The notes under the pieces were generated by a model that ran no database searches, was not told where the DNA came from, and saw only the letters and a list, made by a program, of their open reading frames with translations. DNA of 64,000 bases from Natronomonas aquatica (GTDB lineage Archaea > Halobacteriota > Halobacteria > Halobacteriales > Haloarculaceae): NCBI RefSeq assembly GCF_024449025.1, contig NZ_JAHLKM010000006.1, forward strand, positions 1 to 64,000, in the 5' to 3' direction. Both the position numbers and the translations under genes were made by a program. Positions 1 to 64,000 of this stretch are shown one piece after another (the stretch's first letter is position 1; each line of letters starts with the position of its first letter).

Positions 1-8
1 CCCCGGCG

Positions 9-31
9 ATGCGAGGGGAGGGATTTGAACC
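9..31. repeat. Partial direct repeat of the tRNA-Leu 3' end (att-like)
   Basis: These 23 bases are identical to positions 108-130, which cover the 3' end and T-arm of the tRNA-Leu gene. After one missing base the match continues for about four more bases. Duplicated tRNA 3' ends are the usual attachment-site scars left by integrases of tyrosine-recombinase elements. The duplicated part is on the side where such an element would insert, because the tRNA reads leftward. No integrase is visible inside the window, so any element would lie to the left. Confidence 0.7.
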
Positions 32-70
32 ACGGTCAGAGCAGAGCTCTTCCCTGATTCAAATCCCTCC
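17..70. repeat. 13-bp inverted repeat built from tRNA T-arm sequence
   Basis: Positions 17-29 (GGAGGGATTTGAA) and 58-70 (TTCAAATCCCTCC) are perfect reverse complements separated by 28 bases. Both arms are tRNA T-arm-like, and the left arm belongs to the att-like copy at 9-31. A second small hairpin (GCGGCGC/GCGCCGC, 82-100) lies between this structure and the tRNA. Together they suggest repeated recombination at this tRNA end, or a structured region just downstream of the tRNA. The right arm alone is not a complete tRNA. Confidence 0.5.
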
Positions 71-108
71 TGCATTCGCTTGCGGCGCGGTGAGCGCCGC
101 TTCACTCA

Positions 109-192
109 TGCGAGGGGAGGGATTTGAACCCACGGACCTCTACAGGAGCGGATCTTGAGTCCGCCGCCGTTTCCGGGCTTGGCTACCCTCGC
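109..192 (-). tRNA. tRNA-Leu (anticodon CAA)
   Basis: The reverse complement folds as a class II tRNA of 84 nt. Acceptor stem GCGAGGG pairs with CCCTCGC, followed by discriminator A at 109; the CCA is not encoded. The anticodon stem GCGGA/TCCGC encloses the loop CTCAAGA, giving anticodon CAA, which reads UUG. A long variable arm is present as expected for leucine, and the T-arm contains GGTTCAAATCC. A TATA-like GGGTTAAATCC on the minus strand lies about 25 nt upstream (213-223), a normal archaeal tRNA promoter distance. I see no intron. Confidence 0.97.
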
Positions 193-301
193 ACGCAACT
201 CCGGGTAACATCTTCATCGGATTTAACCCATCGGTTTTCCCCGCCCGCAACCCGCCCGGCTGAGACGGACCACAGAAGTGATTCGAGAACCAACGACGGG
301 T

Positions 302-778
302 ATGCTCGATCACCCACGGCTCACATCCACCGACGCCGACGAGCCGGCGATCGCCCTCACGCTCGATCCGTCGGCCGACCACAGCTTCGCCGAGCCGTCG
401 CGAGAGACGTTCGTCCTCTCGGCGCGTGCGGCCGGACTGCTCGTCGAGGATCTCGAATACGACGACCGCGAGGAGATCGCGCCGGTGACGACGCGGACGC
501 TTCTGCTCACCGGCGGCGCCTACGTCCCCGAACAAAAACACGATCCCGTCGATCTCCTCGATCGGCTCCGGGTACCCGACGGCGGCAAGCACCCGACGGC
601 GTCGGAGATCGAACGCGTCGCAGCATACCTGGAAAACAGCGAAATCGAACAGCGCGCGCGATGGCTCGCCGAGGAGGTGGTCGCCGAGAGCCGGCTCTCG
701 GAGGTCATGGAGATAGACGACGTTCGGACGCGGCGCGAACGGATGAACGACCTCCGGGAGATCGCCAAGGACCTGTGA
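302..778 (+). CDS. Conserved haloarchaeal hypothetical protein
   Basis: This is a 158-residue acidic soluble protein of unknown function. Its C-terminal half is predicted helical and rich in Glu/Arg (roughly residues 90-158), with no cysteines, signal peptide or membrane segment. Codon usage with G/C third positions is typical of the neighbours, which supports a real gene over the longer antisense and alternate-frame ORFs here. The ATG at 302 is preferred; an in-frame GTG at 278 would add eight residues. It lies divergently from tRNA-Leu and converges on the broken gene at 785-1142. I do not recognise a family function. Confidence 0.75.
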   Translation: MLDHPRLTSTDADEPAIALTLDPSADHSFAEPSRETFVLSARAAGLLVEDLEYDDREEIAPVTTRTLLLTGGAYVPEQKHDPVDLLDRLRVPDGGKHPTASEIERVAAYLENSEIEQRARWLAEEVVAESRLSEVMEIDDVRTRRERMNDLREIAKDL

Positions 779-784
779 TCGTCC

Positions 785-1142
785 GGCGGAATGTCCTCGT
801 CGAGCCAGGCGTCGTCGAGGGAGTCGGTCAGCGTCCAGGTGTCGCGCATGGCGTTCTTCAGACACCCCGAGGCGCCGGAGGCGGGCGTCACGTCGAATAC
901 GATCCCGTCGCCAGCGATCTTGGCTTCACCCACGTCACGAGGTTTCTCGTCGGTGGTCACGATCTGCGGCCGGACGCCGCCGAACCCCTTCGCGCGTCGA
1001 TGTCGTCCGGGTCGACGTTCGGGACGACCTTCCGGATGTCCGGCGGGAAGGCCCGCTTGCCGATGACCGGCAGATCGTAAATGGGGTTCTCGAGTACGTA
1101 CGGTAACAGCACCCTGTCGGCGAGAATGTTCCCGTAGCTCAA
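785..1142 (-). pseudogene. Remnant of a malate:quinone-oxidoreductase-like FAD enzyme gene
   Basis: Two overlapping minus-strand reading frames together resemble the C-terminal third of FAD-dependent oxidoreductases of the MQO/2-hydroxyglutarate-oxidase type. The upstream piece contains YDLPVIGKRAF and IRKVVPNVDPDDI. The downstream piece continues with KGFGGVRPQIV, GEAKI and the FAD-loop-like SGASGCLKNA. A frameshift of one missing base near 985-1000 separates them, and about 300 N-terminal residues are absent upstream of about 1142. The 3' end runs into antisense of the neighbouring gene without a family-like C terminus. I therefore call a fragment truncated at both ends. The family assignment rests on remembered motifs and has moderate certainty. 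Confidence 0.65.
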
Positions 1143-1248
1143 AACCCTGGGAGAGTCCGAGGCCAACGGTTGTCCGGACTCAACCCCGTCTTTCTTTTGT
1201 CCGTTTCGATTTCGTCCGGGTCTTCGCCCGGAGTCCCCCCGTCGACGA

Positions 1249-2589
1249 TCACTTCTCGGGTGTCTCGTCCGCTTCGTCCTCGTCGATCCTCTCGATCAGA
1301 ACCGTCGAGATGCGGGTGCCGTCGACGCTCGTTACTTCGATCCCGTATCCGGCCTCCTCGATCCGGTCGCCCTGCCCGGGTACACGATCGAATCGCTCCA
1401 GAACCATCCCACCGATCGTCTCGAACTCCTCGCTCTCGAAACCGACACCGAGTCTGTCGTTGACCGTCGATAGTGCGACCCCGCCGTCGACGTCGTATCC
1501 GCCGCCGTCGCGCTGTCGGATCGACGGTTCCGGTTCGTCGGCGTCGAACTCGTCGCGAAGGTCGCCCACGATCGCCTCGACGACGTCCTCGATGGTCGCC
1601 ATCCCCTCGAAGGAGCCCCACTCGTCGATCACTGCGGCCATCTGCTGGCGCTCGTCGCGGAACTCCATCAGGAGGTCGCTGATCGCCGTCGTCTCCGGGA
1701 CGACGAGTATCTCTCTCGCAAGATCGTCGGCCGTCACGGACTTCTCGTCGGATTCGCCCGCCCGAAGCACGTCCTTGACGTCAACGAACCCGACGATCTC
1801 TTCGCCGTCCTCGGCGTCGACGACCGGGTATCGTGTGTGTCCGGCCTCGAGGACGAGCGATCGGAGTTCCGAAAGCGAATAGTCGGCCGGTACGCTCACC
1901 ACGTCCGGCCGGGGAACCATGACCTCCCTGACGAGTACGTCATCGAGATCGAACACGCGCTCTATCATCTCGACTTCCGCCATGTCGACGTGTCCCGCCT
2001 CCCCGGATCGGGCCAGCACTCGCCGGAGCTCCCGCTCCTCGAGTGTCTCGTCCGTCTCGGAAGCCGGCGGAACCCCGATCAGCCGTGTGAAGGCGTTGGC
2101 CGTCCCGTTGAAGACCACGAGCCCCGGGTAAAACAGGTAGTAACAGAACTTCAGCGGAGGCGCGACGATAAGCGATATCCGTTCGGCCTCGGCGATCGCG
2201 ATCGTCTTCGGGGCGAGTTCGCCGAAGACGACGTGGAGGAACGTAATGAACGTGAACGCGACCGCAAAAGCGACGATGTGGACGAAGTTCGCCGGGAGGA
2301 GCGATCCGAACACAGGTTCGATCAGCGACGCCACCGCGGGTTCGCCCGCCCAGCCAAGCCCCAGGGAGGCCAGCGTGATCCCGAGTTGCGTCACCGCGAG
2401 ATAGTTATCCAGGTTCTCCATCGCGTTTTCCAGCGCCCCCGCGCCCGGGCGACCCTCCTCGACGAGCTGTTCGACTGACGTCGACCGGACCCGGACGAGG
2501 GCGAACTCAGAAGCGACGAAGAAGCCGTTCAACACGACGAGAACCAACGCGATCAGGAGCCGACCGACCGAGAACGCGACGTCTACCAT
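1249..2589 (-). CDS. CorC/HlyC-type membrane protein with DUF21 and CBS domains
   Basis: This 446-residue protein belongs to the CNNM/CorC (hemolysin C-like) family, whose members are linked to Mg2+ and other divalent-cation transport. Residues 1-170 form the DUF21 membrane domain with about four hydrophobic segments, including the opening LLIALVLVVLNGFFVASEFA. Two CBS motifs follow (about 215-330; REVMVPRPDVVSV and EWGSFEGMATIEDVVEAI). A CorC_HlyC accessory domain ends the protein (about 350-435). The ATG at 2589 was chosen because it begins directly before the first membrane helix; the longer frame upstream lacks homology-like features and runs into the neighbouring gene. The transported ion cannot be told from sequence. 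Confidence 0.92.
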   Translation of the reverse strand: MVDVAFSVGRLLIALVLVVLNGFFVASEFALVRVRSTSVEQLVEEGRPGAGALENAMENLDNYLAVTQLGITLASLGLGWAGEPAVASLIEPVFGSLLPANFVHIVAFAVAFTFITFLHVVFGELAPKTIAIAEAERISLIVAPPLKFCYYLFYPGLVVFNGTANAFTRLIGVPPASETDETLEERELRRVLARSGEAGHVDMAEVEMIERVFDLDDVLVREVMVPRPDVVSVPADYSLSELRSLVLEAGHTRYPVVDAEDGEEIVGFVDVKDVLRAGESDEKSVTADDLAREILVVPETTAISDLLMEFRDERQQMAAVIDEWGSFEGMATIEDVVEAIVGDLRDEFDADEPEPSIRQRDGGGYDVDGGVALSTVNDRLGVGFESEEFETIGGMVLERFDRVPGQGDRIEEAGYGIEVTSVDGTRISTVLIERIDEDEADETPEK

Positions 2590-2683
2590 CGCTGTTCCGC
2601 CCCGTCGTCGGATCGAGTTTGATACCGGTTCATACGCACCCGTTTTCGGGCCACCGTCAAAACACTGGCCGCTTCGTGACGAC

Positions 2684-4249
2684 TCAATCGGCGGTCCCGT
2701 TCCCGACGGGGGCGTCCTCGACGACGTAGCGCTGTCCGACCATCGGATCGAGCAGACTGTCCACCGGCGCACGGTCGTCTCTGAGTATCGGGACGTCGTC
2801 GGTCGGCTCGTCGCGCCGATAGGTGTCGATCTCGCTTTCGAGGTCGATCCCGATCTCCCGGTTTCCGTTCCGGACCCGAAGCTCAGATTCCGTCACGACG
2901 TCGGGGTTTTTCGTCGCGACGACCTCGATGTTTTGGATCACGTTCGAGTCGACGGTCGGGAAGCTATAGACCTGCGGGAAGACCTGTTTCATGGTTCGGT
3001 ACTCGGCACGATAGAATTCCGAGGCGGGGCCGCCCGGCGCGGAGATGAGGTTCGCGACCAGAATCCCGTCCGACGAGAGCCGATCGTTCGCCAGCTGCAT
3101 GAACTCGACGGTCGTCATATGGAACGGCACCTTGTCCTTCTTGTAGGCGTCCAGCACGATGAGGTCGTAGGTCCGGTCCGTCTCCCGGAGGAACCGACGG
3201 CCGTCTTCGTTGTGGATGTTGAGCTGGTCGGACTCCTCGACGGCGAAGTACTCCTTTGAGACATCGATGACTTCGGGGTCGATCTCGACGACGTCGACGG
3301 TGGCGTCGTACTCCTCGACGAACCGTTTCGGCCCCGAGAACCCGCCGCCGCCGACGAACAGCACCCGATCGATCTCGTCGGGATCTTCCGCGAACAGATA
3401 CGGCATGTGGAAATAGCGTGTGTAGCCGAAGACGTGACGGGTCGGGTCGGTCAGGTCCATCGCGCTGTGGCGCTGGCCGTCGAGATACAGCGTCCGCGTG
3501 TTGCCGAGATCGGCCACCTCGAGTTCCTGATACGGTGTCTGGGTCTGATAGACGACCTGCCCGCCGGTGGAGACGCCGACGGCGCCGCTCCCGACGGCCG
3601 CGATCAAAAGCAGCGCGACGGCGACGGTAGCGAAGAACGGCTCCCGGTCGATCGAGGGAAGCGAGATGGAAAACGCCGTGACGACGAGCAGGGAGCCGAA
3701 CAGAAAGCTGATAATCTCGACCCCGAAGGTGGGGATGAGGAGAAACGTCGTGCCGAAGGCACCGAGGATGCTGCCGACCGTCCCGAGGGCGTACACGCGG
3801 CCGGAGGCTTCGCCCACTTCATCGGTGTTCGAGAGTTCGGCTGCGTAGGGGCTTATGAACCCCAGCAGATAGGTCGGCGGGCCGAAAAGCAGCGTGACGG
3901 CCGGCAGCGAGGCGAACCGGCTCGGCAACGGGAACGCCGAGCCGGCCGCCAAGAGCGGGTCGCCGGCGAAGATCAACACGGCGATGTATGCGGCCGTCCC
4001 GAGCAACAGCCACGACAGCCGTTCGACGCTGGCGCGCGCTCGGGCCCGCTTGCCGCCGTAGTGGTATCCGAGACTCAGTGCAGCGAGGAACACGCCGATG
4101 ATGCTCCCCCACGTGTAGATGCTGCTGCCGAACTGGGGGGCGACGATGCGGCCGGCGAGGATCTCCAGCCCCATACTCGCCACGCCCGAGACGAACACTG
4201 CGATTTCCGGGGCGGTCGTCCGCCGGAGCGACCGATCCAGAGACGGCAT
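2684..4249 (-). CDS. Membrane-fused spermidine-synthase-like aminopropyltransferase
   Basis: This 521-residue protein has an N-terminal membrane region of about seven helices (residues 12-225) fused to a spermidine-synthase-like Rossmann domain (about 235-510). SAM/dcSAM-type motifs are visible: VLFVGGGG at 296-303, the acidic VEIDPE at 321-326, and LDAYKKD at 366-372 where the catalytic Asp of the family lies. Such fusions are common in haloarchaea and bacteria, and their true substrate is usually unproven. The same window encodes deoxyhypusine synthase, a polyamine user, but no operon link exists. The start at 4249 is followed directly by a basic stretch and the first helix. Confidence 0.85.
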   Translation of the reverse strand: MPSLDRSLRRTTAPEIAVFVSGVASMGLEILAGRIVAPQFGSSIYTWGSIIGVFLAALSLGYHYGGKRARARASVERLSWLLLGTAAYIAVLIFAGDPLLAAGSAFPLPSRFASLPAVTLLFGPPTYLLGFISPYAAELSNTDEVGEASGRVYALGTVGSILGAFGTTFLLIPTFGVEIISFLFGSLLVVTAFSISLPSIDREPFFATVAVALLLIAAVGSGAVGVSTGGQVVYQTQTPYQELEVADLGNTRTLYLDGQRHSAMDLTDPTRHVFGYTRYFHMPYLFAEDPDEIDRVLFVGGGGFSGPKRFVEEYDATVDVVEIDPEVIDVSKEYFAVEESDQLNIHNEDGRRFLRETDRTYDLIVLDAYKKDKVPFHMTTVEFMQLANDRLSSDGILVANLISAPGGPASEFYRAEYRTMKQVFPQVYSFPTVDSNVIQNIEVVATKNPDVVTESELRVRNGNREIGIDLESEIDTYRRDEPTDDVPILRDDRAPVDSLLDPMVGQRYVVEDAPVGNGTAD

Positions 4250-4438
4250 ATACTAGCCGGTACGGCGTTTCGGGGATAAAGGTGCTGTCGTCTCGACAGT
4301 ATCGCCGCGAGATCCCACGGCGGAAGCGGGGCCCACCCCCGCGGTCATCGCGGACGTCTCCGGGCAATCCGGTTCCCGTTTCGAATTCGGACCGATAGGT
4401 CCATCGGCCGTGAAAAACGTAAATACGGGCCGACAACA

Positions 4439-4744
4439 ATGTTATACGTTGCCATGGATGCGATGCTCCTCGTAGCGGTCGGTTTGCTCGTCGGCTTTAC
4501 GCTGGCGGTGACCTCGACGATGCGGGAGCGCTACGGGGAAAGATACGAGCACGAGCGGGAGTTCCTGCGGGAGCGACAGCCGGAGGCATGGGGTCTGATC
4601 GACGCGGGAAGCGCCGCCGAGGAAACGGCGGACGGGGACGTTCCCGCCGATCGCTGTCCAGCCTGTGAGACGGCGAACGAAAGCGGCTACACCTACTGTC
4701 GTCGCTGTGGAGTCCGGCTCCCGGTGGGAGAAACGGGGGACTGA
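4439..4744 (+). CDS. Single-pass membrane protein with C-terminal zinc ribbon
   Basis: This 101-residue protein has one N-terminal membrane helix (about 5-26) and a C-terminal CPAC...CRRC zinc-ribbon motif (about 79-94). The middle is charged and probably helical. A TATA-like AAAACGTAAATAC (4411-4423) lies about 22 nt upstream of the ATG at 4439, so a leaderless transcript is likely; an internal ATG at 4454 is an alternative. The stop codon TGA at 4742-4744 is the first part of a repeated motif (see repeat at 4742-4818). Function is unknown. Confidence 0.8.
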   Translation: MLYVAMDAMLLVAVGLLVGFTLAVTSTMRERYGERYEHEREFLRERQPEAWGLIDAGSAAEETADGDVPADRCPACETANESGYTYCRRCGVRLPVGETGD

Positions 4745-4818
4745 TACTGTCGGCTACAGCGATTTCGAAATATTCGTTCCCCGAAGATGTCCGCACGAAC
4801 GTATAGTCGACAGTATGA
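4742..4818. repeat. Inverted copies of a TGATACTGTCGGCTAYAG motif
   Basis: Positions 4744-4758 read ATACTGTCGGCTACA. Positions 4802-4816 read, on the opposite strand, ATACTGTCGACTATA. The arms match at 13 of 15 positions and bracket about 43 bases. A third copy occurs at 18278-18295. In two of the three copies the motif starts with the TGA stop codon of a gene. It could be a miniature element with terminal inverted repeats or a 3'-end processing or termination signal. Confidence 0.55.
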
Positions 4819-5009
4819 TTGTCCCCCCGACGTAAGCTCCCCCGGCCGCCAGTCCAACGTTTGGAGTCTCGGAAGACACGACTCGCGAGCTATCCGTACT
4901 TAATTGGCTAGTAGCTGTCCGGTTTCCACTGCACATTATACTGTGGGACGTGCCCAAAGCCCGAGCCACACTGAAACAGATATTTGATCCGCCCATTCCT
5001 ACTACCTGC

Positions 5010-6437
5010 ATGGAAACCACCGTCGTCTGGTTTCGGGACGACATTCGAATCACGGACAATCCGACGCTCGCAGACGCCGTCGAGGCCTCCGACGTAGTGG
5101 TACCCGTATACATCTTCGATTCCCGCGAATACGGGGAGACTCGGTACGGGACTGAAAAACGTGGTCCACACCGTACACGGTTTCGGCGAGAGAGTGTTCA
5201 CGACCTCCGGACGTCACTACAGGAGCGCGGCGGTTCGTTGTTCGTTCGGCAGGGCCGCCCCGAGGTGATCCTGCCGGAACTGGCGGATCGCACCGACGCC
5301 GAAGCCGTCTATGCCCAGACGAAGCCGGCGGTCGAGGAACTAAAACGAGAGCGGAGCGTCCGGGACGCCCTGCCGGAGAGGGTCAGCTTCGAACGCCGGT
5401 GGACGCACACACAGTATCACCTCACGGACCTCCCGACCCCGTACGATCGGATCGACGATACGTTCACTCCCTGGCGAAAGGAGGTCGAGCGCGACAGCAC
5501 GGTTCGCGATCCGGTGTCGACCCCTGACACGGTTCGGACGCCGGATCTCGAACCGGGGGAGATCCCGGCGCAGTCGGATCTGGGCGTCGGGGAGCCACCA
5601 TCGGACGACCGTGCAGTGTTGCCGTTCGAGGGCGGGGAGTCGGCCGGCAAGCGCCGGCTAGAGGAGTACGTCTGGGCGGGCGATCACCTCAGAGAATACA
5701 AAGGAACCCGGAACGAACTGTTGGGCGCGAACTACTCGTCGAAGTTCTCGCCGTGGCTGGCGGCAGGATGTCTCTCGCCGCGGTGGATCCATGCCGAAGT
5801 TCAGCGCTACGAAGACGACCGTGTCGCAAACGAGGACACGTACTGGTTGGTGTTCGAACTGCTGTGGCGGGACTTCTTCCAGTTCCAGTTCCTCAAACAC
5901 GGCGTGGACTTCTTCACGCCGACCGGCATCCGAAACGAGGACAAAGAATGGGACCGCGACCGCGAAGCGTTCCGCAGGTGGAAAGAGGGAACGACGGGCG
6001 TTCCGTTCGTCGACGCGAACATGCGGGAACTAAACCGGACAGGATACATGTCCAACCGGGGGCGCCAGAACGTCGCCTCCTTTCTCGCAGACGCGCTCGG
6101 TATCGACTGGCGGTGGGGCGCAGCCTACTTCGAATCACGCCTGATCGACTACGACGTCGCCTCGAACTGGGGCAACTGGGCCTACCAGGCTGGCGTGGGC
6201 AACGATTCCCGGGACGGCTATTTCGATGTCCTCTCTCAGGCCGAGCGATACGACAGCGAGGCCGCGTACGTGACGACCTGGCTCCCGGAACTGGAGGGAC
6301 TCTCGCCGACGTTCGCACACCGTCCCTGGCGGATGAGCGACCGGGAGCAGACCGAATACGGCATCGAACTGGGTGTCGACTACCCGCGGCCGATGCTCGA
6401 CATCGAGGCCCGGTACCGCGAGTTACGGAACACCTGA
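5010..6437 (+). CDS. Cryptochrome/photolyase, DASH subfamily
   Basis: This 475-residue flavoprotein has an N-terminal photolyase Rossmann domain (residues 1-130; VVWFRDDIRITDNPTL) and a C-terminal FAD-binding helical domain (about 200-475). Features typical of CRY-DASH are the YKGTRNELLG and YSSKFSPWLAAGCLSPR segments, the FAD motif SNRGRQNVASFLA, and the C-terminal SNWGNWAYQAGVGNDSRD and TWLPELEGL. CRY-DASH proteins repair CPD lesions, mainly in single-stranded DNA, and may act in light signalling. The ATG at 5010 lies about 27 nt after a TATA-like GATATTTGATC, consistent with a leaderless message. The gene converges with a second photolyase-family gene. Confidence 0.93.
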   Translation: METTVVWFRDDIRITDNPTLADAVEASDVVVPVYIFDSREYGETRYGTEKRGPHRTRFRRESVHDLRTSLQERGGSLFVRQGRPEVILPELADRTDAEAVYAQTKPAVEELKRERSVRDALPERVSFERRWTHTQYHLTDLPTPYDRIDDTFTPWRKEVERDSTVRDPVSTPDTVRTPDLEPGEIPAQSDLGVGEPPSDDRAVLPFEGGESAGKRRLEEYVWAGDHLREYKGTRNELLGANYSSKFSPWLAAGCLSPRWIHAEVQRYEDDRVANEDTYWLVFELLWRDFFQFQFLKHGVDFFTPTGIRNEDKEWDRDREAFRRWKEGTTGVPFVDANMRELNRTGYMSNRGRQNVASFLADALGIDWRWGAAYFESRLIDYDVASNWGNWAYQAGVGNDSRDGYFDVLSQAERYDSEAAYVTTWLPELEGLSPTFAHRPWRMSDREQTEYGIELGVDYPRPMLDIEARYRELRNT

Positions 6438-6455
6438 TAGGGGGTCCGTGTCCTC

Positions 6456-8021
6456 TCAGAGGTCGCCGTCGGTAGCACGGTCGCGCAGATCCGCGACGCG
6501 GTCACGGACGGCGTCCATCTCGCCGGACTCACGCTTGTCGTCGACGTGGCTGTACATCAATCCCATCCGGTGGTTGCTCCGCAGGCGGTCCTCGTTGCGG
6601 TCGAGAAACTGCCAGTACAGCGCGTTGAACGGACAGGCGTCAGCACCGGTGTTCGCGTCCTGATCGTACGCACAGTCCGTACAGTAATCGGACATCCGAT
6701 CGATGTAGTTAGCCGAGGAGACGTACGGTTTCGTCGCGAAGACGCCGTGGCCGAACTGCCCCATCTCGATGACGTTTGGGGTCGTTACCCAGTGGTAGGC
6801 GTCGATGTAGGTCGCGTGGAACCACTCGTTCAGTTCGCTCGGTTCGACACCCCACAGCGTGGCGAAGTTCGCCAGGACCATCAACCGCTGGATGTGGTGT
6901 GAGTATCCCCGTTCGTGGACATCGTCGACCGTCTCGCTCAGACAGTTCATCCCTGTCTCGCCGGTCCAGTACAGGTCCGGGAGGTCACGGTCGGCAGCGA
7001 GTTGGTTGGCTGTCGCCAGTTCGGGCATCGCGTGTCGGTACACGTGACGCATGAACTCCCGCCAACCCAACAGCTGCCGGATGAACCCCTCCGCGGAACT
7101 GATTGGCACATCCGCGCGCTCCTCGTAGGTCTGCTCGACTTCCTCTATGACCTCCACCGGGTGGAGGAGGCCGAGATTGATCGCCCCGCTCACGAGCCCG
7201 TGAGCCATCGCCCAGTCGTCGGCCCGCATCGCGTCCTGATAGGGGCCAAACGCCGGTAATCGCTCCGTGAGGAAATGGTCCAGGTGGTCGCGGGCCTGGT
7301 CGCGCGTGACCGGCCAGGGGAACGACCGCAGTTCGTCGTTTCCCCACGTATCGAACTCCTCGCGCACCCATGCCGACACTTCTTCGATGACAGCGCCGTG
7401 CTCGTGGGTCGGCACGGATGGTGCCTCCCAGTCTTCCGGTGGCACGTCCCGGTTTTCTCCGTCGTAGTTCCACTCCCCGCCGGCCGGATCGCTGTCGGAC
7501 ATGAGGACACCGGACTCCCGGCGCATCCACCGATAGAACTGCTCGTGTCGGAACTGCCCGCCGTCGTTGGCCCACTCGTCGAACGCCCGGCGCGTGCTGG
7601 CGAATAGTTCGTTCTCGACGACCCGGAGGGTTCCGCCGGCCTCGGCGACGAGGTCCCGAAGACGTCGTTCGGAGTTATAGCTGGGTGAGCGCATCGTCAC
7701 CAGCGTGCTTTCCGGATTGTCCTCGAAGAACGTGGCGAACGCTTCGCCGAACGTGTCGGCCTGTATGTAGGTCACGTCGTATCCGGCCGCACGCAGACGG
7801 TCACGGAATCGCCGCATCGCAGCGAACACGAGCGTCAGTTTGTGGTGGTGATAGGGCATCCGTCGAGCGAAGTCGTGAGCCTCGACGAGCAGTACCTGAC
7901 TTCCCTCGGACACACGGGCAAGCGGCCCACACTGCTCGGAGAGATGCGTCCCGAGAATCCAGGGCACCTCGTCGTCACCCACCGCGTACTCCGGCGGTTT
8001 TCCGACTATTGGTTGGCGCAT
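6456..8021 (-). CDS. Iron-sulfur bacterial-type cryptochrome/photolyase (FeS-BCP, PhrB-like)
   Basis: This 521-residue protein is of the deoxyribodipyrimidine photolyase-related type. It begins with an antenna-like domain (ILGTHLSEQCGPL, HKLTLVFAAMRRFRDRL). The C-terminal FAD domain contains a cysteine cluster (YCTDCAYDQDANTGADACPF) plus an upstream cysteine in MNCLSETV, matching the four ligands of the [4Fe-4S] cluster in the 6-4 photolyases PhrB and CryB. The expected reaction is light-driven repair of 6-4 photoproducts. The start at 8021 follows a minus-strand TATA-like ACTTATGCAT at about 25 nt, which favours it over the ATG 13 codons upstream. Confidence 0.9.
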   Translation of the reverse strand: MRQPIVGKPPEYAVGDDEVPWILGTHLSEQCGPLARVSEGSQVLLVEAHDFARRMPYHHHKLTLVFAAMRRFRDRLRAAGYDVTYIQADTFGEAFATFFEDNPESTLVTMRSPSYNSERRLRDLVAEAGGTLRVVENELFASTRRAFDEWANDGGQFRHEQFYRWMRRESGVLMSDSDPAGGEWNYDGENRDVPPEDWEAPSVPTHEHGAVIEEVSAWVREEFDTWGNDELRSFPWPVTRDQARDHLDHFLTERLPAFGPYQDAMRADDWAMAHGLVSGAINLGLLHPVEVIEEVEQTYEERADVPISSAEGFIRQLLGWREFMRHVYRHAMPELATANQLAADRDLPDLYWTGETGMNCLSETVDDVHERGYSHHIQRLMVLANFATLWGVEPSELNEWFHATYIDAYHWVTTPNVIEMGQFGHGVFATKPYVSSANYIDRMSDYCTDCAYDQDANTGADACPFNALYWQFLDRNEDRLRSNHRMGLMYSHVDDKRESGEMDAVRDRVADLRDRATDGDL

Positions 8022-8230
8022 ACTATCGGCACGAACCGGAGATGCATAAGTCGCTGCCACGGGGACGCCGTCTATGTTAGAGGTGGCCGGATATTTCGGT
8101 GTCTACAGCCAAAGAGGGCGGCCTCGGAACTCATAGGGGTCGTCACTGCCGGCTGCCTACACCGGCTCGGGTCGGTCGTTCGTCACTGGCCGGACGGCCT
8201 ACCGGATGTGGCCTACTCACAGTTCGGGAC

Positions 8231-8241
8231 ACGCTTAAATA
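8231..8241 (+). promoter_or_regulatory. TATA-like promoter of the 48-residue zinc-ribbon gene
   Basis: The sequence CGCTTAAATAC is centred about 27 nt before the ATG at 8264. This spacing puts the transcription start at or within a few bases of the start codon, as in most haloarchaeal leaderless genes. Confidence 0.55.
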
Positions 8242-8263
8242 CTGCGACGAGGGACGTACAAGT

Positions 8264-8410
8264 ATGGCAACCGAAACCATGTCCCGATGTCTGGCGTGTG
8301 GTTTCGAAGCACCCGCCGGCGCCGACGCCTGGAGTTCGGTCCAGCACCCGCCACTCGGGGAAATGACGCAGTGTCCCGAATGCGGGAGTACCGAAACCCG
8401 ACAGCTGTAG
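8264..8410 (+). CDS. Zinc-ribbon microprotein
   Basis: This 48-residue protein has two CxxC knuckles (CLACGF near residue 9 and CPECGS near residue 38), the layout of a single zinc ribbon. The A/T-rich promoter box 27 nt upstream supports the ATG at 8264, not the much longer upstream frame, whose codon use is poor. It stands alone between the FeS photolyase gene and deoxyhypusine synthase. Haloarchaea carry many such small zinc proteins, a few of which are regulators, but nothing here indicates its partner. Confidence 0.75.
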   Translation: MATETMSRCLACGFEAPAGADAWSSVQHPPLGEMTQCPECGSTETRQL

Positions 8411-8430
8411 TCACGCTCGGACCGCTCGGG

Positions 8431-9453
8431 TTACTCGATCCGATCGAGCGCGGCGGCCACGACCAGCGGCAGGGTGATCGTCGCGTCGGCGTACACCGAG
8501 ACGTTTCTGGCGTCGTGCTCGAGTTTCCCCCACGAGCGGGCCTCGTCCAGCGTCGCTCCCGAAAGCCCGCCCGTCTGTGGGGGGTCCATCGTCAACTGGA
8601 CGGCGTACTCGTAGGCGCCGGGCGTGACGAGCATCGTCTGCAGGACGTAGTTTTTCGGAACGCCGCCACCGACGACGAACGCCGCCGTCGAGTCGGCCTC
8701 GTATGCCTGATCGTTTAGTGGCGACATATCAGAGAGCGCATCGAGCGAAAAGCCCGAGACCTGCGAGCGGAGCCACGCCTGCAGTCCGAGTACCGAATCC
8801 TGGATCGCGGGCGCGTATACCGGGACGCCGTTTTCGTAGGCCGCGGCGGCGATACCGGGGTCCTCGTCGACGCCCTCGCGATCGTTTGTTTCGGCGTTGG
8901 CTCGGCCGAGTTCACGCGTGAATTCGGCGATCGGGACGACCTCCTCGCCGAGGGCGTCGAAGACCTCCTCGCGGAGGTGGTTCTCGAAAAGGGTGAAGTG
9001 CTCCTGGGGGAGATAGACGTTGTAGATCCGGTCGACGCCCTCCTCGCGGAGGCGTTCGTCGAACGCCCGACCCTCGAAATCCGGGTGTTCGTCGGTGCCG
9101 TGGTGGTGCTTGCCGCCGATCGCCTCGATGGCATCGTGAGTCAGGTTCGCGCCGGTCGTCACGAGAGCGTCGATGTGGCCCTCCCGGATGAGATCCGAGA
9201 CGATCGCCCGCATTCCCGCCGGCACCATCGCGCCCGCGAGTCCGAAAAAGACGGTCGTCCCCTCGTCGTCGAACATCTCGCCGGTCACCTCGATCGCCTC
9301 GGCGAGGTTCGCGGCGCCGATGCCCGCCTTGCCGTACTCGGTGGCCAGTTCCGAGACGCTCATCCCCGAGGAGACGCGCGCATGGTCGATCGGATCGTGA
9401 TCGAACGCCTCTCGCCCGGGTGAGTCGTGTCCGTCGCCCCTGTCGTCGGTCAT
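8431..9453 (-). CDS. dys: Deoxyhypusine synthase
   Basis: This 340-residue enzyme transfers the aminobutyl group of spermidine (or an archaeal equivalent) to a lysine of translation factor aIF5A, the first step in hypusine formation. Family motifs are the NAD-binding TTGANLTHD (99-107), the GTDEHPDF region, and GGGVPKN (262-268), whose Lys267 corresponds to the enzyme-imine lysine of the eukaryotic enzyme. The ATG at 9453 lies about 25 nt after a minus-strand TATA-like GTTAAACCG (9474-9482). It is monocistronic here. Confidence 0.95.
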   Translation of the reverse strand: MTDDRGDGHDSPGREAFDHDPIDHARVSSGMSVSELATEYGKAGIGAANLAEAIEVTGEMFDDEGTTVFFGLAGAMVPAGMRAIVSDLIREGHIDALVTTGANLTHDAIEAIGGKHHHGTDEHPDFEGRAFDERLREEGVDRIYNVYLPQEHFTLFENHLREEVFDALGEEVVPIAEFTRELGRANAETNDREGVDEDPGIAAAAYENGVPVYAPAIQDSVLGLQAWLRSQVSGFSLDALSDMSPLNDQAYEADSTAAFVVGGGVPKNYVLQTMLVTPGAYEYAVQLTMDPPQTGGLSGATLDEARSWGKLEHDARNVSVYADATITLPLVVAAALDRIE

Positions 9454-9653
9454 GTCTTCGAGGTCGGACGCGATCGGTTTAACAGCGCGGATCCGGCGGC
9501 GATCGCGTCCGAAACAGATTATAAGAATCAAGGAAATAGGGACTGTGTAATAATAAGTGTGCTGGATCGCCGTAAAACGACGGAGTAAGAGCCTGTAGTT
9601 GTTGATGCTCACAGTCGAATGAGGTGTATTTAATACCGTTGAGTCAAAGAGCC
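9454..9653. other. A/T-rich divergent promoter region
   Basis: This intergenic stretch is clearly lower in GC than its surroundings. It holds the promoter of deoxyhypusine synthase on the minus strand (TATA-like box at 9474-9482). On the plus strand it holds a strong TATA-like TGTATTTAATACC (9625-9637) that would start transcription near 9655-9662. I see no other gene or RNA in it. Confidence 0.6.
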
Positions 9654-10151
9654 ATGTTGATGGCAGTGTCCGGTTCCGACTGGCGAAAATCCGCCGACGG
9701 ATACTGGACGGACACGACCCTCGGGGTCGTTTCTGTCCGTCCGGATCGTGGCGGAGCCTCCGCGGTTTCCGACCCTCGGACCGGCGGACGCCGGAGCGAC
9801 GTCGATCGGACACTCGCCGACGACACGGACAGAAATACGAACGGTACAGGGTTCGATCCCGTCGAAACGGACGGGAGCGTCTCTCCCCGACCTCTGGCCA
9901 TCGGAGCCCCCGGAGAGGACGCGCCCATCACAGAACACCCCGACGACGAACCCACGAAGGACGTGGACATCGACACTAGCGGGGATCCGGCGGGACCCGA
10001 TCTCGACGAAGCCGAGCTTTCTTTGCGCTATCTTCACGCTCGGTCCGGGTACTCGATGGAACGCGGTGATCGTCGACCGATCCACGAGAAAGCGCCCGGC
10101 GCGAACGGGAGTTGTGGACGGACCACGGATCAAACGGTGATAATCAAATGA
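9654..10151 (+). CDS. Unknown ORF preceding the ferredoxin-NrfD operon (doubtful)
   Basis: This 165-residue frame begins ATG at 9654, or ATG at 9660, about where transcription from the TATA-like box at 9625-9637 should start. It ends with TGA overlapping the ATG of the next gene as ATGA, the usual sign of translational coupling. Against it, the product is a low-complexity Asp/Gly/Arg-rich chain without recognisable domains, and G/C at third codon positions is only around 70 percent, lower than in neighbouring genes. If it is not translated, the 490 nt are a long leader containing the hairpin at 9706-9742. No homologous family is recognised. Confidence 0.4.
   Translation: MLMAVSGSDWRKSADGYWTDTTLGVVSVRPDRGGASAVSDPRTGGRRSDVDRTLADDTDRNTNGTGFDPVETDGSVSPRPLAIGAPGEDAPITEHPDDEPTKDVDIDTSGDPAGPDLDEAELSLRYLHARSGYSMERGDRRPIHEKAPGANGSCGRTTDQTVIIK
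9706..9742 (+). other. Strong RNA hairpin in the leader of the redox operon
   Basis: GGACGGACA (9706-9714) pairs with TGTCCGTCC (9734-9742), and CGACCC (9715-9720) pairs with GGGTCG (9724-9729). A 3-nt loop and a 4-nt bulge (9730-9733) complete a 15-bp stem. It lies about 50 nt downstream of the predicted transcription start. It may be a regulatory or attenuating structure, or an accident within the coding sequence of the doubtful ORF. Confidence 0.45.
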
Positions 10152-11587
10152 GTAGAGAGGACGACTCCTGTGGTCACGGAAGCTGTGGCTGCGGGGACGA
10201 CGAAACAGCGGACGAATCGTTCCACCCGATGGGTGAGGAGTACGAGGCCGAGATGCGGGAGATGCTCGACGACACCGAGTACGATACCGAACTCGGCATG
10301 GACATGGCCGAAGACTCCTTGCGGCTCATCCAGGGTGAGATCTCCGAAGCGGAGTTCCACGAGAAGTACAACGAGGCCGTCGTGGAGGAGTTCGACGTCG
10401 ACGACCGTCCGACGGTCGAAGCCTTCGAGGAGATGAAGGCCGAAGAGGACGAAAACGGGGGCCTCTTCGAAAAGCTGACCGGCGACGAAAGCATCGCCGA
10501 GAAGCTCTCGAACGTTGATACCGAGATGAACCAGAGCCGCCGGGACACGATGAAAAAGATGGGTGCCGGAGCCGCGGCGCTCGGCCTCGGTGGCGTCGCG
10601 TCGGCACAGAGTTCTGGCGATCCCAAGGACGACGGCTACGGCGCCGAGCCGGTCGGGGACACCTCCGAGGAAGGTCCCCAGATGGGGATGGTCATCGACC
10701 TCGAACGCTGTGACGGCTGTCTGGAGTGTGTCACGGGCTGTATCGAGGAAAACCAGACCTCGACCGGCGCGAACTGGATGTACGTGCTCACCTACGAGGA
10801 CGAAAACTCCGAGCAGGAGAACTTCCTCGTGCGACCCTGCCAGCACTGTACGAACGCGCCGTGTGAGAAGGTCTGTCCGGTTCGGGCACGACACACGCGC
10901 GACAAGGACGGGATCGTCCTCACGAACTACGAGACCTGTATCGGCTGCCGGTACTGTCAGGTCGCCTGCCCCTACGGTGTTAACTACTTCCAGTGGGGCG
11001 AACCCGACGTGCCCTATGAGGACCTCCCGGGCTCGGAGAACGATTTCGAGGAGCTCAAACAGATGCCCGACGACGAGCGAAACGAGCACCTCACGGAAGA
11101 CAACGACCACATCCACGACGGGCGCGGCCAGTGGAGCGACATGCGCCCGCCGCAGGGTGTCATGGGCAAGTGCACCTACTGTCCCTCCCGGCAGGACGGC
11201 CACCAGGGCGAAGAGAAGGTCGGGACGACCGCCTGTATGGAAGCGTGTGACGCCGCAGGGATGAGCGCGATCCACTTCGGCGACATGAACGACCCCGAGA
11301 GCCGACCCCAGCAGTACCTGCAGCAGCGCGCCGAGCAGGACTTCGCGCGCGATACCGAACTCGACAACGGCGAGCAGTGGGGCGAGACGGTCACGCCGTG
11401 GGGGAAGCTCTCTGCGTGGCAGCTGCTCGAAGACCTCGGTACGGAACCGAACGTCGTCTATCTGGGCAACCAGCCCGGTCCGGATGCCGAGCAGATCGAA
11501 GGCCCGGTCACCTACGAACAGATCGGCGCCGACGACAACCGGAAGGAGCACCTTGACCAGTTCACGGTCGGTACGGGTGATGACTGA
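10148..11587 (+). CDS. Tat-exported four-cluster ferredoxin subunit (DmsB/NrfC/PsrB-like)
   Basis: This 479-residue iron-sulfur protein transfers electrons in CISM-type membrane oxidoreductases. Four cysteine groups are visible from about residue 188: CDGCLECVTGC, CQHCTNAPCEKVCP, CIGCRYCQVACP and CTYCP with a later CMEAC. A twin-arginine signal (SRRDTMKKM, then a hydrophobic stretch to ASA at about 153) is placed internally, after an acidic extension of about 128 residues that contains C8, C13 and C15. This extension is unusual compared with DmsB or NrfC but seems characteristic of a haloarchaeal ferredoxin group. The gene overlaps the next one by one base and forms an operon with it. No molybdopterin catalytic subunit follows. 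Confidence 0.85.
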   Translation: MSREDDSCGHGSCGCGDDETADESFHPMGEEYEAEMREMLDDTEYDTELGMDMAEDSLRLIQGEISEAEFHEKYNEAVVEEFDVDDRPTVEAFEEMKAEEDENGGLFEKLTGDESIAEKLSNVDTEMNQSRRDTMKKMGAGAAALGLGGVASAQSSGDPKDDGYGAEPVGDTSEEGPQMGMVIDLERCDGCLECVTGCIEENQTSTGANWMYVLTYEDENSEQENFLVRPCQHCTNAPCEKVCPVRARHTRDKDGIVLTNYETCIGCRYCQVACPYGVNYFQWGEPDVPYEDLPGSENDFEELKQMPDDERNEHLTEDNDHIHDGRGQWSDMRPPQGVMGKCTYCPSRQDGHQGEEKVGTTACMEACDAAGMSAIHFGDMNDPESRPQQYLQQRAEQDFARDTELDNGEQWGETVTPWGKLSAWQLLEDLGTEPNVVYLGNQPGPDAEQIEGPVTYEQIGADDNRKEHLDQFTVGTGDD

Positions 11588-12924
11588 TGAGTTCGAGAAC
11601 GCCTAACTCCGACGACATCGTCCGCCCGATGCAGCGCACCCAGAAGTGGTATTACGTCGTCTTCGGGCTCGCCAGCCTGCTCGCGCTCGTGTGGTTCGGC
11701 CTCTGGTCCATCCAGCTCAGTCGTGGCCTCGCCGTCACGAACCTCGCCGACTGGGGGTCCGCCGGCGGCGTCACCTGGGGGCTGTACATCGGCGCGTTCA
11801 TCTGGTGGGTCGGCATCGCCCACGGCGGGATCATCCTCTCGGCGGCAGTCCGGCTGTTCGGGATGAAACGGTACCTGCCGGTCGCCCGCCTCGCCGAACT
11901 GCTCACGATCGGCGCGCTCAGCATGGCCGGGTTTTACATCATGATCCACCTCGGTCGCCCCGACCGGATGGCCTGGAGTGTCATTCAGTCCTATCCGGTG
12001 ACAGTCCACCAGTCGCCGCTGGTGTGGGACGTGACCGTCATCACGATGTACATGGTGATGACGCTCACGTACCTCGGGTTGACCGTCCGGTACGACATCA
12101 ACCGGCTCCGCGACGACCTGCCGGGGTACCTCGAACCGGTCTACAAGCTCGCGACCCTCGGTTACTCCGAGAGGGAGGACGAGGTCATAGAGCGGATCGT
12201 CTGGTGGCTCGCGCTGGGCGTCATCGTGATGGCGCCGCTTCTCCTCCACGGTGGCGTCATTCCGTGGCTCTTTGCGTTGCTCCCGTCGATGCCCGGCTGG
12301 CAGGGCGCGATCCAGGGCCCGCAGTTCCTGACGATCGCGCTCACGTCGGCGATCGCCGGCGTCATCATCCTCGCGCTCGTACTGCGTCGCGCCTACGACT
12401 GGTACCACATCCTCACGGACGACATCATCCGCGGCCTGACGCTTTGGCTCGGGCTGTTCGGCCTGCTTTTCATCTGGCTGCAGCTCCAGCAGGTCATCAC
12501 CGGCGTCTACGCCGCACCGCTGGACGAGCGGGCGATCGCACACGCGAAGATCTCCGCGCCGCCCTACCAGTTCGCGATCGGCGTCGTCATACTGGCGATG
12601 GCGTACATCTTCGCCCAGGCGGTCAAACCCAGCGTCTTCAGCGTCCGACGATCGCTGGCGGCGTCCGTGCTTATGCTCGCCGGCACGCTGACCGAGAAGG
12701 TGCTGTTCGTCTTCGAGGGACTGGAGTACCCGACCTTCGACATGTACTACAACACCCCGGGACACTACTTCCCCAGCCCGATAGAGATCGGCTCACTCGT
12801 CGGTACGCTCGCGCTGTGTACGCTGTTCTTCCTCGTGATTCTAAAGGTCATTCCGGTGATCGAATTACACGCGATCGAGGAACTGCGTGGCGAGGGCCAC
12901 GCGCCAGCGGAGGGTGATGACTGA
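11587..12924 (+). CDS. NrfD/PsrC-type quinone-interacting membrane subunit
   Basis: This 445-residue integral membrane protein has about nine to ten hydrophobic helices and belongs to the NrfD/PsrC/DmsC superfamily, which exchanges electrons between the quinone pool and a partner ferredoxin subunit. NrfD-typical features are the first helix after a short charged N terminus, the segment WGLYIGAFIWWVGIAHGG, and later helices containing MIHLGRPDRM. Its start ATG overlaps the stop of the ferredoxin gene and its stop overlaps the next start, so the three genes are translationally coupled. Confidence 0.88.
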   Translation: MSSRTPNSDDIVRPMQRTQKWYYVVFGLASLLALVWFGLWSIQLSRGLAVTNLADWGSAGGVTWGLYIGAFIWWVGIAHGGIILSAAVRLFGMKRYLPVARLAELLTIGALSMAGFYIMIHLGRPDRMAWSVIQSYPVTVHQSPLVWDVTVITMYMVMTLTYLGLTVRYDINRLRDDLPGYLEPVYKLATLGYSEREDEVIERIVWWLALGVIVMAPLLLHGGVIPWLFALLPSMPGWQGAIQGPQFLTIALTSAIAGVIILALVLRRAYDWYHILTDDIIRGLTLWLGLFGLLFIWLQLQQVITGVYAAPLDERAIAHAKISAPPYQFAIGVVILAMAYIFAQAVKPSVFSVRRSLAASVLMLAGTLTEKVLFVFEGLEYPTFDMYYNTPGHYFPSPIEIGSLVGTLALCTLFFLVILKVIPVIELHAIEELRGEGHAPAEGDD

Positions 12925-13154
12925 TGGCTGAGTTCGACGTCTGGAACGTCCTCTATCCCGGTACCTGGGTCATCTTCGGCATCATCGGCCTGCCGATATA
13001 CACCGCGGTTCTCGGGTGGTTCCTCGGGAAACCACGACTGCCGAAGAAGTCGCTGATGGCTCTCAGCTATCTGGTCGGCTTCATCGTCTCGATGTGGGTC
13101 GGCGTCTACATCATCACGATCCTGATCGGCATGGTCTTCCCGCCCGCGATGTGA
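12924..13154 (+). CDS. Small two-helix membrane protein of the redox operon
   Basis: This 76-residue protein consists mainly of two membrane helices (about 14-35 and 47-72) linked by the basic loop GKPRLPKK. Its start overlaps the stop of the NrfD-type gene by one base, so it is almost surely made with that complex. It may be a small stabilising subunit. I recognise no named family. A T-rich tract follows at 13168-13206. Confidence 0.75.
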   Translation: MAEFDVWNVLYPGTWVIFGIIGLPIYTAVLGWFLGKPRLPKKSLMALSYLVGFIVSMWVGVYIITILIGMVFPPAM

Positions 13155-13167
13155 CGCCGGGGTCGAC

Positions 13168-13208
13168 AGTTCTTTCTATCGTTGCTTCCCGTTTCGACTC
13201 TTTTTGAC
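13168..13208 (+). terminator. T-rich probable terminator of the redox operon
   Basis: Two pyrimidine-rich tracts (TTCTTTCTAT at 13170-13179 and CTCTTTTTG at 13198-13206) lie directly after the last gene of the operon. Oligo-T runs are the usual archaeal termination signal. There is no strong hairpin. Confidence 0.4.
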
Positions 13209-13288
13209 GCTGCTTCGATCCGGAGCGGCTCGTTTTCGATTGGGGAAATAAAGCCTCATACGTACCCGTGCCGTAGGGCGACCAACAG

Positions 13289-14410
13289 ATGAGCGAACTC
13301 GAAGACGAACTCGAAGCGAGGCTCCGGGAGATCGAAGACCCACTGGTCGGTGAGGACATCATCACGATGGGGCTCGTCAACGACGTCGAGATCGACGATG
13401 GGACCGCCTCGATCTCGCTCGCGTTCAACACCCCCTTCGCACCGGGTGAACTCGAACTCGGGGACGCGGTCCGGGAGGCCGTCGCCGACGTCGGGCTCGA
13501 ACCGAACCTCTATGCGGAGGCCGGCGAGGAGCAGGGCTTCGACGAGGAGGTCATGCCGAACGTCCGCAACGTCGTCGCCGTCGCATCCGGGAAAGGCGGC
13601 GTCGGCAAGACGACCGTCGCCGCCAACCTCGCCGCCGGGCTCGAAGACATGGGCGCCCGGGTCGGACTACTCGACGCCGATATCCACGGACCGAACGCCC
13701 CCCGCGTCCTCCCCGTCGAGGAGGAACCGGGCGTGACGCCCGACGAGAAGATCGTCCCGCCGACCGCCGACGGCGTGAAGGTCATGAGTATGGGCTTTCT
13801 GCTCGGCGAGAAGGACGACCCGGCCATCCTCCGGGGACCGATGGTCAACAACGTCATGACACACTTCTTCGAGAACGTCGAGTGGGGCGCGCTCGATTAC
13901 CTCGTTGTCGATCTCCCGCCGGGGACCGGCGACGCTTCCCTGGATCTCGTCCAGACGCTACCCGTCGCCGGGGTCGTCATCGTGACGACACCCCAGCAGA
14001 TGGCCGTCGACGACGCCCGGAAGGGGCTCCGTCTCTTCGAGAAGCACAACACCCCCGTTTTGGGAATCGTCGAGAACATGAGCCGCTATCACTGTCCGAA
14101 CTGCGGCGACGAACACGATCCCTTCGGTCGCGGCGGGGCCGAGGAGATCGCCGACTCCTACGACGTCGAACTCCTCGGTCAGATCCCGATCCACGAACAC
14201 TTCGGCGCCGACGGTACCGCCGATCCGGCCGTCAAACTCGAGGACAGCCCGGTTCGGGAACCGGTTCGTGATCTCGTCGACGGGATCGCCGATCGGATCG
14301 GTGAGGTCAACCGCCGGAAAGTGGCCGACATGCTCGATCTCGGCGGACGCGAAGAGGACCAAAGCCCCGCCGACGGCCGCCCGAAGGGCGGCGCCGGACC
14401 CAAGCTGTAG
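13289..14410 (+). CDS. apbC: Fe-S cluster carrier ATPase of the Mrp/ApbC/Nbp35 family
   Basis: This 373-residue P-loop protein delivers Fe-S clusters to apoproteins. An N-terminal DUF59/MIP18-like domain (residues 8-72) is followed by a deviant Walker A SGKGGVGKTT (100-109), switch-like DADIHGPNAPR, and Walker B-like VVDLPPGTGDA. A C-terminal CPNC motif (about 269-272) provides the bridging cluster ligands of the family. The tail is low-complexity Gly/Pro/Asp. It sits directly after the Fe-S-rich redox operon, but in its own transcription unit. Confidence 0.93.
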   Translation: MSELEDELEARLREIEDPLVGEDIITMGLVNDVEIDDGTASISLAFNTPFAPGELELGDAVREAVADVGLEPNLYAEAGEEQGFDEEVMPNVRNVVAVASGKGGVGKTTVAANLAAGLEDMGARVGLLDADIHGPNAPRVLPVEEEPGVTPDEKIVPPTADGVKVMSMGFLLGEKDDPAILRGPMVNNVMTHFFENVEWGALDYLVVDLPPGTGDASLDLVQTLPVAGVVIVTTPQQMAVDDARKGLRLFEKHNTPVLGIVENMSRYHCPNCGDEHDPFGRGGAEEIADSYDVELLGQIPIHEHFGADGTADPAVKLEDSPVREPVRDLVDGIADRIGEVNRRKVADMLDLGGREEDQSPADGRPKGGAGPKL

Positions 14411-14413
14411 CCG

Positions 14414-15127
14414 CTATTTTCCGGCCGCTATCAGCGTCTCTGCGGTCTCGATCGGCATCGAGAGGAACGGCGAGTGACTCGCCGGAAGCGTCAGTGTCAG
14501 ATCACACCCCCGGTCTTCGATCATCGCTCGCTGCTGTTCGATCGTTATCGCCCGATCGTTTCCGCACCGTACGTAGACGCGTCGGACGGTTTCGAAACGG
14601 CCCTCGGAGATCGAAACCGGCGCCGAGAGGGGTTCGAGCGGTTCGGGTCGGACCAGCGCTCGGGCCAGTGCGACGTCGCTCGCCGAACAGTCCGCATAGA
14701 AGAGCCCCTCGAGTTTGTCATCGGCGATAACCCCGACGCCGCGTGCCTCGTCGGCCACGAAGCTCTCGGAGATCAGTGACCCTTCGACGCGCTGATCGAT
14801 CATCGATTCGTCGTCCGGCGGGAGGTACGCCGTCAGGTATACGAGCGTCCCGATCTCGTCGGGGCACCGTTCGGCGACCTGCGTGATGACCATGCCGGCC
14901 ATGCTGTGTCCCACGAGGGTGACCGACTCGTCCGGCGTCCTGACCGCCTCACAGACGCGCTCGACGTAATCCTCGAAGGAGACGTCCCCGAAAGGTATCA
15001 TGTCGATGCCGTGCGCCGGGAGGTCGAAGGCGACGACGTCGTGGCCGCGGGCTTCGAGTTCGGGGACGACCTTGTGCCAGCACCACGCGCCGTGGTAGGC
15101 ACCATGGACCAGAACGAACGTACTCAT
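14414..15127 (-). CDS. Alpha/beta hydrolase of the plant methylesterase/hydroxynitrile-lyase type
   Basis: This 237-residue enzyme has the oxyanion segment VLVHGAYHGAWCW (about 5-17), a nucleophile elbow GHSMAG with Ser75, the acid region CGNDRAI, and the catalytic His in PASHSPFLSMP. The HGAxHGAWCW start and the SHSPFLSMP end are characteristic of the MES/HNL/EstC branch, which cleaves small esters or C-C bonds. The native substrate cannot be inferred. It converges on the apbC gene with three bases between the stops. Confidence 0.88.
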   Translation of the reverse strand: MSTFVLVHGAYHGAWCWHKVVPELEARGHDVVAFDLPAHGIDMIPFGDVSFEDYVERVCEAVRTPDESVTLVGHSMAGMVITQVAERCPDEIGTLVYLTAYLPPDDESMIDQRVEGSLISESFVADEARGVGVIADDKLEGLFYADCSASDVALARALVRPEPLEPLSAPVSISEGRFETVRRVYVRCGNDRAITIEQQRAMIEDRGCDLTLTLPASHSPFLSMPIETAETLIAAGK

Positions 15128-15295
15128 CGGAACCGCCTCCGGTATCGTCGAACCATGATCGGGCGGACGGTTCCCCGTTTATTAAACGTTGATCTCGTTC
15201 CCCGAACGGTCACCGGGCCACCGGGTGTCGCCGGCCAGATCCGGAACCGGACCGCCGGACCGGGAAAGCGACCGACGATGAACTTCGACGGGTGG

Positions 15296-15305
15296 GAGTT
15301 ATATG
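15296..15305 (+). promoter_or_regulatory. TATA-like promoter of the glutamate dehydrogenase gene
   Basis: AGTTATATGT is centred about 27 nt before the ATG at 15328. It supports this start and a leaderless transcript. Confidence 0.5.
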
Positions 15306-15327
15306 TCCGTCCAGAGAATCCCTCCCC

Positions 15328-16578
15328 ATGAGCGAGACGAGTCCCCTAGAGAACATGCTGGCACAGATGTCGGCCGCCCGTCCGTACGCCGACATCGACG
15401 ACGGCGTCTTCGAGCGGCTGAAACACCCCGAGCGGACGCTGAAGGTGACTCTCCCGATCCACCGCGACGACGGCTCAATCGAGGTCTACGAGGGGTACCG
15501 CTGTCAGTTCGACTCCGCCCGGGGGCCGTACAAGGGCGGCGTCCGCTATCACCAGTCGGTCACCCGCGAGGAAGTCGAGGCGCTGGCTGGGTGGATGACC
15601 TGGAAGACGGCGCTGATGGACCTGCCGTACGGCGGAGCCAAAGGCGGCGTCGTCGTCGATACCCGGGACCTCTCGGACCGAGAGATCGAGCACCTCACCC
15701 GTCGTTACACCGAGGGGATCCGGCGGATGATCGGTCCCGCGATGGACGTGCCGGCGCCGGACATCAACACCGGGCCCCAGGAGATGGCGTGGATGATGGA
15801 CACATACTCGATGTACGAGGGGTACGTCGTCCCTGACGTGGTGACCGGCAAACCGCTCTCGATCGGCGGGACAGCCGGTCGTGTCGAGGCGACGGGCCGG
15901 GGGGTTGCGATCACCGCCGACCACGCCTTCGAGTACTTCGAGCGCGATCTCACCGAGGCGACGATCGCGATCCAGGGGTTCGGCAACGTCGGCAGCGTCA
16001 CAGCCCGGCTCCTGGACGAGCGCGGCGCCGACATCGTCGCCGTCAGCGACATCACCGGAGGAGTCTACAACGCCGACGGGCTCGATACCGGCGCGCTCGA
16101 AGCCCACCTCGAGTCGACAGGTGGCGTCGCGGGGTTCGAGGGCGGGCGATCGATCGACAACGACGACCTCCTCCGACTCGACGTCGACGTGCTCTGTCCG
16201 GCCGCCTTAGAGAACGCCATTACGGTCGATGTCGCCGAAGAATTGCGGGCCGACCTCGTGTTGGAGGCCGCCAACGGTCCGACGACCGTCGCGGCCGACG
16301 AGGTCCTCCGGGAACGTGACGTGCCCGTCGTCCCCGATATCCTCACGAACGCGGGTGGGGTAATCGTCTCCTACCTCGAGTGGGTACAGAACTCCCAGCA
16401 GTACTCGTGGGATCTCGAGGGGGTCAACGCCGACCTCGAACGCCGGATATCGACGGCCTTCGAGGAGACCATCGAGGCTTTCGCCGAACGGGAGACGCCG
16501 GACCTGCGGACCGCTGCCTACGCCGTCGCCCTGGAACGGGTCGGGGACGCCCACGGGGTCCGGGGTCTTTTCCCCTGA
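15328..16578 (+). CDS. gdhA: Glutamate dehydrogenase
   Basis: This 416-residue enzyme interconverts glutamate and 2-oxoglutarate plus ammonia using NAD(P)H. Substrate-binding and catalytic motifs are RGPYKGGVRYH, LMDLPYGGAKGG (with Lys105) and PAPDINTG. The Rossmann fingerprint QGFGNVGS starts the nucleotide domain near residue 213. Length and motifs match hexameric archaeal GDHs. The start follows a TATA-like box by 27 nt. Cofactor preference cannot be decided from these residues alone. Confidence 0.95.
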   Translation: MSETSPLENMLAQMSAARPYADIDDGVFERLKHPERTLKVTLPIHRDDGSIEVYEGYRCQFDSARGPYKGGVRYHQSVTREEVEALAGWMTWKTALMDLPYGGAKGGVVVDTRDLSDREIEHLTRRYTEGIRRMIGPAMDVPAPDINTGPQEMAWMMDTYSMYEGYVVPDVVTGKPLSIGGTAGRVEATGRGVAITADHAFEYFERDLTEATIAIQGFGNVGSVTARLLDERGADIVAVSDITGGVYNADGLDTGALEAHLESTGGVAGFEGGRSIDNDDLLRLDVDVLCPAALENAITVDVAEELRADLVLEAANGPTTVAADEVLRERDVPVVPDILTNAGGVIVSYLEWVQNSQQYSWDLEGVNADLERRISTAFEETIEAFAERETPDLRTAAYAVALERVGDAHGVRGLFP

Positions 16579-16637
16579 TTTCTGTCGGTCTCCGGCGATC
16601 GTACGGAACAGGAAAGCCTAATTGATAAACCTACTCG

Positions 16638-17123
16638 ATGGACGAACATACGGACGATCCCACTGTCGAACCGCCCCAGTCGGGGACCCCGACGGGCTGG
16701 AATCCAGACTCCGAGACGTGGAAGCAAGCGACGCTGCGGCGCGCCGCTATCCACGGTGTCCGACTGTATAACGCTGGCGCGTTTCACGAATCCCACGACT
16801 GTTTCGAGACGGAGTGGTACAACTACGGGAGCGGAACCACCGAAAGCGCATTCGCTCACGGAATGGTACAGGTTGCGGCGGGCGCGTACAAGCACTTCGA
16901 CTTCGGGGATGACGACGGAATGCGGAGCCTCTTCGGGACGGCGCTGCAGTACCTCCACGGCGTCCCGAGCGATTATTACGGACTCGACATCCTTGATGTC
17001 CGAACGCGGCTCACGAACGCACTAGAGGACCCGACCGCCCTGGAGGGGTGGCGAATACGGATCGACGGAACCCGGCCGGAAGCCGGACCAGCGGATTACG
17101 AGCATGCCGAAAACCTCGAATGA
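16638..17123 (+). CDS. DUF309 family protein
   Basis: This 161-residue soluble protein carries the DUF309 signature: [13 protein letters not shown] (about 52-64) followed by [16 protein letters not shown]. It is all-helical, and its conserved His/Glu residues could bind a metal, but no activity is established for the family. The upstream region has an A/T-rich CCTAATTGATAAACC stretch serving as promoter. This contains one half of an iron-box-like motif (GCCTAA), but no palindrome, so I do not assign it to the iron regulon. Confidence 0.85.
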
Positions 17124-17171
17124 GATACTTCCTGTACCCGACGGTCCGGTCGATTGGTTCCCGTCTGCGAA

Positions 17172-18092
17172 TCACGCGCGCCAAATAACGTTCCACGCCG
17201 CGTACTGTCTGACATCGCTTCCACTGTGGAAAAGCCGTAGTCCGTCGATTTCCGCCTCCGACGGCACAACGAACGGGAGAACACCTTCCTCGAAGAACCC
17301 GTCGACGATCTCGTTGGACCCATCGTACATATCGTCCCGTTCGTACTCGGTCCGGCTCATCGGTTCGAACTGCACGCCCGTCGCGACCAGCCCCACGCCC
17401 ACCCGTTTCGGTGTCGTTCGCGTCGTCCCGGAGTTGTTTTCGACGCGGAAATCGATGAACACGAACTTCTCTCCCTCGCCGGCGCGGTGTACGTTCCGTT
17501 CGCCGTCCGGACCGGTGTACTCGTAACGCGATTCGAACCGGGGATTCGACGCAGTGATAGCCAGCCCTGTCGACGTTTGATAGGGTTCCCCCCAGCTCCG
17601 GGTGGGTGTTTGTACCACCGTCTCCTTTGCATCCATGACTCGGGGTCGGTCCTCGGGGACGAGATAAAACTCCCACAGGATCGTCCCGGCTTCGTCGGAC
17701 GCGAACGCTCCCGACTCGAACGACTCCGATCCGCCGGATCGGAGCGTGATCTCTTCGTTGAACAGCGTCTCGGGTACCTCCCGGTCGGCGAGTGCTACGT
17801 CCAGCCCGAAGGTCGCCTCCATATCCTCGCCCTCGTTTCTCATCATGGCCCCGAACGTGAACTCCTCGTCGACTTCGACTTCCGCCGGCACGTCGGCGCT
17901 GATCGTGTAATCGAGGTCCGGTTCGCCATCGGCCCGGCTCTCACTATTTTGTCCGCCCTCTGCTCCCGTGGTCGTCCCGTCGGTCTCGCTATCGGGCGAA
18001 CCCGACCCCGCATCCCCTCCGTCGTCGCGTCCACACCCGGCTAACGAGGCCACGGCAGCGGCCGACAAAGACAAAACGAAACGGCGCCTCAT
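17172..18092 (-). CDS. Tat-exported lipoprotein of unknown function
   Basis: This 306-residue protein starts with a twin-arginine and lipobox signal, MRRRFVLS...ASLAGC with lipidated Cys20. An Asp/Gly/Ser/Thr-rich spacer (about 21-60) follows, typical of haloarchaeal surface lipoproteins. The rest is predicted beta-rich, with repeated Ig-like patterns (YTISADVPAEVEVDEEFTFG). No catalytic motif is visible. The ATG at 18092 is chosen because it places RRRF at the very N terminus. It converges on the DUF309 gene. Confidence 0.8.
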   Translation of the reverse strand: MRRRFVLSLSAAAVASLAGCGRDDGGDAGSGSPDSETDGTTTGAEGGQNSESRADGEPDLDYTISADVPAEVEVDEEFTFGAMMRNEGEDMEATFGLDVALADREVPETLFNEEITLRSGGSESFESGAFASDEAGTILWEFYLVPEDRPRVMDAKETVVQTPTRSWGEPYQTSTGLAITASNPRFESRYEYTGPDGERNVHRAGEGEKFVFIDFRVENNSGTTRTTPKRVGVGLVATGVQFEPMSRTEYERDDMYDGSNEIVDGFFEEGVLPFVVPSEAEIDGLRLFHSGSDVRQYAAWNVIWRA

Positions 18093-18277
18093 AGCCTGGT
18101 GTAGGTCTGTCGAATGAAAAGCGTTCCCACGACTCACCCATGTTGCCGGCTATTCGTCCGTGTCGGTCCTGCGCTACCGATATCGGCGCTAGCTGGCGGT
18201 ATCCATCCTGTCGGGGTGCTGTGTGCCGTTTCGGTGGTTACTGTGAACGCCGATCCACGTCGCGCTCGCGATCACGC

Positions 18278-18295
18278 TATAGCCGACAGTATCAG
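18278..18295 (-). repeat. Third copy of the TGATACTGTCGGCTATAG motif
   Basis: Read on the minus strand this is the stop codon TGA of the TFS gene followed by TACTGTCGGCTATAG. It matches the copy at 4742-4759 with one difference. The shared placement at a stop codon of two unrelated genes is notable. Confidence 0.5.
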
Positions 18296-18615
18296 CTGTA
18301 CTCGCGCCACCGATAGCCACACTCTTTGCATTTGAAAAATCGCGTCGGCGGCTCGTCGGCGGCGCCCGTCTGTTTGATCGTATACCACGCGACGCCGTGG
18401 CCACACTCCTCGCAGGTGACGTCCTCGGCGGTCGGTTTGCCCTCGAAGTCGGCGTCGGCCGAGGACTCGATGACGTCGTCTTCGCTTTGAGATTCGGTGC
18501 TGACGAACGACTCCGCCAGCGTCTCGTCTTTGCGCTGGGTCGCCCCACAGGAGGAACAGACCATCTCCTCGCCGTCGGCGTGCATCATCGACCCGCACTC
18601 GTCGCAAAACTGCAT
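18292..18615 (-). CDS. tfs: Transcription factor S (TFIIS/RPB9-like)
   Basis: This 107-residue protein helps archaeal RNA polymerase cleave backtracked transcripts. An N-terminal zinc ribbon (CDECGSMM...CSSCG, residues 4-25) and a C-terminal ribbon (CEECGH...CKECGYRW, about 68-103) are separated by an acidic linker. The hairpin ADEPPTRFF retains the Asp-Glu pair that acts in the polymerase active site. The start at 18615 lies about 26 nt after a minus-strand TATA-like GCTTTTGCG. Confidence 0.95.
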   Translation of the reverse strand: MQFCDECGSMMHADGEEMVCSSCGATQRKDETLAESFVSTESQSEDDVIESSADADFEGKPTAEDVTCEECGHGVAWYTIKQTGAADEPPTRFFKCKECGYRWREYS

Positions 18616-18658
18616 GTCCGTCGGAACGGTCCCGAAACGCAAAAGCGTACGGCTTCCG

Positions 18659-19153
18659 TCACTGCTCGTCGGCGAAGACGTCACGCACCCGCCCCCGCTG
18701 GACGACGACGGGACAGTTCGAAACCCGGAACTCGTCGACGCCGACGAGTTCCTCGATCTCCGTGCCGGGTCTGGTACACGCCACCGCCGGAGGCTCCGAG
18801 AAAAACTTACACCGCTTGCAGTACTGGTCCTTGGGGACGACCGCGTCGGCGCCCGTCTCGATCTGATCGGTATCGGACGGAGTCTCGTCGGAGGAGAACA
18901 CCGCTTCCCAGACAGCGTCGTCGTCGAGGTCTGCCGTCTCGACGGGTTCGAAAAACTCCTCGAGTTCCTCGGACGAGGCCTCGGAATCGTCGAGCCCCTC
19001 CAGTTCCACGAACGGGTCCTCGCTGTCTACGTCGTCCTCGTCGGCCTCCGGATTTCGTCCGTCGCCGGTGCCCTCCTGGGAGCCATCCGATTCCGGGAAG
19101 GGATCGTCCGTCGCGGTCCCGTCGTGGTCGTTCCCGTCCGGCTTCTCACTCAT
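18659..19153 (-). CDS. Acidic conserved haloarchaeal protein with four-cysteine motif
   Basis: This 164-residue protein is highly acidic over residues 1-110. It ends in a compact domain with cysteines spaced as CKRC...C...C (YCKRCKFFSEPPAVACTRPG and VSNCPVV), which probably bind zinc or an Fe-S cluster. Its start at 19153 lies inside the last codons of the upstream gene (8-nt overlap), so the two proteins are translationally coupled. The function of the pair is unknown. Confidence 0.78.
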   Translation of the reverse strand: MSEKPDGNDHDGTATDDPFPESDGSQEGTGDGRNPEADEDDVDSEDPFVELEGLDDSEASSEELEEFFEPVETADLDDDAVWEAVFSSDETPSDTDQIETGADAVVPKDQYCKRCKFFSEPPAVACTRPGTEIEELVGVDEFRVSNCPVVVQRGRVRDVFADEQ

Positions 19154-20024
19154 GATAGGACTCCGGTTCCGATTCCGATTCCGGTTTCGGCTCGGGTTCC
19201 CGTTCTCGTTTCGGTTCCGATTCCGGTTCTGCTTCGGTCGTGGCTGGATCCGTTCCGGTGAGTTGTGGAGACCTGAACCGTCCCAGAATCGACGACGGGT
19301 ACTCGATATCACGGAACGTCTGCTCGCAGTGGGGGCAGGCAGCCTCCGTGAGGAGACCGATCCGGAGGCGTTCGCCGCAGTTCTCACAATCGGCCGCAGT
19401 CGTCCCGTTTCGGTTCGCTGTCCGCCGGATCGAATCGAGCGCCTCGGCCGAGTCGGCGGTTCCCTCGGCGCGCTGTTTGAGTTCGAGGACGACCCGGGCG
19501 AGGCGGTGGAGTCGAGTCTCGACTGTCCCGAGTCTGTCCTCGTTCGATTCGAGGTCCGAACCGAGTTCCTCGAGTTCCGTGGCCGTCGCCTCGGATTCGG
19601 CCTCGAGATCCTCCAGCGTCGATGCGATCGTCTCGATCCGTCGGGAAAGCGTTCCGATTTCGGGGTGCTCGTGGTCGGCCGGCGCGCTGGATTCGACCGC
19701 CTCCTTGAGCTGGAGGATCCGACCTCGGAGATCCTCGACGTGTTCCGACAGCGCCGCGTCGATCTCCTCGATACGGCGTTCGAGATCGTCGAATTCTTCC
19801 CGTTCGACGGTCCGAACATCGTCCTTGCTCGTAGCGGCCGCCGACTGCAGCGCGTCGACCTCCTCCGGGTCGAGTTCAGCCATCTCCCGGTACGTCTCCA
19901 GCAGCTCTACGAGCAGCCAGTTGCGGTCGACCCCGAGTGCCGCGGCTCGTTCGTCGAGCCACTCCGAGAGCGGCGACGAAAGGGCGACCGATTGCTCGCT
20001 ATCCGCGGCCGGCTCGGTTGCCAT
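19146..20024 (-). CDS. Coiled-coil protein with N-terminal RHH-like segment and zinc ribbon
   Basis: In this 292-residue protein, residues 14-45 (SPLSEWLDERAAALGVDRNWLLVELL) resemble a ribbon-helix-helix or CopG-type helical pair. Residues 60-205 form a long coiled coil, a CENCG...CPHC zinc ribbon lies at about 216-243, and the tail is a Glu/Pro/Ser repeat. The ATG at 20024 is about 29 nt from a palindromic ACCCTTAAGGGT (20047-20058) that may be its promoter or operator. It is coupled to the four-cysteine protein downstream. A structural or DNA-binding role is possible but unproven. Confidence 0.78.
   Translation of the reverse strand: MATEPAADSEQSVALSSPLSEWLDERAAALGVDRNWLLVELLETYREMAELDPEEVDALQSAAATSKDDVRTVEREEFDDLERRIEEIDAALSEHVEDLRGRILQLKEAVESSAPADHEHPEIGTLSRRIETIASTLEDLEAESEATATELEELGSDLESNEDRLGTVETRLHRLARVVLELKQRAEGTADSAEALDSIRRTANRNGTTAADCENCGERLRIGLLTEAACPHCEQTFRDIEYPSSILGRFRSPQLTGTDPATTEAEPESEPKREREPEPKPESESEPESYHE
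19155..19242. repeat. Short tandem hexamer-like repeats encoding an acidic tail
   Basis: Variants of GGTTCCGATTCC recur about seven times in this stretch. They encode the alternating Glu-Pro/Glu-Ser tail of the coiled-coil protein. This is a coding microsatellite that may vary in length between strains. Confidence 0.5.
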
Positions 20025-20084
20025 CACTGTATATAGGCGCTGATACACCCTTAAGGGTTCGGCTCTTTTGACCGTCGAAGGGCG

Positions 20085-20921
20085 TTACCTGATCTTTCTG
20101 ACGTCGCTGATATCGAACCCCGAGTCGCCGATCTCCGTCTCGAACTGGACGATGTCCTCGGCTTCGATCCGCGAGAGGACGCCGCCGAACTGTTTTACCA
20201 CCATCGTCCGGTCCCGCGTCGAGCCGCCGCTTTCCCACTCGAAGACGAGCGTCCCGTCGGCGGCATCGACAAGCTGGCCGTGGTGGCGGGCGTCGATCGC
20301 CCCCCTGCTGACGTAGACCAGGACCAATCCGCCCCACTCCGAGGCGGCGCGAGTGATCCCCCGCAGCAGGACCGGGACGTCGTCCCACGAAAGGTCGTCC
20401 ATCGGCGCCCCGACGAGATCGGTGAGCGAGTCGATGACGACGAGCGTGTTGACCGCGTTTTCGGTCAGCCGGTCCCCGAGCGCCCTCGGGAGGCTCCGCT
20501 GCTCCGTGGTGTCCCCCAGATCCGAAATCGAACCGACCCGTTCGGAGTACCACTCACGGGGTACCGGGCTGAGATGGAAGTACTCCGCGGAGAGATCATG
20601 GAATGTGACGCTCTCGACGGCCGCGTCGACTATCGACTCGTCCATCGTGAGTGCCATCTCGTCACGGAGCTGTTCTTTTCTCGCAGTGAACGAGATGTAG
20701 TGTACCGCCTCCGGGACGGCCGTGGCCTCGTCGAGATCGCCGTAGTAGAGATCGAACAGGTCCGGATCGGCCTCTGTGAGCCCGTTCATCAGCGCGGCGG
20801 TGTACATGAACTCGCGGGCGCCCGCACCGGCCTCCCCCGAAAGCAATACGACGCTCCCCGGCGGCGCGCCGCCGCCGATCGTCGTATCCAGCCGGCGGAT
20901 ACCGAAGGGGATTCGATCCAT
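20085..20921 (-). CDS. KaiC/RadA-like ATPase homologue with altered Walker A
   Basis: This 278-residue protein has a single RecA-type domain of the haloarchaeal KaiC-like (often called HTR-like) group. The P-loop position reads SGEAGAGAREF (28-38), where the invariant Lys-Thr/Ser of Walker A is replaced by Ala-Arg. A Walker B-like strand TLVVIDSLTDL is present near 160-170. ATP binding may therefore be lost or changed. The start at 20921 begins directly with the family-like IPFGIRRLD. It is followed by the RHH/coiled-coil gene pair on the same strand, about 60 nt away. Confidence 0.82.
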   Translation of the reverse strand: MDRIPFGIRRLDTTIGGGAPPGSVVLLSGEAGAGAREFMYTAALMNGLTEADPDLFDLYYGDLDEATAVPEAVHYISFTARKEQLRDEMALTMDESIVDAAVESVTFHDLSAEYFHLSPVPREWYSERVGSISDLGDTTEQRSLPRALGDRLTENAVNTLVVIDSLTDLVGAPMDDLSWDDVPVLLRGITRAASEWGGLVLVYVSRGAIDARHHGQLVDAADGTLVFEWESGGSTRDRTMVVKQFGGVLSRIEAEDIVQFETEIGDSGFDISDVRKIR

Positions 20922-20993
20922 ACCGATGCGTTGATGCCGGGGGACTAAATGGTTGTTCGCCTCGCGGAGAGGTACGGACCTCCGAATTCTCGG

Positions 20994-21968
20994 CTATCCG
21001 AGTTCGGTGACCTCGACGCCCCGGTTTCGTGGCGCGGCGATGTGGATCCGGCCGTCGATGTCCAGCCCCGAGAGCACCCGCTCGGCGGCGGAAACGGCCT
21101 TTCCGGCGTACGACACGTCGGTGAGTCCGTAGACAGCCGGCCCCCACGAGGACTGGCCGACGCCACGGATCGCGGCGACATCCGAGAGGGCGTCGATGAT
21201 CCGCCCGGCCGGTGGCCGGTAGACGCCACCCTGTTCGTCGGCGTACCACGCGCCGTTGAGCCGGCCGAACGCCCCGATGGCGTCGCCGAACGCCTCGAGA
21301 CGGCCCTCGGCGACGGCCGGGAGGAGACGCCTGACGAGCAGCGCCGAGAGCGAATCCGCCACAGAGGGGTCCGCGTTTTCGACGGCCGACCGCATGCTCT
21401 CGTCTTCCCGGTCGCCGCTGCGGCCGGTCTCGCCGTCGGGCAACACGACGAGAAAGCGCCACGAATCGGGCACGTCGTGGCGGGCGGTAACCGCCGGGAC
21501 GGTCCACTCGCCGGCCGCCGGCGGATCCGTCGTGAACTGTTCCGTCGGGTGGCCCGCGTCGACGACGAAGCCACCGGACTCGAAGGTCGCCACCCCGACG
21601 CCGCTTCTGCCGCCGCGGTTCAACTCCGGCGCCCGTTCCCGGACCGACGGCGACCGACCGTGCGCCCGGGCGACGGCGACGAGCGTCGCCAGCGCGGCCT
21701 GTGTCCCGCTGCCCAACCCGACGTGGCGGGGGAGCGCCTCGACGACGTCGATCTCGACTCCATCGACGCCCAGAATCGCACAGCTCCGTTCCGCGTAGTC
21801 GGAAAACACCGGCCAGTCACAGAGGACCTCGTCGGCCGGTTCCGCTCTGAGAACGATGCCCATCGAGTCGAGGGCGACCCCGACCCCACCGTAGAGCCGC
21901 TCGTGGGCCAACGAGAGGTTCTGAAACCCGAAGTGAAGCCGGGCGCCGACGTCGACACGGACGCGCAT
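20994..21968 (-). CDS. GHMP-family beta-ribofuranosylaminobenzene 5'-phosphate synthase-like protein
   Basis: This 324-residue GHMP-superfamily protein resembles beta-RFAP synthase (MptG), which in methanogens joins p-hydroxybenzoate or PABA to PRPP at the start of methanopterin synthesis. Supporting motifs are the N-terminal ARLHFGFQNLS, the GHMP glycine-rich LPRHVGLGSGTQAALA (79-94), and the C-terminal RGVGQSSWGPAVYGL. Haloarchaea are generally thought to use folate-type carriers, so the in vivo product is uncertain. It lies upstream of the KaiC-like gene on the same strand. Confidence 0.82.
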   Translation of the reverse strand: MRVRVDVGARLHFGFQNLSLAHERLYGGVGVALDSMGIVLRAEPADEVLCDWPVFSDYAERSCAILGVDGVEIDVVEALPRHVGLGSGTQAALATLVAVARAHGRSPSVRERAPELNRGGRSGVGVATFESGGFVVDAGHPTEQFTTDPPAAGEWTVPAVTARHDVPDSWRFLVVLPDGETGRSGDREDESMRSAVENADPSVADSLSALLVRRLLPAVAEGRLEAFGDAIGAFGRLNGAWYADEQGGVYRPPAGRIIDALSDVAAIRGVGQSSWGPAVYGLTDVSYAGKAVSAAERVLSGLDIDGRIHIAAPRNRGVEVTELG

Positions 21969-22073
21969 TAATCGAAATACGGCGGCGACCGTGTTGTCGC
22001 TTTCGACACCGGATACTCACCGTCGTTTCACTGATCGCACTGCTCGCGTACTATCGGGTGTGTGCCGTCTGTT

Positions 22074-22214
22074 TTATAAGTCACGGGGGCGGTCGAGTCG
22101 CAGGAGCTCCGAGCCACACTCCGAACACGTCTCGCCGGTTGGCGCCTCGATCCGGGTCCCACAGCCGAAGCATTCGTATATTTCCGTTCCCGCCTGTATG
22201 TCAGTCGGTCGCAT
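22074..22214 (-). CDS. Rubrerythrin-like zinc-ribbon microprotein
   Basis: This 46-residue protein begins MRPTDIQAG and contains ECFGCGTRIE and CSECGSEL, two CxxC knuckles as in the rubredoxin-like part of rubrerythrin. Small haloarchaeal proteins with this exact layout and a C-terminal LxRPRDL-type end are widespread. Its A/T-rich upstream region (22215-22430) is shared with the divergent ilvD promoter. Zinc or iron binding is likely, but no function is known. Confidence 0.8.
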   Translation of the reverse strand: MRPTDIQAGTEIYECFGCGTRIEAPTGETCSECGSELLRLDRPRDL

Positions 22215-22430
22215 GTATCAAAGTAACACGCTGAGGTAGTTAGTCGGTTCCCTAATATTCATAATAGTATGAAAATGTATTTGCAAAATCGGTAAACGTA
22301 CGTCCAGATATGAACTTATCCGCCATCTAACCGTCCATGTGACGATCCTCAACAGCGGTTGCCGTTCAGTATTTTACCATGCGGGCGAGGGGAAGCGTAC
22401 GATTAAGTCGTTTGAGCATAAGGGTCTCGT
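22215..22430. promoter_or_regulatory. A/T-rich intergenic region with the ilvD promoter
   Basis: This divergent region is markedly A/T-rich between about 22245 and 22330. A TATA-like GATTAAG at 22401-22407 is about 26 nt before the ilvD start at 22431, consistent with a leaderless transcript. No other gene is seen. Confidence 0.5.
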
Positions 22431-24188
22431 ATGAGTCAACAACCGCCGCAGGAAACCGAACCGGGACGATACGACAAGGACGAACGGCTCCGCAGCCGGG
22501 AGGTAACCGAGGGAGCCGACCGCGCCCCGCACCGATCGATGTTCCGGGCGATGGGGTTCGACGACGAGGACTTCGGCTCGCCGCTCATCGGTGTCCCGAA
22601 CCCCGCCGCCGACATCACGCCGTGTAACGTCCACCTCGATGACGTCGCCGAATCGGCGCTCGAGGGGATCGACGAGGCCGGCGGCATGCCGATCGAGTTC
22701 GGCACGATCACGGTATCGGACGCCATCTCGATGGGGACCGAGGGGATGAAGGCCTCGCTCATCAGCCGGGAACTCATCGCCGACTCCGTCGAGTTGGTCT
22801 CCTTCGGGGAACGGATGGACGCTCTCGTGACGGTCGCGGGCTGTGACAAGAACCTACCGGGGATGTTGATGGCCGCGGTCCGGACCGACCTTCCGTCGGT
22901 CTTTCTCTATGGCGGTTCGATCATGCCCGGCGAACACGACGGACGGGAAGTGACTATCGTTCAGGTCTTCGAGGGCGTCGGCGCATACGCCCAAGGCGAT
23001 ATGAGCGGCGAGGAACTCGACGATCTCGAACGGAGCGCCTGTCCCGGGGCGGGATCCTGCGGCGGGATGTTCACCGCGAACACGATGGCGGCTATCTCCG
23101 AGGCGGTCGGGCTCGCGCCGCTCGGCAGCGCCTCCGCGCCGGCCGAGGACCACGAACGCTACGCGGTCGCCCGCCGTGCCGGCGAACTGGCCGTCGAGGT
23201 CGTCGAGGAGGACCGGCGCCCCTCGGATATCCTCTCGAAGAAATCCTTCGAGAACGCGATCACGCTTCAGACCGCCATCGGCGGGTCGACCAACGGTGTG
23301 TTGCACCTGCTCGCGCTGGCCGCCGAGGCCGGGGTCGACCTCTCGATCGAGGAGTTCGACGAGATCTCCCGGCGGACCCCGAAGATCGCCGACCTCCAGC
23401 CCGGCGGCGAGCACGTCATGAACGATCTCCACGAGGTCGGCGGCGTCCCGGTCATCGTCCGCCGGCTGATCGAGGCCGATCTGTTCCACGAGGACGCGAT
23501 GACGGTGACCGGACGCACGGTCGGCGAGGAACTCGAGTTCCTCGAATCCGAGCACGGCCTGCCGGACGACGACGAGATCGAGGCCGACTTCCTCTATACC
23601 GTCGACGATCCCAAGGAGGAAGAGGGCGCGATCAAGATCCTCAAAGGCAACCTCGCGCCGGACGGCGCGGTGCTGAAGGTGACCGGCGACGACCAGTTCC
23701 ACCACGAGGGACCGGCCCGGATCTTCGAAAACGAGGAGGACGCCATGGCCTACGTCCAGGAGGGCCACATCGAATCCGGCGACGTCATCGTCATCCGCAA
23801 CGAGGGGCCGAAAGGCGGTCCCGGAATGCGCGAGATGCTCGGCGTTACCGCCGCGGTCGTCGGGGCCGGACACGAAGACGACGTGGCGCTTTTGACCGAC
23901 GGGCGGTTCTCGGGTGCCACCCGCGGCCCGATGATCGGTCACGTCGCCCCCGAAGCGTTCGTCGGCGGACCGATCGGAGCCATAGAGGAGGGCGACCGCG
24001 TCACGGTCGACATCCCCGATCGGACACTCGATGTGGACCTCTCCGATTCGGAACTCCAGGCCCGCCTCGACGAGCGCGAGCAGCCCGAACCGGCCTACAC
24101 CGACGGCGTCCTCGCGAAGTTCGGCAACGCCTTCGGCTCGGCCGCCAACGGCGCGGTGACGAACCCCGGCGTCAAACGCGACGACTGA
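22431..24188 (+). CDS. ilvD: Dihydroxy-acid dehydratase
   Basis: This 585-residue Fe-S dehydratase catalyses the third step of valine, leucine and isoleucine synthesis, converting 2,3-dihydroxy acids to 2-keto acids. Cysteines in the conserved positions TPCNVH (Cys65), AGCDKNLPG (Cys138) and [14 protein letters not shown] (Cys210) would ligate the cluster. The C-terminal [19 protein letters not shown] is the family signature. Length and motifs are complete. Confidence 0.96.
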
Positions 24189-24237
24189 CAGATCGAAAAG
24201 CTCCCACGGATCGTCCTGCGGACACCCCCGGCGACCG

Positions 24238-24591
24238 CTACTCGCCCGCGTCGACGACCGTCGTCTCGGTGTCGGTGTGTTCGAGCGAGACCGAATGGCC
24301 GGTGTGGCGGGTGTGGGTCTCGGCCCACCGCCGGGCGGGTCGTTCCGAGAGGAACTCATCGCCGTCCGAACACCGCTCGCAGACGGCCGTCCACGGTCTG
24401 ACCTCGTCCGGGAAGTGCCCGGTGTGACGTTTGTGGTCGAGCGCGAACCGTTCGAGCGCACGGTTGCCGACCCGTAGCGTCTCGAGTTCGTATTCGAGAT
24501 CCCACTCGGCGTCACACCGACTGCAGGTCACAGTCGGCGTGTCGTCGATACCGTCCGGCGGGCGGTTGCCGCCGTCGAACTGATCTGACAC
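24238..24591 (-). CDS. Protein with two repeated CxxC...HxxxHTGH zinc modules
   Basis: This 117-residue protein is an internal duplication. Module one has CSRC and LDHKRHTGH, and module two has CERC and ETHTRHTGH, each with spacing suited to one zinc ion. The modules are linked by an acidic-aromatic segment (FPDEVRPWTAV). Its role is unknown, though zinc-dependent nucleic-acid or protein contact is plausible. It converges on ilvD. Confidence 0.75.
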   Translation of the reverse strand: MSDQFDGGNRPPDGIDDTPTVTCSRCDAEWDLEYELETLRVGNRALERFALDHKRHTGHFPDEVRPWTAVCERCSDGDEFLSERPARRWAETHTRHTGHSVSLEHTDTETTVVDAGE

Positions 24592-24772
24592 GGTCGGACG
24601 TTGGGCGCGATCCTATATGTGTTGTTGCAAAACCGACCGTCCAGCCTACTCGGGGCGTCCCGCGTCCACTCTGGCCGCGCCGAGCGGCAGATCCGACAGA
24701 CAGCACGCGGGGTCGGGATCGGCCACAAGTCCTCGTGTACGACCCGTCTCACCCGCCGATATCGGGGGTCGA

Positions 24773-26395
24773 CTACTCGGTCTCGGTGACGTCCGTCACC
24801 GTTCCTACCCCCTTCGATCGACCCTCCCGGAAGACGAACCGCTGGCCTTCCTCGACGGCGTACGGGCAGAACTTGAACCGGATACGGGCACGCCCGGTAT
24901 CGCCGGGCAGGAGTTGGCCACCCTCGGGGTGGATCGAGGCGGTCTCGCTGACCGTTTCGAGGTGCACGACCGGTTCGTAGCCGTCGTCGATCCGGGTCGG
25001 GTGGTTCAGCACCATCACCTCCGCCTCGAACTCCCGGACGGCAGCCGGATCGGCGTCCCGGGGGAGAAGCACCATCCCGCGTTCGAGATCTGACTCGGCG
25101 ATCCCTTTCAGTGCGATGCCGACGATTCGACCGGCGGAGGCCTCTTCGACCCGGTGGTAGTGCATCTCGATCGAGCGGGCCTCGACGGGCCGGAACGTGC
25201 CGTCGGCGAGCGGGCCGACGAGCAACTCGTCGCCGGCTTCGATCCGCCCGGAACGTACCGTTCCCGAGGCGACCGCGCCGACGCCCGTGACGTTGTACGT
25301 TCGGTCGATGTACATCGAGAAATCGCCGGGTTCGGTTCCGGTCTTCGGCAGGTGGGCAAAGAGTTCGTCGAGGACGTCCAGCCCTTCCATCGTCACGGCG
25401 CTGGTCGGTACCACCGGAACGACCTGTTCGCTGATCTCCTCGATCGCGGTTTCGATCCCGTGGCGCTCGACCGAAAGCGGGGTCCGATCGACGTTCCGCA
25501 ACAGCCGCTCGACCTCGCGTTCGACCTCCCGGAGCCGCTCGTCGGTCACGATATCGGCTTTCGTGATCGCGACGGTCGTCGGCAGCTCGGTCGCCAGCAG
25601 GATGCCGAGGTGTTCGCGGGTCGTCTTCGTCGGGCCGTCGTCGGCGGCGACGACGAGGAGACCGTAATCCAGCTTCTGGCCGACGAGCCCGCGGATAGTC
25701 GTCCGGAGCCACGGCTCGTGGCCGACCGTATCGACGAACGAGACCAGCCGGTCGGACTCCTCGACGACCCGGGCGCGCTCGGACTTCCGGTGGGGGTTGT
25801 CCATCCGGACGGCCCCCTCGTCGTCGAAGCCGTAGACGCCATAGGAGAGATCGGCCGACAGCCCACGCTCCATCTCGTGGGGGCGGACGTCGAGGAAGCT
25901 CCGGGTCCCGCCCTGGCCGTCGTCCGGCGAGCCGGTCACGAGCGACCCCACGAGCGTCGATTTGCCGTGGTCGACGTGGCCAGCCGTCCCGACGACGATG
26001 TGGTCGTCGTCGGCGTCCAGCACCGACCCCTCCTTCAGCGTGGCGACGCCGACGATTCCGCCGCCGTTTTCGTCCCCGGAACCGCCGACCCCCCACGTCT
26101 CGACGTCGTCGATGTGGGCCCCCGCCTTCTCGGCCAGAAGCGAGAGGATGTCCATCGATTCCGAGAAGGCGTCCGGCTCGATCCCGGCGATCCCGCCCTC
26201 GTCGGTAACGCCGACGACGTAGGTGGCCTCGCCGTCGCCCGACAGCAGCCGATGTCGCAGTTGTGCGGTGAGCGATTCCAGCCGGCCGTCTTCGAGGTGG
26301 GTACCGCGGGTGAGCCGTTCTTTGAACTCGATACTGCCACCTTCGCGTTCGCCACGTTCGAGGGCCCGCCGGAGCGGTGCCCGGTCGGCGCTCAT
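24773..26395 (-). CDS. GTPBP1-like translational GTPase (EF-1alpha superfamily)
   Basis: This 540-residue protein resembles eukaryotic GTPBP1/GTPBP2 and archaeal homologues. A preceding domain of about 130 residues (FKERLTRGTHL, ATYVVGVTDEGGIAGI) leads to the G domain with G1 GTAGHVDHGKST (136-147), G3 DTVGHE and G4 ITKAD. Two beta-barrel domains follow (about 330-540). Eukaryotic relatives act in mRNA surveillance and ribosome rescue, and the archaeal role is not established. The ATG at 26395 is chosen over one seven codons upstream, because the preceding residues are non-conserved-looking and the upstream region is A/T-rich. Confidence 0.88.
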   Translation of the reverse strand: MSADRAPLRRALERGEREGGSIEFKERLTRGTHLEDGRLESLTAQLRHRLLSGDGEATYVVGVTDEGGIAGIEPDAFSESMDILSLLAEKAGAHIDDVETWGVGGSGDENGGGIVGVATLKEGSVLDADDDHIVVGTAGHVDHGKSTLVGSLVTGSPDDGQGGTRSFLDVRPHEMERGLSADLSYGVYGFDDEGAVRMDNPHRKSERARVVEESDRLVSFVDTVGHEPWLRTTIRGLVGQKLDYGLLVVAADDGPTKTTREHLGILLATELPTTVAITKADIVTDERLREVEREVERLLRNVDRTPLSVERHGIETAIEEISEQVVPVVPTSAVTMEGLDVLDELFAHLPKTGTEPGDFSMYIDRTYNVTGVGAVASGTVRSGRIEAGDELLVGPLADGTFRPVEARSIEMHYHRVEEASAGRIVGIALKGIAESDLERGMVLLPRDADPAAVREFEAEVMVLNHPTRIDDGYEPVVHLETVSETASIHPEGGQLLPGDTGRARIRFKFCPYAVEEGQRFVFREGRSKGVGTVTDVTETE

Positions 26396-26539
26396 ACGCG
26401 AAGGGGTAACAACCACACCGTCAAAAGCTTTCCCCGAAATTCCGTCCGAACGGACCGTTACTGACTGTTTCTCCCGATCCGTCTCGATAGCGTCCCTGAG
26501 GCGTCCGGGCCGCCGATCGACGGAGCCGAACCCTCAAAT

Positions 26540-26559
26540 CCCCCGCCGTAATACGGGGG
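26540..26559. promoter_or_regulatory. Palindrome between TATA box and start of the UDP-sugar dehydrogenase gene
   Basis: CCCCCG (26540-26545) and CGGGGG (26554-26559) form an inverted repeat around an 8-base centre. The motif lies between a TATA-like CTCAAATCC (26533-26541) and the ATG at 26563. This is where an archaeal repressor would block polymerase. No cognate factor is identifiable. Confidence 0.35.
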
Positions 26560-26562
26560 TAC

Positions 26563-27858
26563 ATGAACGTAAGCGTCGTCGGCACCGGCTACGTCGGGAC
26601 GACTCTCTCGGCCTGTCTGGCCGAGCTGGGACATCAGGTGACCGCGATCGACGTCGACGAGACGACCGTCGAACGGCTCAACGACGGCGGGGCGCCGATC
26701 CACGAGCCGGGGCTCGACGAACTCGTCTCGGCGCACGCCGGAAACCGGCTGCGGGCGAGTACGGACCACGCGGCCGTCGTCGATACCGACCTCACCTTCC
26801 TCGCGGTCGGGACTCCCGCCAACGCCGACGGTTCGATCGACGCGTCGATCCTGCGTGCGGCCGCCGAGGACGTCGGGGCGGCCATCGCGGACGAGACGGA
26901 CTATCACCTCGTCGTCGTGAAATCGACGGTGCTGCCGGACGTGATCGAAAGCCAGATCCTCCCGGCGATCGAGGCCGCCGCCGGAACGTCCGAAGGCGAA
27001 ACGTTCGGCGTCGCGGTCAACCCGGAGTTTCTCCGGGAGGGAACGGCGGTCGAGGACTTCACCGACCCCGACAAGATCGTCCTCGGAACCGACGGCGACG
27101 GGCGGGCTCTCGATCTGTTGAGAGAGCTCTATCGGCCGCTAATCGAAGAAACCGACCCCCCGGTCGTCGAAACTGGCCGCCGGGAGGCCGCCACCATCAA
27201 GTACGCAAACAACACCTTCCTGGCGGCGAAGATCAGCCTCATTAACGATCTGGGGAACGTCTGCAAGGAGTTCGGCGTGGACGCCTACGAGGTCGCCGAC
27301 GCGATCGGTCTCGACGACCGCATCGGCGAGCGGTTCCTGCGGTCGGGCGTGGGGTGGGGCGGGAGCTGTTTCCCGAAAGACACCGCCGCCCTCAGGGCTG
27401 CCGCCGAATCCGCAGGCTACGATCCGCTGATGGTCGATGCGACGATCGAAATCAACGAACGTCAGCCCGAACGACTGCTGGAACTGCTGGATAGCCACGT
27501 CGACGTCGAAGGCAAGGAGATCGCGGTTTTGGGGCTCGCGTTCAAACCCGGGACCGACGACATCCGTGGATCCCGTGCCAAACCAGTTATCGAGGGCCTG
27601 CTGGATCGCGGCGCCGAGGTAGTCGCTTACGATCCCCGCGCTGTAGGCGAGATGGCCGAAGCGTTCCCCGACATCGAGTACGCCGACTCGGCGGCCGACG
27701 CACTCGCGGACGCCCACGGGGCCGCGATCGTCACGGACTGGGCTGAATTCGCCGATCTGAACGCGGAGTTCGACGCGATGGCCGACCCTGTCGTCGTCGA
27801 CGGCCGGCGGATAATCACCCGGCGTGAGGGGATCACCTACGAGGGGCTGACCTGGTAG
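26563..27858 (+). CDS. UDP-glucose/GDP-mannose dehydrogenase family protein
   Basis: This 431-residue NAD-dependent enzyme oxidises a nucleotide sugar to its uronic acid, a precursor of acidic surface glycans. The Rossmann motif [20 protein letters not shown] opens the protein, the middle helix carries [17 protein letters not shown], and the catalytic Cys269 lies in [12 protein letters not shown]. The C-terminal domain contains [15 protein letters not shown]. It resembles Haloferax AglM of the N-glycosylation pathway, but no agl cluster surrounds it here. The gene is followed without spacing by trmY. Confidence 0.92.
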
Positions 27859-28446
27859 ATGCGCCGTTTCGTCGTGCTCGCCCACGAACTGTCCGCCGAC
27901 GCCGAGATAAATCTCGATGACCTCCCGGGTGCGGGACGGCTCGATCTCCTCTGTCGCTGTGTCACGAGCGCCCTGCTTCTCTCACACGATATCCGGACGG
28001 ACGTCCGTATCGACCTCCTCGTGGACGGCTACGTCGTCCGGTTCGATGGATCCGAACTTCGAAGACTCAACCCCGACGAGCGCTCGACGGCGGCGCTGAT
28101 CCGCGACGCGCTCGGGGCCAGCGGAGAGGCGATCGGAGCGATGGCGGCCACGGCGTCGCCGGGCGTCTCGATACGGAAGGGCGATCTCGAGTCGGTCCTC
28201 GAAGACCGGTCAGACCGGACGATCGTCCAACTCCACGCCGAGGGCCGGCCGGTCGTCGAACTCACACCCCCCGAGAATCCGGTTTTCGTGCTCTCCGATC
28301 ACCGCGAGTTCACCGACCGCGAACGCGAGTCGCTCGTCGAGTTCGCCGACGAACGCGTCTCGCTCGGGCCGCGGGCGCTCCATGCCGATGGGGCGATCAC
28401 TGTCGCACACAACTACCTCGATACGGGTGGGTTCGACGCGTACTGA
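27859..28446 (+). CDS. trmY: tRNA (pseudouridine(54)-N1)-methyltransferase
   Basis: This 195-residue SPOUT methyltransferase makes N1-methylpseudouridine at position 54 of archaeal tRNAs. It starts MRRFVVLAHELSADAEINLDDLPG and ends with a SPOUT-type loop region VFVLSDHREFTDRE and SLGPRALHADGAI, both characteristic of the DUF358/TrmY family. The ATG directly follows the stop of the sugar dehydrogenase gene, so the two are co-transcribed despite unrelated roles. Confidence 0.95.
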   Translation: MRRFVVLAHELSADAEINLDDLPGAGRLDLLCRCVTSALLLSHDIRTDVRIDLLVDGYVVRFDGSELRRLNPDERSTAALIRDALGASGEAIGAMAATASPGVSIRKGDLESVLEDRSDRTIVQLHAEGRPVVELTPPENPVFVLSDHREFTDRERESLVEFADERVSLGPRALHADGAITVAHNYLDTGGFDAY

Positions 28447-28622
28447 CCGGCGAATACGTACCGGAAACCGTCGTATGGCTCGTTTATGGTACTCGTCGAC
28501 TCTCCCCCGAGCTCTCGGCGCGCTTAGGCCGACCGTCGGACTCTCACCGCGTGAGGCGATCCGGGGATTCAGGAACTCCGCGACGCTCCCCATCGTCTCG
28601 AGATACATGCCGAGTGCGGATC

Positions 28623-29351
28623 TCACTCACGTTCCCCGTCGAGTGACGGGTCGTATCTGACAGCGATCACGGGGCCGACCGATGCCGATGCCACGCGGTC
28701 GGTCTCGTCATCGAAGACGAACGACCTGAACGAGGGCGCTTTCTCGCCCATGACGACCGCGTCGTGGCCGGGAAGCAGTCCCACGAGCGCATCGAAGGGC
28801 GTCTCGTTCGGAACCCGCTCCGTGCGCACGTCGAGGCCGCCATCGCGGAGCCGCTTTGCGGCCGCATCGAGACGGTCGTCCCCCCGCATCCCGCTTTCGG
28901 AGTTGTCGTCGGCGCTATCGCCGGCCGAAAGCAACGTCGCGCCGATGTCGCGGTTGCCGATCAGCTCCTCGATGAACGACAGGATCCGATCGGCCGCGAC
29001 GTCGCCCGAAAGCGAAACGAGGAGCCGATCGACGTCGCCGGTCACGCCGGAGATCGCGATAGCTCTCGCACCGACCTCGTCGGCGATCCGGTCGACTGTC
29101 TGTTCGCGGTGGTGGGTGAAGACGAGTCGGTAGTCGGCTTTTCCGCCGGCAGTGCGGAACTCCTCGCTGAGATCCTCGAGAGCCTCGGTCGCGCGCTCCT
29201 CGTACTGGTGCCGTGCCTGGTCCGGCGGCGTCTGTTCCGGCAGGACGTGGTACCCAAGCACAGTCACGTCGACCGTCACAAGCAGGCTCATCAGTCCGGG
29301 CGAGACGGTCTTTCCTTCGAGGATCTCGACGGGTACGAGTACGCGTGTCAT
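28623..29351 (-). CDS. UspA-like stress protein linked to an amino-acid permease
   Basis: This 242-residue protein shows the Usp fold pattern: an N-terminal beta strand TRVLVPVEILEGKT and, in a second part, HDAVVMGEKAPSF. It appears to be a diverged tandem Usp without a clear GxxGx9GS ATP loop. Its start overlaps the stop of the APC permease gene by one base. In haloarchaea, Usp domains often follow or are fused to such transporters, where they probably modulate transport. Confidence 0.82.
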   Translation of the reverse strand: MTRVLVPVEILEGKTVSPGLMSLLVTVDVTVLGYHVLPEQTPPDQARHQYEERATEALEDLSEEFRTAGGKADYRLVFTHHREQTVDRIADEVGARAIAISGVTGDVDRLLVSLSGDVAADRILSFIEELIGNRDIGATLLSAGDSADDNSESGMRGDDRLDAAAKRLRDGGLDVRTERVPNETPFDALVGLLPGHDAVVMGEKAPSFRSFVFDDETDRVASASVGPVIAVRYDPSLDGERE

Positions 29352-30775
29352 CACAGGGCCCCCCTGAGTCTCACGTCCCGAGCGTAATAGAAGTACCACC
29401 CGGCGGTCACGAACACGATGGCGACGCCGATTGCGATCGAGAGCAGGTTCATGAACGCGACGAGCCCGAAACTCGCGAGCGCACCCACGACCGGGATCGC
29501 CACCCCGCCGGGGACACGGAAGTCGGGATCGTACCACTCGGGTTCGTCCCGACGGAACGAAAGCAGCGCCACACACATCAGTCCGTACATGAGCAAGTGC
29601 AGAAAGGAGGCGACCTCGGCGAGCAACTGGACCTGCCGGGTCGCGGCCAAGACGATCACTGGGCCGCCGGCCATCCCCAACGCGACGTGTGGGGTTCCGT
29701 ATTTGAGGTTGATCCGGCTGGCTTTCCGTGGTAACAGCGCGTCCTTCGAGACGCCGTATATCGCCCGCGAGGTGCTCAAAACAGAGGCGTTCGCCGATGA
29801 CATCGTCGCCAAGAGACCGCCGACGATGATGACGAGTGCTCCCGCCGGACCGAGCAACTGTCGCCCGACCTCGACCATTGCCGTCTCGCCAGCCACTTCG
29901 AGGGCGTCCTGTGTGAAGACGTTCGTCGCGACGAAGATCGTCAACACGTAAAGCACCGTGACGATCAGGACCGATCCGACCATCGCCAGCGGGAGGTTCC
30001 GTCCGGGACGTTTCATCTCGCCGGCGACCGTCGCGACCTGTGCGAACCCCAGATACGACGTGAACACCAGGGCGGCCACCGACATGATCGGAACGATCTC
30101 CCAGACGTTCGCGGCCTCCCCCGGCGGTGTGCCCGCATCGACGACGCCGAACGCCTCCAGGAGACCGAACGCCAGAAACGCGACGAGCATCGACAGAAGC
30201 AACGCGACGATCCCGTTCTGTAGCTTGGCGGCGTTTTCGGTTCCGGTGACGTTCAGAACGGTAAAGCCGATCCCGAAAAGCACGGCCAGCACCGAGACGA
30301 CGGCGCCGGCGCTGGCACCGACGGCGATCCCGACAGCGGCGAGAGCGTCGATCGCATAAAAGCCCAGCCCGACGAGATAGAAGGCGGTCGCAAAGACCAA
30401 CCCGAGCCAAAGCGAGAGTCCGACGACGGTGCCGGCGAGCGTCCCGAGTCCGCGGGAGACGAAGTAGTACCCGCCGCCGCTTTTCGGCATCGCCGTGGCG
30501 AGTTCCGACGTCGGCAGCGCGACGAGCAGAGCGATAACGCCGCCGACCCCGAAGGAGGCCGTCGCCGCCGTCCCGACCTCCGCCCCCGCGAGCCCCGGAA
30601 ACACGAAGATACCCGCCCCGATCATCGTCCCGATGCCGATCGAGAGTCCCCCCGCCAATCCGAGCGTCCGTTCGAGTTCGGCGTCGTCGGTGATCGTCGC
30701 CTCCTCGGTCTCGACGACCGGTTCGGCGTCCGGTGCCTCCCCCTCGATGTTGGTTCCGGTCGGTTCCTCGCTCAT
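29351..30775 (-). CDS. APC-superfamily amino-acid permease
   Basis: This 474-residue transporter has about 12 hydrophobic segments. The first carries the APC signature GLSIGIGTMIGAGIFVFPG (about residues 41-60), and the second half-repeat begins with SSANASVLSTSRAIYG. The acidic N-terminal tail (1-30) is cytoplasmic. Amino acids or related organocations are the expected substrates, but specificity is not deducible. A minus-strand TATA-like ACTTATTAACC (30805-30815) lies upstream. It forms an operon with the Usp gene. Confidence 0.92.
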   Translation of the reverse strand: MSEEPTGTNIEGEAPDAEPVVETEEATITDDAELERTLGLAGGLSIGIGTMIGAGIFVFPGLAGAEVGTAATASFGVGGVIALLVALPTSELATAMPKSGGGYYFVSRGLGTLAGTVVGLSLWLGLVFATAFYLVGLGFYAIDALAAVGIAVGASAGAVVSVLAVLFGIGFTVLNVTGTENAAKLQNGIVALLLSMLVAFLAFGLLEAFGVVDAGTPPGEAANVWEIVPIMSVAALVFTSYLGFAQVATVAGEMKRPGRNLPLAMVGSVLIVTVLYVLTIFVATNVFTQDALEVAGETAMVEVGRQLLGPAGALVIIVGGLLATMSSANASVLSTSRAIYGVSKDALLPRKASRINLKYGTPHVALGMAGGPVIVLAATRQVQLLAEVASFLHLLMYGLMCVALLSFRRDEPEWYDPDFRVPGGVAIPVVGALASFGLVAFMNLLSIAIGVAIVFVTAGWYFYYARDVRLRGAL

Positions 30776-30895
30776 ACAGGACGTCGTGACATGTGGCTTC
30801 GGTTAATAAGTATGGGGCCTGCGCCGTCTTCGGATACTGTGTCTGTCCGGGAGGATACGGACCCGTCGGGAAAACGAACTGCCAGCCGGGAGTCG

Positions 30896-32023
30896 CTAGC
30901 TGCTGACCTGGAACTCGGTGTACCCGTGCTCACAGGGCGGACCGTTGGTACCGAGCAGGCGTTTCTCGGTTAGATCCATGATGAAACTGCCGCCAGTCTC
31001 GAGACGGTCCAGTTCGGGGTCGTCCTCGTTGGGATGACGGCAGATGCTGTTCGGGTGCCCGAAGTGATCCCGGAGCGCTCCTTTTATATCCGCCTCGCCG
31101 ACCGTGTCGGTCCCCTCGGTCAGCAACCGGCGGAGCCGGGGTGCGCGACACAGCGTATCGGGAATGAGCTTCTCGAACTGGCTGTCCATCGACGTAGTGT
31201 CTTCGACGTGGTTGGTGTGAACCAAGAGCCCGTCGTCGTCGGGATAGAGGTAATTGGCTTTCTCGGGTGAGAGTTCGAGGTCGATCATCTCCCCGCTCTC
31301 GTGACCGATGATGACGTTCGCCGAGCAGACCCGATCCTTGGCGATCAGCGCTTCGATGGCGGCGTCCATCCGCTCGGCGTCCAGTACTTCGCGTAACCGG
31401 ACGTGGTACGGTTTCCGGAACGGATCCTCGCCGTCGTGTTCGGTGACGAGGCCGTTGAGCGTCAATGCGAGGCCCGCTTCGTTCACGCCGATCTTGCCCC
31501 CGACGATCCCCGCCTCGGTCATGGCGACGTGGTTGGCGCCGTTCTCCTGTTCGACGTCCATCACGAACGTTTCCAATCCCGGCATCCAGTCCCAGTTCTG
31601 GCCGACGTACGTGTGCCCGTCGTCCGAAAGCGAGTTCCGGACCCCATAAGCCGTACACGCGTCCGGCTTGGCCCTGTCGAGGTCGTCTGCGGCCTGTTTG
31701 AACGCGCTGTACATCACCTCGTATCGTGCGTTGAGGATCGTCACGTCCTCGATCGACAGCCCGCTCCCCTCGGCGACGCCCTGCATCTCCTCGGCGTACG
31801 CCTCGTTTTCGTCCTCGATAAGGGGAACGAACGCCTCGGCCTGCTCGTAGACCGTCCCCTCGTCGGTGCCCTTGTATTCGAACACGTCGAGGTAGATCTC
31901 GAGGTTCTTTTCTATTTCGTCCGCGAACGCCTCGCCGTGGGTAACCCCCCGTTCGTGTGGTGAGCCTGTGAGTTTCAGGCTCCGGAGCGGGCCGTACTTT
32001 GATTGTTCTGTTTGGGTAGCCAT
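30896..32023 (-). CDS. C45-family peptidase/acyltransferase (isopenicillin-N acyltransferase-like Ntn hydrolase)
   Basis: In this 375-residue Ntn-hydrolase homologue, the nucleophile is probably Cys123 in KPDACTAYGV, before which precursors of this family self-cleave. Neighbouring motifs YVGQNWDWMPG and the C-terminal half (HTNHVED, SICRHPNEDD) match the C45/AAT family. Family members cleave or transfer acyl groups on peptides or small amides. No signal peptide is present. The start at 32023 follows a minus-strand TATA-like TTTTATACC by about 29 nt. Confidence 0.87.
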   Translation of the reverse strand: MATQTEQSKYGPLRSLKLTGSPHERGVTHGEAFADEIEKNLEIYLDVFEYKGTDEGTVYEQAEAFVPLIEDENEAYAEEMQGVAEGSGLSIEDVTILNARYEVMYSAFKQAADDLDRAKPDACTAYGVRNSLSDDGHTYVGQNWDWMPGLETFVMDVEQENGANHVAMTEAGIVGGKIGVNEAGLALTLNGLVTEHDGEDPFRKPYHVRLREVLDAERMDAAIEALIAKDRVCSANVIIGHESGEMIDLELSPEKANYLYPDDDGLLVHTNHVEDTTSMDSQFEKLIPDTLCRAPRLRRLLTEGTDTVGEADIKGALRDHFGHPNSICRHPNEDDPELDRLETGGSFIMDLTEKRLLGTNGPPCEHGYTEFQVSS

Positions 32024-32241
32024 TACACGCCGCAATTCTACCTACAGGTATAAAATCCATCTGCAGGAATACCGCTCGTCTCGAGGAGGGTCGATCGGGG
32101 TTCGGGAGAGTGAGACAGGGGCGCTGTGCCGGGGACGTTCCAGTTCGATTCGTTCCCCGGTCCGATCCGCCCCGATCCATCGAGCGCGAGTCAGATATCA
32201 CGACCACACGCTCCTAGCGATACTGTTTTCAGGGAGAGGGG

Positions 32242-32247
32242 GGAGGT
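32242..32247 (+). promoter_or_regulatory. Shine-Dalgarno GGAGGT deciding a GTG start
   Basis: A perfect GGAGGT lies 7 nt before GTG at 32255. Shine-Dalgarno sites are uncommon here, where most genes look leaderless. This one sets the start of the MFS gene and makes the longer upstream frame unlikely. Confidence 0.6.
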
Positions 32248-32254
32248 ATCCGGT

Positions 32255-33469
32255 GTGACGTTTCGAAGCCGAGTTGGGAATGTGACAAACGAACTGTGGA
32301 GCGACGGTCGGGGGTGGATCCTAGTAGCTGTCTCGGTCGGACACCTCCTCATGCTCGGCGTCCGACTCATCTTCCCGGCGTTGCTCCCCGAGATCAAGGC
32401 CGAATTCCTTCTCACGAACACCACGGCGGGGATTCTCCTCGGTGCCCTCTGGATAAGCTTCGCGACGGCACAGCTTCCCGGCGGGGTTTTGACCGACCGG
32501 ATCGGGGAACGCAACACCCTCGTGGCGAGCGCCGTCATGGCCACGATCGGGATCGGCGTGATCGTCCTCTCGTCCGGGTTGGTGGTGTTCGCTCTCGGCG
32601 TGCTACTGTTCGGGTTCGGTTCCGGTCTGTTCGGCACGCCACGGTTGACGGTTCTTTCGGATATCTACCCCGACCGCGGTGCGACGGCGATCGGCATCAA
32701 CGCGGCGGTCGGGAACTTCGGGAACGTGATCCTCCCCGTGGTCGCTACTGTCGTCTCCGGGTGGTTCGCGTGGCGGATCGGTATCGGCGTTGTCCTGCCC
32801 GGGTTCGTGTTGCTCGTCGGGGGATTCTGGCTGGTGATCCCCGTCCGGACCTCCTCGGAGATGCAGGACGGGGGGGACGGATCGCGACGCCGGATCGTAC
32901 GCCGGATCATCGACGTCTCCACGGGGCGACCGATAGTCGTGGCGACGGCCGCGATGGTGCTTGTCGGGTTCGTCTGGCAGGGATACACGTCGTTCCTTCC
33001 AACCTATCTCGTCGAGGTGAAAGGGCTCCCCCAATCGACGGGAGCGATCGCGCTCGGAGCTTTTTTCGTCACCGGCGGCGTGGTCCAGCCACTCGTCGGG
33101 AACGTCGCCGACCGGTACGACGAACGCCGCATCCTTATCGCCGTGACAGCGATCCCCGCCGTCGCAATCGCCGCGTTCCCGTTCGCGAACTCGGCGTCAG
33201 TGCTGATCGCGCTGTCGACGGTCGCGGGACTGCAGCTCGCGTTCTGGCCGATCATATTCGCGTACATTCCACGGGTACTCCCCGACGACATCCAGGGTAG
33301 CGGTTTCGGACTCCTCCGGACAGTCTTTCTCTACGTAGGGGCGACCGGACCGATCGTCATCGGTGCGCTCGCCGACTTCGACCTGTTCGACGAGTCGTTC
33401 ATATTGCTCGCGGCGATCACGGGCATCGGAACGTTGCTTTCGGCCGTGCTTCCCCGGGTCGCCCGGTAA
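32255..33469 (+). CDS. Major facilitator superfamily transporter
   Basis: This 404-residue transporter has 12 hydrophobic segments. The MFS loop motif between helices 2 and 3 reads GGVLTDRIGERNTL, and a second-half counterpart reads VGNVADRYDERRILI. The GTG start at 32255 with an adjacent GGAGGT is preferred; the upstream extension is Pro/Ser/Arg-rich and non-membrane. The first residues (TFRSRVGNVTNELW) precede the first helix. The substrate is unknown. Confidence 0.88.
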   Translation: MTFRSRVGNVTNELWSDGRGWILVAVSVGHLLMLGVRLIFPALLPEIKAEFLLTNTTAGILLGALWISFATAQLPGGVLTDRIGERNTLVASAVMATIGIGVIVLSSGLVVFALGVLLFGFGSGLFGTPRLTVLSDIYPDRGATAIGINAAVGNFGNVILPVVATVVSGWFAWRIGIGVVLPGFVLLVGGFWLVIPVRTSSEMQDGGDGSRRRIVRRIIDVSTGRPIVVATAAMVLVGFVWQGYTSFLPTYLVEVKGLPQSTGAIALGAFFVTGGVVQPLVGNVADRYDERRILIAVTAIPAVAIAAFPFANSASVLIALSTVAGLQLAFWPIIFAYIPRVLPDDIQGSGFGLLRTVFLYVGATGPIVIGALADFDLFDESFILLAAITGIGTLLSAVLPRVAR

Positions 33470-33515
33470 GGATTCCAGAGCGTTCGATCGACGAAGGACG
33501 ATCGGAGGCCGGCCG

Positions 33516-33689
33516 TCACTCAACCAGCCCGACCTCGCGGACGTGACGTTTTAGGGCCGCCTTGGTCGGGAAGGACTTCTCGCAGGCTCCGCAGACGTAC
33601 TCCCCGTCGACGTTCTCTGGTTCACCCACAGGAGTAGTTTTTTCGTGACTACTGTTAACTCTTTTCTGCGGCGGCCCCTCGTCTACCAT
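33516..33689 (-). CDS. Small C2H2-like zinc-finger protein
   Basis: This 57-residue protein has one finger, YVCGACEKSFPTKAALKRH, the classic CxxC-x12-H pattern. The second histidine of a C2H2 finger is replaced by a run ending EVGLVE, so a fourth ligand is uncertain. Comparable single-finger microproteins occur widely in haloarchaea. The start at 33689 overlaps the 3' side of no other gene; the stop of the next gene (33709) is 20 nt upstream on the same strand. Confidence 0.7.
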   Translation of the reverse strand: MVDEGPPQKRVNSSHEKTTPVGEPENVDGEYVCGACEKSFPTKAALKRHVREVGLVE

Positions 33690-33708
33690 ACCGATTCGAG
33701 AGCGGTCC

Positions 33709-35112
33709 TCACTCCGGGAGAGTCGCCGTCGCGTCGCGGACGAGGCTGTCGAGGATCTCCGGCGTCGTCGGGTGATACGCTCGATCGGGGATCTCACGGA
33801 CGTCTAGCCCCATCTCGACGGCGATCTGCATCGTTTTCGCCATCACGTCGGCGTGGTAGTGTAGCCCCTGGTACCCGAGAACGGTCCCGTCCGTCCCGAC
33901 GACGAGACGGGCGAGCCCCTCGGGGACGTTTTTGGTTTTGAACACGCCGTCGCTTTTCGCCTCGGCAGTGACGGCGATATGCTCGACTCCGGCAGCGTCG
34001 GCCGACGTCGCCGAGTGGCCGACGCGGGCGAAAGGGAGTACGCCCAATCCCGAAAAGACGACGTGGTGGTGGACGTTCGTGTACTCGACGAGCGGATCGC
34101 CGTCGCGGTGACGCCGGACGTTCTCGGCCGCCGTGAATCCTTGCTCCTTCGCGACGTGGAGAATCGGCTCCCTGCCGTTGGCGTCGCCGGCGACGAACAC
34201 GCGGTCGTCCTCGCGCGCCTGCATCGTCTTCCCGACCCATTCCGGTCCCGGATCAAGAGACGTCGATCCGATCCCGATCCGGTCGAGCGCCGGACGACGC
34301 CCGGTGAAGGCGAACAACTGGTCGGCCTCGATCGCCTCCTCGCGTCCCTCCCGATCGACGTGGAGCCTGACGCCGGCGTTTTCGGTCGCTTCGACTCGTT
34401 TCTCGTGGGTGTCGGTGAGCACGTCGATATCGAACGCCTCCCGGTAATACTCGAGGAGCGCGTCGCCGAAGGGTTCGTCACCCTCATCGAGCGGTCTGGC
34501 GTCGTGTTCGACGACAGTGAGATCCATCCCGGCCGCCTCGCTGAGGTACGGAACCAGTTCCAGCCCGACGTATCCGAACCCCATGACGACGCCCGACTCG
34601 CCGAACTCGCTCCGGTCGAGGACGTCCGCGCTCGTCAGTACGTCGACGTCGCCGATCCCCGGAAGCGACGGGAGGTCCACCGTCGACCCCGTCGCGATCA
34701 CCACGTAATCGGGCTCGATCGTTCGGTCCCCGACGGCGAGGCGACCGTCGTCGACGAACCGCGCCGTGTCGTGGAGGAACGTCACGTCGTCCCGTTCGGC
34801 GAGCCGTTCGACCGCGGCACGGCGGTGGGCGGCGAAGTTCGCCGTGTGGTCGTCCTTCCGCTCGATGACGCTTTCGAGGTCGACGTCCGGAAGCGGACCC
34901 GAGAGCCGGTCGTCGTGGCGGGCGACGAAGCGGTGTTCGGCGGCCGAGAGTACTTCCTTCGACGGCATACAGCCGCGGAGGATACAGAGCCCCCCGCCCG
35001 GTTCACCGTCATCGACGAGTGTCAACTCGATGTCGGGATCTTCCGCCAGCCGTTCCGCAGCGGCGACACCGGCGCTTCCGTAGGCGCCGACGATCGCGAC
35101 GTGGGTAGCCAT
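33709..35112 (-). CDS. FAD-dependent disulfide oxidoreductase (lipoamide dehydrogenase/mercuric reductase family)
   Basis: This 467-residue two-dinucleotide-binding flavoprotein begins AIVGAYGSAG, a slightly altered FAD fingerprint. Its redox disulfide is in GLCILRGCMPSKE (CxxxxC). An NAD(P)H-domain GFGYVGLEL, the second FAD motif FVAGDANG, and a C-terminal dimer segment YHPTTPEIL complete the family architecture. The active-site His normally found in HxHPT appears as YHPT, so catalysis may differ from true lipoamide dehydrogenase. It is not next to 2-oxoacid dehydrogenase genes. The start follows a TATA-like GGTTATACG by 26 nt. Confidence 0.9.
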   Translation of the reverse strand: MATHVAIVGAYGSAGVAAAERLAEDPDIELTLVDDGEPGGGLCILRGCMPSKEVLSAAEHRFVARHDDRLSGPLPDVDLESVIERKDDHTANFAAHRRAAVERLAERDDVTFLHDTARFVDDGRLAVGDRTIEPDYVVIATGSTVDLPSLPGIGDVDVLTSADVLDRSEFGESGVVMGFGYVGLELVPYLSEAAGMDLTVVEHDARPLDEGDEPFGDALLEYYREAFDIDVLTDTHEKRVEATENAGVRLHVDREGREEAIEADQLFAFTGRRPALDRIGIGSTSLDPGPEWVGKTMQAREDDRVFVAGDANGREPILHVAKEQGFTAAENVRRHRDGDPLVEYTNVHHHVVFSGLGVLPFARVGHSATSADAAGVEHIAVTAEAKSDGVFKTKNVPEGLARLVVGTDGTVLGYQGLHYHADVMAKTMQIAVEMGLDVREIPDRAYHPTTPEILDSLVRDATATLPE

Positions 35113-35181
35113 ATCCCACCGTTTTCGTGGGGACGTATAACCGTTCCCCGGACAGATATCCGATCGACAGCCCCGAGTAAA

Positions 35182-36927
35182 CTACCCCTCCTCGAGCCCG
35201 CTCCACTCGGCGTCCGAGAGCGTCCGCTGGACGATCTCCGTGTCGACGGCCTCCGCGAGCGTCCGGAATCCCGCCTCCTCGGCGCGATCGTCGGCGTTGG
35301 CGACCAGCCTGGAGACGATGAACTCCGGGGTCGAGCGCCCGACTTCGCCGAACCGGGGCTGGTAGTCGACCTCGAGTTCCAGATCGTCGGTCAGCCCCTT
35401 CGCGACGATGCCGTCGGTTCGGGCAGGTTCCGGCAGCGGCTCGAGGTCGTCGGCGAGGTGGGTCACGAAGGTCCCGAGCGCGCCTTCGGCGATCGTCAGC
35501 CGGACCAGCCCACCCAGCAAATCGGCTGCCCGCCCCGGTTCGGTGATCGCCTCGAACTCGTCGACGAGCATGAGCGTCCGATCGCCCGACACCAGCGGCG
35601 GCACGACCGACTGTAGTGTCGACTCGAGAACGCCGGCGTTGAAGCTCGCATGCCGGCGGTGAAAGACGAGCCGATCGAGGACGGACACCTCGGCCTCGGC
35701 GGCAGGGATCGGCAGTCCCATGTGGGCGAGGATCGCGACCGCACACAGCGTCTCCAGAAGCGTGGTCTTCCCGCCGCTGTTGGCACCCGTCAGTACCGTC
35801 ACCTGCTCGTCGTCGGGCGGTGCGATCGTGTGCTCGCCGACGGCGTAGGTGACGGGCTGGATCGAGCCGTCCGGTTCCAGCGAGAGGTTCCGGGCGTCGA
35901 CGACAGCGAGTGTCGCTCTGTCGACGTAGCTCGGATGGACGAGATCGTATTCGGCCGCGAACCGGCCGAGTGAGAGATCGCGGGCGACGGTCCCGACCGC
36001 GGTCCGGGCCCGGTCGACGTCTTGCCCGGCGGCCTCGATGTCCGCATCGAGATCCGCCCGGACGGTCGCGGCGCGCGCTTCGATCGCGGCGTCTAGGTCC
36101 GACCGGAGGGTCCGTAGCGTCTCGGTGACGAATCCGGTCGCGTCGACGGCGTCCTCGGCCATCGCCGCCCGGATCCGTTCGGTTTCGACCGTCGTCTCCG
36201 ACCGAAGGTGATCGAGCAGTCCGGTCCGGAAGCCGGCGGTGTCTTCGACGCCGGCCGAACGGAGTTCTTCGAGAACGCTTCCGGGGTTCGCCGAGAGCCG
36301 ATCGACCGCCTCGCGTGCCTCCCGGAGCCGGTCGAGTTCGGCGTCCGCGTCGGGGGCGATCCGGCCGTCCCCGAGCGCGCGGAGGGCGACGGCGGCGTCG
36401 GCGAGCGTTTCAGTGTCCAGTTCCGCGATCGGCTCGAAGACCGCCCCTGTGACCCCCGTCTCCGAGAGTTCGACCGCGGCCTCGACGGCAGCCAGCCGGC
36501 CGCCGCCCGCGGTGTCGTAGGTCCCGAACGCCGACCGGACCGACTCCCGTGTCGGTTCGTCCATCCCTGTCCATCCCTCCCGACCCCGTTCGACGGCTTC
36601 GAGGCGTCGCTCCATCTCCTCGCGATCGGACAGGGGTGTCAGCGTCCGGATCCGATCGGCGGCCGCCTCACAGACGGCGTATTCGGCGGCCGCATCGAGG
36701 ATGTCTTTGTAGACGGCGCGGGTATCACGGGTCGCAAGCAGCTCCATCCCGTCGGCGCTATTGGCGTGCCTGAGGACCCGCATCGCGCGGCTTCGCTCGA
36801 TGCCGGCCTCGACGAGGGTCCGTACGTCTCCCGCCTCGATCGCCTCGATCGCCGCCTCGGTCCCGATAGCCGCCTCGAGAGTCGCCTTCGTCTTCGGGCC
36901 GACGCCCCAGTACGCCTCCAGTTCCAT
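35182..36927 (-). CDS. MutS-like ATPase with N-terminal helix-hairpin-helix
   Basis: In this 581-residue protein, the first 55 residues (YWGVGPKTKATLEAAIG) resemble helix-hairpin-helix DNA-binding motifs. A helical core resembling the MutS lever/clamp spans about 80-320, and the C-terminal ABC-type MutS ATPase has Walker A TGANSGGKTT (380-389) and Walker B TLMLVDEFEAIT. It lacks the mismatch-binding domain I and any Smr domain. It therefore differs from MutS1 and MutS2 and resembles the haloarchaeal MutS-related group. The ATG at 36927 starts close to the HhH; an upstream ATG at 36954 would add nine residues. Confidence 0.88.
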   Translation of the reverse strand: MELEAYWGVGPKTKATLEAAIGTEAAIEAIEAGDVRTLVEAGIERSRAMRVLRHANSADGMELLATRDTRAVYKDILDAAAEYAVCEAAADRIRTLTPLSDREEMERRLEAVERGREGWTGMDEPTRESVRSAFGTYDTAGGGRLAAVEAAVELSETGVTGAVFEPIAELDTETLADAAVALRALGDGRIAPDADAELDRLREAREAVDRLSANPGSVLEELRSAGVEDTAGFRTGLLDHLRSETTVETERIRAAMAEDAVDATGFVTETLRTLRSDLDAAIEARAATVRADLDADIEAAGQDVDRARTAVGTVARDLSLGRFAAEYDLVHPSYVDRATLAVVDARNLSLEPDGSIQPVTYAVGEHTIAPPDDEQVTVLTGANSGGKTTLLETLCAVAILAHMGLPIPAAEAEVSVLDRLVFHRRHASFNAGVLESTLQSVVPPLVSGDRTLMLVDEFEAITEPGRAADLLGGLVRLTIAEGALGTFVTHLADDLEPLPEPARTDGIVAKGLTDDLELEVDYQPRFGEVGRSTPEFIVSRLVANADDRAEEAGFRTLAEAVDTEIVQRTLSDAEWSGLEEG

Positions 36928-37041
36928 ACCGGGACCGTCGACCACATGTGACATGAGACTAACGGAGAGGGCTCGATCGTCCGGGCGGAACTGCCCGTCT
37001 CTCCGTCCTCGGTCCGAACCGGAGGAGTGCCGTGGCTCGGA

Positions 37042-37428
37042 TTAGAACGGCGCTTCGAGCCCGTCGTCGACGTCTTCGGGGTCGACGCCGAGTTCCTCGG
37101 CGAGGTCGCCGCGCTGGTGGAGTTCCTCGAGGATGTCGCTGCCGCCGATGAACTCGCCGTCGACGAACGTCTGGGGGATCGTCTCCCACCCGCTGTGTTC
37201 CTCGAGCGCCGCCCGGTAGGCGTCGAGCGCAGGAAGGACGTCCTCGGCGACGATCTCGTCGCTCTCGTGGTACTGACCGAGGACGTCGAGGGCTTTCTGT
37301 GAGTAGCCGCACTGCGGCATCAGCTTGTTGCCTTTCATGAACAGGACGAGGTCGTTGTCCGCGATGAGCGAGTCCACACGCTCTTCGATCGCTTCGGGAT
37401 CCACCTCGCCGCTCGGGTCGAACGTCAT
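37042..37428 (-). CDS. Monothiol glutaredoxin (Grx4/GrxD type)
   Basis: This 128-residue glutaredoxin has the active site CGYS (Cys40-Ser43) after LFMKGNKLMPQ, equivalent to the KGxxxxPxCGFS of monothiol glutaredoxins. The conserved TIPQTFVDGEFIGGSDIL follows. Such proteins carry [2Fe-2S] clusters and take part in Fe-S assembly and iron homeostasis. Haloarchaea use gamma-glutamylcysteine in place of glutathione, and its synthesis gene is at 42960. An N-terminal region of about 20 residues precedes the fold. Confidence 0.92.
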   Translation of the reverse strand: MTFDPSGEVDPEAIEERVDSLIADNDLVLFMKGNKLMPQCGYSQKALDVLGQYHESDEIVAEDVLPALDAYRAALEEHSGWETIPQTFVDGEFIGGSDILEELHQRGDLAEELGVDPEDVDDGLEAPF

Positions 37429-37484
37429 GGAAGCGTGTTCGGGCCAGACCGGCAAAACAGTTGTGCAGGCGGACGGTCCTCCGA

Positions 37485-38288
37485 TCAGTCCTCAGTCCCG
37501 GTTTCGATCGAGCCGCCTTCCCTTTCCCATTCGGTGAGGCTTCCCTCGTAGAAGGCCAGATCCGGATACTCGAGCGCCCGGAGTACCGTGTACGTGTGGC
37601 TGATCCGCCGGGCAGTGTTACAGTAGAGGACGATGCGGTCCGCCGGGTCGATCCCCCGCGTCCCCAGAAGCGATCGGAGTTCGGACTCGGGGCGGATCGT
37701 CCGGGCGTCCGTATCGACGAGTTCCCGCCAGTCGAGCCGGATCGCGCCGGGGATATGGCCCTCCTCGTACTCCCACTCCTCGCGGGTATCGACGAGAGTT
37801 GCTCCGGGATCGTCGACCGCGGCAGCGATCGCCTCCCGGTCGATAAGCGGGCCGTCTGCCCGGAACGCCGCCGGGTACGTCCTCGGCGTTACGTCCGGAG
37901 CGCCGGTCGTCGTCGGCTCCCGTTGGTTCCACACCGAGTAGTCGCCGTTCAACAGGTGCAACTTCGAGGAATCGTGCCCGTACAGTTCGGCCGTGACGAG
38001 AAACCGGGCCGCGAAGACGCCGTGGGTGTCGTCGTAGGCGACGATGTCGCTGTCGGCCGCGATACCCACACTGCCGGCGAGATCCGAAAAAGCGTCCGCG
38101 CCGGGCAACATCCCCGCCTCGGCCGTCCCGTGTTCGTCCGCTCTGAAGCTGTCGAAGGGAAGGTTGACCGCGCCGGGGACGTGCCCGATGCCGTCGTACT
38201 CCCACGCGTCGCGAGCGTCGACGACGACGGTTCCCGGGGAATCCAGACGGCCAGCGACCCACTCGGTGTCGACGATACGGTCGTTCAT
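37485..38288 (-). CDS. Thiosulfate/3-mercaptopyruvate sulfurtransferase (rhodanese)
   Basis: This 267-residue two-domain rhodanese has an inactive N-terminal domain (about 1-125) and a C-terminal domain carrying the catalytic Cys223 in YCNTARRIS. CH2-type motifs VDTREEWEYEEGHIPGA are clear. The start lies 27 nt after a minus-strand TATA-like CTATTAACC (38311-38319). It is divergent from a second tandem rhodanese, and the pair shares a 280-nt intergenic region. Confidence 0.92.
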   Translation of the reverse strand: MNDRIVDTEWVAGRLDSPGTVVVDARDAWEYDGIGHVPGAVNLPFDSFRADEHGTAEAGMLPGADAFSDLAGSVGIAADSDIVAYDDTHGVFAARFLVTAELYGHDSSKLHLLNGDYSVWNQREPTTTGAPDVTPRTYPAAFRADGPLIDREAIAAAVDDPGATLVDTREEWEYEEGHIPGAIRLDWRELVDTDARTIRPESELRSLLGTRGIDPADRIVLYCNTARRISHTYTVLRALEYPDLAFYEGSLTEWEREGGSIETGTED

Positions 38289-38568
38289 GGATGTACGTTC
38301 GGACCCGTCGGGTTAATAGCTCCTTTCACGCTCGTATTCCTCGGTTGCCCGATTTATACGGTTCATATTGCCGGTATTTTCCGGGAGAGTAGGGCTGTTC
38401 TACGGCCATATCACGGGAGATTCGGGCCCTATCGGCTGCTTTACGCAATTATCTTTCGCCCACAGTTGTCGCCCACTTTTAGGAATTTGTTGCCGATAAC
38501 AGTGAGGAGCGGCCGAGTGTGCCGTCACAGATGTGGATATATGATGGGGCGTTTTACCGACAGTTGCA
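38289..38568. promoter_or_regulatory. Divergent promoter region of two rhodanese genes
   Basis: This 280-nt A/T-rich region contains a minus-strand TATA-like box at 38311-38319. On the plus strand, GATATATGA at 38540-38548 lies 25 nt before the start at 38569. No further gene or RNA is seen. Confidence 0.5.
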
Positions 38569-39438
38569 ATGAGTAACTCAGATTACGCGAAAGACGTGCT
38601 CGTATCGGCCGACTGGGTCGAGGAGCGGCTCGACGAGTTCGAAAGCGACGATTCCGACCACCGGCTCGTCGAGGTCGACGTCGACACCGAGGCCTACGAG
38701 GACTCCCACGCCCCGGGTGCCATCGGTTTCAACTGGGAGACGGACCTCCAGGACCAGACGACACGCGACATCCTCGAGCAGGGGGACTTCGAGGACCTGC
38801 TCGGCGCCCACGGCATCACCGAGGACTCGACGGTCGTCCTCTACGGCGACAACGCCAACTGGTTTGCGGCCTACACCTACTGGCAGTTCAAGTACTACGG
38901 ACACGAGGACGTGAAACTCCTCGACGGCGGCCGCGAGTACTGGCTCGAGAACGAGTACCCGACGACAGACGAGGAGCCGGACTTCCCCGCCGTCGAGTAC
39001 GAAGCCTCCGGTCCCCGCGAGTCGATCCGCGCCTACCGCGAGGACGTCGAGAACGCGATCGACCGCGGGCTGCCGCTCGTAGACGTCCGCTCGCCCGAGG
39101 AGTTCAGCGGCGAGGTCCTGGCCCCGCCGGGACTCAACGAGACCGCCCAGCGCGGCGGCCACATCCCCGGCGCCCAGAACATCTCGTGGGCGGCCGTCAC
39201 GAACGACGACGGGACGTTCAAGAACGCCGACGAACTCCAGGATCTCTACGCCGAATACGGGATCGACGGCGACTCGACGACCGTCGCTTACTGCCGGATC
39301 GGCGAGCGCTCGTCGGTCGCGTGGTTCGCGCTGCACGAGCTGCTCGGCTACGAAGACACGATCAACTACGACGGCTCCTGGACCGAGTGGGGTAACCTGG
39401 TCGGCGCGCCGATAGAGAAAGGCGAGGCGGACGACTGA
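38569..39438 (+). CDS. Thiosulfate/3-mercaptopyruvate sulfurtransferase (rhodanese), second copy
   Basis: In this 289-residue two-domain rhodanese, the catalytic Cys242 lies in YCRIGERSS, the CRxGxRS loop typical of thiosulfate sulfurtransferases. The companion gene's CNTARR loop suggests a different substrate range. The N-terminal domain keeps VDVDTEAYEDSHAPGAIGF without an active cysteine. A TATA-like GATATATGA 25 nt upstream supports the start. Roles may include sulfide/cyanide handling or sulfur transfer for cofactors and tRNA. Confidence 0.93.
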   Translation: MSNSDYAKDVLVSADWVEERLDEFESDDSDHRLVEVDVDTEAYEDSHAPGAIGFNWETDLQDQTTRDILEQGDFEDLLGAHGITEDSTVVLYGDNANWFAAYTYWQFKYYGHEDVKLLDGGREYWLENEYPTTDEEPDFPAVEYEASGPRESIRAYREDVENAIDRGLPLVDVRSPEEFSGEVLAPPGLNETAQRGGHIPGAQNISWAAVTNDDGTFKNADELQDLYAEYGIDGDSTTVAYCRIGERSSVAWFALHELLGYEDTINYDGSWTEWGNLVGAPIEKGEADD

Positions 39439-39634
39439 GCGAACCGAGGGAGTCCGCCCCCCTACAGCGGGCGGAGAACGGAGTGACACACGAGACGGGC
39501 CGAAACACGTAACGGGAGAGCTCCCCCGAAAACGGCGACAAACGGCCGTATCCGGGGAGCCGGATTCGAACTGACTCGCCTTTCGACGGCAACTAATCGC
39601 CGCATACAAGCCGGGACCGATCATACCGAATTCC

Positions 39635-40258
39635 ATGAACGCCGAGGAATTCATCGAGACCGTCCGTGACGACAACGAAACCGCACTTTCGCGGCTCGGG
39701 TCGTCGAAATCCCTCTATGCCGACACCCAGGGCGAAATGGAACCCGAGGAGGTACTGACCGCCGCCGCGACGTCGGAACATCACGCCGCCGAAACCTACG
39801 AGGCGTGGGCCGAAAGCGAATCGGACGACGTCGCCGAGGCGTTCGCCAAGACCGCCAGCGAAGAGCGGGGACACTACGAAACCGTCGCCGGCGAACTCGA
39901 ACGCCACGAGCCGGGCGATACCCCGGCGATCCAGACGTACCTCCGTGGCCTCGAGGGCACCGTCGAACGGCTCGGCGGGGTCGTCGGTCGGACACTCGCC
40001 GCCGAGCAGTCCAAAACGCAGGTGACGGGATTTTTCGTCGGCAACGCCGACCCCCAGACGGCCGGGCTGTTCCGGTCGATGGACGACGACCTCGAGGCCC
40101 AACTGGCGCGGGCGAGCGAACTGCTCGAGAGCCGATGCGACAGCGACGACGACTGGGAGCGGGCACTGTCGGCCGCCAGCAGCGCGATTCAGGCCGCCTA
40201 CGACGAGTACACCGAACGGCTCGAATCGATGGGCGTCAACCCGAAGCCGGTCTGCTGA
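39635..40258 (+). CDS. Ferritin-like/rubrerythrin-family protein
   Basis: This 207-residue helical protein carries ferritin-like metal motifs: TSEHHAAETYEAW in one helix and ASEERGHYETV in the next, giving Glu and Glu-x-x-His ligands. The C-terminal helices are more variable and there is no rubredoxin domain. A di-iron centre with peroxide- or oxygen-scavenging function is plausible. It follows the rhodanese gene but is 197 nt away with its own promoter-like CGCATACAAG. Confidence 0.8.
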   Translation: MNAEEFIETVRDDNETALSRLGSSKSLYADTQGEMEPEEVLTAAATSEHHAAETYEAWAESESDDVAEAFAKTASEERGHYETVAGELERHEPGDTPAIQTYLRGLEGTVERLGGVVGRTLAAEQSKTQVTGFFVGNADPQTAGLFRSMDDDLEAQLARASELLESRCDSDDDWERALSAASSAIQAAYDEYTERLESMGVNPKPVC

Positions 40259-40330
40259 AGGGCCGAGAACCGGCCGGTCTGCCCGACGGGATCGGCTACG
40301 TTTATGTCCCCTGGGTGAGTCGGGACGACC

Positions 40331-41293
40331 ATGCGAGCAGTCCGTCTCTCAGAACACGGTGGTCCCGAGGCACTGCGTGTCGAAGAGACCGATCGTCCCG
40401 ATCCCGGGGCCGACCAGCTTCTGGTCGAGGTCGACGCCGCGGGCGTCAACCCCGTCGACACGTACTTCCGCGACGGATCGTACGAACCCGTCGGCCTCCC
40501 GTTCACGCCCGGCGTCGACTTCGCCGGGACCGTCGTCGAGTGCGGCGACGGCGTCGAAGGGTTCGACGTCGGTGACCGGGTCTACGGCACCGGGATCGGC
40601 AACGGCGGATTCCAGGGCGCCTACGCCGAGTACGCCGCCGTCCCGACCGACCGCGTCGTCGAACTCCCGGGCTCCGCGTCGATGGTCGAGGCCGGCGCGG
40701 CGGGCGTCGTCGCCTGCACGGCGTGGCGCGCGCTGATCGACCACGCCGATCTCGATCCGGCCGAGTACTGTCTCGTTCACGGCGGGTCCGGCGGCGTCGG
40801 TCACGTCGCCGTCCAGATCGCCTCGGCCGTCAACGCCCGAACGATCACCACGGCCGCGCCCGAATATCACGACACCATATCCGGATTCGGCGCCGACACG
40901 GTCCTCGATTACGGCCGCGACGATCTCGCTGACGCGGTCATCGAGGCTTCCGACGGCGGCGTCGACGTCGTCTTGGATCACCGCCTCGAGGACTACCTCC
41001 AGTTCGACGCGGACGTCGCGGCCGAGGGAGCGACCGTCGTCGGGATCGGCGAGAACGATCCCGCCCCCGCGTTCTCGAACGTCGCGGGGCCCCGCGCGAA
41101 GGACGTCCGGTATCAGTTCATGAGCATGTTCAACGCGCCCGACCTCCGGGTGCTGCTCGGGGGTGTCGCCCACCTGCTGTCGGAAGGCCTCTCGGTCGAA
41201 ATCGCCCGGAGCTACGATCTCGAGGAGGCGCCACAGGCCCAACGCGACGTGATGAACGACAGCTTCCTCGGCAAGCTCGTCATCGAGCCGTAG
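40331..41293 (+). CDS. NADPH:quinone oxidoreductase-like medium-chain reductase
   Basis: This 320-residue MDR-superfamily protein is of the zinc-free quinone oxidoreductase type. The N-terminal GroES-like domain has DAAGVNPVDTYFRDG and FTPGVDFAGTVVECG, and the nucleotide-binding fold has CLVHGGSGGVGHVAVQIA (about 147-164). No catalytic zinc ligands are present. Expected activity is one- or two-electron reduction of quinones or enones by NADPH. The TATA-like CGTTTATGTC is 28 nt upstream. Confidence 0.9.
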   Translation: MRAVRLSEHGGPEALRVEETDRPDPGADQLLVEVDAAGVNPVDTYFRDGSYEPVGLPFTPGVDFAGTVVECGDGVEGFDVGDRVYGTGIGNGGFQGAYAEYAAVPTDRVVELPGSASMVEAGAAGVVACTAWRALIDHADLDPAEYCLVHGGSGGVGHVAVQIASAVNARTITTAAPEYHDTISGFGADTVLDYGRDDLADAVIEASDGGVDVVLDHRLEDYLQFDADVAAEGATVVGIGENDPAPAFSNVAGPRAKDVRYQFMSMFNAPDLRVLLGGVAHLLSEGLSVEIARSYDLEEAPQAQRDVMNDSFLGKLVIEP

Positions 41294-41346
41294 CCGGGGA
41301 GCCGGTTCGACCCACCATCGGAACGCGCCGAACGTGCCGTTCGCGT

Positions 41347-41358
41347 CGTTCGCGAACG
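41347..41358. promoter_or_regulatory. 12-bp palindrome at the nop5-flpA promoter
   Basis: CGTTCGCGAACG is a perfect palindrome directly upstream of the TATA-like GCATATACC (41359-41367), itself 26 nt before the ATG at 41389. This position overlaps the BRE and could bind a regulator. It may also be chance in GC-rich DNA. Confidence 0.3.
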
Positions 41359-41388
41359 CATATACCATCGGGACCTGTAGACACCCTC

Positions 41389-42228
41389 ATGACCGACCGA
41401 CGCTCACCGAGTACGGGCTGGTTCGCCGGTATCGATCCCGGCGATCCCGAGGCCGCCGCCGGAGCGATCCGGGACGGATCCGGTGACGCCGTCCGAGAGT
41501 GGCCACAGGTCGCGGTGGAGTCGGGAGCGTTCGACTCGGAAGCCGACTACTACGCGGCGCTCCACGACGCGACAGTGACGGCGACCCGCGCCGCGGTCCG
41601 CGAGGCCGAAACCGCAGACGACAGACAGCTCATCCATTCGGTACGGGCCATGGACGACTGTGAGCGCGTCGCGAACGAACTCGCCGAACGCGTCGCCGAG
41701 TGGGCGGGTAGCCGACGCGAGGACGCCGGGACCGGCGTCGATTACGCCGGAACGCTGGCGGGGGAAGACGACGCCGCCGAACCGCTCGTCTCGCTCGCCC
41801 GACGGGTCTGCGATCTCGACGACGAGGCGGCCTCGCTGCGGGCTCACGTCCAGCGGACGGCCCCGGAGGTCGCGCCGAACCTCTCGGCTCTGGCCGGTCC
41901 GGTTCTGGCCGCCCGTCTCGTCGCGCTCGCCGGCGGGCTGAAGGATCTGGCCAGAAAACCCTCGGGGACGATCCAGGTACTCGGCGCCGAGGAGGCGCTT
42001 TTCGCCCACCTCCGGGGTCACGCGCCGTCGCCGAAACACGGCGTCATCTTCGTCCACGAGGCGATCCAGGGGACATCCCCCGAACACCGCGGCTCCGCCG
42101 CGCGCGCGCTGGCCGGAAAGCTTGCGATCGCAGCCCGGATCGATCACTACACGGGCGATCGCAAGCCAGAACTGGATGCGGAACTCGAGGAACGGATCGA
42201 GCGGATCCGGGAGCGTGAGACCGAATGA
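41389..42228 (+). CDS. nop5: Nop5 (Nop56/58 homologue) of box C/D RNPs
   Basis: This 279-residue scaffold protein joins fibrillarin and L7Ae on box C/D guide RNAs for 2'-O-methylation of rRNA and tRNA. A coiled-coil domain (about 75-165) is followed by the Nop domain with APNLSALAGPVLAARLVALAGG and the signature GTIQVLGAEEALFAHLRG, then KHGVIFVHEAIQ. The gene overlaps flpA by four bases and forms the conserved archaeal nop5-flpA operon. It lacks the long lysine-rich tail of eukaryotic forms. Confidence 0.96.
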   Translation: MTDRRSPSTGWFAGIDPGDPEAAAGAIRDGSGDAVREWPQVAVESGAFDSEADYYAALHDATVTATRAAVREAETADDRQLIHSVRAMDDCERVANELAERVAEWAGSRREDAGTGVDYAGTLAGEDDAAEPLVSLARRVCDLDDEAASLRAHVQRTAPEVAPNLSALAGPVLAARLVALAGGLKDLARKPSGTIQVLGAEEALFAHLRGHAPSPKHGVIFVHEAIQGTSPEHRGSAARALAGKLAIAARIDHYTGDRKPELDAELEERIERIRERETE

Positions 42229-42851
42229 CGCTGCCGGACGGCGTCGAACGCCGATCGTTCGGCGAAAAGGAGGGGCTGGCGACGCGCGGAGAGCCAGTCT
42301 ACGGCGAGCCGACCGACGGGGCGTGGCGGCGGTGGGACCCGCGCCGGTCGAAGCTCGGCGCGATGCTCGAAAACGGCATGGAAACCGGGCTCTCGGGCGG
42401 CGAGACGGTCCTCTATCTGGGGGCGGCGGCCGGGACGACGGTCGGACACGTCGCGGACTTCGCCAGCCCGACCTACGCCGTCGAGTTCGCCGCCCGTCCG
42501 GCCCGGGATCTGCTCTCTGTCGCCGAGTCCCGGAGGAACCTCTTTCCGCTTTTGAAGGACGCCCGGAAGCCGGAGACGTACGCCCACGTCGTCGAACCGG
42601 TCGACGCGTTGATCCAGGACGTCGCGACGCGGGGTCAGGCGAAGGTCGCGCTCGCGAACCGCCGGTTCCTCCGCGAGGACGGCCGGCTACTCATGGCGAT
42701 CAAAGCCAGAAGCGAGGACGTCACCGCGGACCCGGATGCAGTCTTCGAGACGGTGCTGGGGTCGCTCGAGGACGGCTACGAGATCCTCGAAACCGGGCCG
42801 CTCGCCCCGTTCCACGAGGACCATCTCGCCGTAGTCGCCCGGCCACGGTGA
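42225..42851 (+). CDS. flpA: Fibrillarin-like rRNA/tRNA 2'-O-methyltransferase
   Basis: This 208-residue SAM-dependent methyltransferase is the catalytic subunit of box C/D RNPs. Fibrillarin motifs are WDPRRSKLGAML, the SAM-binding VLYLGAAAGTTVGHVAD, and AVEFAARPARDLL. The catalytic region includes LIQDVATRGQ and LLMAIKARSEDVT. Its start overlaps the nop5 stop, so translation is coupled. Confidence 0.96.
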   Translation: MTLPDGVERRSFGEKEGLATRGEPVYGEPTDGAWRRWDPRRSKLGAMLENGMETGLSGGETVLYLGAAAGTTVGHVADFASPTYAVEFAARPARDLLSVAESRRNLFPLLKDARKPETYAHVVEPVDALIQDVATRGQAKVALANRRFLREDGRLLMAIKARSEDVTADPDAVFETVLGSLEDGYEILETGPLAPFHEDHLAVVARPR

Positions 42852-42924
42852 CGGGATCCGGATCGGGTCCCGGACCGAGGCGGGCCGTCCCCGTCGGTAC
42901 TGCACCACGGACGGCCGCGGACGC

Positions 42925-42933
42925 ATGGTATTT
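42925..42933 (+). promoter_or_regulatory. TATA-like promoter of gshA
   Basis: The A/T-rich GGTATTTAA element is centred about 30 nt before the ATG at 42960, supporting this start and a nearly leaderless transcript. Confidence 0.5.
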
Positions 42934-42959
42934 AATGGTCCCCGGTGAAACACCCGTCG

Positions 42960-44054
42960 ATGGATCTGGGTTCGCGCGACGCCTTCGACCGGATGGGGAC
43001 GCTCGGTATCGAGGAGGAGTTTTTCATCGTCGACGACGCCGGGCGACCCACTTCGGGCACCGACGAACTGGTCTACGGGAACGAGCCGCCGTCGATACTG
43101 GAAGACCGGATCGATCACGAACTGTTCAAGTTCGTCCTCGAGACGCAAACGCCGACGGTCGACTCGCTTGCCGCGGCGCGTGAGGCGGTCTCGGAGGTCC
43201 GGGCGGCGCTCGTCGAACACGCCAACCGCCACGGGTTCAAGATCGCCGCCGCGGGGTTGCACCCTGCAGCGAAGTGGCGCGAGCTCGAACACGCCGAAAA
43301 GCCCCGGTATCGAGCGCAGCTCGATCGGATCCAGTATCCCCAACACCGGAACACGACCGCCGGCGTCCACGTCCACGTCGGGGTCGACGACGCCGACAAG
43401 GCGGTCTGGATCGCCAACGAACTGCGCTGGTACCTGCCGATCATGCTCGCGCTGTCGGCGAACTCGCCGTACTGGAACGACTTCGACACCGGGCTGGAAT
43501 CGGCGCGCGCGAAGATCTTCGAGGCGCTCCCGAACACCGGCGTCCCGACGGCGTTCGAGGACTTCGAGGCGTTTGAGTCCTTCGAGCGGAGGATGGTCGA
43601 AACCGACTCGATAAACGACCGGGGCGAGCTGTGGTTCGACGTGCGACCGCATTCCTCGCATGGAACCGTCGAGATCCGGGCCCCTGACGGCCAGGCCGAC
43701 CCGGAATACGTCCTCGCGTTCGTCGAGTACACGGAGGCGCTCGTCGAGGATCTGGCGGCCCGCTACGAGGACGGCGAATCCGGCACCGACCACCGCCGGG
43801 AGTTCCTCGACGAGAACAAATGGCGGGCGATCCGGCACGGCCACGAGGCGGAACTGCTATCGAGAGAGTGGACGGAGCCGGTCCCGCTCGGGGAACTCGT
43901 CGAACGCGAGGCGGACCGACTCGGCGTCTCGGGGATCGTCAACGTCTTCGACGCCGAAAGCGGGGCGGACAGACAGCGCCGGCTCAAAGAGAGCGAGGGT
44001 CTCGATTCGCTCTGTTCGGCGCTCCTCCTCGAAGGGAACGAAAGCGCTGTTTGA
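42960..44054 (+). CDS. gshA: Glutamate-cysteine ligase (haloarchaeal GshA)
   Basis: This 364-residue enzyme forms gamma-glutamylcysteine, the main low-molecular-weight thiol of haloarchaea. It belongs to the GCS2/carboxylate-amine ligase family: [11 protein letters not shown] near the N terminus, [12 protein letters not shown] (about 137-148), and [20 protein letters not shown] (about 227-246). A TATA-like box and the ATG at 42960 set the start. It partners functionally with thiol-dependent proteins such as the glutaredoxin at 37042. Confidence 0.94.
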
Positions 44055-44157
44055 GCCGACGTTCCCGGGGATACTCGTCGGTTCACCGGAGGGCGATTCC
44101 AGTCGGTTCGCCGGGTCGTCCGGCACGCTCCGATCGACGGTCCGGGTCGGCACAGGG

Positions 44158-44166
44158 TTTATATAT
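44158..44166 (+). promoter_or_regulatory. TATA-like box upstream of the winged-helix regulator
   Basis: TTTATATAT lies about 37 nt before the ATG at 44199, giving a transcript with roughly ten leader bases. A second A/T-rich GAATATAACAC lies nearer the start. Confidence 0.5.
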
Positions 44167-44198
44167 GGGAGTGCCTTGTGTCCGGCTGAATATAACAC

Positions 44199-44699
44199 AT
44201 GTCTACCGATGATCACTCCGACGACGGCCAGGGGACACCCGTCGACGGGGAACACGAGGGCGTACGGAATCGGCTGGAACAGGAGGCCGAACGGGCGGCC
44301 GAGGAGTTCGACGAAGGGATCGTCGAACTGCTGTCGTGGGTGCTCGATACCGAGACCCGTGCGCGGATCTACGTCTATCTCCGACAGCACCCCGGAAGCA
44401 CAAGCGAAGAGATCGCCGAGGGTACCGGTCTCTACCCCAGCACCGTCCGGGAGGCGCTCGCGGAACTCAACGAGGAAGGGAAAGTCCAGCGCAGCAAACG
44501 GGAATCGGAGAGCGCGGGGAACAACCCCTACGAGTACACCGCGATGGCGCCGAGCGAACTCGTCGGCAGCGTCATCGAAGAGATCCAGGAGGAACTCAAC
44601 ACCGTGTTCAACCTCGATTCACACCTCGGGATGGGGTGCGGAGACGACGACGACCCCGTCGAGATAACCGTCAAGGACGACGCGGACGATCGGCCGTAG
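44199..44699 (+). CDS. Winged-helix transcriptional regulator
   Basis: This 166-residue protein has an acidic N-terminal helix (1-38). The winged HTH lies at about 45-110 (VLDTETRARIYVYLRQHPGSTSEEIAEGTGLYPSTVREALAEL, then a basic wing KVQRSKRESES). The C-terminal helical segment ends MGCGDDDDPVEI. Topology fits the ArsR/TrmB-like haloarchaeal regulators. Its targets are unknown. It is not of the DtxR/SirR family, so it is not the obvious factor for the iron boxes at 46.9-56.7 kb. Confidence 0.85.
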   Translation: MSTDDHSDDGQGTPVDGEHEGVRNRLEQEAERAAEEFDEGIVELLSWVLDTETRARIYVYLRQHPGSTSEEIAEGTGLYPSTVREALAELNEEGKVQRSKRESESAGNNPYEYTAMAPSELVGSVIEEIQEELNTVFNLDSHLGMGCGDDDDPVEITVKDDADDRP

Positions 44700-44755
44700 C
44701 TCCCGAGCGCTCTCCCATCGAAGCCTCTAAACCACGGCCGGTCCTTGCCGTCTCC

Positions 44756-45247
44756 ATGAAGGTCGTGCTGGGCGGGACGTTCGATCCAGTACACGACGGC
44801 CACCGGGCGCTCTTGGAGCGCGCGTTCGAACTCGGCGAGGTGACCGTCGGACTGACGAGCGACGATCTCGCTGCCGAGACCCGGGGCGTCGATCGCCACG
44901 TCCGGCCGTTCGACGAGCGGAGGGTCGGCCTCGAGTCCGAACTCGAATCCTTCGCCGCCGAGTACGACCGTTCCTTCGAGATCCGCGAGTTGACGGAGCC
45001 GACCGGAATCGCGACCGAGCAGGGGTTCGACGTCCTCGTCGTCTCACCGGAGACCAAAGCGGGCGGGGAGAAGGTCAACGAGGTGCGGGAGTCGAAGGGC
45101 CTCAAACCCCTAGAGATAGAGGTAGTAGACCACAGATACGCCGAGGACGGGAAAGTGATATCCTCGACCCGTATCGTCGCCGGGGAGATCGACGAGCACG
45201 GCAACCTGACGCCGGACTCGGACGGTCGGTCGGCCGAGATCGAGTGA
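44756..45247 (+). CDS. coaD: Archaeal phosphopantetheine adenylyltransferase
   Basis: This 163-residue nucleotidyltransferase makes dephospho-CoA from 4'-phosphopantetheine and ATP. The HxGH-class motif appears as GGTFDPVHDGHR (6-17), and the C-terminal ISSTRI matches the KMSKS-equivalent of the archaeal/eukaryotic PPAT group. The ATG at 44756 is clear because GGTFDPVH must start near residue 6; the much longer upstream frame is out of register with the regulator gene. Confidence 0.94.
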   Translation: MKVVLGGTFDPVHDGHRALLERAFELGEVTVGLTSDDLAAETRGVDRHVRPFDERRVGLESELESFAAEYDRSFEIRELTEPTGIATEQGFDVLVVSPETKAGGEKVNEVRESKGLKPLEIEVVDHRYAEDGKVISSTRIVAGEIDEHGNLTPDSDGRSAEIE

Positions 45248-45298
45248 TCGGCGAGCGAACCCGCTGTTTTTTTGCGTCGGGTGTTCGATTCGTTCCTA

Positions 45299-46243
45299 AT
45301 GGCTGACCGCGCGGACGTCTGTGTCCTTTTACCTACCTTGAACGAGGCCGAGACGATCGGCGACGTCGTCGACGGCTTCCGCGCCGAAGGGTTCGAGAAC
45401 GTCCTCGTCGTCGACGGCGACTCCGAAGACGACACCAGATCGATCGCCGAGGACCACGGCGCCCGGGTCATGGTCCAGTCCGGCCGGGGGAAGGGACAGG
45501 CAGTCAGAGAGGCCGTAGAGAGGATCGACGCCCCGCACGTGCTGATGGCTGACGGCGACGGAACCTACCGGCCGGCCGACGCCGAGGCGATGCTCGAGCC
45601 GCTCTTCGAGGGGCGGGCCGACCACGTCATCGGGAACCGGTTCGCGGACATGGAACAGGGGGCGATGACGCGGCTCAACGCCGTCGGGAACCGCCTGATA
45701 AACCGGCTGTTCGCGCTGATCCACGGCCGGGATCTCAGCGATATCCTCTCGGGGTATCGAGCCTTCACACGGAGCTCGTTCGAACGGTTCCGGCTGGACG
45801 CCGACGGGTTCGGTATCGAGACCGAACTCGCCGTCGAGTGCGTCAGACAGGGGATCGAAACCGAGGTCGTCCCGATCAGATACGAGTCCCGCCCCGGGAG
45901 TTCGGAGACGAACCTCAGTCCTTTCCGGGACGGGGGACGGATCGTTCTGACGCTGTATACGCTCGCGAAGACCAACAACCCGGTTTTTTATTTCGGGAGC
46001 GTCGCCTCGGTCGCCGGGTTTGCCGGCGTCGGGACGGGGCTCTTCGTCGGGTACCGGTACGTCGCCGCCGGCGTCTCCCACGATGTCCTGGCGCTGCTCG
46101 CGGTGTTTCTCGTGTTGCTCTCGGTGCAGCTTCTGATGTTCGGCGTACTCTCGGACATCCTCGTTTCGATCAGCCGCGAGCAGACCCGTCGGCTCGAGGA
46201 GCTCTCCGAGCAGATACAGGACCTCGAGGAGTCAGAACGGTAA
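45299..46243 (+). CDS. aglJ: Dolichyl-phosphate hexosyltransferase AglJ-like GT2 protein
   Basis: This 314-residue GT2 enzyme has a catalytic N-terminal domain (VLLPTLNEAETIGDVVD, VDGDSEDDT, and MADGDGTY as the metal-binding acidic motif) and two C-terminal membrane helices (about 230-290). In Haloferax, AglJ adds the first hexose of the S-layer N-glycan to dolichol phosphate. Length and layout fit that protein better than generic DPM synthases. It directly precedes the surface-glycan and iron locus but shows no iron box of its own. Confidence 0.85.
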   Translation: MADRADVCVLLPTLNEAETIGDVVDGFRAEGFENVLVVDGDSEDDTRSIAEDHGARVMVQSGRGKGQAVREAVERIDAPHVLMADGDGTYRPADAEAMLEPLFEGRADHVIGNRFADMEQGAMTRLNAVGNRLINRLFALIHGRDLSDILSGYRAFTRSSFERFRLDADGFGIETELAVECVRQGIETEVVPIRYESRPGSSETNLSPFRDGGRIVLTLYTLAKTNNPVFYFGSVASVAGFAGVGTGLFVGYRYVAAGVSHDVLALLAVFLVLLSVQLLMFGVLSDILVSISREQTRRLEELSEQIQDLEESER

Positions 46244-46561
46244 CAGCGACCGCAACTGTCCGAGGAAGCTGTTTTTCGCACGCTCGCGTCTGGCCTCGAA
46301 GACCGGGTGGATCGCGTTCAGAAACTCCTGGCGGGTCTCGAACCGGACGCGGCTGAGCTCATCGAGCGCCTCCGAGAGGCGGAGCTCGTTGCCCATCGCG
46401 TCGTACGGCACGCTCGGATCGCCGAGGGCCTCGATCAGTTCCTCGTCGGTCGCCGGAAACGTGGCGTCGGCCCGTTCGAGGTAGTCATCGAGCGCTGCGA
46501 TGCCGAACGCGACCGTCTCCGGCGCGTCGTCGTCACCCTGCTGTGGCGGCCGTACTCCCAT
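46232..46561 (-). CDS. Conserved haloarchaeal protein
   Basis: This 109-residue acidic helical protein has the stretches FGIAALDDYLERADATFPATDEELIEAL and ETRQEFLNAIHPVFEARRE. It has no signal, membrane helix or cysteine. The pattern recalls a small DUF family common in Halobacteria, but I cannot name it with confidence. Its stop overlaps the end of aglJ by 12 nt in convergent orientation. The start at 46561 is divergent from the RHH gene. Confidence 0.75.
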   Translation of the reverse strand: MGVRPPQQGDDDAPETVAFGIAALDDYLERADATFPATDEELIEALGDPSVPYDAMGNELRLSEALDELSRVRFETRQEFLNAIHPVFEARRERAKNSFLGQLRSLLPF

Positions 46562-46650
46562 TATGTGTCCCGTATACGCCACAGTCCCCTAAACATTCCC
46601 GACTCGGCCGCGGTGGACAGACCTATGTCCGTCCCCGGCGACCGTCCGGT

Positions 46651-46860
46651 ATGACCGAGTACACGACGGTTTCGATCCCGAAGGAGCTCTCCGAGCGCGT
46701 CGAGGAAACGATCGAGGGGACCAGCTTTTCCTCGACGAGCGATCTCGTCCGGTTTCTGCTCCGGAGCATCGTCATCCAGCACCAGAAACAGGGCACGCTG
46801 TCGGAGGCGGAGTTCGACGAGATCACCGATCAGCTCCGCGATCTGGGCTATCTGGAGTAA
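46651..46860 (+). CDS. Ribbon-helix-helix (CopG-like) protein
   Basis: This 69-residue protein opens with the RHH strand TEYTTVSIPKELSERVEETIEG, followed by helix-turn-helix residues FSSTSDLVRFLLRSIVIQHQ and a C-terminal extension LSEAEFDEITDQLRDLGYLE. RHH proteins bind DNA as dimers and frequently regulate nearby genes. It is followed by the iron-box promoter of the flippase-like gene. A regulatory link to the locus is possible but unsupported beyond position. Confidence 0.85.
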   Translation: MTEYTTVSIPKELSERVEETIEGTSFSSTSDLVRFLLRSIVIQHQKQGTLSEAEFDEITDQLRDLGYLE

Positions 46861-46913
46861 TCAGGTCGTCGCAGTATACCGGCTTTCGCGTCCGTATCCC
46901 CGCGGTTCCTCGC

Positions 46914-46931
46914 TTTTAGCCTCGCCTAAAA
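46914..46931. promoter_or_regulatory. Degenerate iron-box-like palindrome (distal site)
   Basis: TTTTAGCCTCGCCTAAAA has arms TTTTAG and CTAAAA and one exact GCCTAAAA half-site. It is 18 bp upstream of the perfect site at 46950-46965. Two adjacent sites suggest cooperative binding of a DtxR-type dimer, as at some bacterial iron promoters. Confidence 0.6.
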
Positions 46932-46949
46932 ACCGCCAGAGTTAAATCA

Positions 46950-46965
46950 TTTAGGCCAGCCTAAA
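46950..46965. promoter_or_regulatory. Iron-box-like operator of the flippase-like gene
   Basis: TTTAGGCCAGCCTAAA is a perfect 7+2+7 palindrome. It lies between a TATA-like GTTAAATC (46941-46948) and the ATG at 46976, so it covers the expected transcription start. Its half-site TTAGG(C) matches the DtxR/IdeR iron-box half-site. Confidence 0.8.
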
Positions 46966-46975
46966 CCAATACTGG

Positions 46976-48067
46976 ATGAAGGATCGAGGCGTTCTCACGC
47001 GGATCGGCGGTGTCTACTCGCGCGAGCGGCTGACCGTCGTCGGAACCGTACTCGTGGTGATCGTCGGGGGCGTCATCCTCGCCCGGACCGTAGATCTCCG
47101 GAGGACGATCGCGCTGCTTTCGGAGGCCGATCTGCGCCTTCTGGGGGCGGCGCTCTGTGTGTATCTGCTCTCTTGGCCCCTCCGCGGGCGACGGTTCGGC
47201 GACGTGCTCGCGTCGATGGACAGGCGCTTCGGGCTCGGGTTTCTCACGTGGACTGTCTTCGGGAGCCAGACCGTGAACCTGATCGTTCCCGCGCGGGCCG
47301 GCGACGGCGTCCGGGCGTACCTCCTCAAAGAGCGGCGGGGCGTCCCGTACCCGATCGGCGTCGCCTCGCTGGCCGTCGAGCGCGCGTTCGATCTGGTGGC
47401 GATCGCCACGCTGGGCGGGGCGGCCTTCGCGGTTCTCCTCCTCGAGGGCCGGTGGGTCGCGGCGGGCGATTCGACGGTCGGGACGACGGTCGCGCTCGGT
47501 GTCGCCTCGCTGGCTCTGGTGCTTTCGGTCACGACGGTCGCCGTCGCCCGGAGCGATCGAACCCTCGGCCCGGCGCTCCGCGACTCCCTCGGGCAGTCGC
47601 GGCTCTCGGGAATCGTCGACGCCGCGATCGACTTCGGCGCCAGCGTCCGCGTCGTCGCCGAGCGTCCACGGGCCCTCGCGACGATCTATGCCGGCAGCGT
47701 GGCCGTGTGGGCGCTGGACGTCCTGACCGCCGTCGCGGTGCTAGCCGCGCTGGTCGGCGGCGGGGGGATATCCGGCTGGGGACTGCTCGCGGTCGGGACG
47801 CTCGCGGTCAGCGTCGGCAATCTCGCGAAGATCCTGCCGCTTTCACAGGGCGGGATCGGCCTCTATGAGGCCGCTTTCACCGGCCTCGTGGTTGGGGTCA
47901 CCCCGATCGGCGTCGAGATCGCCGTGGTCGCCGCGATACTGGATCACGCCCTGAAGAACGCCGTCACTCTCGCCGGCGGCACCGTCGCCGCGATCGCGCT
48001 CAACCTCTCTCCGACGCGATCGCGCGAGGGTGCGGGCGGATCGCCGGCCGAACCGCCAGATTTTTAG
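46976..48067 (+). CDS. Flippase-like membrane protein (UPF0104/LPG-synthase membrane domain)
   Basis: This 363-residue protein has about eight hydrophobic helices. It shows the UPF0104 hallmarks RGRRFGDVLASM, GSQTVNLIVPARAGDGVRAYLLKERRGVPY and the late GNLAKILPLSQGGIGLYEAAFTGL. Relatives take part in lipid-linked glycan handling and are often annotated as flippases, though activity is seldom proven. It is preceded by two iron-box-like sites, and its stop codon is embedded in the next one. A role in exporting or modifying a lipid-linked sugar in the iron-regulated locus is an inference. Confidence 0.85.
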   Translation: MKDRGVLTRIGGVYSRERLTVVGTVLVVIVGGVILARTVDLRRTIALLSEADLRLLGAALCVYLLSWPLRGRRFGDVLASMDRRFGLGFLTWTVFGSQTVNLIVPARAGDGVRAYLLKERRGVPYPIGVASLAVERAFDLVAIATLGGAAFAVLLLEGRWVAAGDSTVGTTVALGVASLALVLSVTTVAVARSDRTLGPALRDSLGQSRLSGIVDAAIDFGASVRVVAERPRALATIYAGSVAVWALDVLTAVAVLAALVGGGGISGWGLLAVGTLAVSVGNLAKILPLSQGGIGLYEAAFTGLVVGVTPIGVEIAVVAAILDHALKNAVTLAGGTVAAIALNLSPTRSREGAGGSPAEPPDF

Positions 48068-48080
48068 GCTGGCCTAAAAA
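48061..48080. promoter_or_regulatory. Iron-box-like operator of the GT75 gene
   Basis: TTTTTAGGCTGGCCTAAAAA is a perfect 9+2+9 palindrome, the longest of the set. It overlaps the TAG stop of the flippase-like gene (48065-48067) and ends 11 nt before the ATG at 48092. It would thus block transcription of the GT75 gene under repression. Confidence 0.82.
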
Positions 48081-48091
48081 ATACGCTGGCG

Positions 48092-49273
48092 ATGAGCCGA
48101 GACACGACAGCGGAGTCCGACCGGGACATCTGTGTGATCGTTCCGACGATCCGGGAGCACGAGTGCGTCCGGGCCTACGTCAAGAACGCCCGCGAACACG
48201 GGTTCGACGTCTCGCGGCTGTACTTCGTGCTCGTTACGGAGGATTTCTGTGAGACCGATACGATGCGGACGATGCTCGAGGATCTGGACGTCGCCGGGGC
48301 GGTCTTCGACGGCACCCGTCGGGAGGAGTGGTACGAAACACACGGGATCGAGGAGTACGCCCACGTCGTCCCCGCCGCCTCCCACGCCGAGACGAGCTTC
48401 GGTCTCCTCTATATGTGGGCCGACGAGCGCTTCGAGTACGGCCTCTTCATCGACGACGACACGCTTCCACACGACGAGGAGGACTACTTCGGAACGCACA
48501 TGCATAACCTCGCCTTCGCGGGAGAGATAGAGCGCGTCCGCTCCGACGAGGACTGGGTGAACGTGCTGTATCAGAACGCCGACGAACACGGGCTCTATCC
48601 CCGGGGGTACCCCTACTCGGCGATGGACGAGACCGTCGAGACCGACACCGTCGAAACCGAACGCGGCGGGGTCGTCGCCTCCCAGGGGCTGTGGACGAAC
48701 GTTCCCGACCTCGATGCGGTCCGGATCCTGATGGACGGCGACCTCAACGGACAGGCCCAGACCCGGACGAAGGCCGGGGATTTCGAACGCGATTTCGTCG
48801 CGGGCTCCGGGAACTACCTCACGGTCTGTTCGATGAACCTCGCGTTCCGTCGAGAGGTGATCCCGGCGTTCTATCAGCTCCCGATGGACGAAAACGAGTG
48901 GGACGTCGGCCGCCTCGACGATATCTGGAGCGGCGTGTTTCTCAAGCGCGCCTGCGACGTCCTCGGAAAGCGAATCTACAACGGGCGACCGCTCTGTGAA
49001 CACAACAAGGCCGAGCGCTCGACGTTCGACGACCTCCACAACGAGGTCGCTGGACTCGAACTCAACGAACACCTCTGGGAGCTTATAGACGACGCCGGGA
49101 GCGACGCGACGGATTACGCCGGCGTCTACGACGCCATGGCCGACCAGCTCGTCGAGGGTGACTTCGGGGAGTACCGGAACGGGGCGTTCTTCAACCACGT
49201 CGGCGAGCACATGCGCGATTGGCTCGACTGTCTGGAGGTACTCAGGCCCGCTCCCGCGGCGGCCGACGACTGA
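48092..49273 (+). CDS. GT75 (RGP/UDP-arabinopyranose mutase-like) protein
   Basis: This 393-residue protein matches the reversibly glycosylated polypeptide family motif by motif. IDDDTLP (120-126) sits at the acidic metal site and RGYPYS (171-176) has the arginine glycosylated in plant RGPs. GLWTNVPDLDA (199-209), CSMNLAFRREVIPAFY (246-261) and RLDDIWSGVFLKRACDVLG (274-292) follow. Plant members interconvert UDP-arabinopyranose and -furanose; prokaryotic roles are little studied. No membrane segment or signal is present, so it should act in the cytoplasm. A perfect iron-box-like palindrome lies at its promoter. The sugar substrate is unknown. Confidence 0.85.
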   Translation: MSRDTTAESDRDICVIVPTIREHECVRAYVKNAREHGFDVSRLYFVLVTEDFCETDTMRTMLEDLDVAGAVFDGTRREEWYETHGIEEYAHVVPAASHAETSFGLLYMWADERFEYGLFIDDDTLPHDEEDYFGTHMHNLAFAGEIERVRSDEDWVNVLYQNADEHGLYPRGYPYSAMDETVETDTVETERGGVVASQGLWTNVPDLDAVRILMDGDLNGQAQTRTKAGDFERDFVAGSGNYLTVCSMNLAFRREVIPAFYQLPMDENEWDVGRLDDIWSGVFLKRACDVLGKRIYNGRPLCEHNKAERSTFDDLHNEVAGLELNEHLWELIDDAGSDATDYAGVYDAMADQLVEGDFGEYRNGAFFNHVGEHMRDWLDCLEVLRPAPAAADD

Positions 49274-49292
49274 ACCGACACGACTAAGTTTG

Positions 49293-49308
49293 TTTAGGCT
49301 AGCCTAAA
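49293..49308. promoter_or_regulatory. Iron-box-like operator of the iron-binding lipoprotein operon
   Basis: TTTAGGCTAGCCTAAA is a perfect 7+2+7 palindrome whose core is nearly identical to the bacterial IdeR/DtxR consensus half-sites. It lies between a TATA-like ACTAAGTTT (49283-49291) and the ATG at 49312. Confidence 0.85.
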
Positions 49309-49311
49309 AAT

Positions 49312-50487
49312 ATGACGAGGCACGACAGACACGGACGCGACGTGAGTCGACGCCGGTTCATCCTGGCGTCGGGCGCAGTCGGGATCGCCGGGATCGCCGG
49401 CTGTGTCGGCGGAAACGGATCCGACGGCGACACCGGCAACGGCAACGGGAACAGTGGCAACGGTAACGGCGACGACGTGACCGATTCGGGGACCGGCCAG
49501 ATCGGGTCCGGCCGGGAGGGCCGCGACGGTCCCGGCGGAACGCCGATCGCCGAGATGCCCCCTCTCAAGGGCGAACTCCACGTATACTCCGGACGCGGGG
49601 AGTTCCTCGTCGGCGAGTTGGTCGACTACATCGAAAACCAGTACGACGATTTCTCGCTTACCGTCCGGTACGGGAACTCGACCGACCTCGTAAACCAGAT
49701 CGCAAACGAGGGTGAAGGGTCGCCGGCCGACGTGTTTTACTCGGTGAACTCCGGGGCCCTGGGCGCGCTGGCCGGGGAGGGGCGGACACGGACGCTCTCC
49801 GAGGAAGTCGCCGGGATGGTCCGCGAGGAGTTCCGGACCGGGGAGTGGATCGGTACCTCCGGCCGGGCCCGGACGGTCCCGTACAACAGCGACGCCTACT
49901 CGGCCGAGGATATGCCGAACGACATCATGGCATACCCAGAGGAGTTCGAGGGTAATCTCGGGTGGGCCCCCTCCTACGGCTCCTGTCAGGCGTTCGTCAC
50001 CGCGATGCGGATCCTCGAAGGCGAAGAAGCGACCCGGGAGTGGCTCGATGGGGTCACAGAGGCCGGGATCCAGGCGTACCCCGACGAGTTCGCCGCCTGC
50101 CAGGCGATCGCCGACGGCGAGATCGACGCCGCCTTCACCAACCACTACTACATCCAGCGCGTACTCGACGGCAACCCCGAAGCCTCGATCGCGACCGCGT
50201 TCACCGAAGGCGACGCCGGAGCCGCGTTCAACGTCGCCGGGGCCGCCGTCGTCGACAGCGCCGAGGACGCGACGCTAGCGGAGAACTTCGTCCGCCACCT
50301 CCTCTCGTCGGAGGCCCAGGACTACTTCGCGCGCTCGACGTTCGAATATCCGCTCGTTCCCGGCGTCGAACCGATCGGCGATCTTCCGACGATCGACGAA
50401 CTCGACGTGCCGGATATCGACCTGACACAGCTTTCGAACCTCGAGGAGACGGTCGATCTCATGCGGGACGTCGGCATCAATATCTGA
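49312..50487 (+). CDS. Ferric-iron ABC transporter substrate-binding lipoprotein (FbpA-like)
   Basis: This 391-residue protein begins with a Tat and lipobox signal (SRRRFILASGAVGIAGIAGC, Cys31) and a Gly/Asn spacer (about 33-75). The type II periplasmic-binding fold follows. The pair of tyrosines in TNHYYIQRV (Tyr279-Tyr280) matches the ferric-iron ligands of FbpA/FutA proteins, and SVNSGALGAL and YNSDAYS are family segments. A perfect iron box overlaps its promoter. Two sugar genes follow in the same operon in place of the usual permease and ATPase; the permease is at 56730. Confidence 0.93.
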   Translation: MTRHDRHGRDVSRRRFILASGAVGIAGIAGCVGGNGSDGDTGNGNGNSGNGNGDDVTDSGTGQIGSGREGRDGPGGTPIAEMPPLKGELHVYSGRGEFLVGELVDYIENQYDDFSLTVRYGNSTDLVNQIANEGEGSPADVFYSVNSGALGALAGEGRTRTLSEEVAGMVREEFRTGEWIGTSGRARTVPYNSDAYSAEDMPNDIMAYPEEFEGNLGWAPSYGSCQAFVTAMRILEGEEATREWLDGVTEAGIQAYPDEFAACQAIADGEIDAAFTNHYYIQRVLDGNPEASIATAFTEGDAGAAFNVAGAAVVDSAEDATLAENFVRHLLSSEAQDYFARSTFEYPLVPGVEPIGDLPTIDELDVPDIDLTQLSNLEETVDLMRDVGINI

Positions 50488-50514
50488 CACCGAACGCACT
50501 AGGAACCGCCCGAC

Positions 50515-52695
50515 GTGTTGTACCAACTGATCCGGACGATCCGCCGGCGGTACGCGAACGCGAGACGCGCCGCCCGCAAGCGGGCCGTCCGTTCGGATCC
50601 CCCGCTCGTCGCCGCCGGGATCGCCCTCGTCGCGGGAGTGGCCGTCTTCCTTCTGGCTACCACCGTCTTCGGCTATCACTCCAGCAACCACGACGAGGGG
50701 GTGTATCTCACCCAGGCGGCGATGCTTCTGGACGGGCAACTCGAACTCCACGCCGGCGATCTCGTCGGCGCGTTCCGGCCGTGGTTCTTTGTCGAGGACG
50801 GCGGACGCCTGTACCCGAAGTACACACCTGTTCCGGCGGCGATGTACGCCGTCTCGATGGCCCTGTTCGGGGAGCCCCGTGTAACGCTTGCGGCCGTCGC
50901 CGCGGGCAACGCAGCGCTCGTGTACGCACTGGGGCGGATGCTCGTCGATCGCCGGACGGGCGCCGTCGCCGCCGGCTTCTTTGCGGCCTCGCCGCTTGCG
51001 CTCGTGACGACGTCGGTGTTTCTGCCGTACGCGCCGACGACGCTTCTGAACCTGCTTTTCGCCGTCGCCTATCTGTACGGGATCCGCGAGGGATCGGCCG
51101 TCGCCGCCGGCGTCGCCGGGGTCGCGATCGGACTGGCGTTTTTCGCCCGCCCGTTCACCGCGGTCCTCTTTGCGATCCCGTTCGTCTGTCACGCGCTGTA
51201 TCGCGTCGGCACCGCGATCCGTCGGGCGGGGCTTCTGCCGCTTCCGGGTCCCGTCCGCCGACAGGTGCTGACGGCCTTCTTCGGGCTCTGTTTCGTCGGC
51301 GTGACGCTCGCCTACAACGCCCGTCTGACCGGCTCGCCGCTCGTTTTCCCCTACGAGGCGTTCGCGCCGCTGGACGGCCCGGGGTTCGGCCGCCGCCGGA
51401 TCCTCGGACACTCGATCGTCTACTCGCCGGAGGTCGCCCTCGAGGCGAACGGTTACGTTCTCCGGTACTTCTCGACGCGGTGGTTCACCGCCGGGATCCT
51501 CGGGACGGCGCTTTCGGTCGCCGGGCTGGCGTTTTCAGCCCGCCGCTGGTACCGGGGAGAGGCTGTCCCCGGGTCGAGCGTCGACAGGGACAGCCGTTTC
51601 CAGCGGACTGCCGGCGTATTGATCGCGGGACTGTTCGTGACGGTTCCGGTCGGCAACCTCCTCTTTTGGGGCAACTTCAACATCCTCGCGACGCCCTCGG
51701 ATCCGACCGACGGGATCGTCTCGCAGTTCGGTCCCTTCTATCACTTCGATCTGCTTGTCCCGTTTTCGCTTTTCGCTGCCGTCGGTGTTTTCGCCTGCTG
51801 GCGGTTCCTCCGGGCGTTCGGTTCGCGGCTCAAAACGCGGTGGTCGCCGCGCGCCGGGAAGGCGTTTCTCGTCGTCGCGCTCCTCGCCAGCGTCCTTCTG
51901 GTCGGCGCCGTCAACGTCACGGCCGTCTCGGCGCCGCTGGAGCGGAACGCGGCACACGAAGCCAAACACGAAGCCGCCTACGAACCCATCGAGAGGACGT
52001 CCTTCGAGGACGCGCTGGTCTTCATCCCGACCCCGTACGGCGACTGGCAGAACCACCCCTTCCAGTATCTCCGGAACGATCCCGGCTTCGATGGCGACGT
52101 GGTGTACGCGCTCGATCGGGATCCGCCCGACGACTTCGCTGTCCTCGACGCCTATCCCGATCGGACCCACTACAGGTACACCTACCGCGGGGAGTGGACG
52201 TCCGATCCGAACCGACACGTCGTCCCGAAACTCGAACCACTCGAGATCCGGCGCGGACCGACGCTGGAAGGCGAAACGACGGTCGGGGTGCCCGAACGAG
52301 TCGACCGTGCGAGTGTTCGTCTGGAGGCCGACGCCGACACGTATGCGGGCTATACCGTGGCCGATCCGGACGGATCGATCACCGCGAACTGGACGCTGGA
52401 CGGCGATACCGCGCGGCTCGTCGAGGGTGATACGGAGCCGATCCCGCTCGAGGAAACCGACACGGTGACGCTGTTGGTGACGCTTGCCCAGGCCGACGGG
52501 TCGACGCTCACTTACCGACAGGAGACGACGGTGCGAACGAACGACGGCGGCGTCGAGGCCGTCTGGCCGCCGGAGCGGTACGTCTGCCCCCTCGTGACCG
52601 ACTGCGGGACCGAGGGGACGTACCTCCCGGACGACCCGGACGCTCACTTCGACGGCGTGTGGTTCGAGACGCGGATGCGGAACACCGAACGATGA
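50515..52695 (+). CDS. GT39/ArnT-like polyprenyl-sugar-dependent membrane glycosyltransferase
   Basis: This 726-residue protein has about ten to twelve hydrophobic helices (31-480) and a soluble C-terminal domain (about 490-726). The catalytic Asp-Glu of GT39/GT83 enzymes is found in NHDEGVYL (Asp60-Glu61), right after the first helix. Such enzymes move a sugar from a lipid phosphate carrier to protein or lipid on the outer face. The GTG start at 50515 is 27 nt after the lipoprotein stop, and an AGGA lies just upstream; TTG at 50518 is an alternative. The gene overlaps the epimerase gene by four bases. Confidence 0.82.
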   Translation: MLYQLIRTIRRRYANARRAARKRAVRSDPPLVAAGIALVAGVAVFLLATTVFGYHSSNHDEGVYLTQAAMLLDGQLELHAGDLVGAFRPWFFVEDGGRLYPKYTPVPAAMYAVSMALFGEPRVTLAAVAAGNAALVYALGRMLVDRRTGAVAAGFFAASPLALVTTSVFLPYAPTTLLNLLFAVAYLYGIREGSAVAAGVAGVAIGLAFFARPFTAVLFAIPFVCHALYRVGTAIRRAGLLPLPGPVRRQVLTAFFGLCFVGVTLAYNARLTGSPLVFPYEAFAPLDGPGFGRRRILGHSIVYSPEVALEANGYVLRYFSTRWFTAGILGTALSVAGLAFSARRWYRGEAVPGSSVDRDSRFQRTAGVLIAGLFVTVPVGNLLFWGNFNILATPSDPTDGIVSQFGPFYHFDLLVPFSLFAAVGVFACWRFLRAFGSRLKTRWSPRAGKAFLVVALLASVLLVGAVNVTAVSAPLERNAAHEAKHEAAYEPIERTSFEDALVFIPTPYGDWQNHPFQYLRNDPGFDGDVVYALDRDPPDDFAVLDAYPDRTHYRYTYRGEWTSDPNRHVVPKLEPLEIRRGPTLEGETTVGVPERVDRASVRLEADADTYAGYTVADPDGSITANWTLDGDTARLVEGDTEPIPLEETDTVTLLVTLAQADGSTLTYRQETTVRTNDGGVEAVWPPERYVCPLVTDCGTEGTYLPDDPDAHFDGVWFETRMRNTER

Positions 52696-53624
52696 CAGCA
52701 CACACCACACAACGGACACTGGTAACGGGCGGCGCAGGGTTCATCGGGTCGCATCTGACCCGCCGGCTCGACGAAGCGGGACACGACGTGACCGTCGTCG
52801 ACGACCTCTCGAACGGTCGGCGGGGATGGGTCCCGGACGACGTCCGGTTCCTAGAGCGGGATCTCACGGAGCGTGATGCCGTCGAGGACGTCGTCGCCCC
52901 GGAGTACGATCTCCTCGTCCATCTCGCCTCCCGGAAAGCGGTCGACGACCCCGACCCGCGTTCGCAGTTCCGGGAAAACACCGACATGACCTACGATCTC
53001 GTCGAGGCAGCCCTCGATGCGGGCGTTCCCGATTTCCTCTTCACGTCGAGTTCGACCGTCTACGGCGAAGCGCCACGGCCGACACCGGAGGATTACGCCC
53101 CCCTGGAGCCGATCAGCGCCTACGGGGCGAGCAAACTCGCCTGCGAAGGGATCCTCTCGACGGCCGCCCACGCCCACGACCTCACGGTCTACAACGTCCG
53201 GTTTGCGAACATCGTCGGTCCGCGCCTCCGGGGGGCGGTCGTCCCCGACTTCATCGAGAAGCTCAGGGACGACCCCGAGACGCTCACGATCCTCGGCGAC
53301 GGCCGACAGGAGAAATCCTACATGCACGTCGAAGATTGCATCGACGCAATGCTGTCCGTCTACGAACACGCCGAGGGGCCGATGGCGACGTACAACCTCG
53401 GCACGCGAACGACCACGTCAGTGAACCGGATCGCCGACGTCGTCGCCGACGAGATGGGGCTTGCCCCCGACTACGAGTACACCGGCGGCGACCGCGGCTG
53501 GACCGGCGACGTGCCGAAGATGCGGCTCTCGATCGAGAAGCTCGCCGCCCTGGGGTGGGAACCGTCGATCGAGAGTACCGAGGCGGTCCGGCGGACGGCG
53601 CGGGAACTTCTAGAAGAGCTGTGA
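52692..53624 (+). CDS. NAD-dependent nucleotide-sugar epimerase/dehydratase
   Basis: This 310-residue extended SDR protein has a Rossmann motif TGGAGFIGSHL (12-22), a catalytic Ser in FTSSSTVYGE, and SAYGASK (YxxxK). The sequence is closest in style to UDP-glucose 4-epimerases. It starts within the stop of the GT39 gene (ATGA overlap) and therefore belongs to the iron-box operon that begins with the lipoprotein. It may supply the sugar donor for the GT39 or GT75 protein. Confidence 0.9.
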   Translation: MTAHTTQRTLVTGGAGFIGSHLTRRLDEAGHDVTVVDDLSNGRRGWVPDDVRFLERDLTERDAVEDVVAPEYDLLVHLASRKAVDDPDPRSQFRENTDMTYDLVEAALDAGVPDFLFTSSSTVYGEAPRPTPEDYAPLEPISAYGASKLACEGILSTAAHAHDLTVYNVRFANIVGPRLRGAVVPDFIEKLRDDPETLTILGDGRQEKSYMHVEDCIDAMLSVYEHAEGPMATYNLGTRTTTSVNRIADVVADEMGLAPDYEYTGGDRGWTGDVPKMRLSIEKLAALGWEPSIESTEAVRRTARELLEEL

Positions 53625-53666
53625 CGGCGGTTCGGCAGTCCGGATTCGCCTGAAGAGACATGACGC

Positions 53667-54419
53667 CTACCGGAAGCGCTCCTCGAGACAGACCTTTACG
53701 ATCGATTTCGCGATCGCGGCACCGCCCTCGATCGGATCGAGTTTCGTCTCGCCGAGCCGCTCGGCGTAGTCGATCGGATGTTCCCGGACGTCGTAGCCTC
53801 TCATCAGCGGCCGGATCAGAAGCTCCGCCGAGAGGCCGGTGTTCTCGGTCCACTCGATCGACTCGACGACCTCACGTCGGTAGGCGCGCATCCCCGTCGT
53901 GGTGTCGTGGACGCGTTCGCCCATCAAAACGCTCGCCCCCAGCGCGAACAGGCGGTTTCCGAGCCGGTTGAAACCGGGCATGGTCTCGGCGCCATGATAG
54001 AGCCGATCGCCGCTGACCACGTCGTAGCCGGCGTTGATCGCCTCCAGAAACTTCGGGAGCTGTTCCATCGGGTAGGTGTCGTCGCAGTCGGTCGTGACGA
54101 CGATCGGCCGGTCGGGCGCGAGGATCGCCTCCCGGACGGCGACGCCGTATCCCTGTGGTTCCTGTTCGATGACGCGGGCACCGTGTTCGCGGGCGATCTC
54201 GGGCGTCCGGTCGGAGGAACCGTCGACGCAGACGACCTCGGCCTTCCCGTCGGTGATCCGTTCGATGTCGGCCAGGACGGTCCCGATCGCCGCCTCCTCG
54301 TTGTAAGTGCCCATCACGACGCTCAGGTCCCCGAAGCCGTACTCCTCGTTCCCGTCCGTGTCGGATTCGCTGCTTTCGATCGTCGGCTCGACGCCCGAGG
54401 GCTCTATCGCTTCGCTCAT
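53667..54419 (-). CDS. GT2 glycosyltransferase (dolichol-phosphate sugar synthase-like)
   Basis: This 250-residue soluble GT2 enzyme has SVVMGTYNEEAAIGTVLADI, VDGSSDRTPEIA, the acidic TTDCDDTYP motif, and GMRAYRREVVESI. It resembles DPM1-type synthases that charge dolichol or polyprenyl phosphate with a hexose, which is the donor class used by GT39 enzymes such as that at 50515. An acidic N-terminal tail (1-30) precedes the fold. An iron-box-like palindrome (54451-54468) overlaps its promoter. Confidence 0.87.
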   Translation of the reverse strand: MSEAIEPSGVEPTIESSESDTDGNEEYGFGDLSVVMGTYNEEAAIGTVLADIERITDGKAEVVCVDGSSDRTPEIAREHGARVIEQEPQGYGVAVREAILAPDRPIVVTTDCDDTYPMEQLPKFLEAINAGYDVVSGDRLYHGAETMPGFNRLGNRLFALGASVLMGERVHDTTTGMRAYRREVVESIEWTENTGLSAELLIRPLMRGYDVREHPIDYAERLGETKLDPIEGGAAIAKSIVKVCLEERFR

Positions 54420-54450
54420 TACCCGTCGTTTCTCCCCGACACACTTGAAT

Positions 54451-54468
54451 TTTTAGGTTCGCCTAAAA
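54451..54468. promoter_or_regulatory. Iron-box-like operator of the GT2 gene
   Basis: TTTTAGGTTCGCCTAAAA has 7-base arms (TTTTAGG/CCTAAAA) around TTCG. On the minus strand it abuts a TATA-like AAAAATTCAAG about 29 nt before the start at 54419, so it would compete with TBP/TFB binding. Confidence 0.75.
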
Positions 54469-54485
54469 CAGTGTGAGGTGTCGGG

Positions 54486-56093
54486 CTACGCCAGCGACGC
54501 TCCGACGGCGTCGGCCGCCCGCAGCGCCAACGCTGCAATAGTGAGCGTCGGGTTCACGGCGCCGGCGGTCGGGAAGACGCTGCTGGAGGCGATCCAGCAG
54601 TTCTCCAGGTCGTGGGTCCGCAACTCCGCGTTCACGACGCTCTCTGTCGGGTCTTCCCCCATCCGGGTCGTTCCCATGTGGTGATACGCCGGGCCGGTGT
54701 CCTCGGGGCCGACGTGCCAGGTGATCTCCGCGCCCAGCGCTTCCAGGATCTCGCGTTGGACCTCGTTGGCCCGCTCGATGGTGCGGAGCGCCCGGTCGTC
54801 GACCGTCCAGCGGACGTCGGGGACGGGGTTGCCGTGATCGTCCGCCCGGTCGTGATCCAGCGCGACGCGGCTTTCGGCCTGCGGCAGTTGCTCGACGAGC
54901 GCGCCCATCCCGATGTGGTCGCCGTACGCCCCCCTGAGTTCCTCGAGCAGGGCGTCACCCCAGTCGTCGCCCGAGAGCGCCACCTCGACCGGCGAGGGGC
55001 CGTCGTAGTTGAAAAACTCCAGTTTGAACGGGGCGATCTCCCCGTCGGCCTCGTCGTAGAACTGGTGGCACTCGCTGGTGAGAAAGCCGACGTGGTTCTG
55101 TCGGGTCGGCTCCGAGAGGCGACCGCCCATCCCGGCGAAGAGGTGGTCCATGAAGAACCGCCCGACGAGGCCACTGGAGTTGGCCAGCCCGTCGGGGTAC
55201 TGTTCGGACTCCGATAGAAGCAGGAGCCGTGGCGTCTCGACGCCCCCGCAGGCGACGACGAAGGCCTCGGCCGTCTGTCGGTACTCCTCACCGTCGGGAG
55301 TGGCGTAGACCGCGGCTCGAACCCGGTCGGCGTCGTGAGCGAGCCGCTGTACCGGTGCCCGATCGATGACCGTCGCGCCCTTCGCTTCGGCCCGTTCGGC
55401 GTGGACCGTCGCGTCGTATTTCGCGCCCGACGGACAGACCGGCTGGCAGGTGCCGTAGCCGACGCAGGCCGACCGGTCGTCGTACGTCTCGGAGTTGCGC
55501 GCGTTGGGGACCGAGTGCATGTCGATCCCCAACTCCTCGCAGGCATCGGCGAAAAGCGAGTCACTGTAGGAGGGTTCGAAGGCCGGCATCGGATACGGCT
55601 CCTCTCTGGGCGGCGCGTAGGGGTTGTCGGAAGCCCCGGCAACGCCGAATTCGCGTTCCGCGGCCGCATAGTACGGCCGGAGGTCAGCGTAGTCGATCGG
55701 CCAATCGGGGCCCACGCCGCGGGCACTCCCCGAGTTGAAATCGTCCTCGTGTAGCCGCATTACCATCCCCTGCCAGTGTAGCGTCGAGCCGCCGATACCC
55801 TTCACGCGGGCGTGGTTCAGCGGATAGAACCACTCCCCGGAGGCCGAGTGTGCGTCGCGTTCGCCCCCGACGTCCCACACGTCTGGCCGATCGTAGGCCG
55901 GCCTGATCGCCCGTTCCTGACGTGCGAGCCGGTCGGCCGGATCGAACCGGGGGCCGGCATCGAGCATCACGACCTCGTGGTCATCGGCCAGCCGGTCGGC
56001 GACCAAAGCGCCGGCGGGACCGGCACCGATCACACAGACGTCGGCGCCCTCGATCGGCATCCGGTCGGCGTGAGGTGAGAAGGCGGCCGTCAT
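54486..56093 (-). CDS. GMC-type FAD oxidoreductase (gluconate/sugar dehydrogenase large-subunit-like)
   Basis: This 535-residue flavoprotein has the FAD-binding VIGAGPAGALVADRLA (about 17-32), the GMC signature KGIGGSTLHWQG, and a cysteine-containing segment CVGYGTCQPVCPSG. The C-terminal catalytic region is YHHMGTTRMGEDP and NPTLTIAALALR. It resembles large subunits of membrane gluconate or 2-ketogluconate dehydrogenases. It has no signal peptide, whereas its overlapping upstream partner has a Tat signal, suggesting export as a complex. No cytochrome c subunit is near, so the electron acceptor is open; a halocyanin gene lies at 59041. Confidence 0.9.
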   Translation of the reverse strand: MTAAFSPHADRMPIEGADVCVIGAGPAGALVADRLADDHEVVMLDAGPRFDPADRLARQERAIRPAYDRPDVWDVGGERDAHSASGEWFYPLNHARVKGIGGSTLHWQGMVMRLHEDDFNSGSARGVGPDWPIDYADLRPYYAAAEREFGVAGASDNPYAPPREEPYPMPAFEPSYSDSLFADACEELGIDMHSVPNARNSETYDDRSACVGYGTCQPVCPSGAKYDATVHAERAEAKGATVIDRAPVQRLAHDADRVRAAVYATPDGEEYRQTAEAFVVACGGVETPRLLLLSESEQYPDGLANSSGLVGRFFMDHLFAGMGGRLSEPTRQNHVGFLTSECHQFYDEADGEIAPFKLEFFNYDGPSPVEVALSGDDWGDALLEELRGAYGDHIGMGALVEQLPQAESRVALDHDRADDHGNPVPDVRWTVDDRALRTIERANEVQREILEALGAEITWHVGPEDTGPAYHHMGTTRMGEDPTESVVNAELRTHDLENCWIASSSVFPTAGAVNPTLTIAALALRAADAVGASLA

Positions 56094-56629
56094 CGGGACC
56101 CCTGTGTGTAGCTTTCCGCCCCGCCGGCGTGACCCTGTGGGTTCTCGATTCCGACGAGTTCGCCGCCCGTCGGGGCGGTATACAGTGCCAACAGGAGTTC
56201 GTTGACCACGTAGTACCGGATCCGCTCGGCGGTCGTGCCGTTCGGGTCCTCCTCGGCGCTGTCGGCGCCGACCTCCCGGAGGAGTCGATCCCGCTCTTCG
56301 CGCGACAGTTCCGTTACCCGCCTGTCGTACCACGATAGCGCGTGCTCGTCGAGTTCGGTGACGGCAGTCCGGATGCCCGAGGCGTGATCTCCCCCGGCGA
56401 GACGCCCCTCGAGGAAGCCGTCGACGAACGCCTCGATGCCGGAGACCTCGGTCGGATAGACGACCTCCGCGACCGCGATCAGCGTCGCTCGCACCCCGCC
56501 GTCGGACGCGCTCGTGTTCGGTTCCGACGAGCTCCCCTCCCGTTCGTTCCGGCGAACACCCAGCGCGATCCCGCCGGTTGCGCCGATCGCCGCGAGGGCG
56601 GCTGCCGCATCGCGCCGCGTCAGCTCCAT
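56090..56629 (-). CDS. Tat-signal small subunit (gluconate 2-dehydrogenase subunit 3 family)
   Basis: This 179-residue protein has a twin-arginine signal MELTRRDAAAALAAIGATGGIALG. A helical domain follows (about 45-165) with LIAVAEVVYPTEVSGIEAFVDGFLEG, typical of the gluconate 2-dehydrogenase subunit 3 family. Such subunits accompany GMC oxidoreductases and carry the Tat signal for both. The gene overlaps the GMC gene by four bases. The iron-box-like site at 56636-56651 lies 7 nt before its start. Confidence 0.87.
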   Translation of the reverse strand: MELTRRDAAAALAAIGATGGIALGVRRNEREGSSSEPNTSASDGGVRATLIAVAEVVYPTEVSGIEAFVDGFLEGRLAGGDHASGIRTAVTELDEHALSWYDRRVTELSREERDRLLREVGADSAEEDPNGTTAERIRYYVVNELLLALYTAPTGGELVGIENPQGHAGGAESYTQGSR

Positions 56630-56635
56630 ACCTGG

Positions 56636-56651
56636 TTTAGGCAAACCTAAA
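56636..56651. promoter_or_regulatory. Iron-box-like operator between the GMC operon and the permease gene
   Basis: TTTAGGCAAACCTAAA has 6-base arms around CAAA. For the minus-strand operon it lies between the TATA-like GGGTATAAG (56654-56662) and the ATG at 56629. The same site is 79 nt before the permease start at 56730 and may serve both directions. Confidence 0.78.
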
Positions 56652-56729
56652 CGCTTATACCCATCGGACTGGTTCGATCCGGTCACGGGAAAGGCTCCGT
56701 CCCACGGACCGCCGCTCGGGGCTACAGAT

Positions 56730-58334
56730 ATGGGCTTGAGACACCGACTCACCGGAGAATCCTCTGAGGGGGAGTCATCCGTCGGACTGACGCTTCTGTC
56801 CGGAGCGATCGCGACGGCGCTGGTGTTCCCTTTACTCTGGCTGGTGATCGAGGCCGCGCGAGTCGAACCCGGTCGGGCGAGCGAACTCCTGTTCAGCGTC
56901 GGGACGCTCGATATACTGATCAACAGCCTCCTGTTGATGGGGGGTGTGACTGCCGGGTCGATCCTGCTCGGCGTCCCGCTTGCGTATCTGACCGTCCGGA
57001 CGGACCTGCCGTTCCGCCGCTTTTGGTCGGTCGCCGCCGCTCTCCCGCTTGTCGTCCCCAGTTACGTCGGCGCGTTCGCGTTCGTCTCGGCGTTCGGTCC
57101 CCGCGGCGAGTTTCACTCGCTTCTGGCACCGCTGGGCGTCGAGCGGCTCCCGGAGGTCTACGGTCTCCCGGGGGCGGTATTCGTGATCACGCTGTATACG
57201 TACCCGTACGTCTATCTGACTACCCGTGCCGCGTTCCTGTCGTTCGATACCGAACTGATCGACGCCGCCCGAACGCTGAACCACGGCCGCTGGCGGTCGT
57301 TTCGGCGGGTTACCCTCCCACAGATCAGGCCGGCGATCGCCGCCGGCGGGCTGTTGACCGCGCTGTATGCGGTCTCCGATTTCGGTACGCCCGCGATCAT
57401 GCGCCTGTCCGTGTTCACTCGTCAGATCTACGTCGAGTATAACGCCTTCGGCCGCGATTACGCCGCGTTGCTCTCGTTGCAGTTGCTCGTCGTCGTGCTC
57501 GTCGTGTTGGTCCTCGAGTGGTCGGTGCGTTCGGAGGGAACCGTTCGAGGCAGCGACGCCGACCGAGCCGGGAGCCGTATCCGACTGGGCAGGTGGCGCT
57601 GGCCCGCGACCGCCTTCCCCGCGGCCGTCACGACCGTCGCGCTCGCCGTCCCGGTCTGGATCCTGTTACTTTGGCTCGGCCGGACCGACGCCGGACGCCG
57701 TCCTTCGATGGCCTTCGAGTGGACGCAGGTGCTCAACTCGGTTTCGATCGCGGCCGCGGCCGCCGTTGTGGCGGCGCTGGCTGCGCTCCCGGTCGCGTAT
57801 TTCGCCGCCACCCACGATTCCCGGATTTCGACGCTCTTCGAGCGGGCGACCTACGTCGGCTTCGCCGTCCCCGGGATCGTGCTGGCGCTCGCGTTGGTGT
57901 ACTTCGGCGCCGGATACTTCCCGTGGATCTACCAGACGCTGCCGTTGCTCGTGTTCGCCCACGTCGTCCGGTTTCTCCCCCAGGCTGTCGGCGCGACGCG
58001 GACCTCTATCCTCCAGGTTGACCCGAAGGTCGTCGAGGCGGGGCGCACGCTCGGGGAATCCCCCATCAGTGCGTTTCGACGGATCACGTTCCCGCTAACC
58101 CGATCCGGGATCGTCGCGGGCGCCGCCCTCGTGTTCCTCACGACGATGAAGGAACTGCCCGTGACGCTCGTCCTCCGTCCCTCGGGATTCGAGACGATCG
58201 TCACCCAGATCTGGCGCGCCCAGGAGACCGCCCTCTATCAGTACGCCGCCGTGCCGGCGCTCATCCTGCTTTTCATCTCCGGGCTCTCGATGGTCGTGTT
58301 GCTCTCACAGGAAGGGAGCGACCGGGGGCTCTAG
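56730..58334 (+). CDS. Fused ferric-iron ABC transporter permease (FbpB-like)
   Basis: This 534-residue protein has about 12 hydrophobic helices arranged as two tandem permease domains. Each domain has an ATPase-contact EAA loop: DAARTLNHGRWRSFRRVTLP in the first half and EAGRTLGESPISAFRRITFP in the second. Such fused permeases are typical of FbpB/FutB iron transporters. The ATG at 56730 is preferred because the upstream frame is antisense to the Tat-subunit gene. No ATPase gene is in the window, so it must share one encoded elsewhere. Confidence 0.92.
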   Translation: MGLRHRLTGESSEGESSVGLTLLSGAIATALVFPLLWLVIEAARVEPGRASELLFSVGTLDILINSLLLMGGVTAGSILLGVPLAYLTVRTDLPFRRFWSVAAALPLVVPSYVGAFAFVSAFGPRGEFHSLLAPLGVERLPEVYGLPGAVFVITLYTYPYVYLTTRAAFLSFDTELIDAARTLNHGRWRSFRRVTLPQIRPAIAAGGLLTALYAVSDFGTPAIMRLSVFTRQIYVEYNAFGRDYAALLSLQLLVVVLVVLVLEWSVRSEGTVRGSDADRAGSRIRLGRWRWPATAFPAAVTTVALAVPVWILLLWLGRTDAGRRPSMAFEWTQVLNSVSIAAAAAVVAALAALPVAYFAATHDSRISTLFERATYVGFAVPGIVLALALVYFGAGYFPWIYQTLPLLVFAHVVRFLPQAVGATRTSILQVDPKVVEAGRTLGESPISAFRRITFPLTRSGIVAGAALVFLTTMKELPVTLVLRPSGFETIVTQIWRAQETALYQYAAVPALILLFISGLSMVVLLSQEGSDRGL

Positions 58335-58354
58335 ACAGGACGATCCGCCGGTGA

Positions 58355-58792
58355 TCACTCCGGGAGCCCTTCGAAATCGCTGGCCGGCGGTTCGGCGTCG
58401 ACGATCTCCATCGCCAGGCCGTCTCCGGATCGGGTGAACGCCGCGGCGTTCTCGATACCGTAGGGCGGCACCGCGACGAAGACGACCTCGTGGAGATCGT
58501 CGGCCTTCGTCAACGCGAGCGTCCCGTCCGGGTGAGAGCGGAACCGGCCGGCCGCACCGGGCGTCGAGAGGTCCATCCCGAAGACCGCCGTCACCGACCG
58601 CCCGGTGTCGGGGAGGTACATGTCGGTAAACACCGACCGGTCGGACGGTAGGTCCGCATCGAGTTCCGCGGCCGGCGTCACCGCAAGCGAGACCGTGACG
58701 TCGGAGGGATCGCGGTCCTCGGCGAGTTCCAACAGCGCGGTCAACAGCCCGCGAGTGATCCAGACCACGCCGACGGTTGGCGCCCGAAACAT
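58355..58792 (-). CDS. Conserved haloarchaeal hypothetical protein
   Basis: This 145-residue soluble acidic protein contains VGVVWITRGLLTALLELAEDRDPSDVTVSLAVTPA and VFVAVPPYGIENAAAFTR, consistent with a mixed alpha/beta fold. It has no cysteines and no signal peptide. I do not recognise a characterised family. It converges on the iron permease gene with 20 nt between stops, and no iron box is at its start. Confidence 0.75.
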   Translation of the reverse strand: MFRAPTVGVVWITRGLLTALLELAEDRDPSDVTVSLAVTPAAELDADLPSDRSVFTDMYLPDTGRSVTAVFGMDLSTPGAAGRFRSHPDGTLALTKADDLHEVVFVAVPPYGIENAAAFTRSGDGLAMEIVDAEPPASDFEGLPE

Positions 58793-59040
58793 AAAACCGT
58801 GTCAGTAAGCTAGCCCACGGATTCATCTGTGGAGTTCCTCGTTGTTACCGCTATGATCCGGAGGTCCGGATGGAAAATATAATTTTAGTATCATGTGCCG
58901 AACGAACGTTTCGGCGAATCGACTGACAGGGAGATACATTCGTCTTATTACCCATGTTCGATCGTGATTGTTAAACCGTGAGTCGTTGACATATCTCAAC
59001 GGGTGTTTATGTATCGGCAGTCCTTAGAGCCGGATTGTAC
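58793..59040. other. A/T-rich intergenic region with the halocyanin promoter
   Basis: This 248-nt region between divergent genes is A/T-rich around 58870-58990. A TATA-like GTTTATGTA (59005-59013) precedes the halocyanin start by about 32 nt. I see no iron-box palindrome and no gene. Confidence 0.5.
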
Positions 59041-59544
59041 ATGAGAGAAATCAGCCGACGCAGGTTCGTACTGGCGACAGGTGCTGTAGCCGCGACGGGC
59101 GCCCTCGCCGGGTGTAGCGGGAACGGAAACGGCGGCAACGGAAACGGAAACGGCGGCAACGGAAACGGCAACGGCGGTGGCGGTCCCACAGGTACCGCCG
59201 AGACGTACCTCAGCGACAACGAGGCCAACACCTACGAGAGCGTGCAGGACATGACCGGTGAGAGCGAGGTCACCGTCAGTGTCGGTGCCGGCGACAGCGG
59301 CTTCGCGTTCGAGCCCGCCGGGATCACCGTCGATGCCGGAACGACTGTCGTCTGGGAGTGGACCGGTAATGGCGGCGGTCACAACGTCTCCGCGGAGGAG
59401 GACAGCGACTTCGAGTTCGAGAGCGAGCGGACCGACGAGGAGGGCTTCACCTTCGAGCAGACCTTCGAGGAGTCGGGCGCCGCGCTGTACGTCTGTGTCC
59501 CCCACCGCGCACAGGGGATGTACGGCGCCGTCGCTGTCGAATAA
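59041..59544 (+). CDS. Halocyanin (type I blue copper protein)
   Basis: This 167-residue electron carrier is anchored outside the membrane. A Tat and lipobox signal SRRRFVLATGAVAATGALAGC (Cys25) is followed by a Gly-Asn repeat spacer (26-48) and a plastocyanin-like domain. Copper ligands are visible as His in GGGHNVS and Cys-His-Met in CVPHRAQGM near the C terminus. It may accept electrons from quinol oxidases or dehydrogenases. The exported GMC enzyme nearby is one candidate donor, by proximity only. Confidence 0.93.
   Translation: MREISRRRFVLATGAVAATGALAGCSGNGNGGNGNGNGGNGNGNGGGGPTGTAETYLSDNEANTYESVQDMTGESEVTVSVGAGDSGFAFEPAGITVDAGTTVVWEWTGNGGGHNVSAEEDSDFEFESERTDEEGFTFEQTFEESGAALYVCVPHRAQGMYGAVAVE
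59109..59184 (+). repeat. GGN/AAC-rich tandem repeat coding for a Gly-Asn linker
   Basis: Repeats of GGAAACGGCAACGG type encode the (GN)n spacer of halocyanin. A shorter spacer of the same kind occurs in the iron-binding lipoprotein at 49435-49470. Both are surface-anchor linkers and may vary between strains. Confidence 0.5.
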
Positions 59545-59596
59545 CGCCGAGCAGTAACCCGCGCAGTTTTTACTACTCGCTCGCCTACCCGCCGGT

Positions 59597-60184
59597 GTGA
59601 AGCGAGTCACGGACCGCGTCTCGAACCCCTTCGGAATGCGTGCCCCCGGGGAACCGGCGGTCTACGGCTACGGCGACGCGAACGCGGACTTTCACGTCAT
59701 CGGGCGGGACGCCGAGACCCACGGCGGGGCCGAGACGGGCGTCCCGTTCACCGGTTCGCTGGCCGGCGAGCGGATCCAGTCGGTTCTCTATCGGGTCGGG
59801 CTCGCCGCCGAACCGTACAACGACGCCCCCGACCTCGAGAACTGCTATCTGTCGTATGTCCGGATCTCGCCCGGCGATCCGGCGGATCTCGAACGCTACA
59901 TCGACGCCGAACTCCGGGCGCTGAACGCCCACATCCTGCTTCCGGTCGGGGGCGAACCCCTTTCGTACGTCCTCTCGGAGTTCACCACACAGGCCCGACG
60001 GCTCCCGGCGGATTCGACACGCCTGCACGCCTCGGAGATCCGTGGACGGGGGTTTCTGGTCGTCCCGGTGCGGGAGCCCGCCGAGTGGGAGCCGGGCGAC
60101 GAGGCGGCGCTCGTCGAACGACTCGGGGCGCTTTTGAACAGCGACTACCGCCAGACGAAGGGCGTCGCGACGCGGATCGGATAG
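59597..60184 (+). CDS. Uracil-DNA glycosylase superfamily protein
   Basis: In this 195-residue protein, DFHVIGRDAETHGGAETGVPFTGS (about 31-53) resembles motif 1 of the UDG superfamily, and HILLPVGGEPLSYVL and the C-terminal region complete the fold pattern. The catalytic Asp/Asn position is not the usual GEAPG-type. It may thus be a diverged haloarchaeal member, and activity on uracil is uncertain. The frame begins with GTG at 59597, with few alternatives. Confidence 0.75.
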   Translation: MKRVTDRVSNPFGMRAPGEPAVYGYGDANADFHVIGRDAETHGGAETGVPFTGSLAGERIQSVLYRVGLAAEPYNDAPDLENCYLSYVRISPGDPADLERYIDAELRALNAHILLPVGGEPLSYVLSEFTTQARRLPADSTRLHASEIRGRGFLVVPVREPAEWEPGDEAALVERLGALLNSDYRQTKGVATRIG

Positions 60185-60239
60185 CGATCTCGGTGTGCGG
60201 TGAACAGGATATTTACTCGCGGCCCGTCTGTTTCGACGC

Positions 60240-60706
60240 ATGGAGGATACGCCCGAAAACGACGTCACCGCGGAACCGCCCGAGAGCCCGATCCATACGG
60301 TCGGGACCGACCACATGACCGTCATGGGCGGGGACGCGGCGAGTACGATCGCCTTCCACCGGGATCTGCTCGGCATGCCTCTGGTGCTCGAGCAGCCGAA
60401 CCTCGATGCGCCGGAGCTGACGCATCTGTTTTTCGACACCGGCGACGGTCGGATCCTCACCTTCTTGGTCGGCGAGAACCGACCGACACGCCCCCACCGC
60501 GGGCCTGGCAACGTCCATCACCTGGCGTTCAGTATCGCCCCCGAGGAGTTCGAGGCGACGTGCTCGCCGTGGCCCACGAAAAGCGCGTCGAGGCCGGAGC
60601 CGGCTTTGTCGACGACGAACACATGCAGGCGGCCCTCTCGGAACTCGGGCTCGATCCCGAACCGCGCTTTTCGGGATCGGCACCGACCGGAAGAGGCGTA
60701 GAGTGA
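60240..60706 (+). pseudogene. Frameshifted VOC-family (glyoxalase-like) gene
   Basis: The first 105 codons encode a VOC/glyoxalase N-terminal module (VGTDHMTVMGGDAASTIAFHRDLLGMPLVLEQ, HLFFDTGDGRILTFL, GPGNVHHLAFSI). Near 60552-60560 the frame turns into Pro/Ser/Arg-rich shadow sequence. In another frame the sensible chain continues DVLAVAHEKRVEAGAGFVDDEHMQAALSELGLDPEPRF to the stop at 60704-60706. A 1-nt shift (or sequencing error) is the simplest explanation. The second half is also short and lacks the usual last VOC strands, so decay is likely. Confidence 0.65.
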
Positions 60707-60861
60707 AGCAGGCGAAGAAAACGTTTTCTCGCCCGGCGGGCACCAGTACCGTATATGGACTCGGCGTTCCACACGACGTTTTGTAGCCGCCCCGGTAGTC
60801 GGATAAAGACCCACCCATCGAGGACGGCCGGACGGGGCAACCGCACTCGAGGGGAACCCAC

Positions 60862-61878
60862 ATGACCGACCCGAAGCTGGGGTTCGAACTCGGCGTCGTC
60901 TCGCTCGGCGGTTCGGCCTTCGAAGGCGAAAACAGCGTCTACCTGCTCGGACTCGAACAGGGGGCAACGACGACGCTCGTCGACACCGGCGTCGGTGCCG
61001 ATCCGACCCGTCGGGATCTCAGGGCGGGGCTCGATCGGTACGGGGTGTCATTCGGGGAGATCGATCGGATCCTCCTGACACATTATCACGGCGATCACTC
61101 GGGGCTGGCGGGCGAGATACAGGCCGAAAGCGGCTGTCCGGTGTTCGTCCACGAGGCCGACGCGCCGCTCGTCGGGGGGGATCCCTCGGCGCTTTCGGAT
61201 CAGTCCGAACGGCTCCGGCGGTACATCGACGTCTGGGGGATGCCGGAGGACAGACAGGACGAACTCCTCTCGTTTCTGGACGCCTCGGACGTCACCGGGA
61301 GCCGCCCCGACGTGACGCCGTTTACTGCAGGCAAGACCTTCGAGGTCGGAAATATCGACCTCGAAGCGGTACACATGCCGGGGCATACGGTCGGACTGAC
61401 CGGGTACGCGTTCGACGGCGTCGACGGCGAGGAGGTCTTCAGCGGCGACGCGCTGTTGCCCTACTACACGCCGAACGTCGGCGGCGCCGACGTCCGCGTC
61501 GAGGGCGCGCTCGAGGCGTATCTGGACACGCTCAGTGGGATCATCGAGCGCGGATTCACGCGGGCCTGGCCGGGCCACCGCGGTCCGATCGTCGATCCCG
61601 CCGGGCGCGCCGCCGACATCGTCCACCACCACCGCGAACGGACCGAACGCGTGTTGGACGTACTGGCGTCGGGCCCGGCGACGCCCTGGGAGGTCAGCGC
61701 CGAACTGTTCGGCTCGCTGTCCTCGATCCACATCCTCCACGGCCCCGGCGAGGCCTTTGCCCATCTGGAACATCTCGAAGCCGCCGGGATCGTTTCGCGG
61801 GACGGACGAACCTTCGAACGCGTCGATCCCGATCCGGACCTCGATCCCCTGTTCCCGGACGTATCGGGTGCGGTCTGA
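60862..61878 (+). CDS. MBL-fold metallo-hydrolase
   Basis: This 338-residue beta-lactamase-fold protein has the zinc motif HYHGDH (His74-His79), further ligands in HMPGHTVG and SGDALLP, and the closing GHRGPI. The C-terminal 90 residues form a winged-helix-like segment (LASGPATPWEVSAELFG), as in LACTB2-like hydrolases. Substrate classes range from thioesters to nucleic acids, and none can be chosen here. It has its own upstream region (60707-60861). Confidence 0.9.
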   Translation: MTDPKLGFELGVVSLGGSAFEGENSVYLLGLEQGATTTLVDTGVGADPTRRDLRAGLDRYGVSFGEIDRILLTHYHGDHSGLAGEIQAESGCPVFVHEADAPLVGGDPSALSDQSERLRRYIDVWGMPEDRQDELLSFLDASDVTGSRPDVTPFTAGKTFEVGNIDLEAVHMPGHTVGLTGYAFDGVDGEEVFSGDALLPYYTPNVGGADVRVEGALEAYLDTLSGIIERGFTRAWPGHRGPIVDPAGRAADIVHHHRERTERVLDVLASGPATPWEVSAELFGSLSSIHILHGPGEAFAHLEHLEAAGIVSRDGRTFERVDPDPDLDPLFPDVSGAV

Positions 61879-61884
61879 CCTTTT

Positions 61885-62970
61885 TCAGGCCTTCGGGAAC
61901 CACACCCGGAACCGCGTCCCGGTCGGCGAGCGATCCCCGACCCCGACACGGCCGCCGTAGGACTCGACGAGCTTCCGGACGAGGTACAGCCCCAGCCCGT
62001 CGCCACCACTCTTGTCCGTCCGGACGCCCGGATCGAAGACGGATTCGCGGATCTGATCCGGGATCCCACGGCCGTCGTCGGCGATCTCGACGACGACGCC
62101 CTCCTCGGTCTCCGCCGCGGCGACGGCTATGGTGAGATCGTCGGGCGGATTGTGTGTCACGGCGTTGTCCAGGATGTTGTGAAACACCTCGTCGACGAAC
62201 TGGTTCGATTCGACGTATAGCCCGTCATCGATTCGGGTCCGAGTCTCGATTTCGGGGGCGTTGCTCTGGATCACACTCATCTGCTCCCGGAGAACCGTGG
62301 AGAGATCGACGGGTTCGAACTCTTCGTCGCCGGTTTCGGATTCTAACACGGCGTTGGCCGTCTCCAGGAGCCGTTCGATATCGGCCGACCGGTCCCGGAT
62401 GCCGGCGACCGGATCGACCCGGGAGTCGACCGCGGCAGGATCGACCGCCTCGGTGTACTCCGAGATCGCCATCAGGTGGTTCTGGATGTCGTGATCGAGC
62501 AGCCGCAACAGGAAGACGAGCGTCTCCTCGCGCTCGGCTTTCTCGGCGACCAGCCGCCGGTTCCGGACCGCCTGCCCACGGTTGAGCCCGACGAGGACGC
62601 CGGCCGCCGCCCCGACCGAGCTCACGATGACGAACTCGTTTAAGAACTCGAGTGTGACGACGCCGGCACTGAGCTCCGAGGCCGATCCCCAGACTGCGAG
62701 AAACCCCATCAGCGCCGCCCCGAACGCACACCGCTTTGCCGCGATCAGACACTCGTCGGTCGAGAGGTCACTCCGGTAGACGAGGATCCCGGACATGGTG
62801 AGGATGTAGCCGAAGAGGACGTGGACGACGACCCCGAGAACGAGCCGATGGAGCGAGGTCGTTCGGGGCCGATACAGGACGAACCACAGCGCGAGCCCGG
62901 CGGCCGCAAACGCTATCCCGAGCGTCCAGAGGAGTATCGCGACCTGCGATCGACGGCGGTTCTCAGACAT
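61885..62970 (-). CDS. Membrane sensor histidine kinase
   Basis: This 361-residue kinase has four N-terminal membrane helices (about 9-130). A phospho-acceptor region follows with the H-box LLRLLDHDIQNHL (His160). The HATPase_c domain has NILDNAVTHNPP (N box), DDGRGIPD (G1) and GGDGLGLYLVRKL (G2). The sensed signal is probably in the membrane, because there is no PAS or extracellular domain. No response-regulator gene is adjacent. The ATG at 62970 starts right before the first helix. Confidence 0.9.
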   Translation of the reverse strand: MSENRRRSQVAILLWTLGIAFAAAGLALWFVLYRPRTTSLHRLVLGVVVHVLFGYILTMSGILVYRSDLSTDECLIAAKRCAFGAALMGFLAVWGSASELSAGVVTLEFLNEFVIVSSVGAAAGVLVGLNRGQAVRNRRLVAEKAEREETLVFLLRLLDHDIQNHLMAISEYTEAVDPAAVDSRVDPVAGIRDRSADIERLLETANAVLESETGDEEFEPVDLSTVLREQMSVIQSNAPEIETRTRIDDGLYVESNQFVDEVFHNILDNAVTHNPPDDLTIAVAAAETEEGVVVEIADDGRGIPDQIRESVFDPGVRTDKSGGDGLGLYLVRKLVESYGGRVGVGDRSPTGTRFRVWFPKA

Positions 62971-63273
62971 CGATCGTGATCCCGGTCGGTCCCCCGAACG
63001 ATCTATGCCGAAATCGGCGGCGGCGGAGCGCATCCGGGTGGCCTGCGGCTCGGACCGTCGGGTAAGGGTACCCCGCCGGAGGCTGTCGGTCAGAGATAGC
63101 TCCCCGCATACATCGCAGTATCACACCGGAGGTCACCACTGTTCGGGTCGCTTCACGGACCGTTTCAGCGTTCGAAACGGACGGCTCGACGCCGGCCGTG
63201 CGTGCCGGCGGCACCGCGGCCGACATCGAGGGAGGGCGACAGTGTTTTATCCTCTCCCGATGTCGGTCGCAGT

Positions 63274-63417
63274 ATGCCACCGTCCGACGAAGCCGTCGAG
63301 ATCGACATCGCGTTCGACGACGGCCTGCTCGCCCGGATCGATCGCCTGTGTCACACCCCGGGATACGACACCCGCTCGGACGTCGTCGCGGCGGCGATCG
63401 AGGCCAAAGGCGAGTAG
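63274..63417 (+). CDS. Ribbon-helix-helix microprotein
   Basis: This 47-residue protein has an RHH pattern: strand AVEIDIAFDDGLLARIDRLCH, then YDTRSDVVAAAIEAKGE. The TATA-like TGTTTTATC (63243-63251) is 27 nt before the ATG, consistent with a leaderless mRNA. It may be a DNA-binding regulator or an antitoxin-like partner, but no toxin gene is next to it. Confidence 0.75.
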   Translation: MPPSDEAVEIDIAFDDGLLARIDRLCHTPGYDTRSDVVAAAIEAKGE

Positions 63418-63473
63418 CCGGGGCGCGCCGGACGACCCGTCAGGCATTTCTTCGGGCCGAATCAGCTACGTGT

Positions 63474-64000
63474 ATGGACCGAAAGCGGGCGATGACGAGC
63501 GTCGATCTCGCCGCATTGGTCGGTGAGTTACGCGAGTACACCGGCGCAGTCGTCGACAAGGCGTACCTCTACGGCGACGGTTTCGTCCGTCTGAAGATGC
63601 GCGATTACGATCGGGGGCGGGTCGAACTCGTCCTCGAAGTCGACGACCCCAAACGCGCCCACGTCGCCGCCCCCGAACACGTCCCCGACGCCCCCGGACG
63701 GCCACCGAACTTCGCGATGATGCTCAGAAACCGGATCGCCGGCGCGAACTTCGAGGGCGTCGAACAGTACGGCTTCGATCGTATCCTCACGTTCCGGTTC
63801 GAACGCGAGGACGCGACGACGCTGGTCGTCGTCGAGCTCTTCGGGGACGGCAACGTTGCCGTCCTGAACGAAGACCGGGAGGTCATCGACTGTCTCGAGA
63901 CCGTCCGGCTGAGTTCCCGGACAGTCGCCCCCGGCTCGCAGTACGGCTACCCGGAGGAGCGGTTCAGCCCCCTCGGTTGTGACTACAAAACGTTCGCCGC
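63474..64000 (+). CDS. rqcH: RqcH/NEMF ribosome quality-control protein (5' part, runs off the window)
   Basis: The first 175 residues are present and the gene continues beyond the window; full-length homologues are about 700 residues. The NFACT-N domain is recognisable from MTSVDLAALVGELREYTGAVVDKAYLYGDG, LKMRDYDRGRVELVLEV and AAPEHVPDAPGRPPNFAMMLRNRIAG. RqcH binds obstructed large ribosomal subunits and can add C-terminal tails to stalled chains. ATG at 63474 gives the usual N terminus; ATG at 63492 is also possible. Confidence 0.93.
   Translation, partial: MDRKRAMTSVDLAALVGELREYTGAVVDKAYLYGDGFVRLKMRDYDRGRVELVLEVDDPKRAHVAAPEHVPDAPGRPPNFAMMLRNRIAGANFEGVEQYGFDRILTFRFEREDATTLVVVELFGDGNVAVLNEDREVIDCLETVRLSSRTVAPGSQYGYPEERFSPLGCDYKTFA

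Follow-up and report, generated by a model that had tools for sequence, protein, structure and literature searches.

Fe(III) acquisition by haloarchaea without a siderophore cluster is largely an open question; in Halobacterium, the gene behind measured iron uptake has not been identified (PMC11349517). A locus of Natronomonas aquatica, found in a window of 64,000 nucleotides (the whole stretch of DNA analysed here), sets genes for ferric-iron import among genes for sugar enzymes, and no NIS or NRPS synthetase for siderophore biosynthesis occurs among its nine genes. Why should sugar enzymes accompany a ferric importer, and do both answer to iron? The conserved set of genes behind iron boxes suggests an undescribed sugar-based answer to iron shortage in haloarchaea; the iron regulon is known in kind, and its glycan and dehydrogenase arm appears to be new.

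The genes are marked by a common palindrome. Between positions 46915 and 56651, five perfect TTTAGG-N4-CCTAAA palindromes occur together with one that has a mismatch. Perfect sites lie ahead of the flippase-like gene (46950-46965), the GT75 gene (48063-48078), the fbpA operon (49293-49308) and the GT2 gene (54452-54467), and one (56636-56651) is common to the dehydrogenase operon and fbpB. The imperfect site (TTTAGCCTCGCCTAAA, 46915-46930, one mismatch) is a second, upstream copy ahead of the flippase gene. No further perfect TTTAGGN4CCTAAA occurs in the rest of the window, which agrees with the original prediction. Perfect TTAGGN4CCTAA sites number six in the whole 3.21 Mb genome, five of them at the locus, and a reversed control pattern occurs once. 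When up to two mismatches are allowed the excess disappears (27 boxes versus 56 for the control), so the box set is small and sharply defined. Another 12 genomes contain 143 boxes versus 14 for the reversed control. Chance AT-rich palindromes were considered as an origin of the sites and are ruled out by these control-pattern counts in the host genome and the 12 others. A GT75 paralog on another contig (C29) of the host genome is boxless, so the box goes with the locus and not with GT75 as such.

Comparison of 65 orthologous loci, with 175 distinct sites, reveals that the box arms are fixed and that the spacer drifts. The original prediction implied that the palindromes should recur at orthologous promoters of related genomes, and they do: at the GT75 (RGP) promoter in 57/65 loci, 3-21 nt before the start codon, at the fbpA promoter in 52/63 and at the promoter of the Tat small subunit (TATS3) in 26/41. 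In relatives, the start codon of the GT2 gene is typically 33 nt from its box, and a TATA-like ATATAA lies directly upstream of the box shared by the dehydrogenase genes and fbpB (56636). The usual position of the box, after a TATA-like element and ahead of the start codon, is the one expected of a repressor site. These comparisons support the palindromes as probable operators conserved over the order.

Elsewhere in related genomes, the box precedes feoA, a sufC-like ATPase gene, genes for siderophore-binding proteins, a siderophore-type (diaminobutyrate-type) aminotransferase gene and stranded fbpC genes, and it is because of these other targets that we regard it as an iron box. In a Haloferax-like genome, the same box is present at FhuD-like proteins. 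Conserved operators and classical iron-starvation targets make iron control by a DtxR-type box well supported at the sequence level, and with it the earlier claim that Fe(III) uptake and sugar enzymes are united under one control. The locus shares with haloarchaeal DtxR-family regulons (Idr/SirR/TroR/FerR) a palindromic TTAGG-type operator, which in those regulons occurs at feoA and at siderophore uptake and synthesis genes, but differs in adding a glycan-building and sugar-oxidising arm. A ferR regulon signal occurs on all H. volcanii fhu operons (PMC11349517). Two host-genome proteins have both DtxR domains, one on contig C39 (with an FeoA domain in addition) and one on C32; a DtxR-family metalloregulator presumably occupies the operators, both its identity and its binding being putative. 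DtxR-family boxes of the same shape are known in bacterial manganese regulons, and the sites might respond to manganese or to another metal or signal; this is a most improbable reading given that the box otherwise marks genes of iron metabolism, namely feoA, fbpC and those for siderophore-binding proteins.

The gene assignments originally made at the locus are correct, with refinements to the location of fbpC and of a Tat signal. The ferric-binding lipoprotein FbpA (49312-50487, plus strand) has a Tat/lipobox N-terminus, its best solved relatives (7w3w and 4elo) are ferric-binding proteins, and its ferric-ligand tyrosines Y92, Y279 and Y280 are invariant in 64/64 sequences. The FbpB-type ferric ABC permease (56730-58334, plus strand; PF00528) has two BPD_transp_1 stretches. 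No gene for the FbpC ATPase occurs at the locus or in the window; a candidate lies on contig C39 of the host genome behind a one-mismatch box, and in many relatives fbpC lies within the operon. With FbpABC/FutABC importers the locus shares the invariant ferric tyrosines, a two-domain FbpB and, in many relatives, an operon that includes fbpC. The differences are that the operon runs on into a GT-C gene, that GT75 and GT2 genes flank it and that fbpC is elsewhere in the lineage of the window. Sequence comparison strongly supports probable Fe(III) import by FbpA, FbpB and an FbpC that is often encoded elsewhere.

The glycan genes begin with a flippase-like membrane protein of UPF0104/LPG_synthase_TM type (46976-48067, plus strand; Pfam PF03706, 1.1e-36; TIGR00374) and a GT75 (RGP-type) NDP-pyranose mutase-like protein (48092-49273, plus strand; PF03214), of which the solved relatives are 7xpr and 7yua (MtdL-type) and 8cid. 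As in the GT75 mutases MtdL and plant UAM/RGP, the DDD motif and the equivalents of the reactive Arg, Asp, Arg, Asp and His are invariant (residues from PMC9937993). Every catalytic or metal/substrate residue checked against MtdL is invariant in 66 sequences, Gln229 excepted, which is Met248 in 66/66. The GT-C glycosyltransferase (50515-52695, plus strand; PF13231, PF25230) is PMT_2/GT39-like with a C-terminal beta domain (DUF7846) and has invariant D60 and E61. Its AlphaFold model (pLDDT 86) has Foldseek matches to AglB, ALG9, ArnT and AftA; its family profile found no firm match among solved structures. GT-C enzymes of this fold glycosylate proteins too, which counts against a model in which the glycan captures iron. 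A GalE-like NAD-dependent sugar epimerase/dehydratase (52692-53624, plus strand; PF01370; relatives 8rdg and 3ehe) and a GT2 dolichyl-phosphate hexose transferase (53667-54419, minus strand) complete the set; the latter scores 415 bits against NF041391 (curated cut-off 375) and has the DolP-mannose synthase 5mlz as a solved relative. An NF041391-family GT2 and a UPF0104 flippase are shared with haloarchaeal DolP-sugar systems (HVO_1613, AepG and AglD), but the locus, unlike these systems, is under an iron box and tied to iron import. HVO_1613 is reported to be without a role in N-glycosylation (PMC9943897).

In iron-starved H. volcanii, HVO_1859 (UPF0104) is 11.6-fold up and HVO_0655 (GalE family) 12.7-fold up, and at first sight the two resembled orthologs of the flippase and epimerase. 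The flippase query found only a single protein in each of three genomes of a Haloferax-like genus, with a long frame resembling an AglD fusion (the UPF0104 family is also the C-terminal domain of AglD; PMC5898192), and a GalE protein near a box in one Haloferax-like genome is only 29% identical to the locus epimerase. For these reasons, HVO_1859 and HVO_0655 were not used as proof through orthology to the flippase and epimerase.

An exported GMC dehydrogenase with a Tat subunit had also been proposed. Both genes are confirmed; the Tat signal is that of the small subunit and not of the GMC enzyme. The FAD sugar dehydrogenase catalytic subunit (54486-56093, minus strand; BcGDH/FDH-like, 6a2u E=7e-85) has three Fe-S cysteines (C210, C216 and C220) that are invariant in 34/34 sequences, and the small subunit (56090-56629, minus strand; PF13618, gluconate 2-dehydrogenase subunit 3 type) has conserved twin arginines R5 and R6. 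This pairing of a three-cysteine GMC subunit with a Tat hitch-hiker small subunit is that of the bacterial FAD glucose/fructose dehydrogenase BcGDH, from which the locus differs in having no multiheme cytochrome c subunit among its genes and in having another residue in place of Cys213, the cysteine of the disulfide between the BcGDH subunits. The missing cytochrome partner counts against an oxidised-glycan model, as do the Fe-S cysteines, an odd expense under iron starvation. With no such partner at the locus, the Fe-S dehydrogenase and its Tat subunit may have another electron acceptor, and the exported enzyme might send sugar electrons to Fe(III) and so solubilise iron. Such ferric reduction is very unlikely: the importer retains ferric-binding tyrosines and so takes Fe(III), and the scheme has no need of a GT75 or GT-C enzyme of its own.

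We tentatively prefer, at somewhat less than an even chance, a reading in which the locus is a haloarchaea-wide iron-starvation module that yields an oxidised, Fe(III)-holding glycan that feeds FbpA. When iron is sufficient, a DtxR-family regulator on the TTTAGG-N4-CCTAAA operators would block the transcription units; when iron is scarce, FbpA, FbpB and FbpC would take in Fe(III). The enzyme class of each glycan-arm protein is supported by its probable family membership; the order, acceptor and product are putative. The epimerase and GT75 mutase would make nucleotide sugars, one a furanose, GT2 would load a hexose onto dolichyl phosphate, the UPF0104 protein may flip DolP-hexose, and the GT-C enzyme would move the sugar to an acceptor outside the cell, where the Tat-exported FAD dehydrogenase would oxidise the exposed sugar. 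The product, a hydroxy-acid-rich oxidised glycan that may be surface-bound or released, would hold Fe(III) in solution next to the cell and hand it to FbpA. It is possible, if on balance doubtful, that a furanose-containing oxidised glycan made via DolP-sugars and a dedicated GT-C enzyme is a carbohydrate ferrophore that delivers Fe(III) to FbpABC under the iron box. Such a pathway could provide a role for PMT-like proteins of unknown function and for the families to which this DolP-hexose transferase and this GT75 protein belong.

Gene order bears on what the sugar is for. The GT-C gene lies inside the fbpA operon, in many lineages directly after fbpC, and its predicted fold is like AglB and Pmt4; in Micrarchaeota, a distant GT75 relative adjoins an STT3-like oligosaccharyltransferase. 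These observations favour the main rival to a capture glycan, protein glycosylation of FbpA or envelope proteins: the GT-C enzyme would O- or N-glycosylate FbpA or other exported iron proteins, stabilising or positioning them, and the sugar would never meet iron. We consider this rather unlikely, as the linker of the window's FbpA is rich in Gly, Asn and Asp but poor in Ser/Thr, and the co-inherited exported sugar dehydrogenase would be left unexplained. The occurrence of the GT-C gene and fbpABC in a single operon across distant lineages is also tighter than co-regulation by itself needs, and makes it distinctly unlikely that starvation simply induces a different surface polysaccharide for purposes such as aggregation or protection that is co-regulated with iron uptake and not part of it, even if haloarchaea make acidic exopolysaccharides via DolP sugars (PMC9943897) and the boxless GT75 paralog has a sulfatase, a flippase and a GT2 as neighbours.

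Co-inheritance returns the argument to the iron-starvation module, which was found in 93/123 good-quality genomes. Among 147 genomes, GT75 and the GT-C enzyme are both present in 101 and both absent from 45, with one discordant genome (GT39 only). The dehydrogenase accompanies GT75/GT-C in 96 of these genomes, is missing from five, occurs additionally in two, and neither is present in 44; this co-occurrence nearly holds when the genes are unlinked, and distant copies can carry their own box. The shared phylogenetic profiles of GT75, GT-C and dehydrogenase therefore argue for one conserved iron-starvation module, and with near-perfect co-inheritance and the iron operator it lends itself to gene deletion tests in strains that can be manipulated genetically. 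The five GT75-bearing genomes without a detectable dehydrogenase suggest that oxidation may be dispensable.

In the Natronomonas aquatica window, exact searching places the palindrome TTTAGG-N4-CCTAAA at 46950, 48063, 49293, 54452 and 56636, and a copy at 46915 carries one mismatch; the original prediction of six palindromes is thus borne out with five perfect copies and one imperfect copy. The genome (3.21 Mb, 82 contigs) contains only six perfect copies of the shorter form TTAGGN4CCTAA, five of them at the locus, compared to one match for the reversed control pattern, while the reversed control of the longer 16-base pattern has none. Allowing two mismatches yields 27 sites versus 56 for the control, so a diffuse background of weak sites is lacking, and the genome's regulon for this box is very small, with the locus at its core. 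Genes there are ordered as a UPF0104 flippase-like protein, a GT75/RGP protein, an FbpA lipoprotein, a PMT-like GT-C enzyme (GT39) with a DUF7846 domain and a GalE-like epimerase, followed on the minus strand by GT2, a GMC dehydrogenase and a Tat-signal protein of the gluconate-dehydrogenase-subunit-3 type; the permease gene fbpB comes last. Elsewhere in the window, a tRNA-Leu (caa) gene occupies 108-193 on the minus strand.

Of 147 genomes sampled from the order, 101 have a GT75 ortholog (93/123 among those of good quality), as do 130 of the 139 genomes of one family. Across 39 orthologous neighbourhoods, genome-scan loci and two loci from a Haloferax-like genus, the boxes recur at equivalent promoters. 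Perfect boxes lie 3-21 nt ahead of the start of 57 of 65 GT75 genes, with 41 distinct spacers among them, and also precede 52/63 fbpA genes (typically by 4-8 nt), 26/41 small-subunit genes (8 nt) and 26/52 GT2 genes (33 nt). The outermost bases, left free in the search, are T in 165 and A in 150 of 175 distinct sites. An AT-rich, TATA-like element immediately upstream of the box at fbpA and the small-subunit gene corresponds to repressor-site geometry.

Twelve other genomes contain 143 perfect sites versus 14 control matches. Beyond the locus, boxes are found in front of feoA, a SufC-like ATPase, unlinked dehydrogenase copies, siderophore-type periplasmic binding proteins and a class-III aminotransferase that is read as a siderophore-type diaminobutyrate aminotransferase. 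Many stand ahead of FhuD-like proteins in one apparently Haloferax-like genome. In H. volcanii, every fhu operon has a ferR signal and five FhuD paralogs are upregulated >4-fold under iron starvation (PMC11349517).

The most frequent gene order, box-GT75, box-fbpA-fbpB-fbpC-GT39 and then GT2, is probably ancestral-like. Other lineages, including that of the window, have fbpA-GT39, fbpB behind the dehydrogenase box and a locus without fbpC. One of these genomes has an isolated fbpC whose start lies 14 nt from a perfect box, and in the window's genome an FbpC-like ATPase lies behind a one-mismatch box on another contig (C39). GT75 and GT39 are both present in 101 genomes and both absent from 45, with GT39 alone in one 77%-complete genome (Fisher p = 3e-37); for GT75 and the dehydrogenase, 96 genomes have both, 5 only GT75, 2 only the dehydrogenase and 44 neither (p = 3e-29), both values being uncorrected for phylogeny. 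The dehydrogenase is located elsewhere in many genomes, yet follows the same presence pattern. In several genera, genomes without the set stand next to carriers, a pattern suggesting that its members were lost together more than once. At L140 (G051:C1:395447-395746), in another genome, a 78-residue fragment of the flippase gene adjoins a perfect iron box and is apparently a remnant of a lost part of the locus.

The GT2 protein clears the curated score threshold of the dolichyl-phosphate hexose transferase family. The nearest relatives of the window FbpA are ferric-binding proteins, and its Y92, Y279 and Y280 are invariant among 64 sequences. MtdL reference residues are Asp109/111, Arg159, Asp195, Gln229, Arg257, Asp260 and His287 (PMC9937993); their GT75 equivalents are invariant in 66 sequences except that Gln229 is replaced by Met. 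The GMC protein is nearest to the catalytic subunits of Burkholderia FAD glucose dehydrogenase (6a2u) and fructose dehydrogenase, in which the small subunit is the Tat hitch-hiker and the catalytic subunit has a 3Fe-4S cluster (PMC9727119); its C210, C216 and C220 are invariant among 34 sequences. The GT-C enzyme gives a good structural model (pLDDT 86). This matches AglB, ALG9, ArnT and, among mycobacterial arabinofuranosyltransferases, AftA/EmbC, yet the TM-scores reach just 0.3-0.5; the class can therefore be assigned fairly safely, but not the specificity.

The operator, its conservation, its iron company, module co-inheritance and the enzyme classes are established, and the locus is very probably a conserved iron-starvation module. 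A DtxR protein, of which the window's genome encodes two candidates with both DtxR domains, would repress at the box. Capture of Fe(III) by an oxidised glycan is tentatively preferred, as it gives each component a role, the exported dehydrogenase among them: a sugar pathway with a proposed step order and acceptor would produce a glycan that may then be oxidised and bind Fe(III), retaining it at the cell and available to FbpA. The leading alternative to this mechanism is that FbpA itself is glycosylated, because the GT-C gene lies within the fbp operon. Each component is known already, be it iron boxes, Fbp importers, GT75 mutases or FAD dehydrogenases. Their combination in one haloarchaeal regulon appears in none of the papers that were open to searching, and the main regulon papers, which lie outside that set, may already list some of the genes.

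GT75 relatives also occur outside the locus. On contig C29 of the window's genome (L085:8638-13117), a boxless paralog (62% identical) heads a run of genes for a sulfatase, a UPF0104 flippase and a GT2-like protein, making up a second glycan cluster, this one not preceded by an iron box. A Micrarchaeota relative (50% identical; L108:5685-9420) adjoins an STT3-like oligosaccharyltransferase, a hint that GT75 had an earlier function in glycosylation.

A 48-58 aa protein that matches DUF7331 (PF24018) or is related to it, with motif F.E..N.D.WI[AS][ST]D, recurs downstream of the same box and is a candidate iron-starvation microprotein; it occurs on contig C57 of the window's genome (G000:C57; L007:9093-9263, minus strand) and at L052, L053, L056, L096, L102, L104, L128, L162, L174, L175 and L197. 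Iron-related roles are likewise suggested for box-preceded genes of DUF7552 type (PF24422, assigned by testing one member and by similar N-termini in the rest; L153, L158, L161, L165, L168 and L184) and of DUF5059 (PF16502; L163 and L190).
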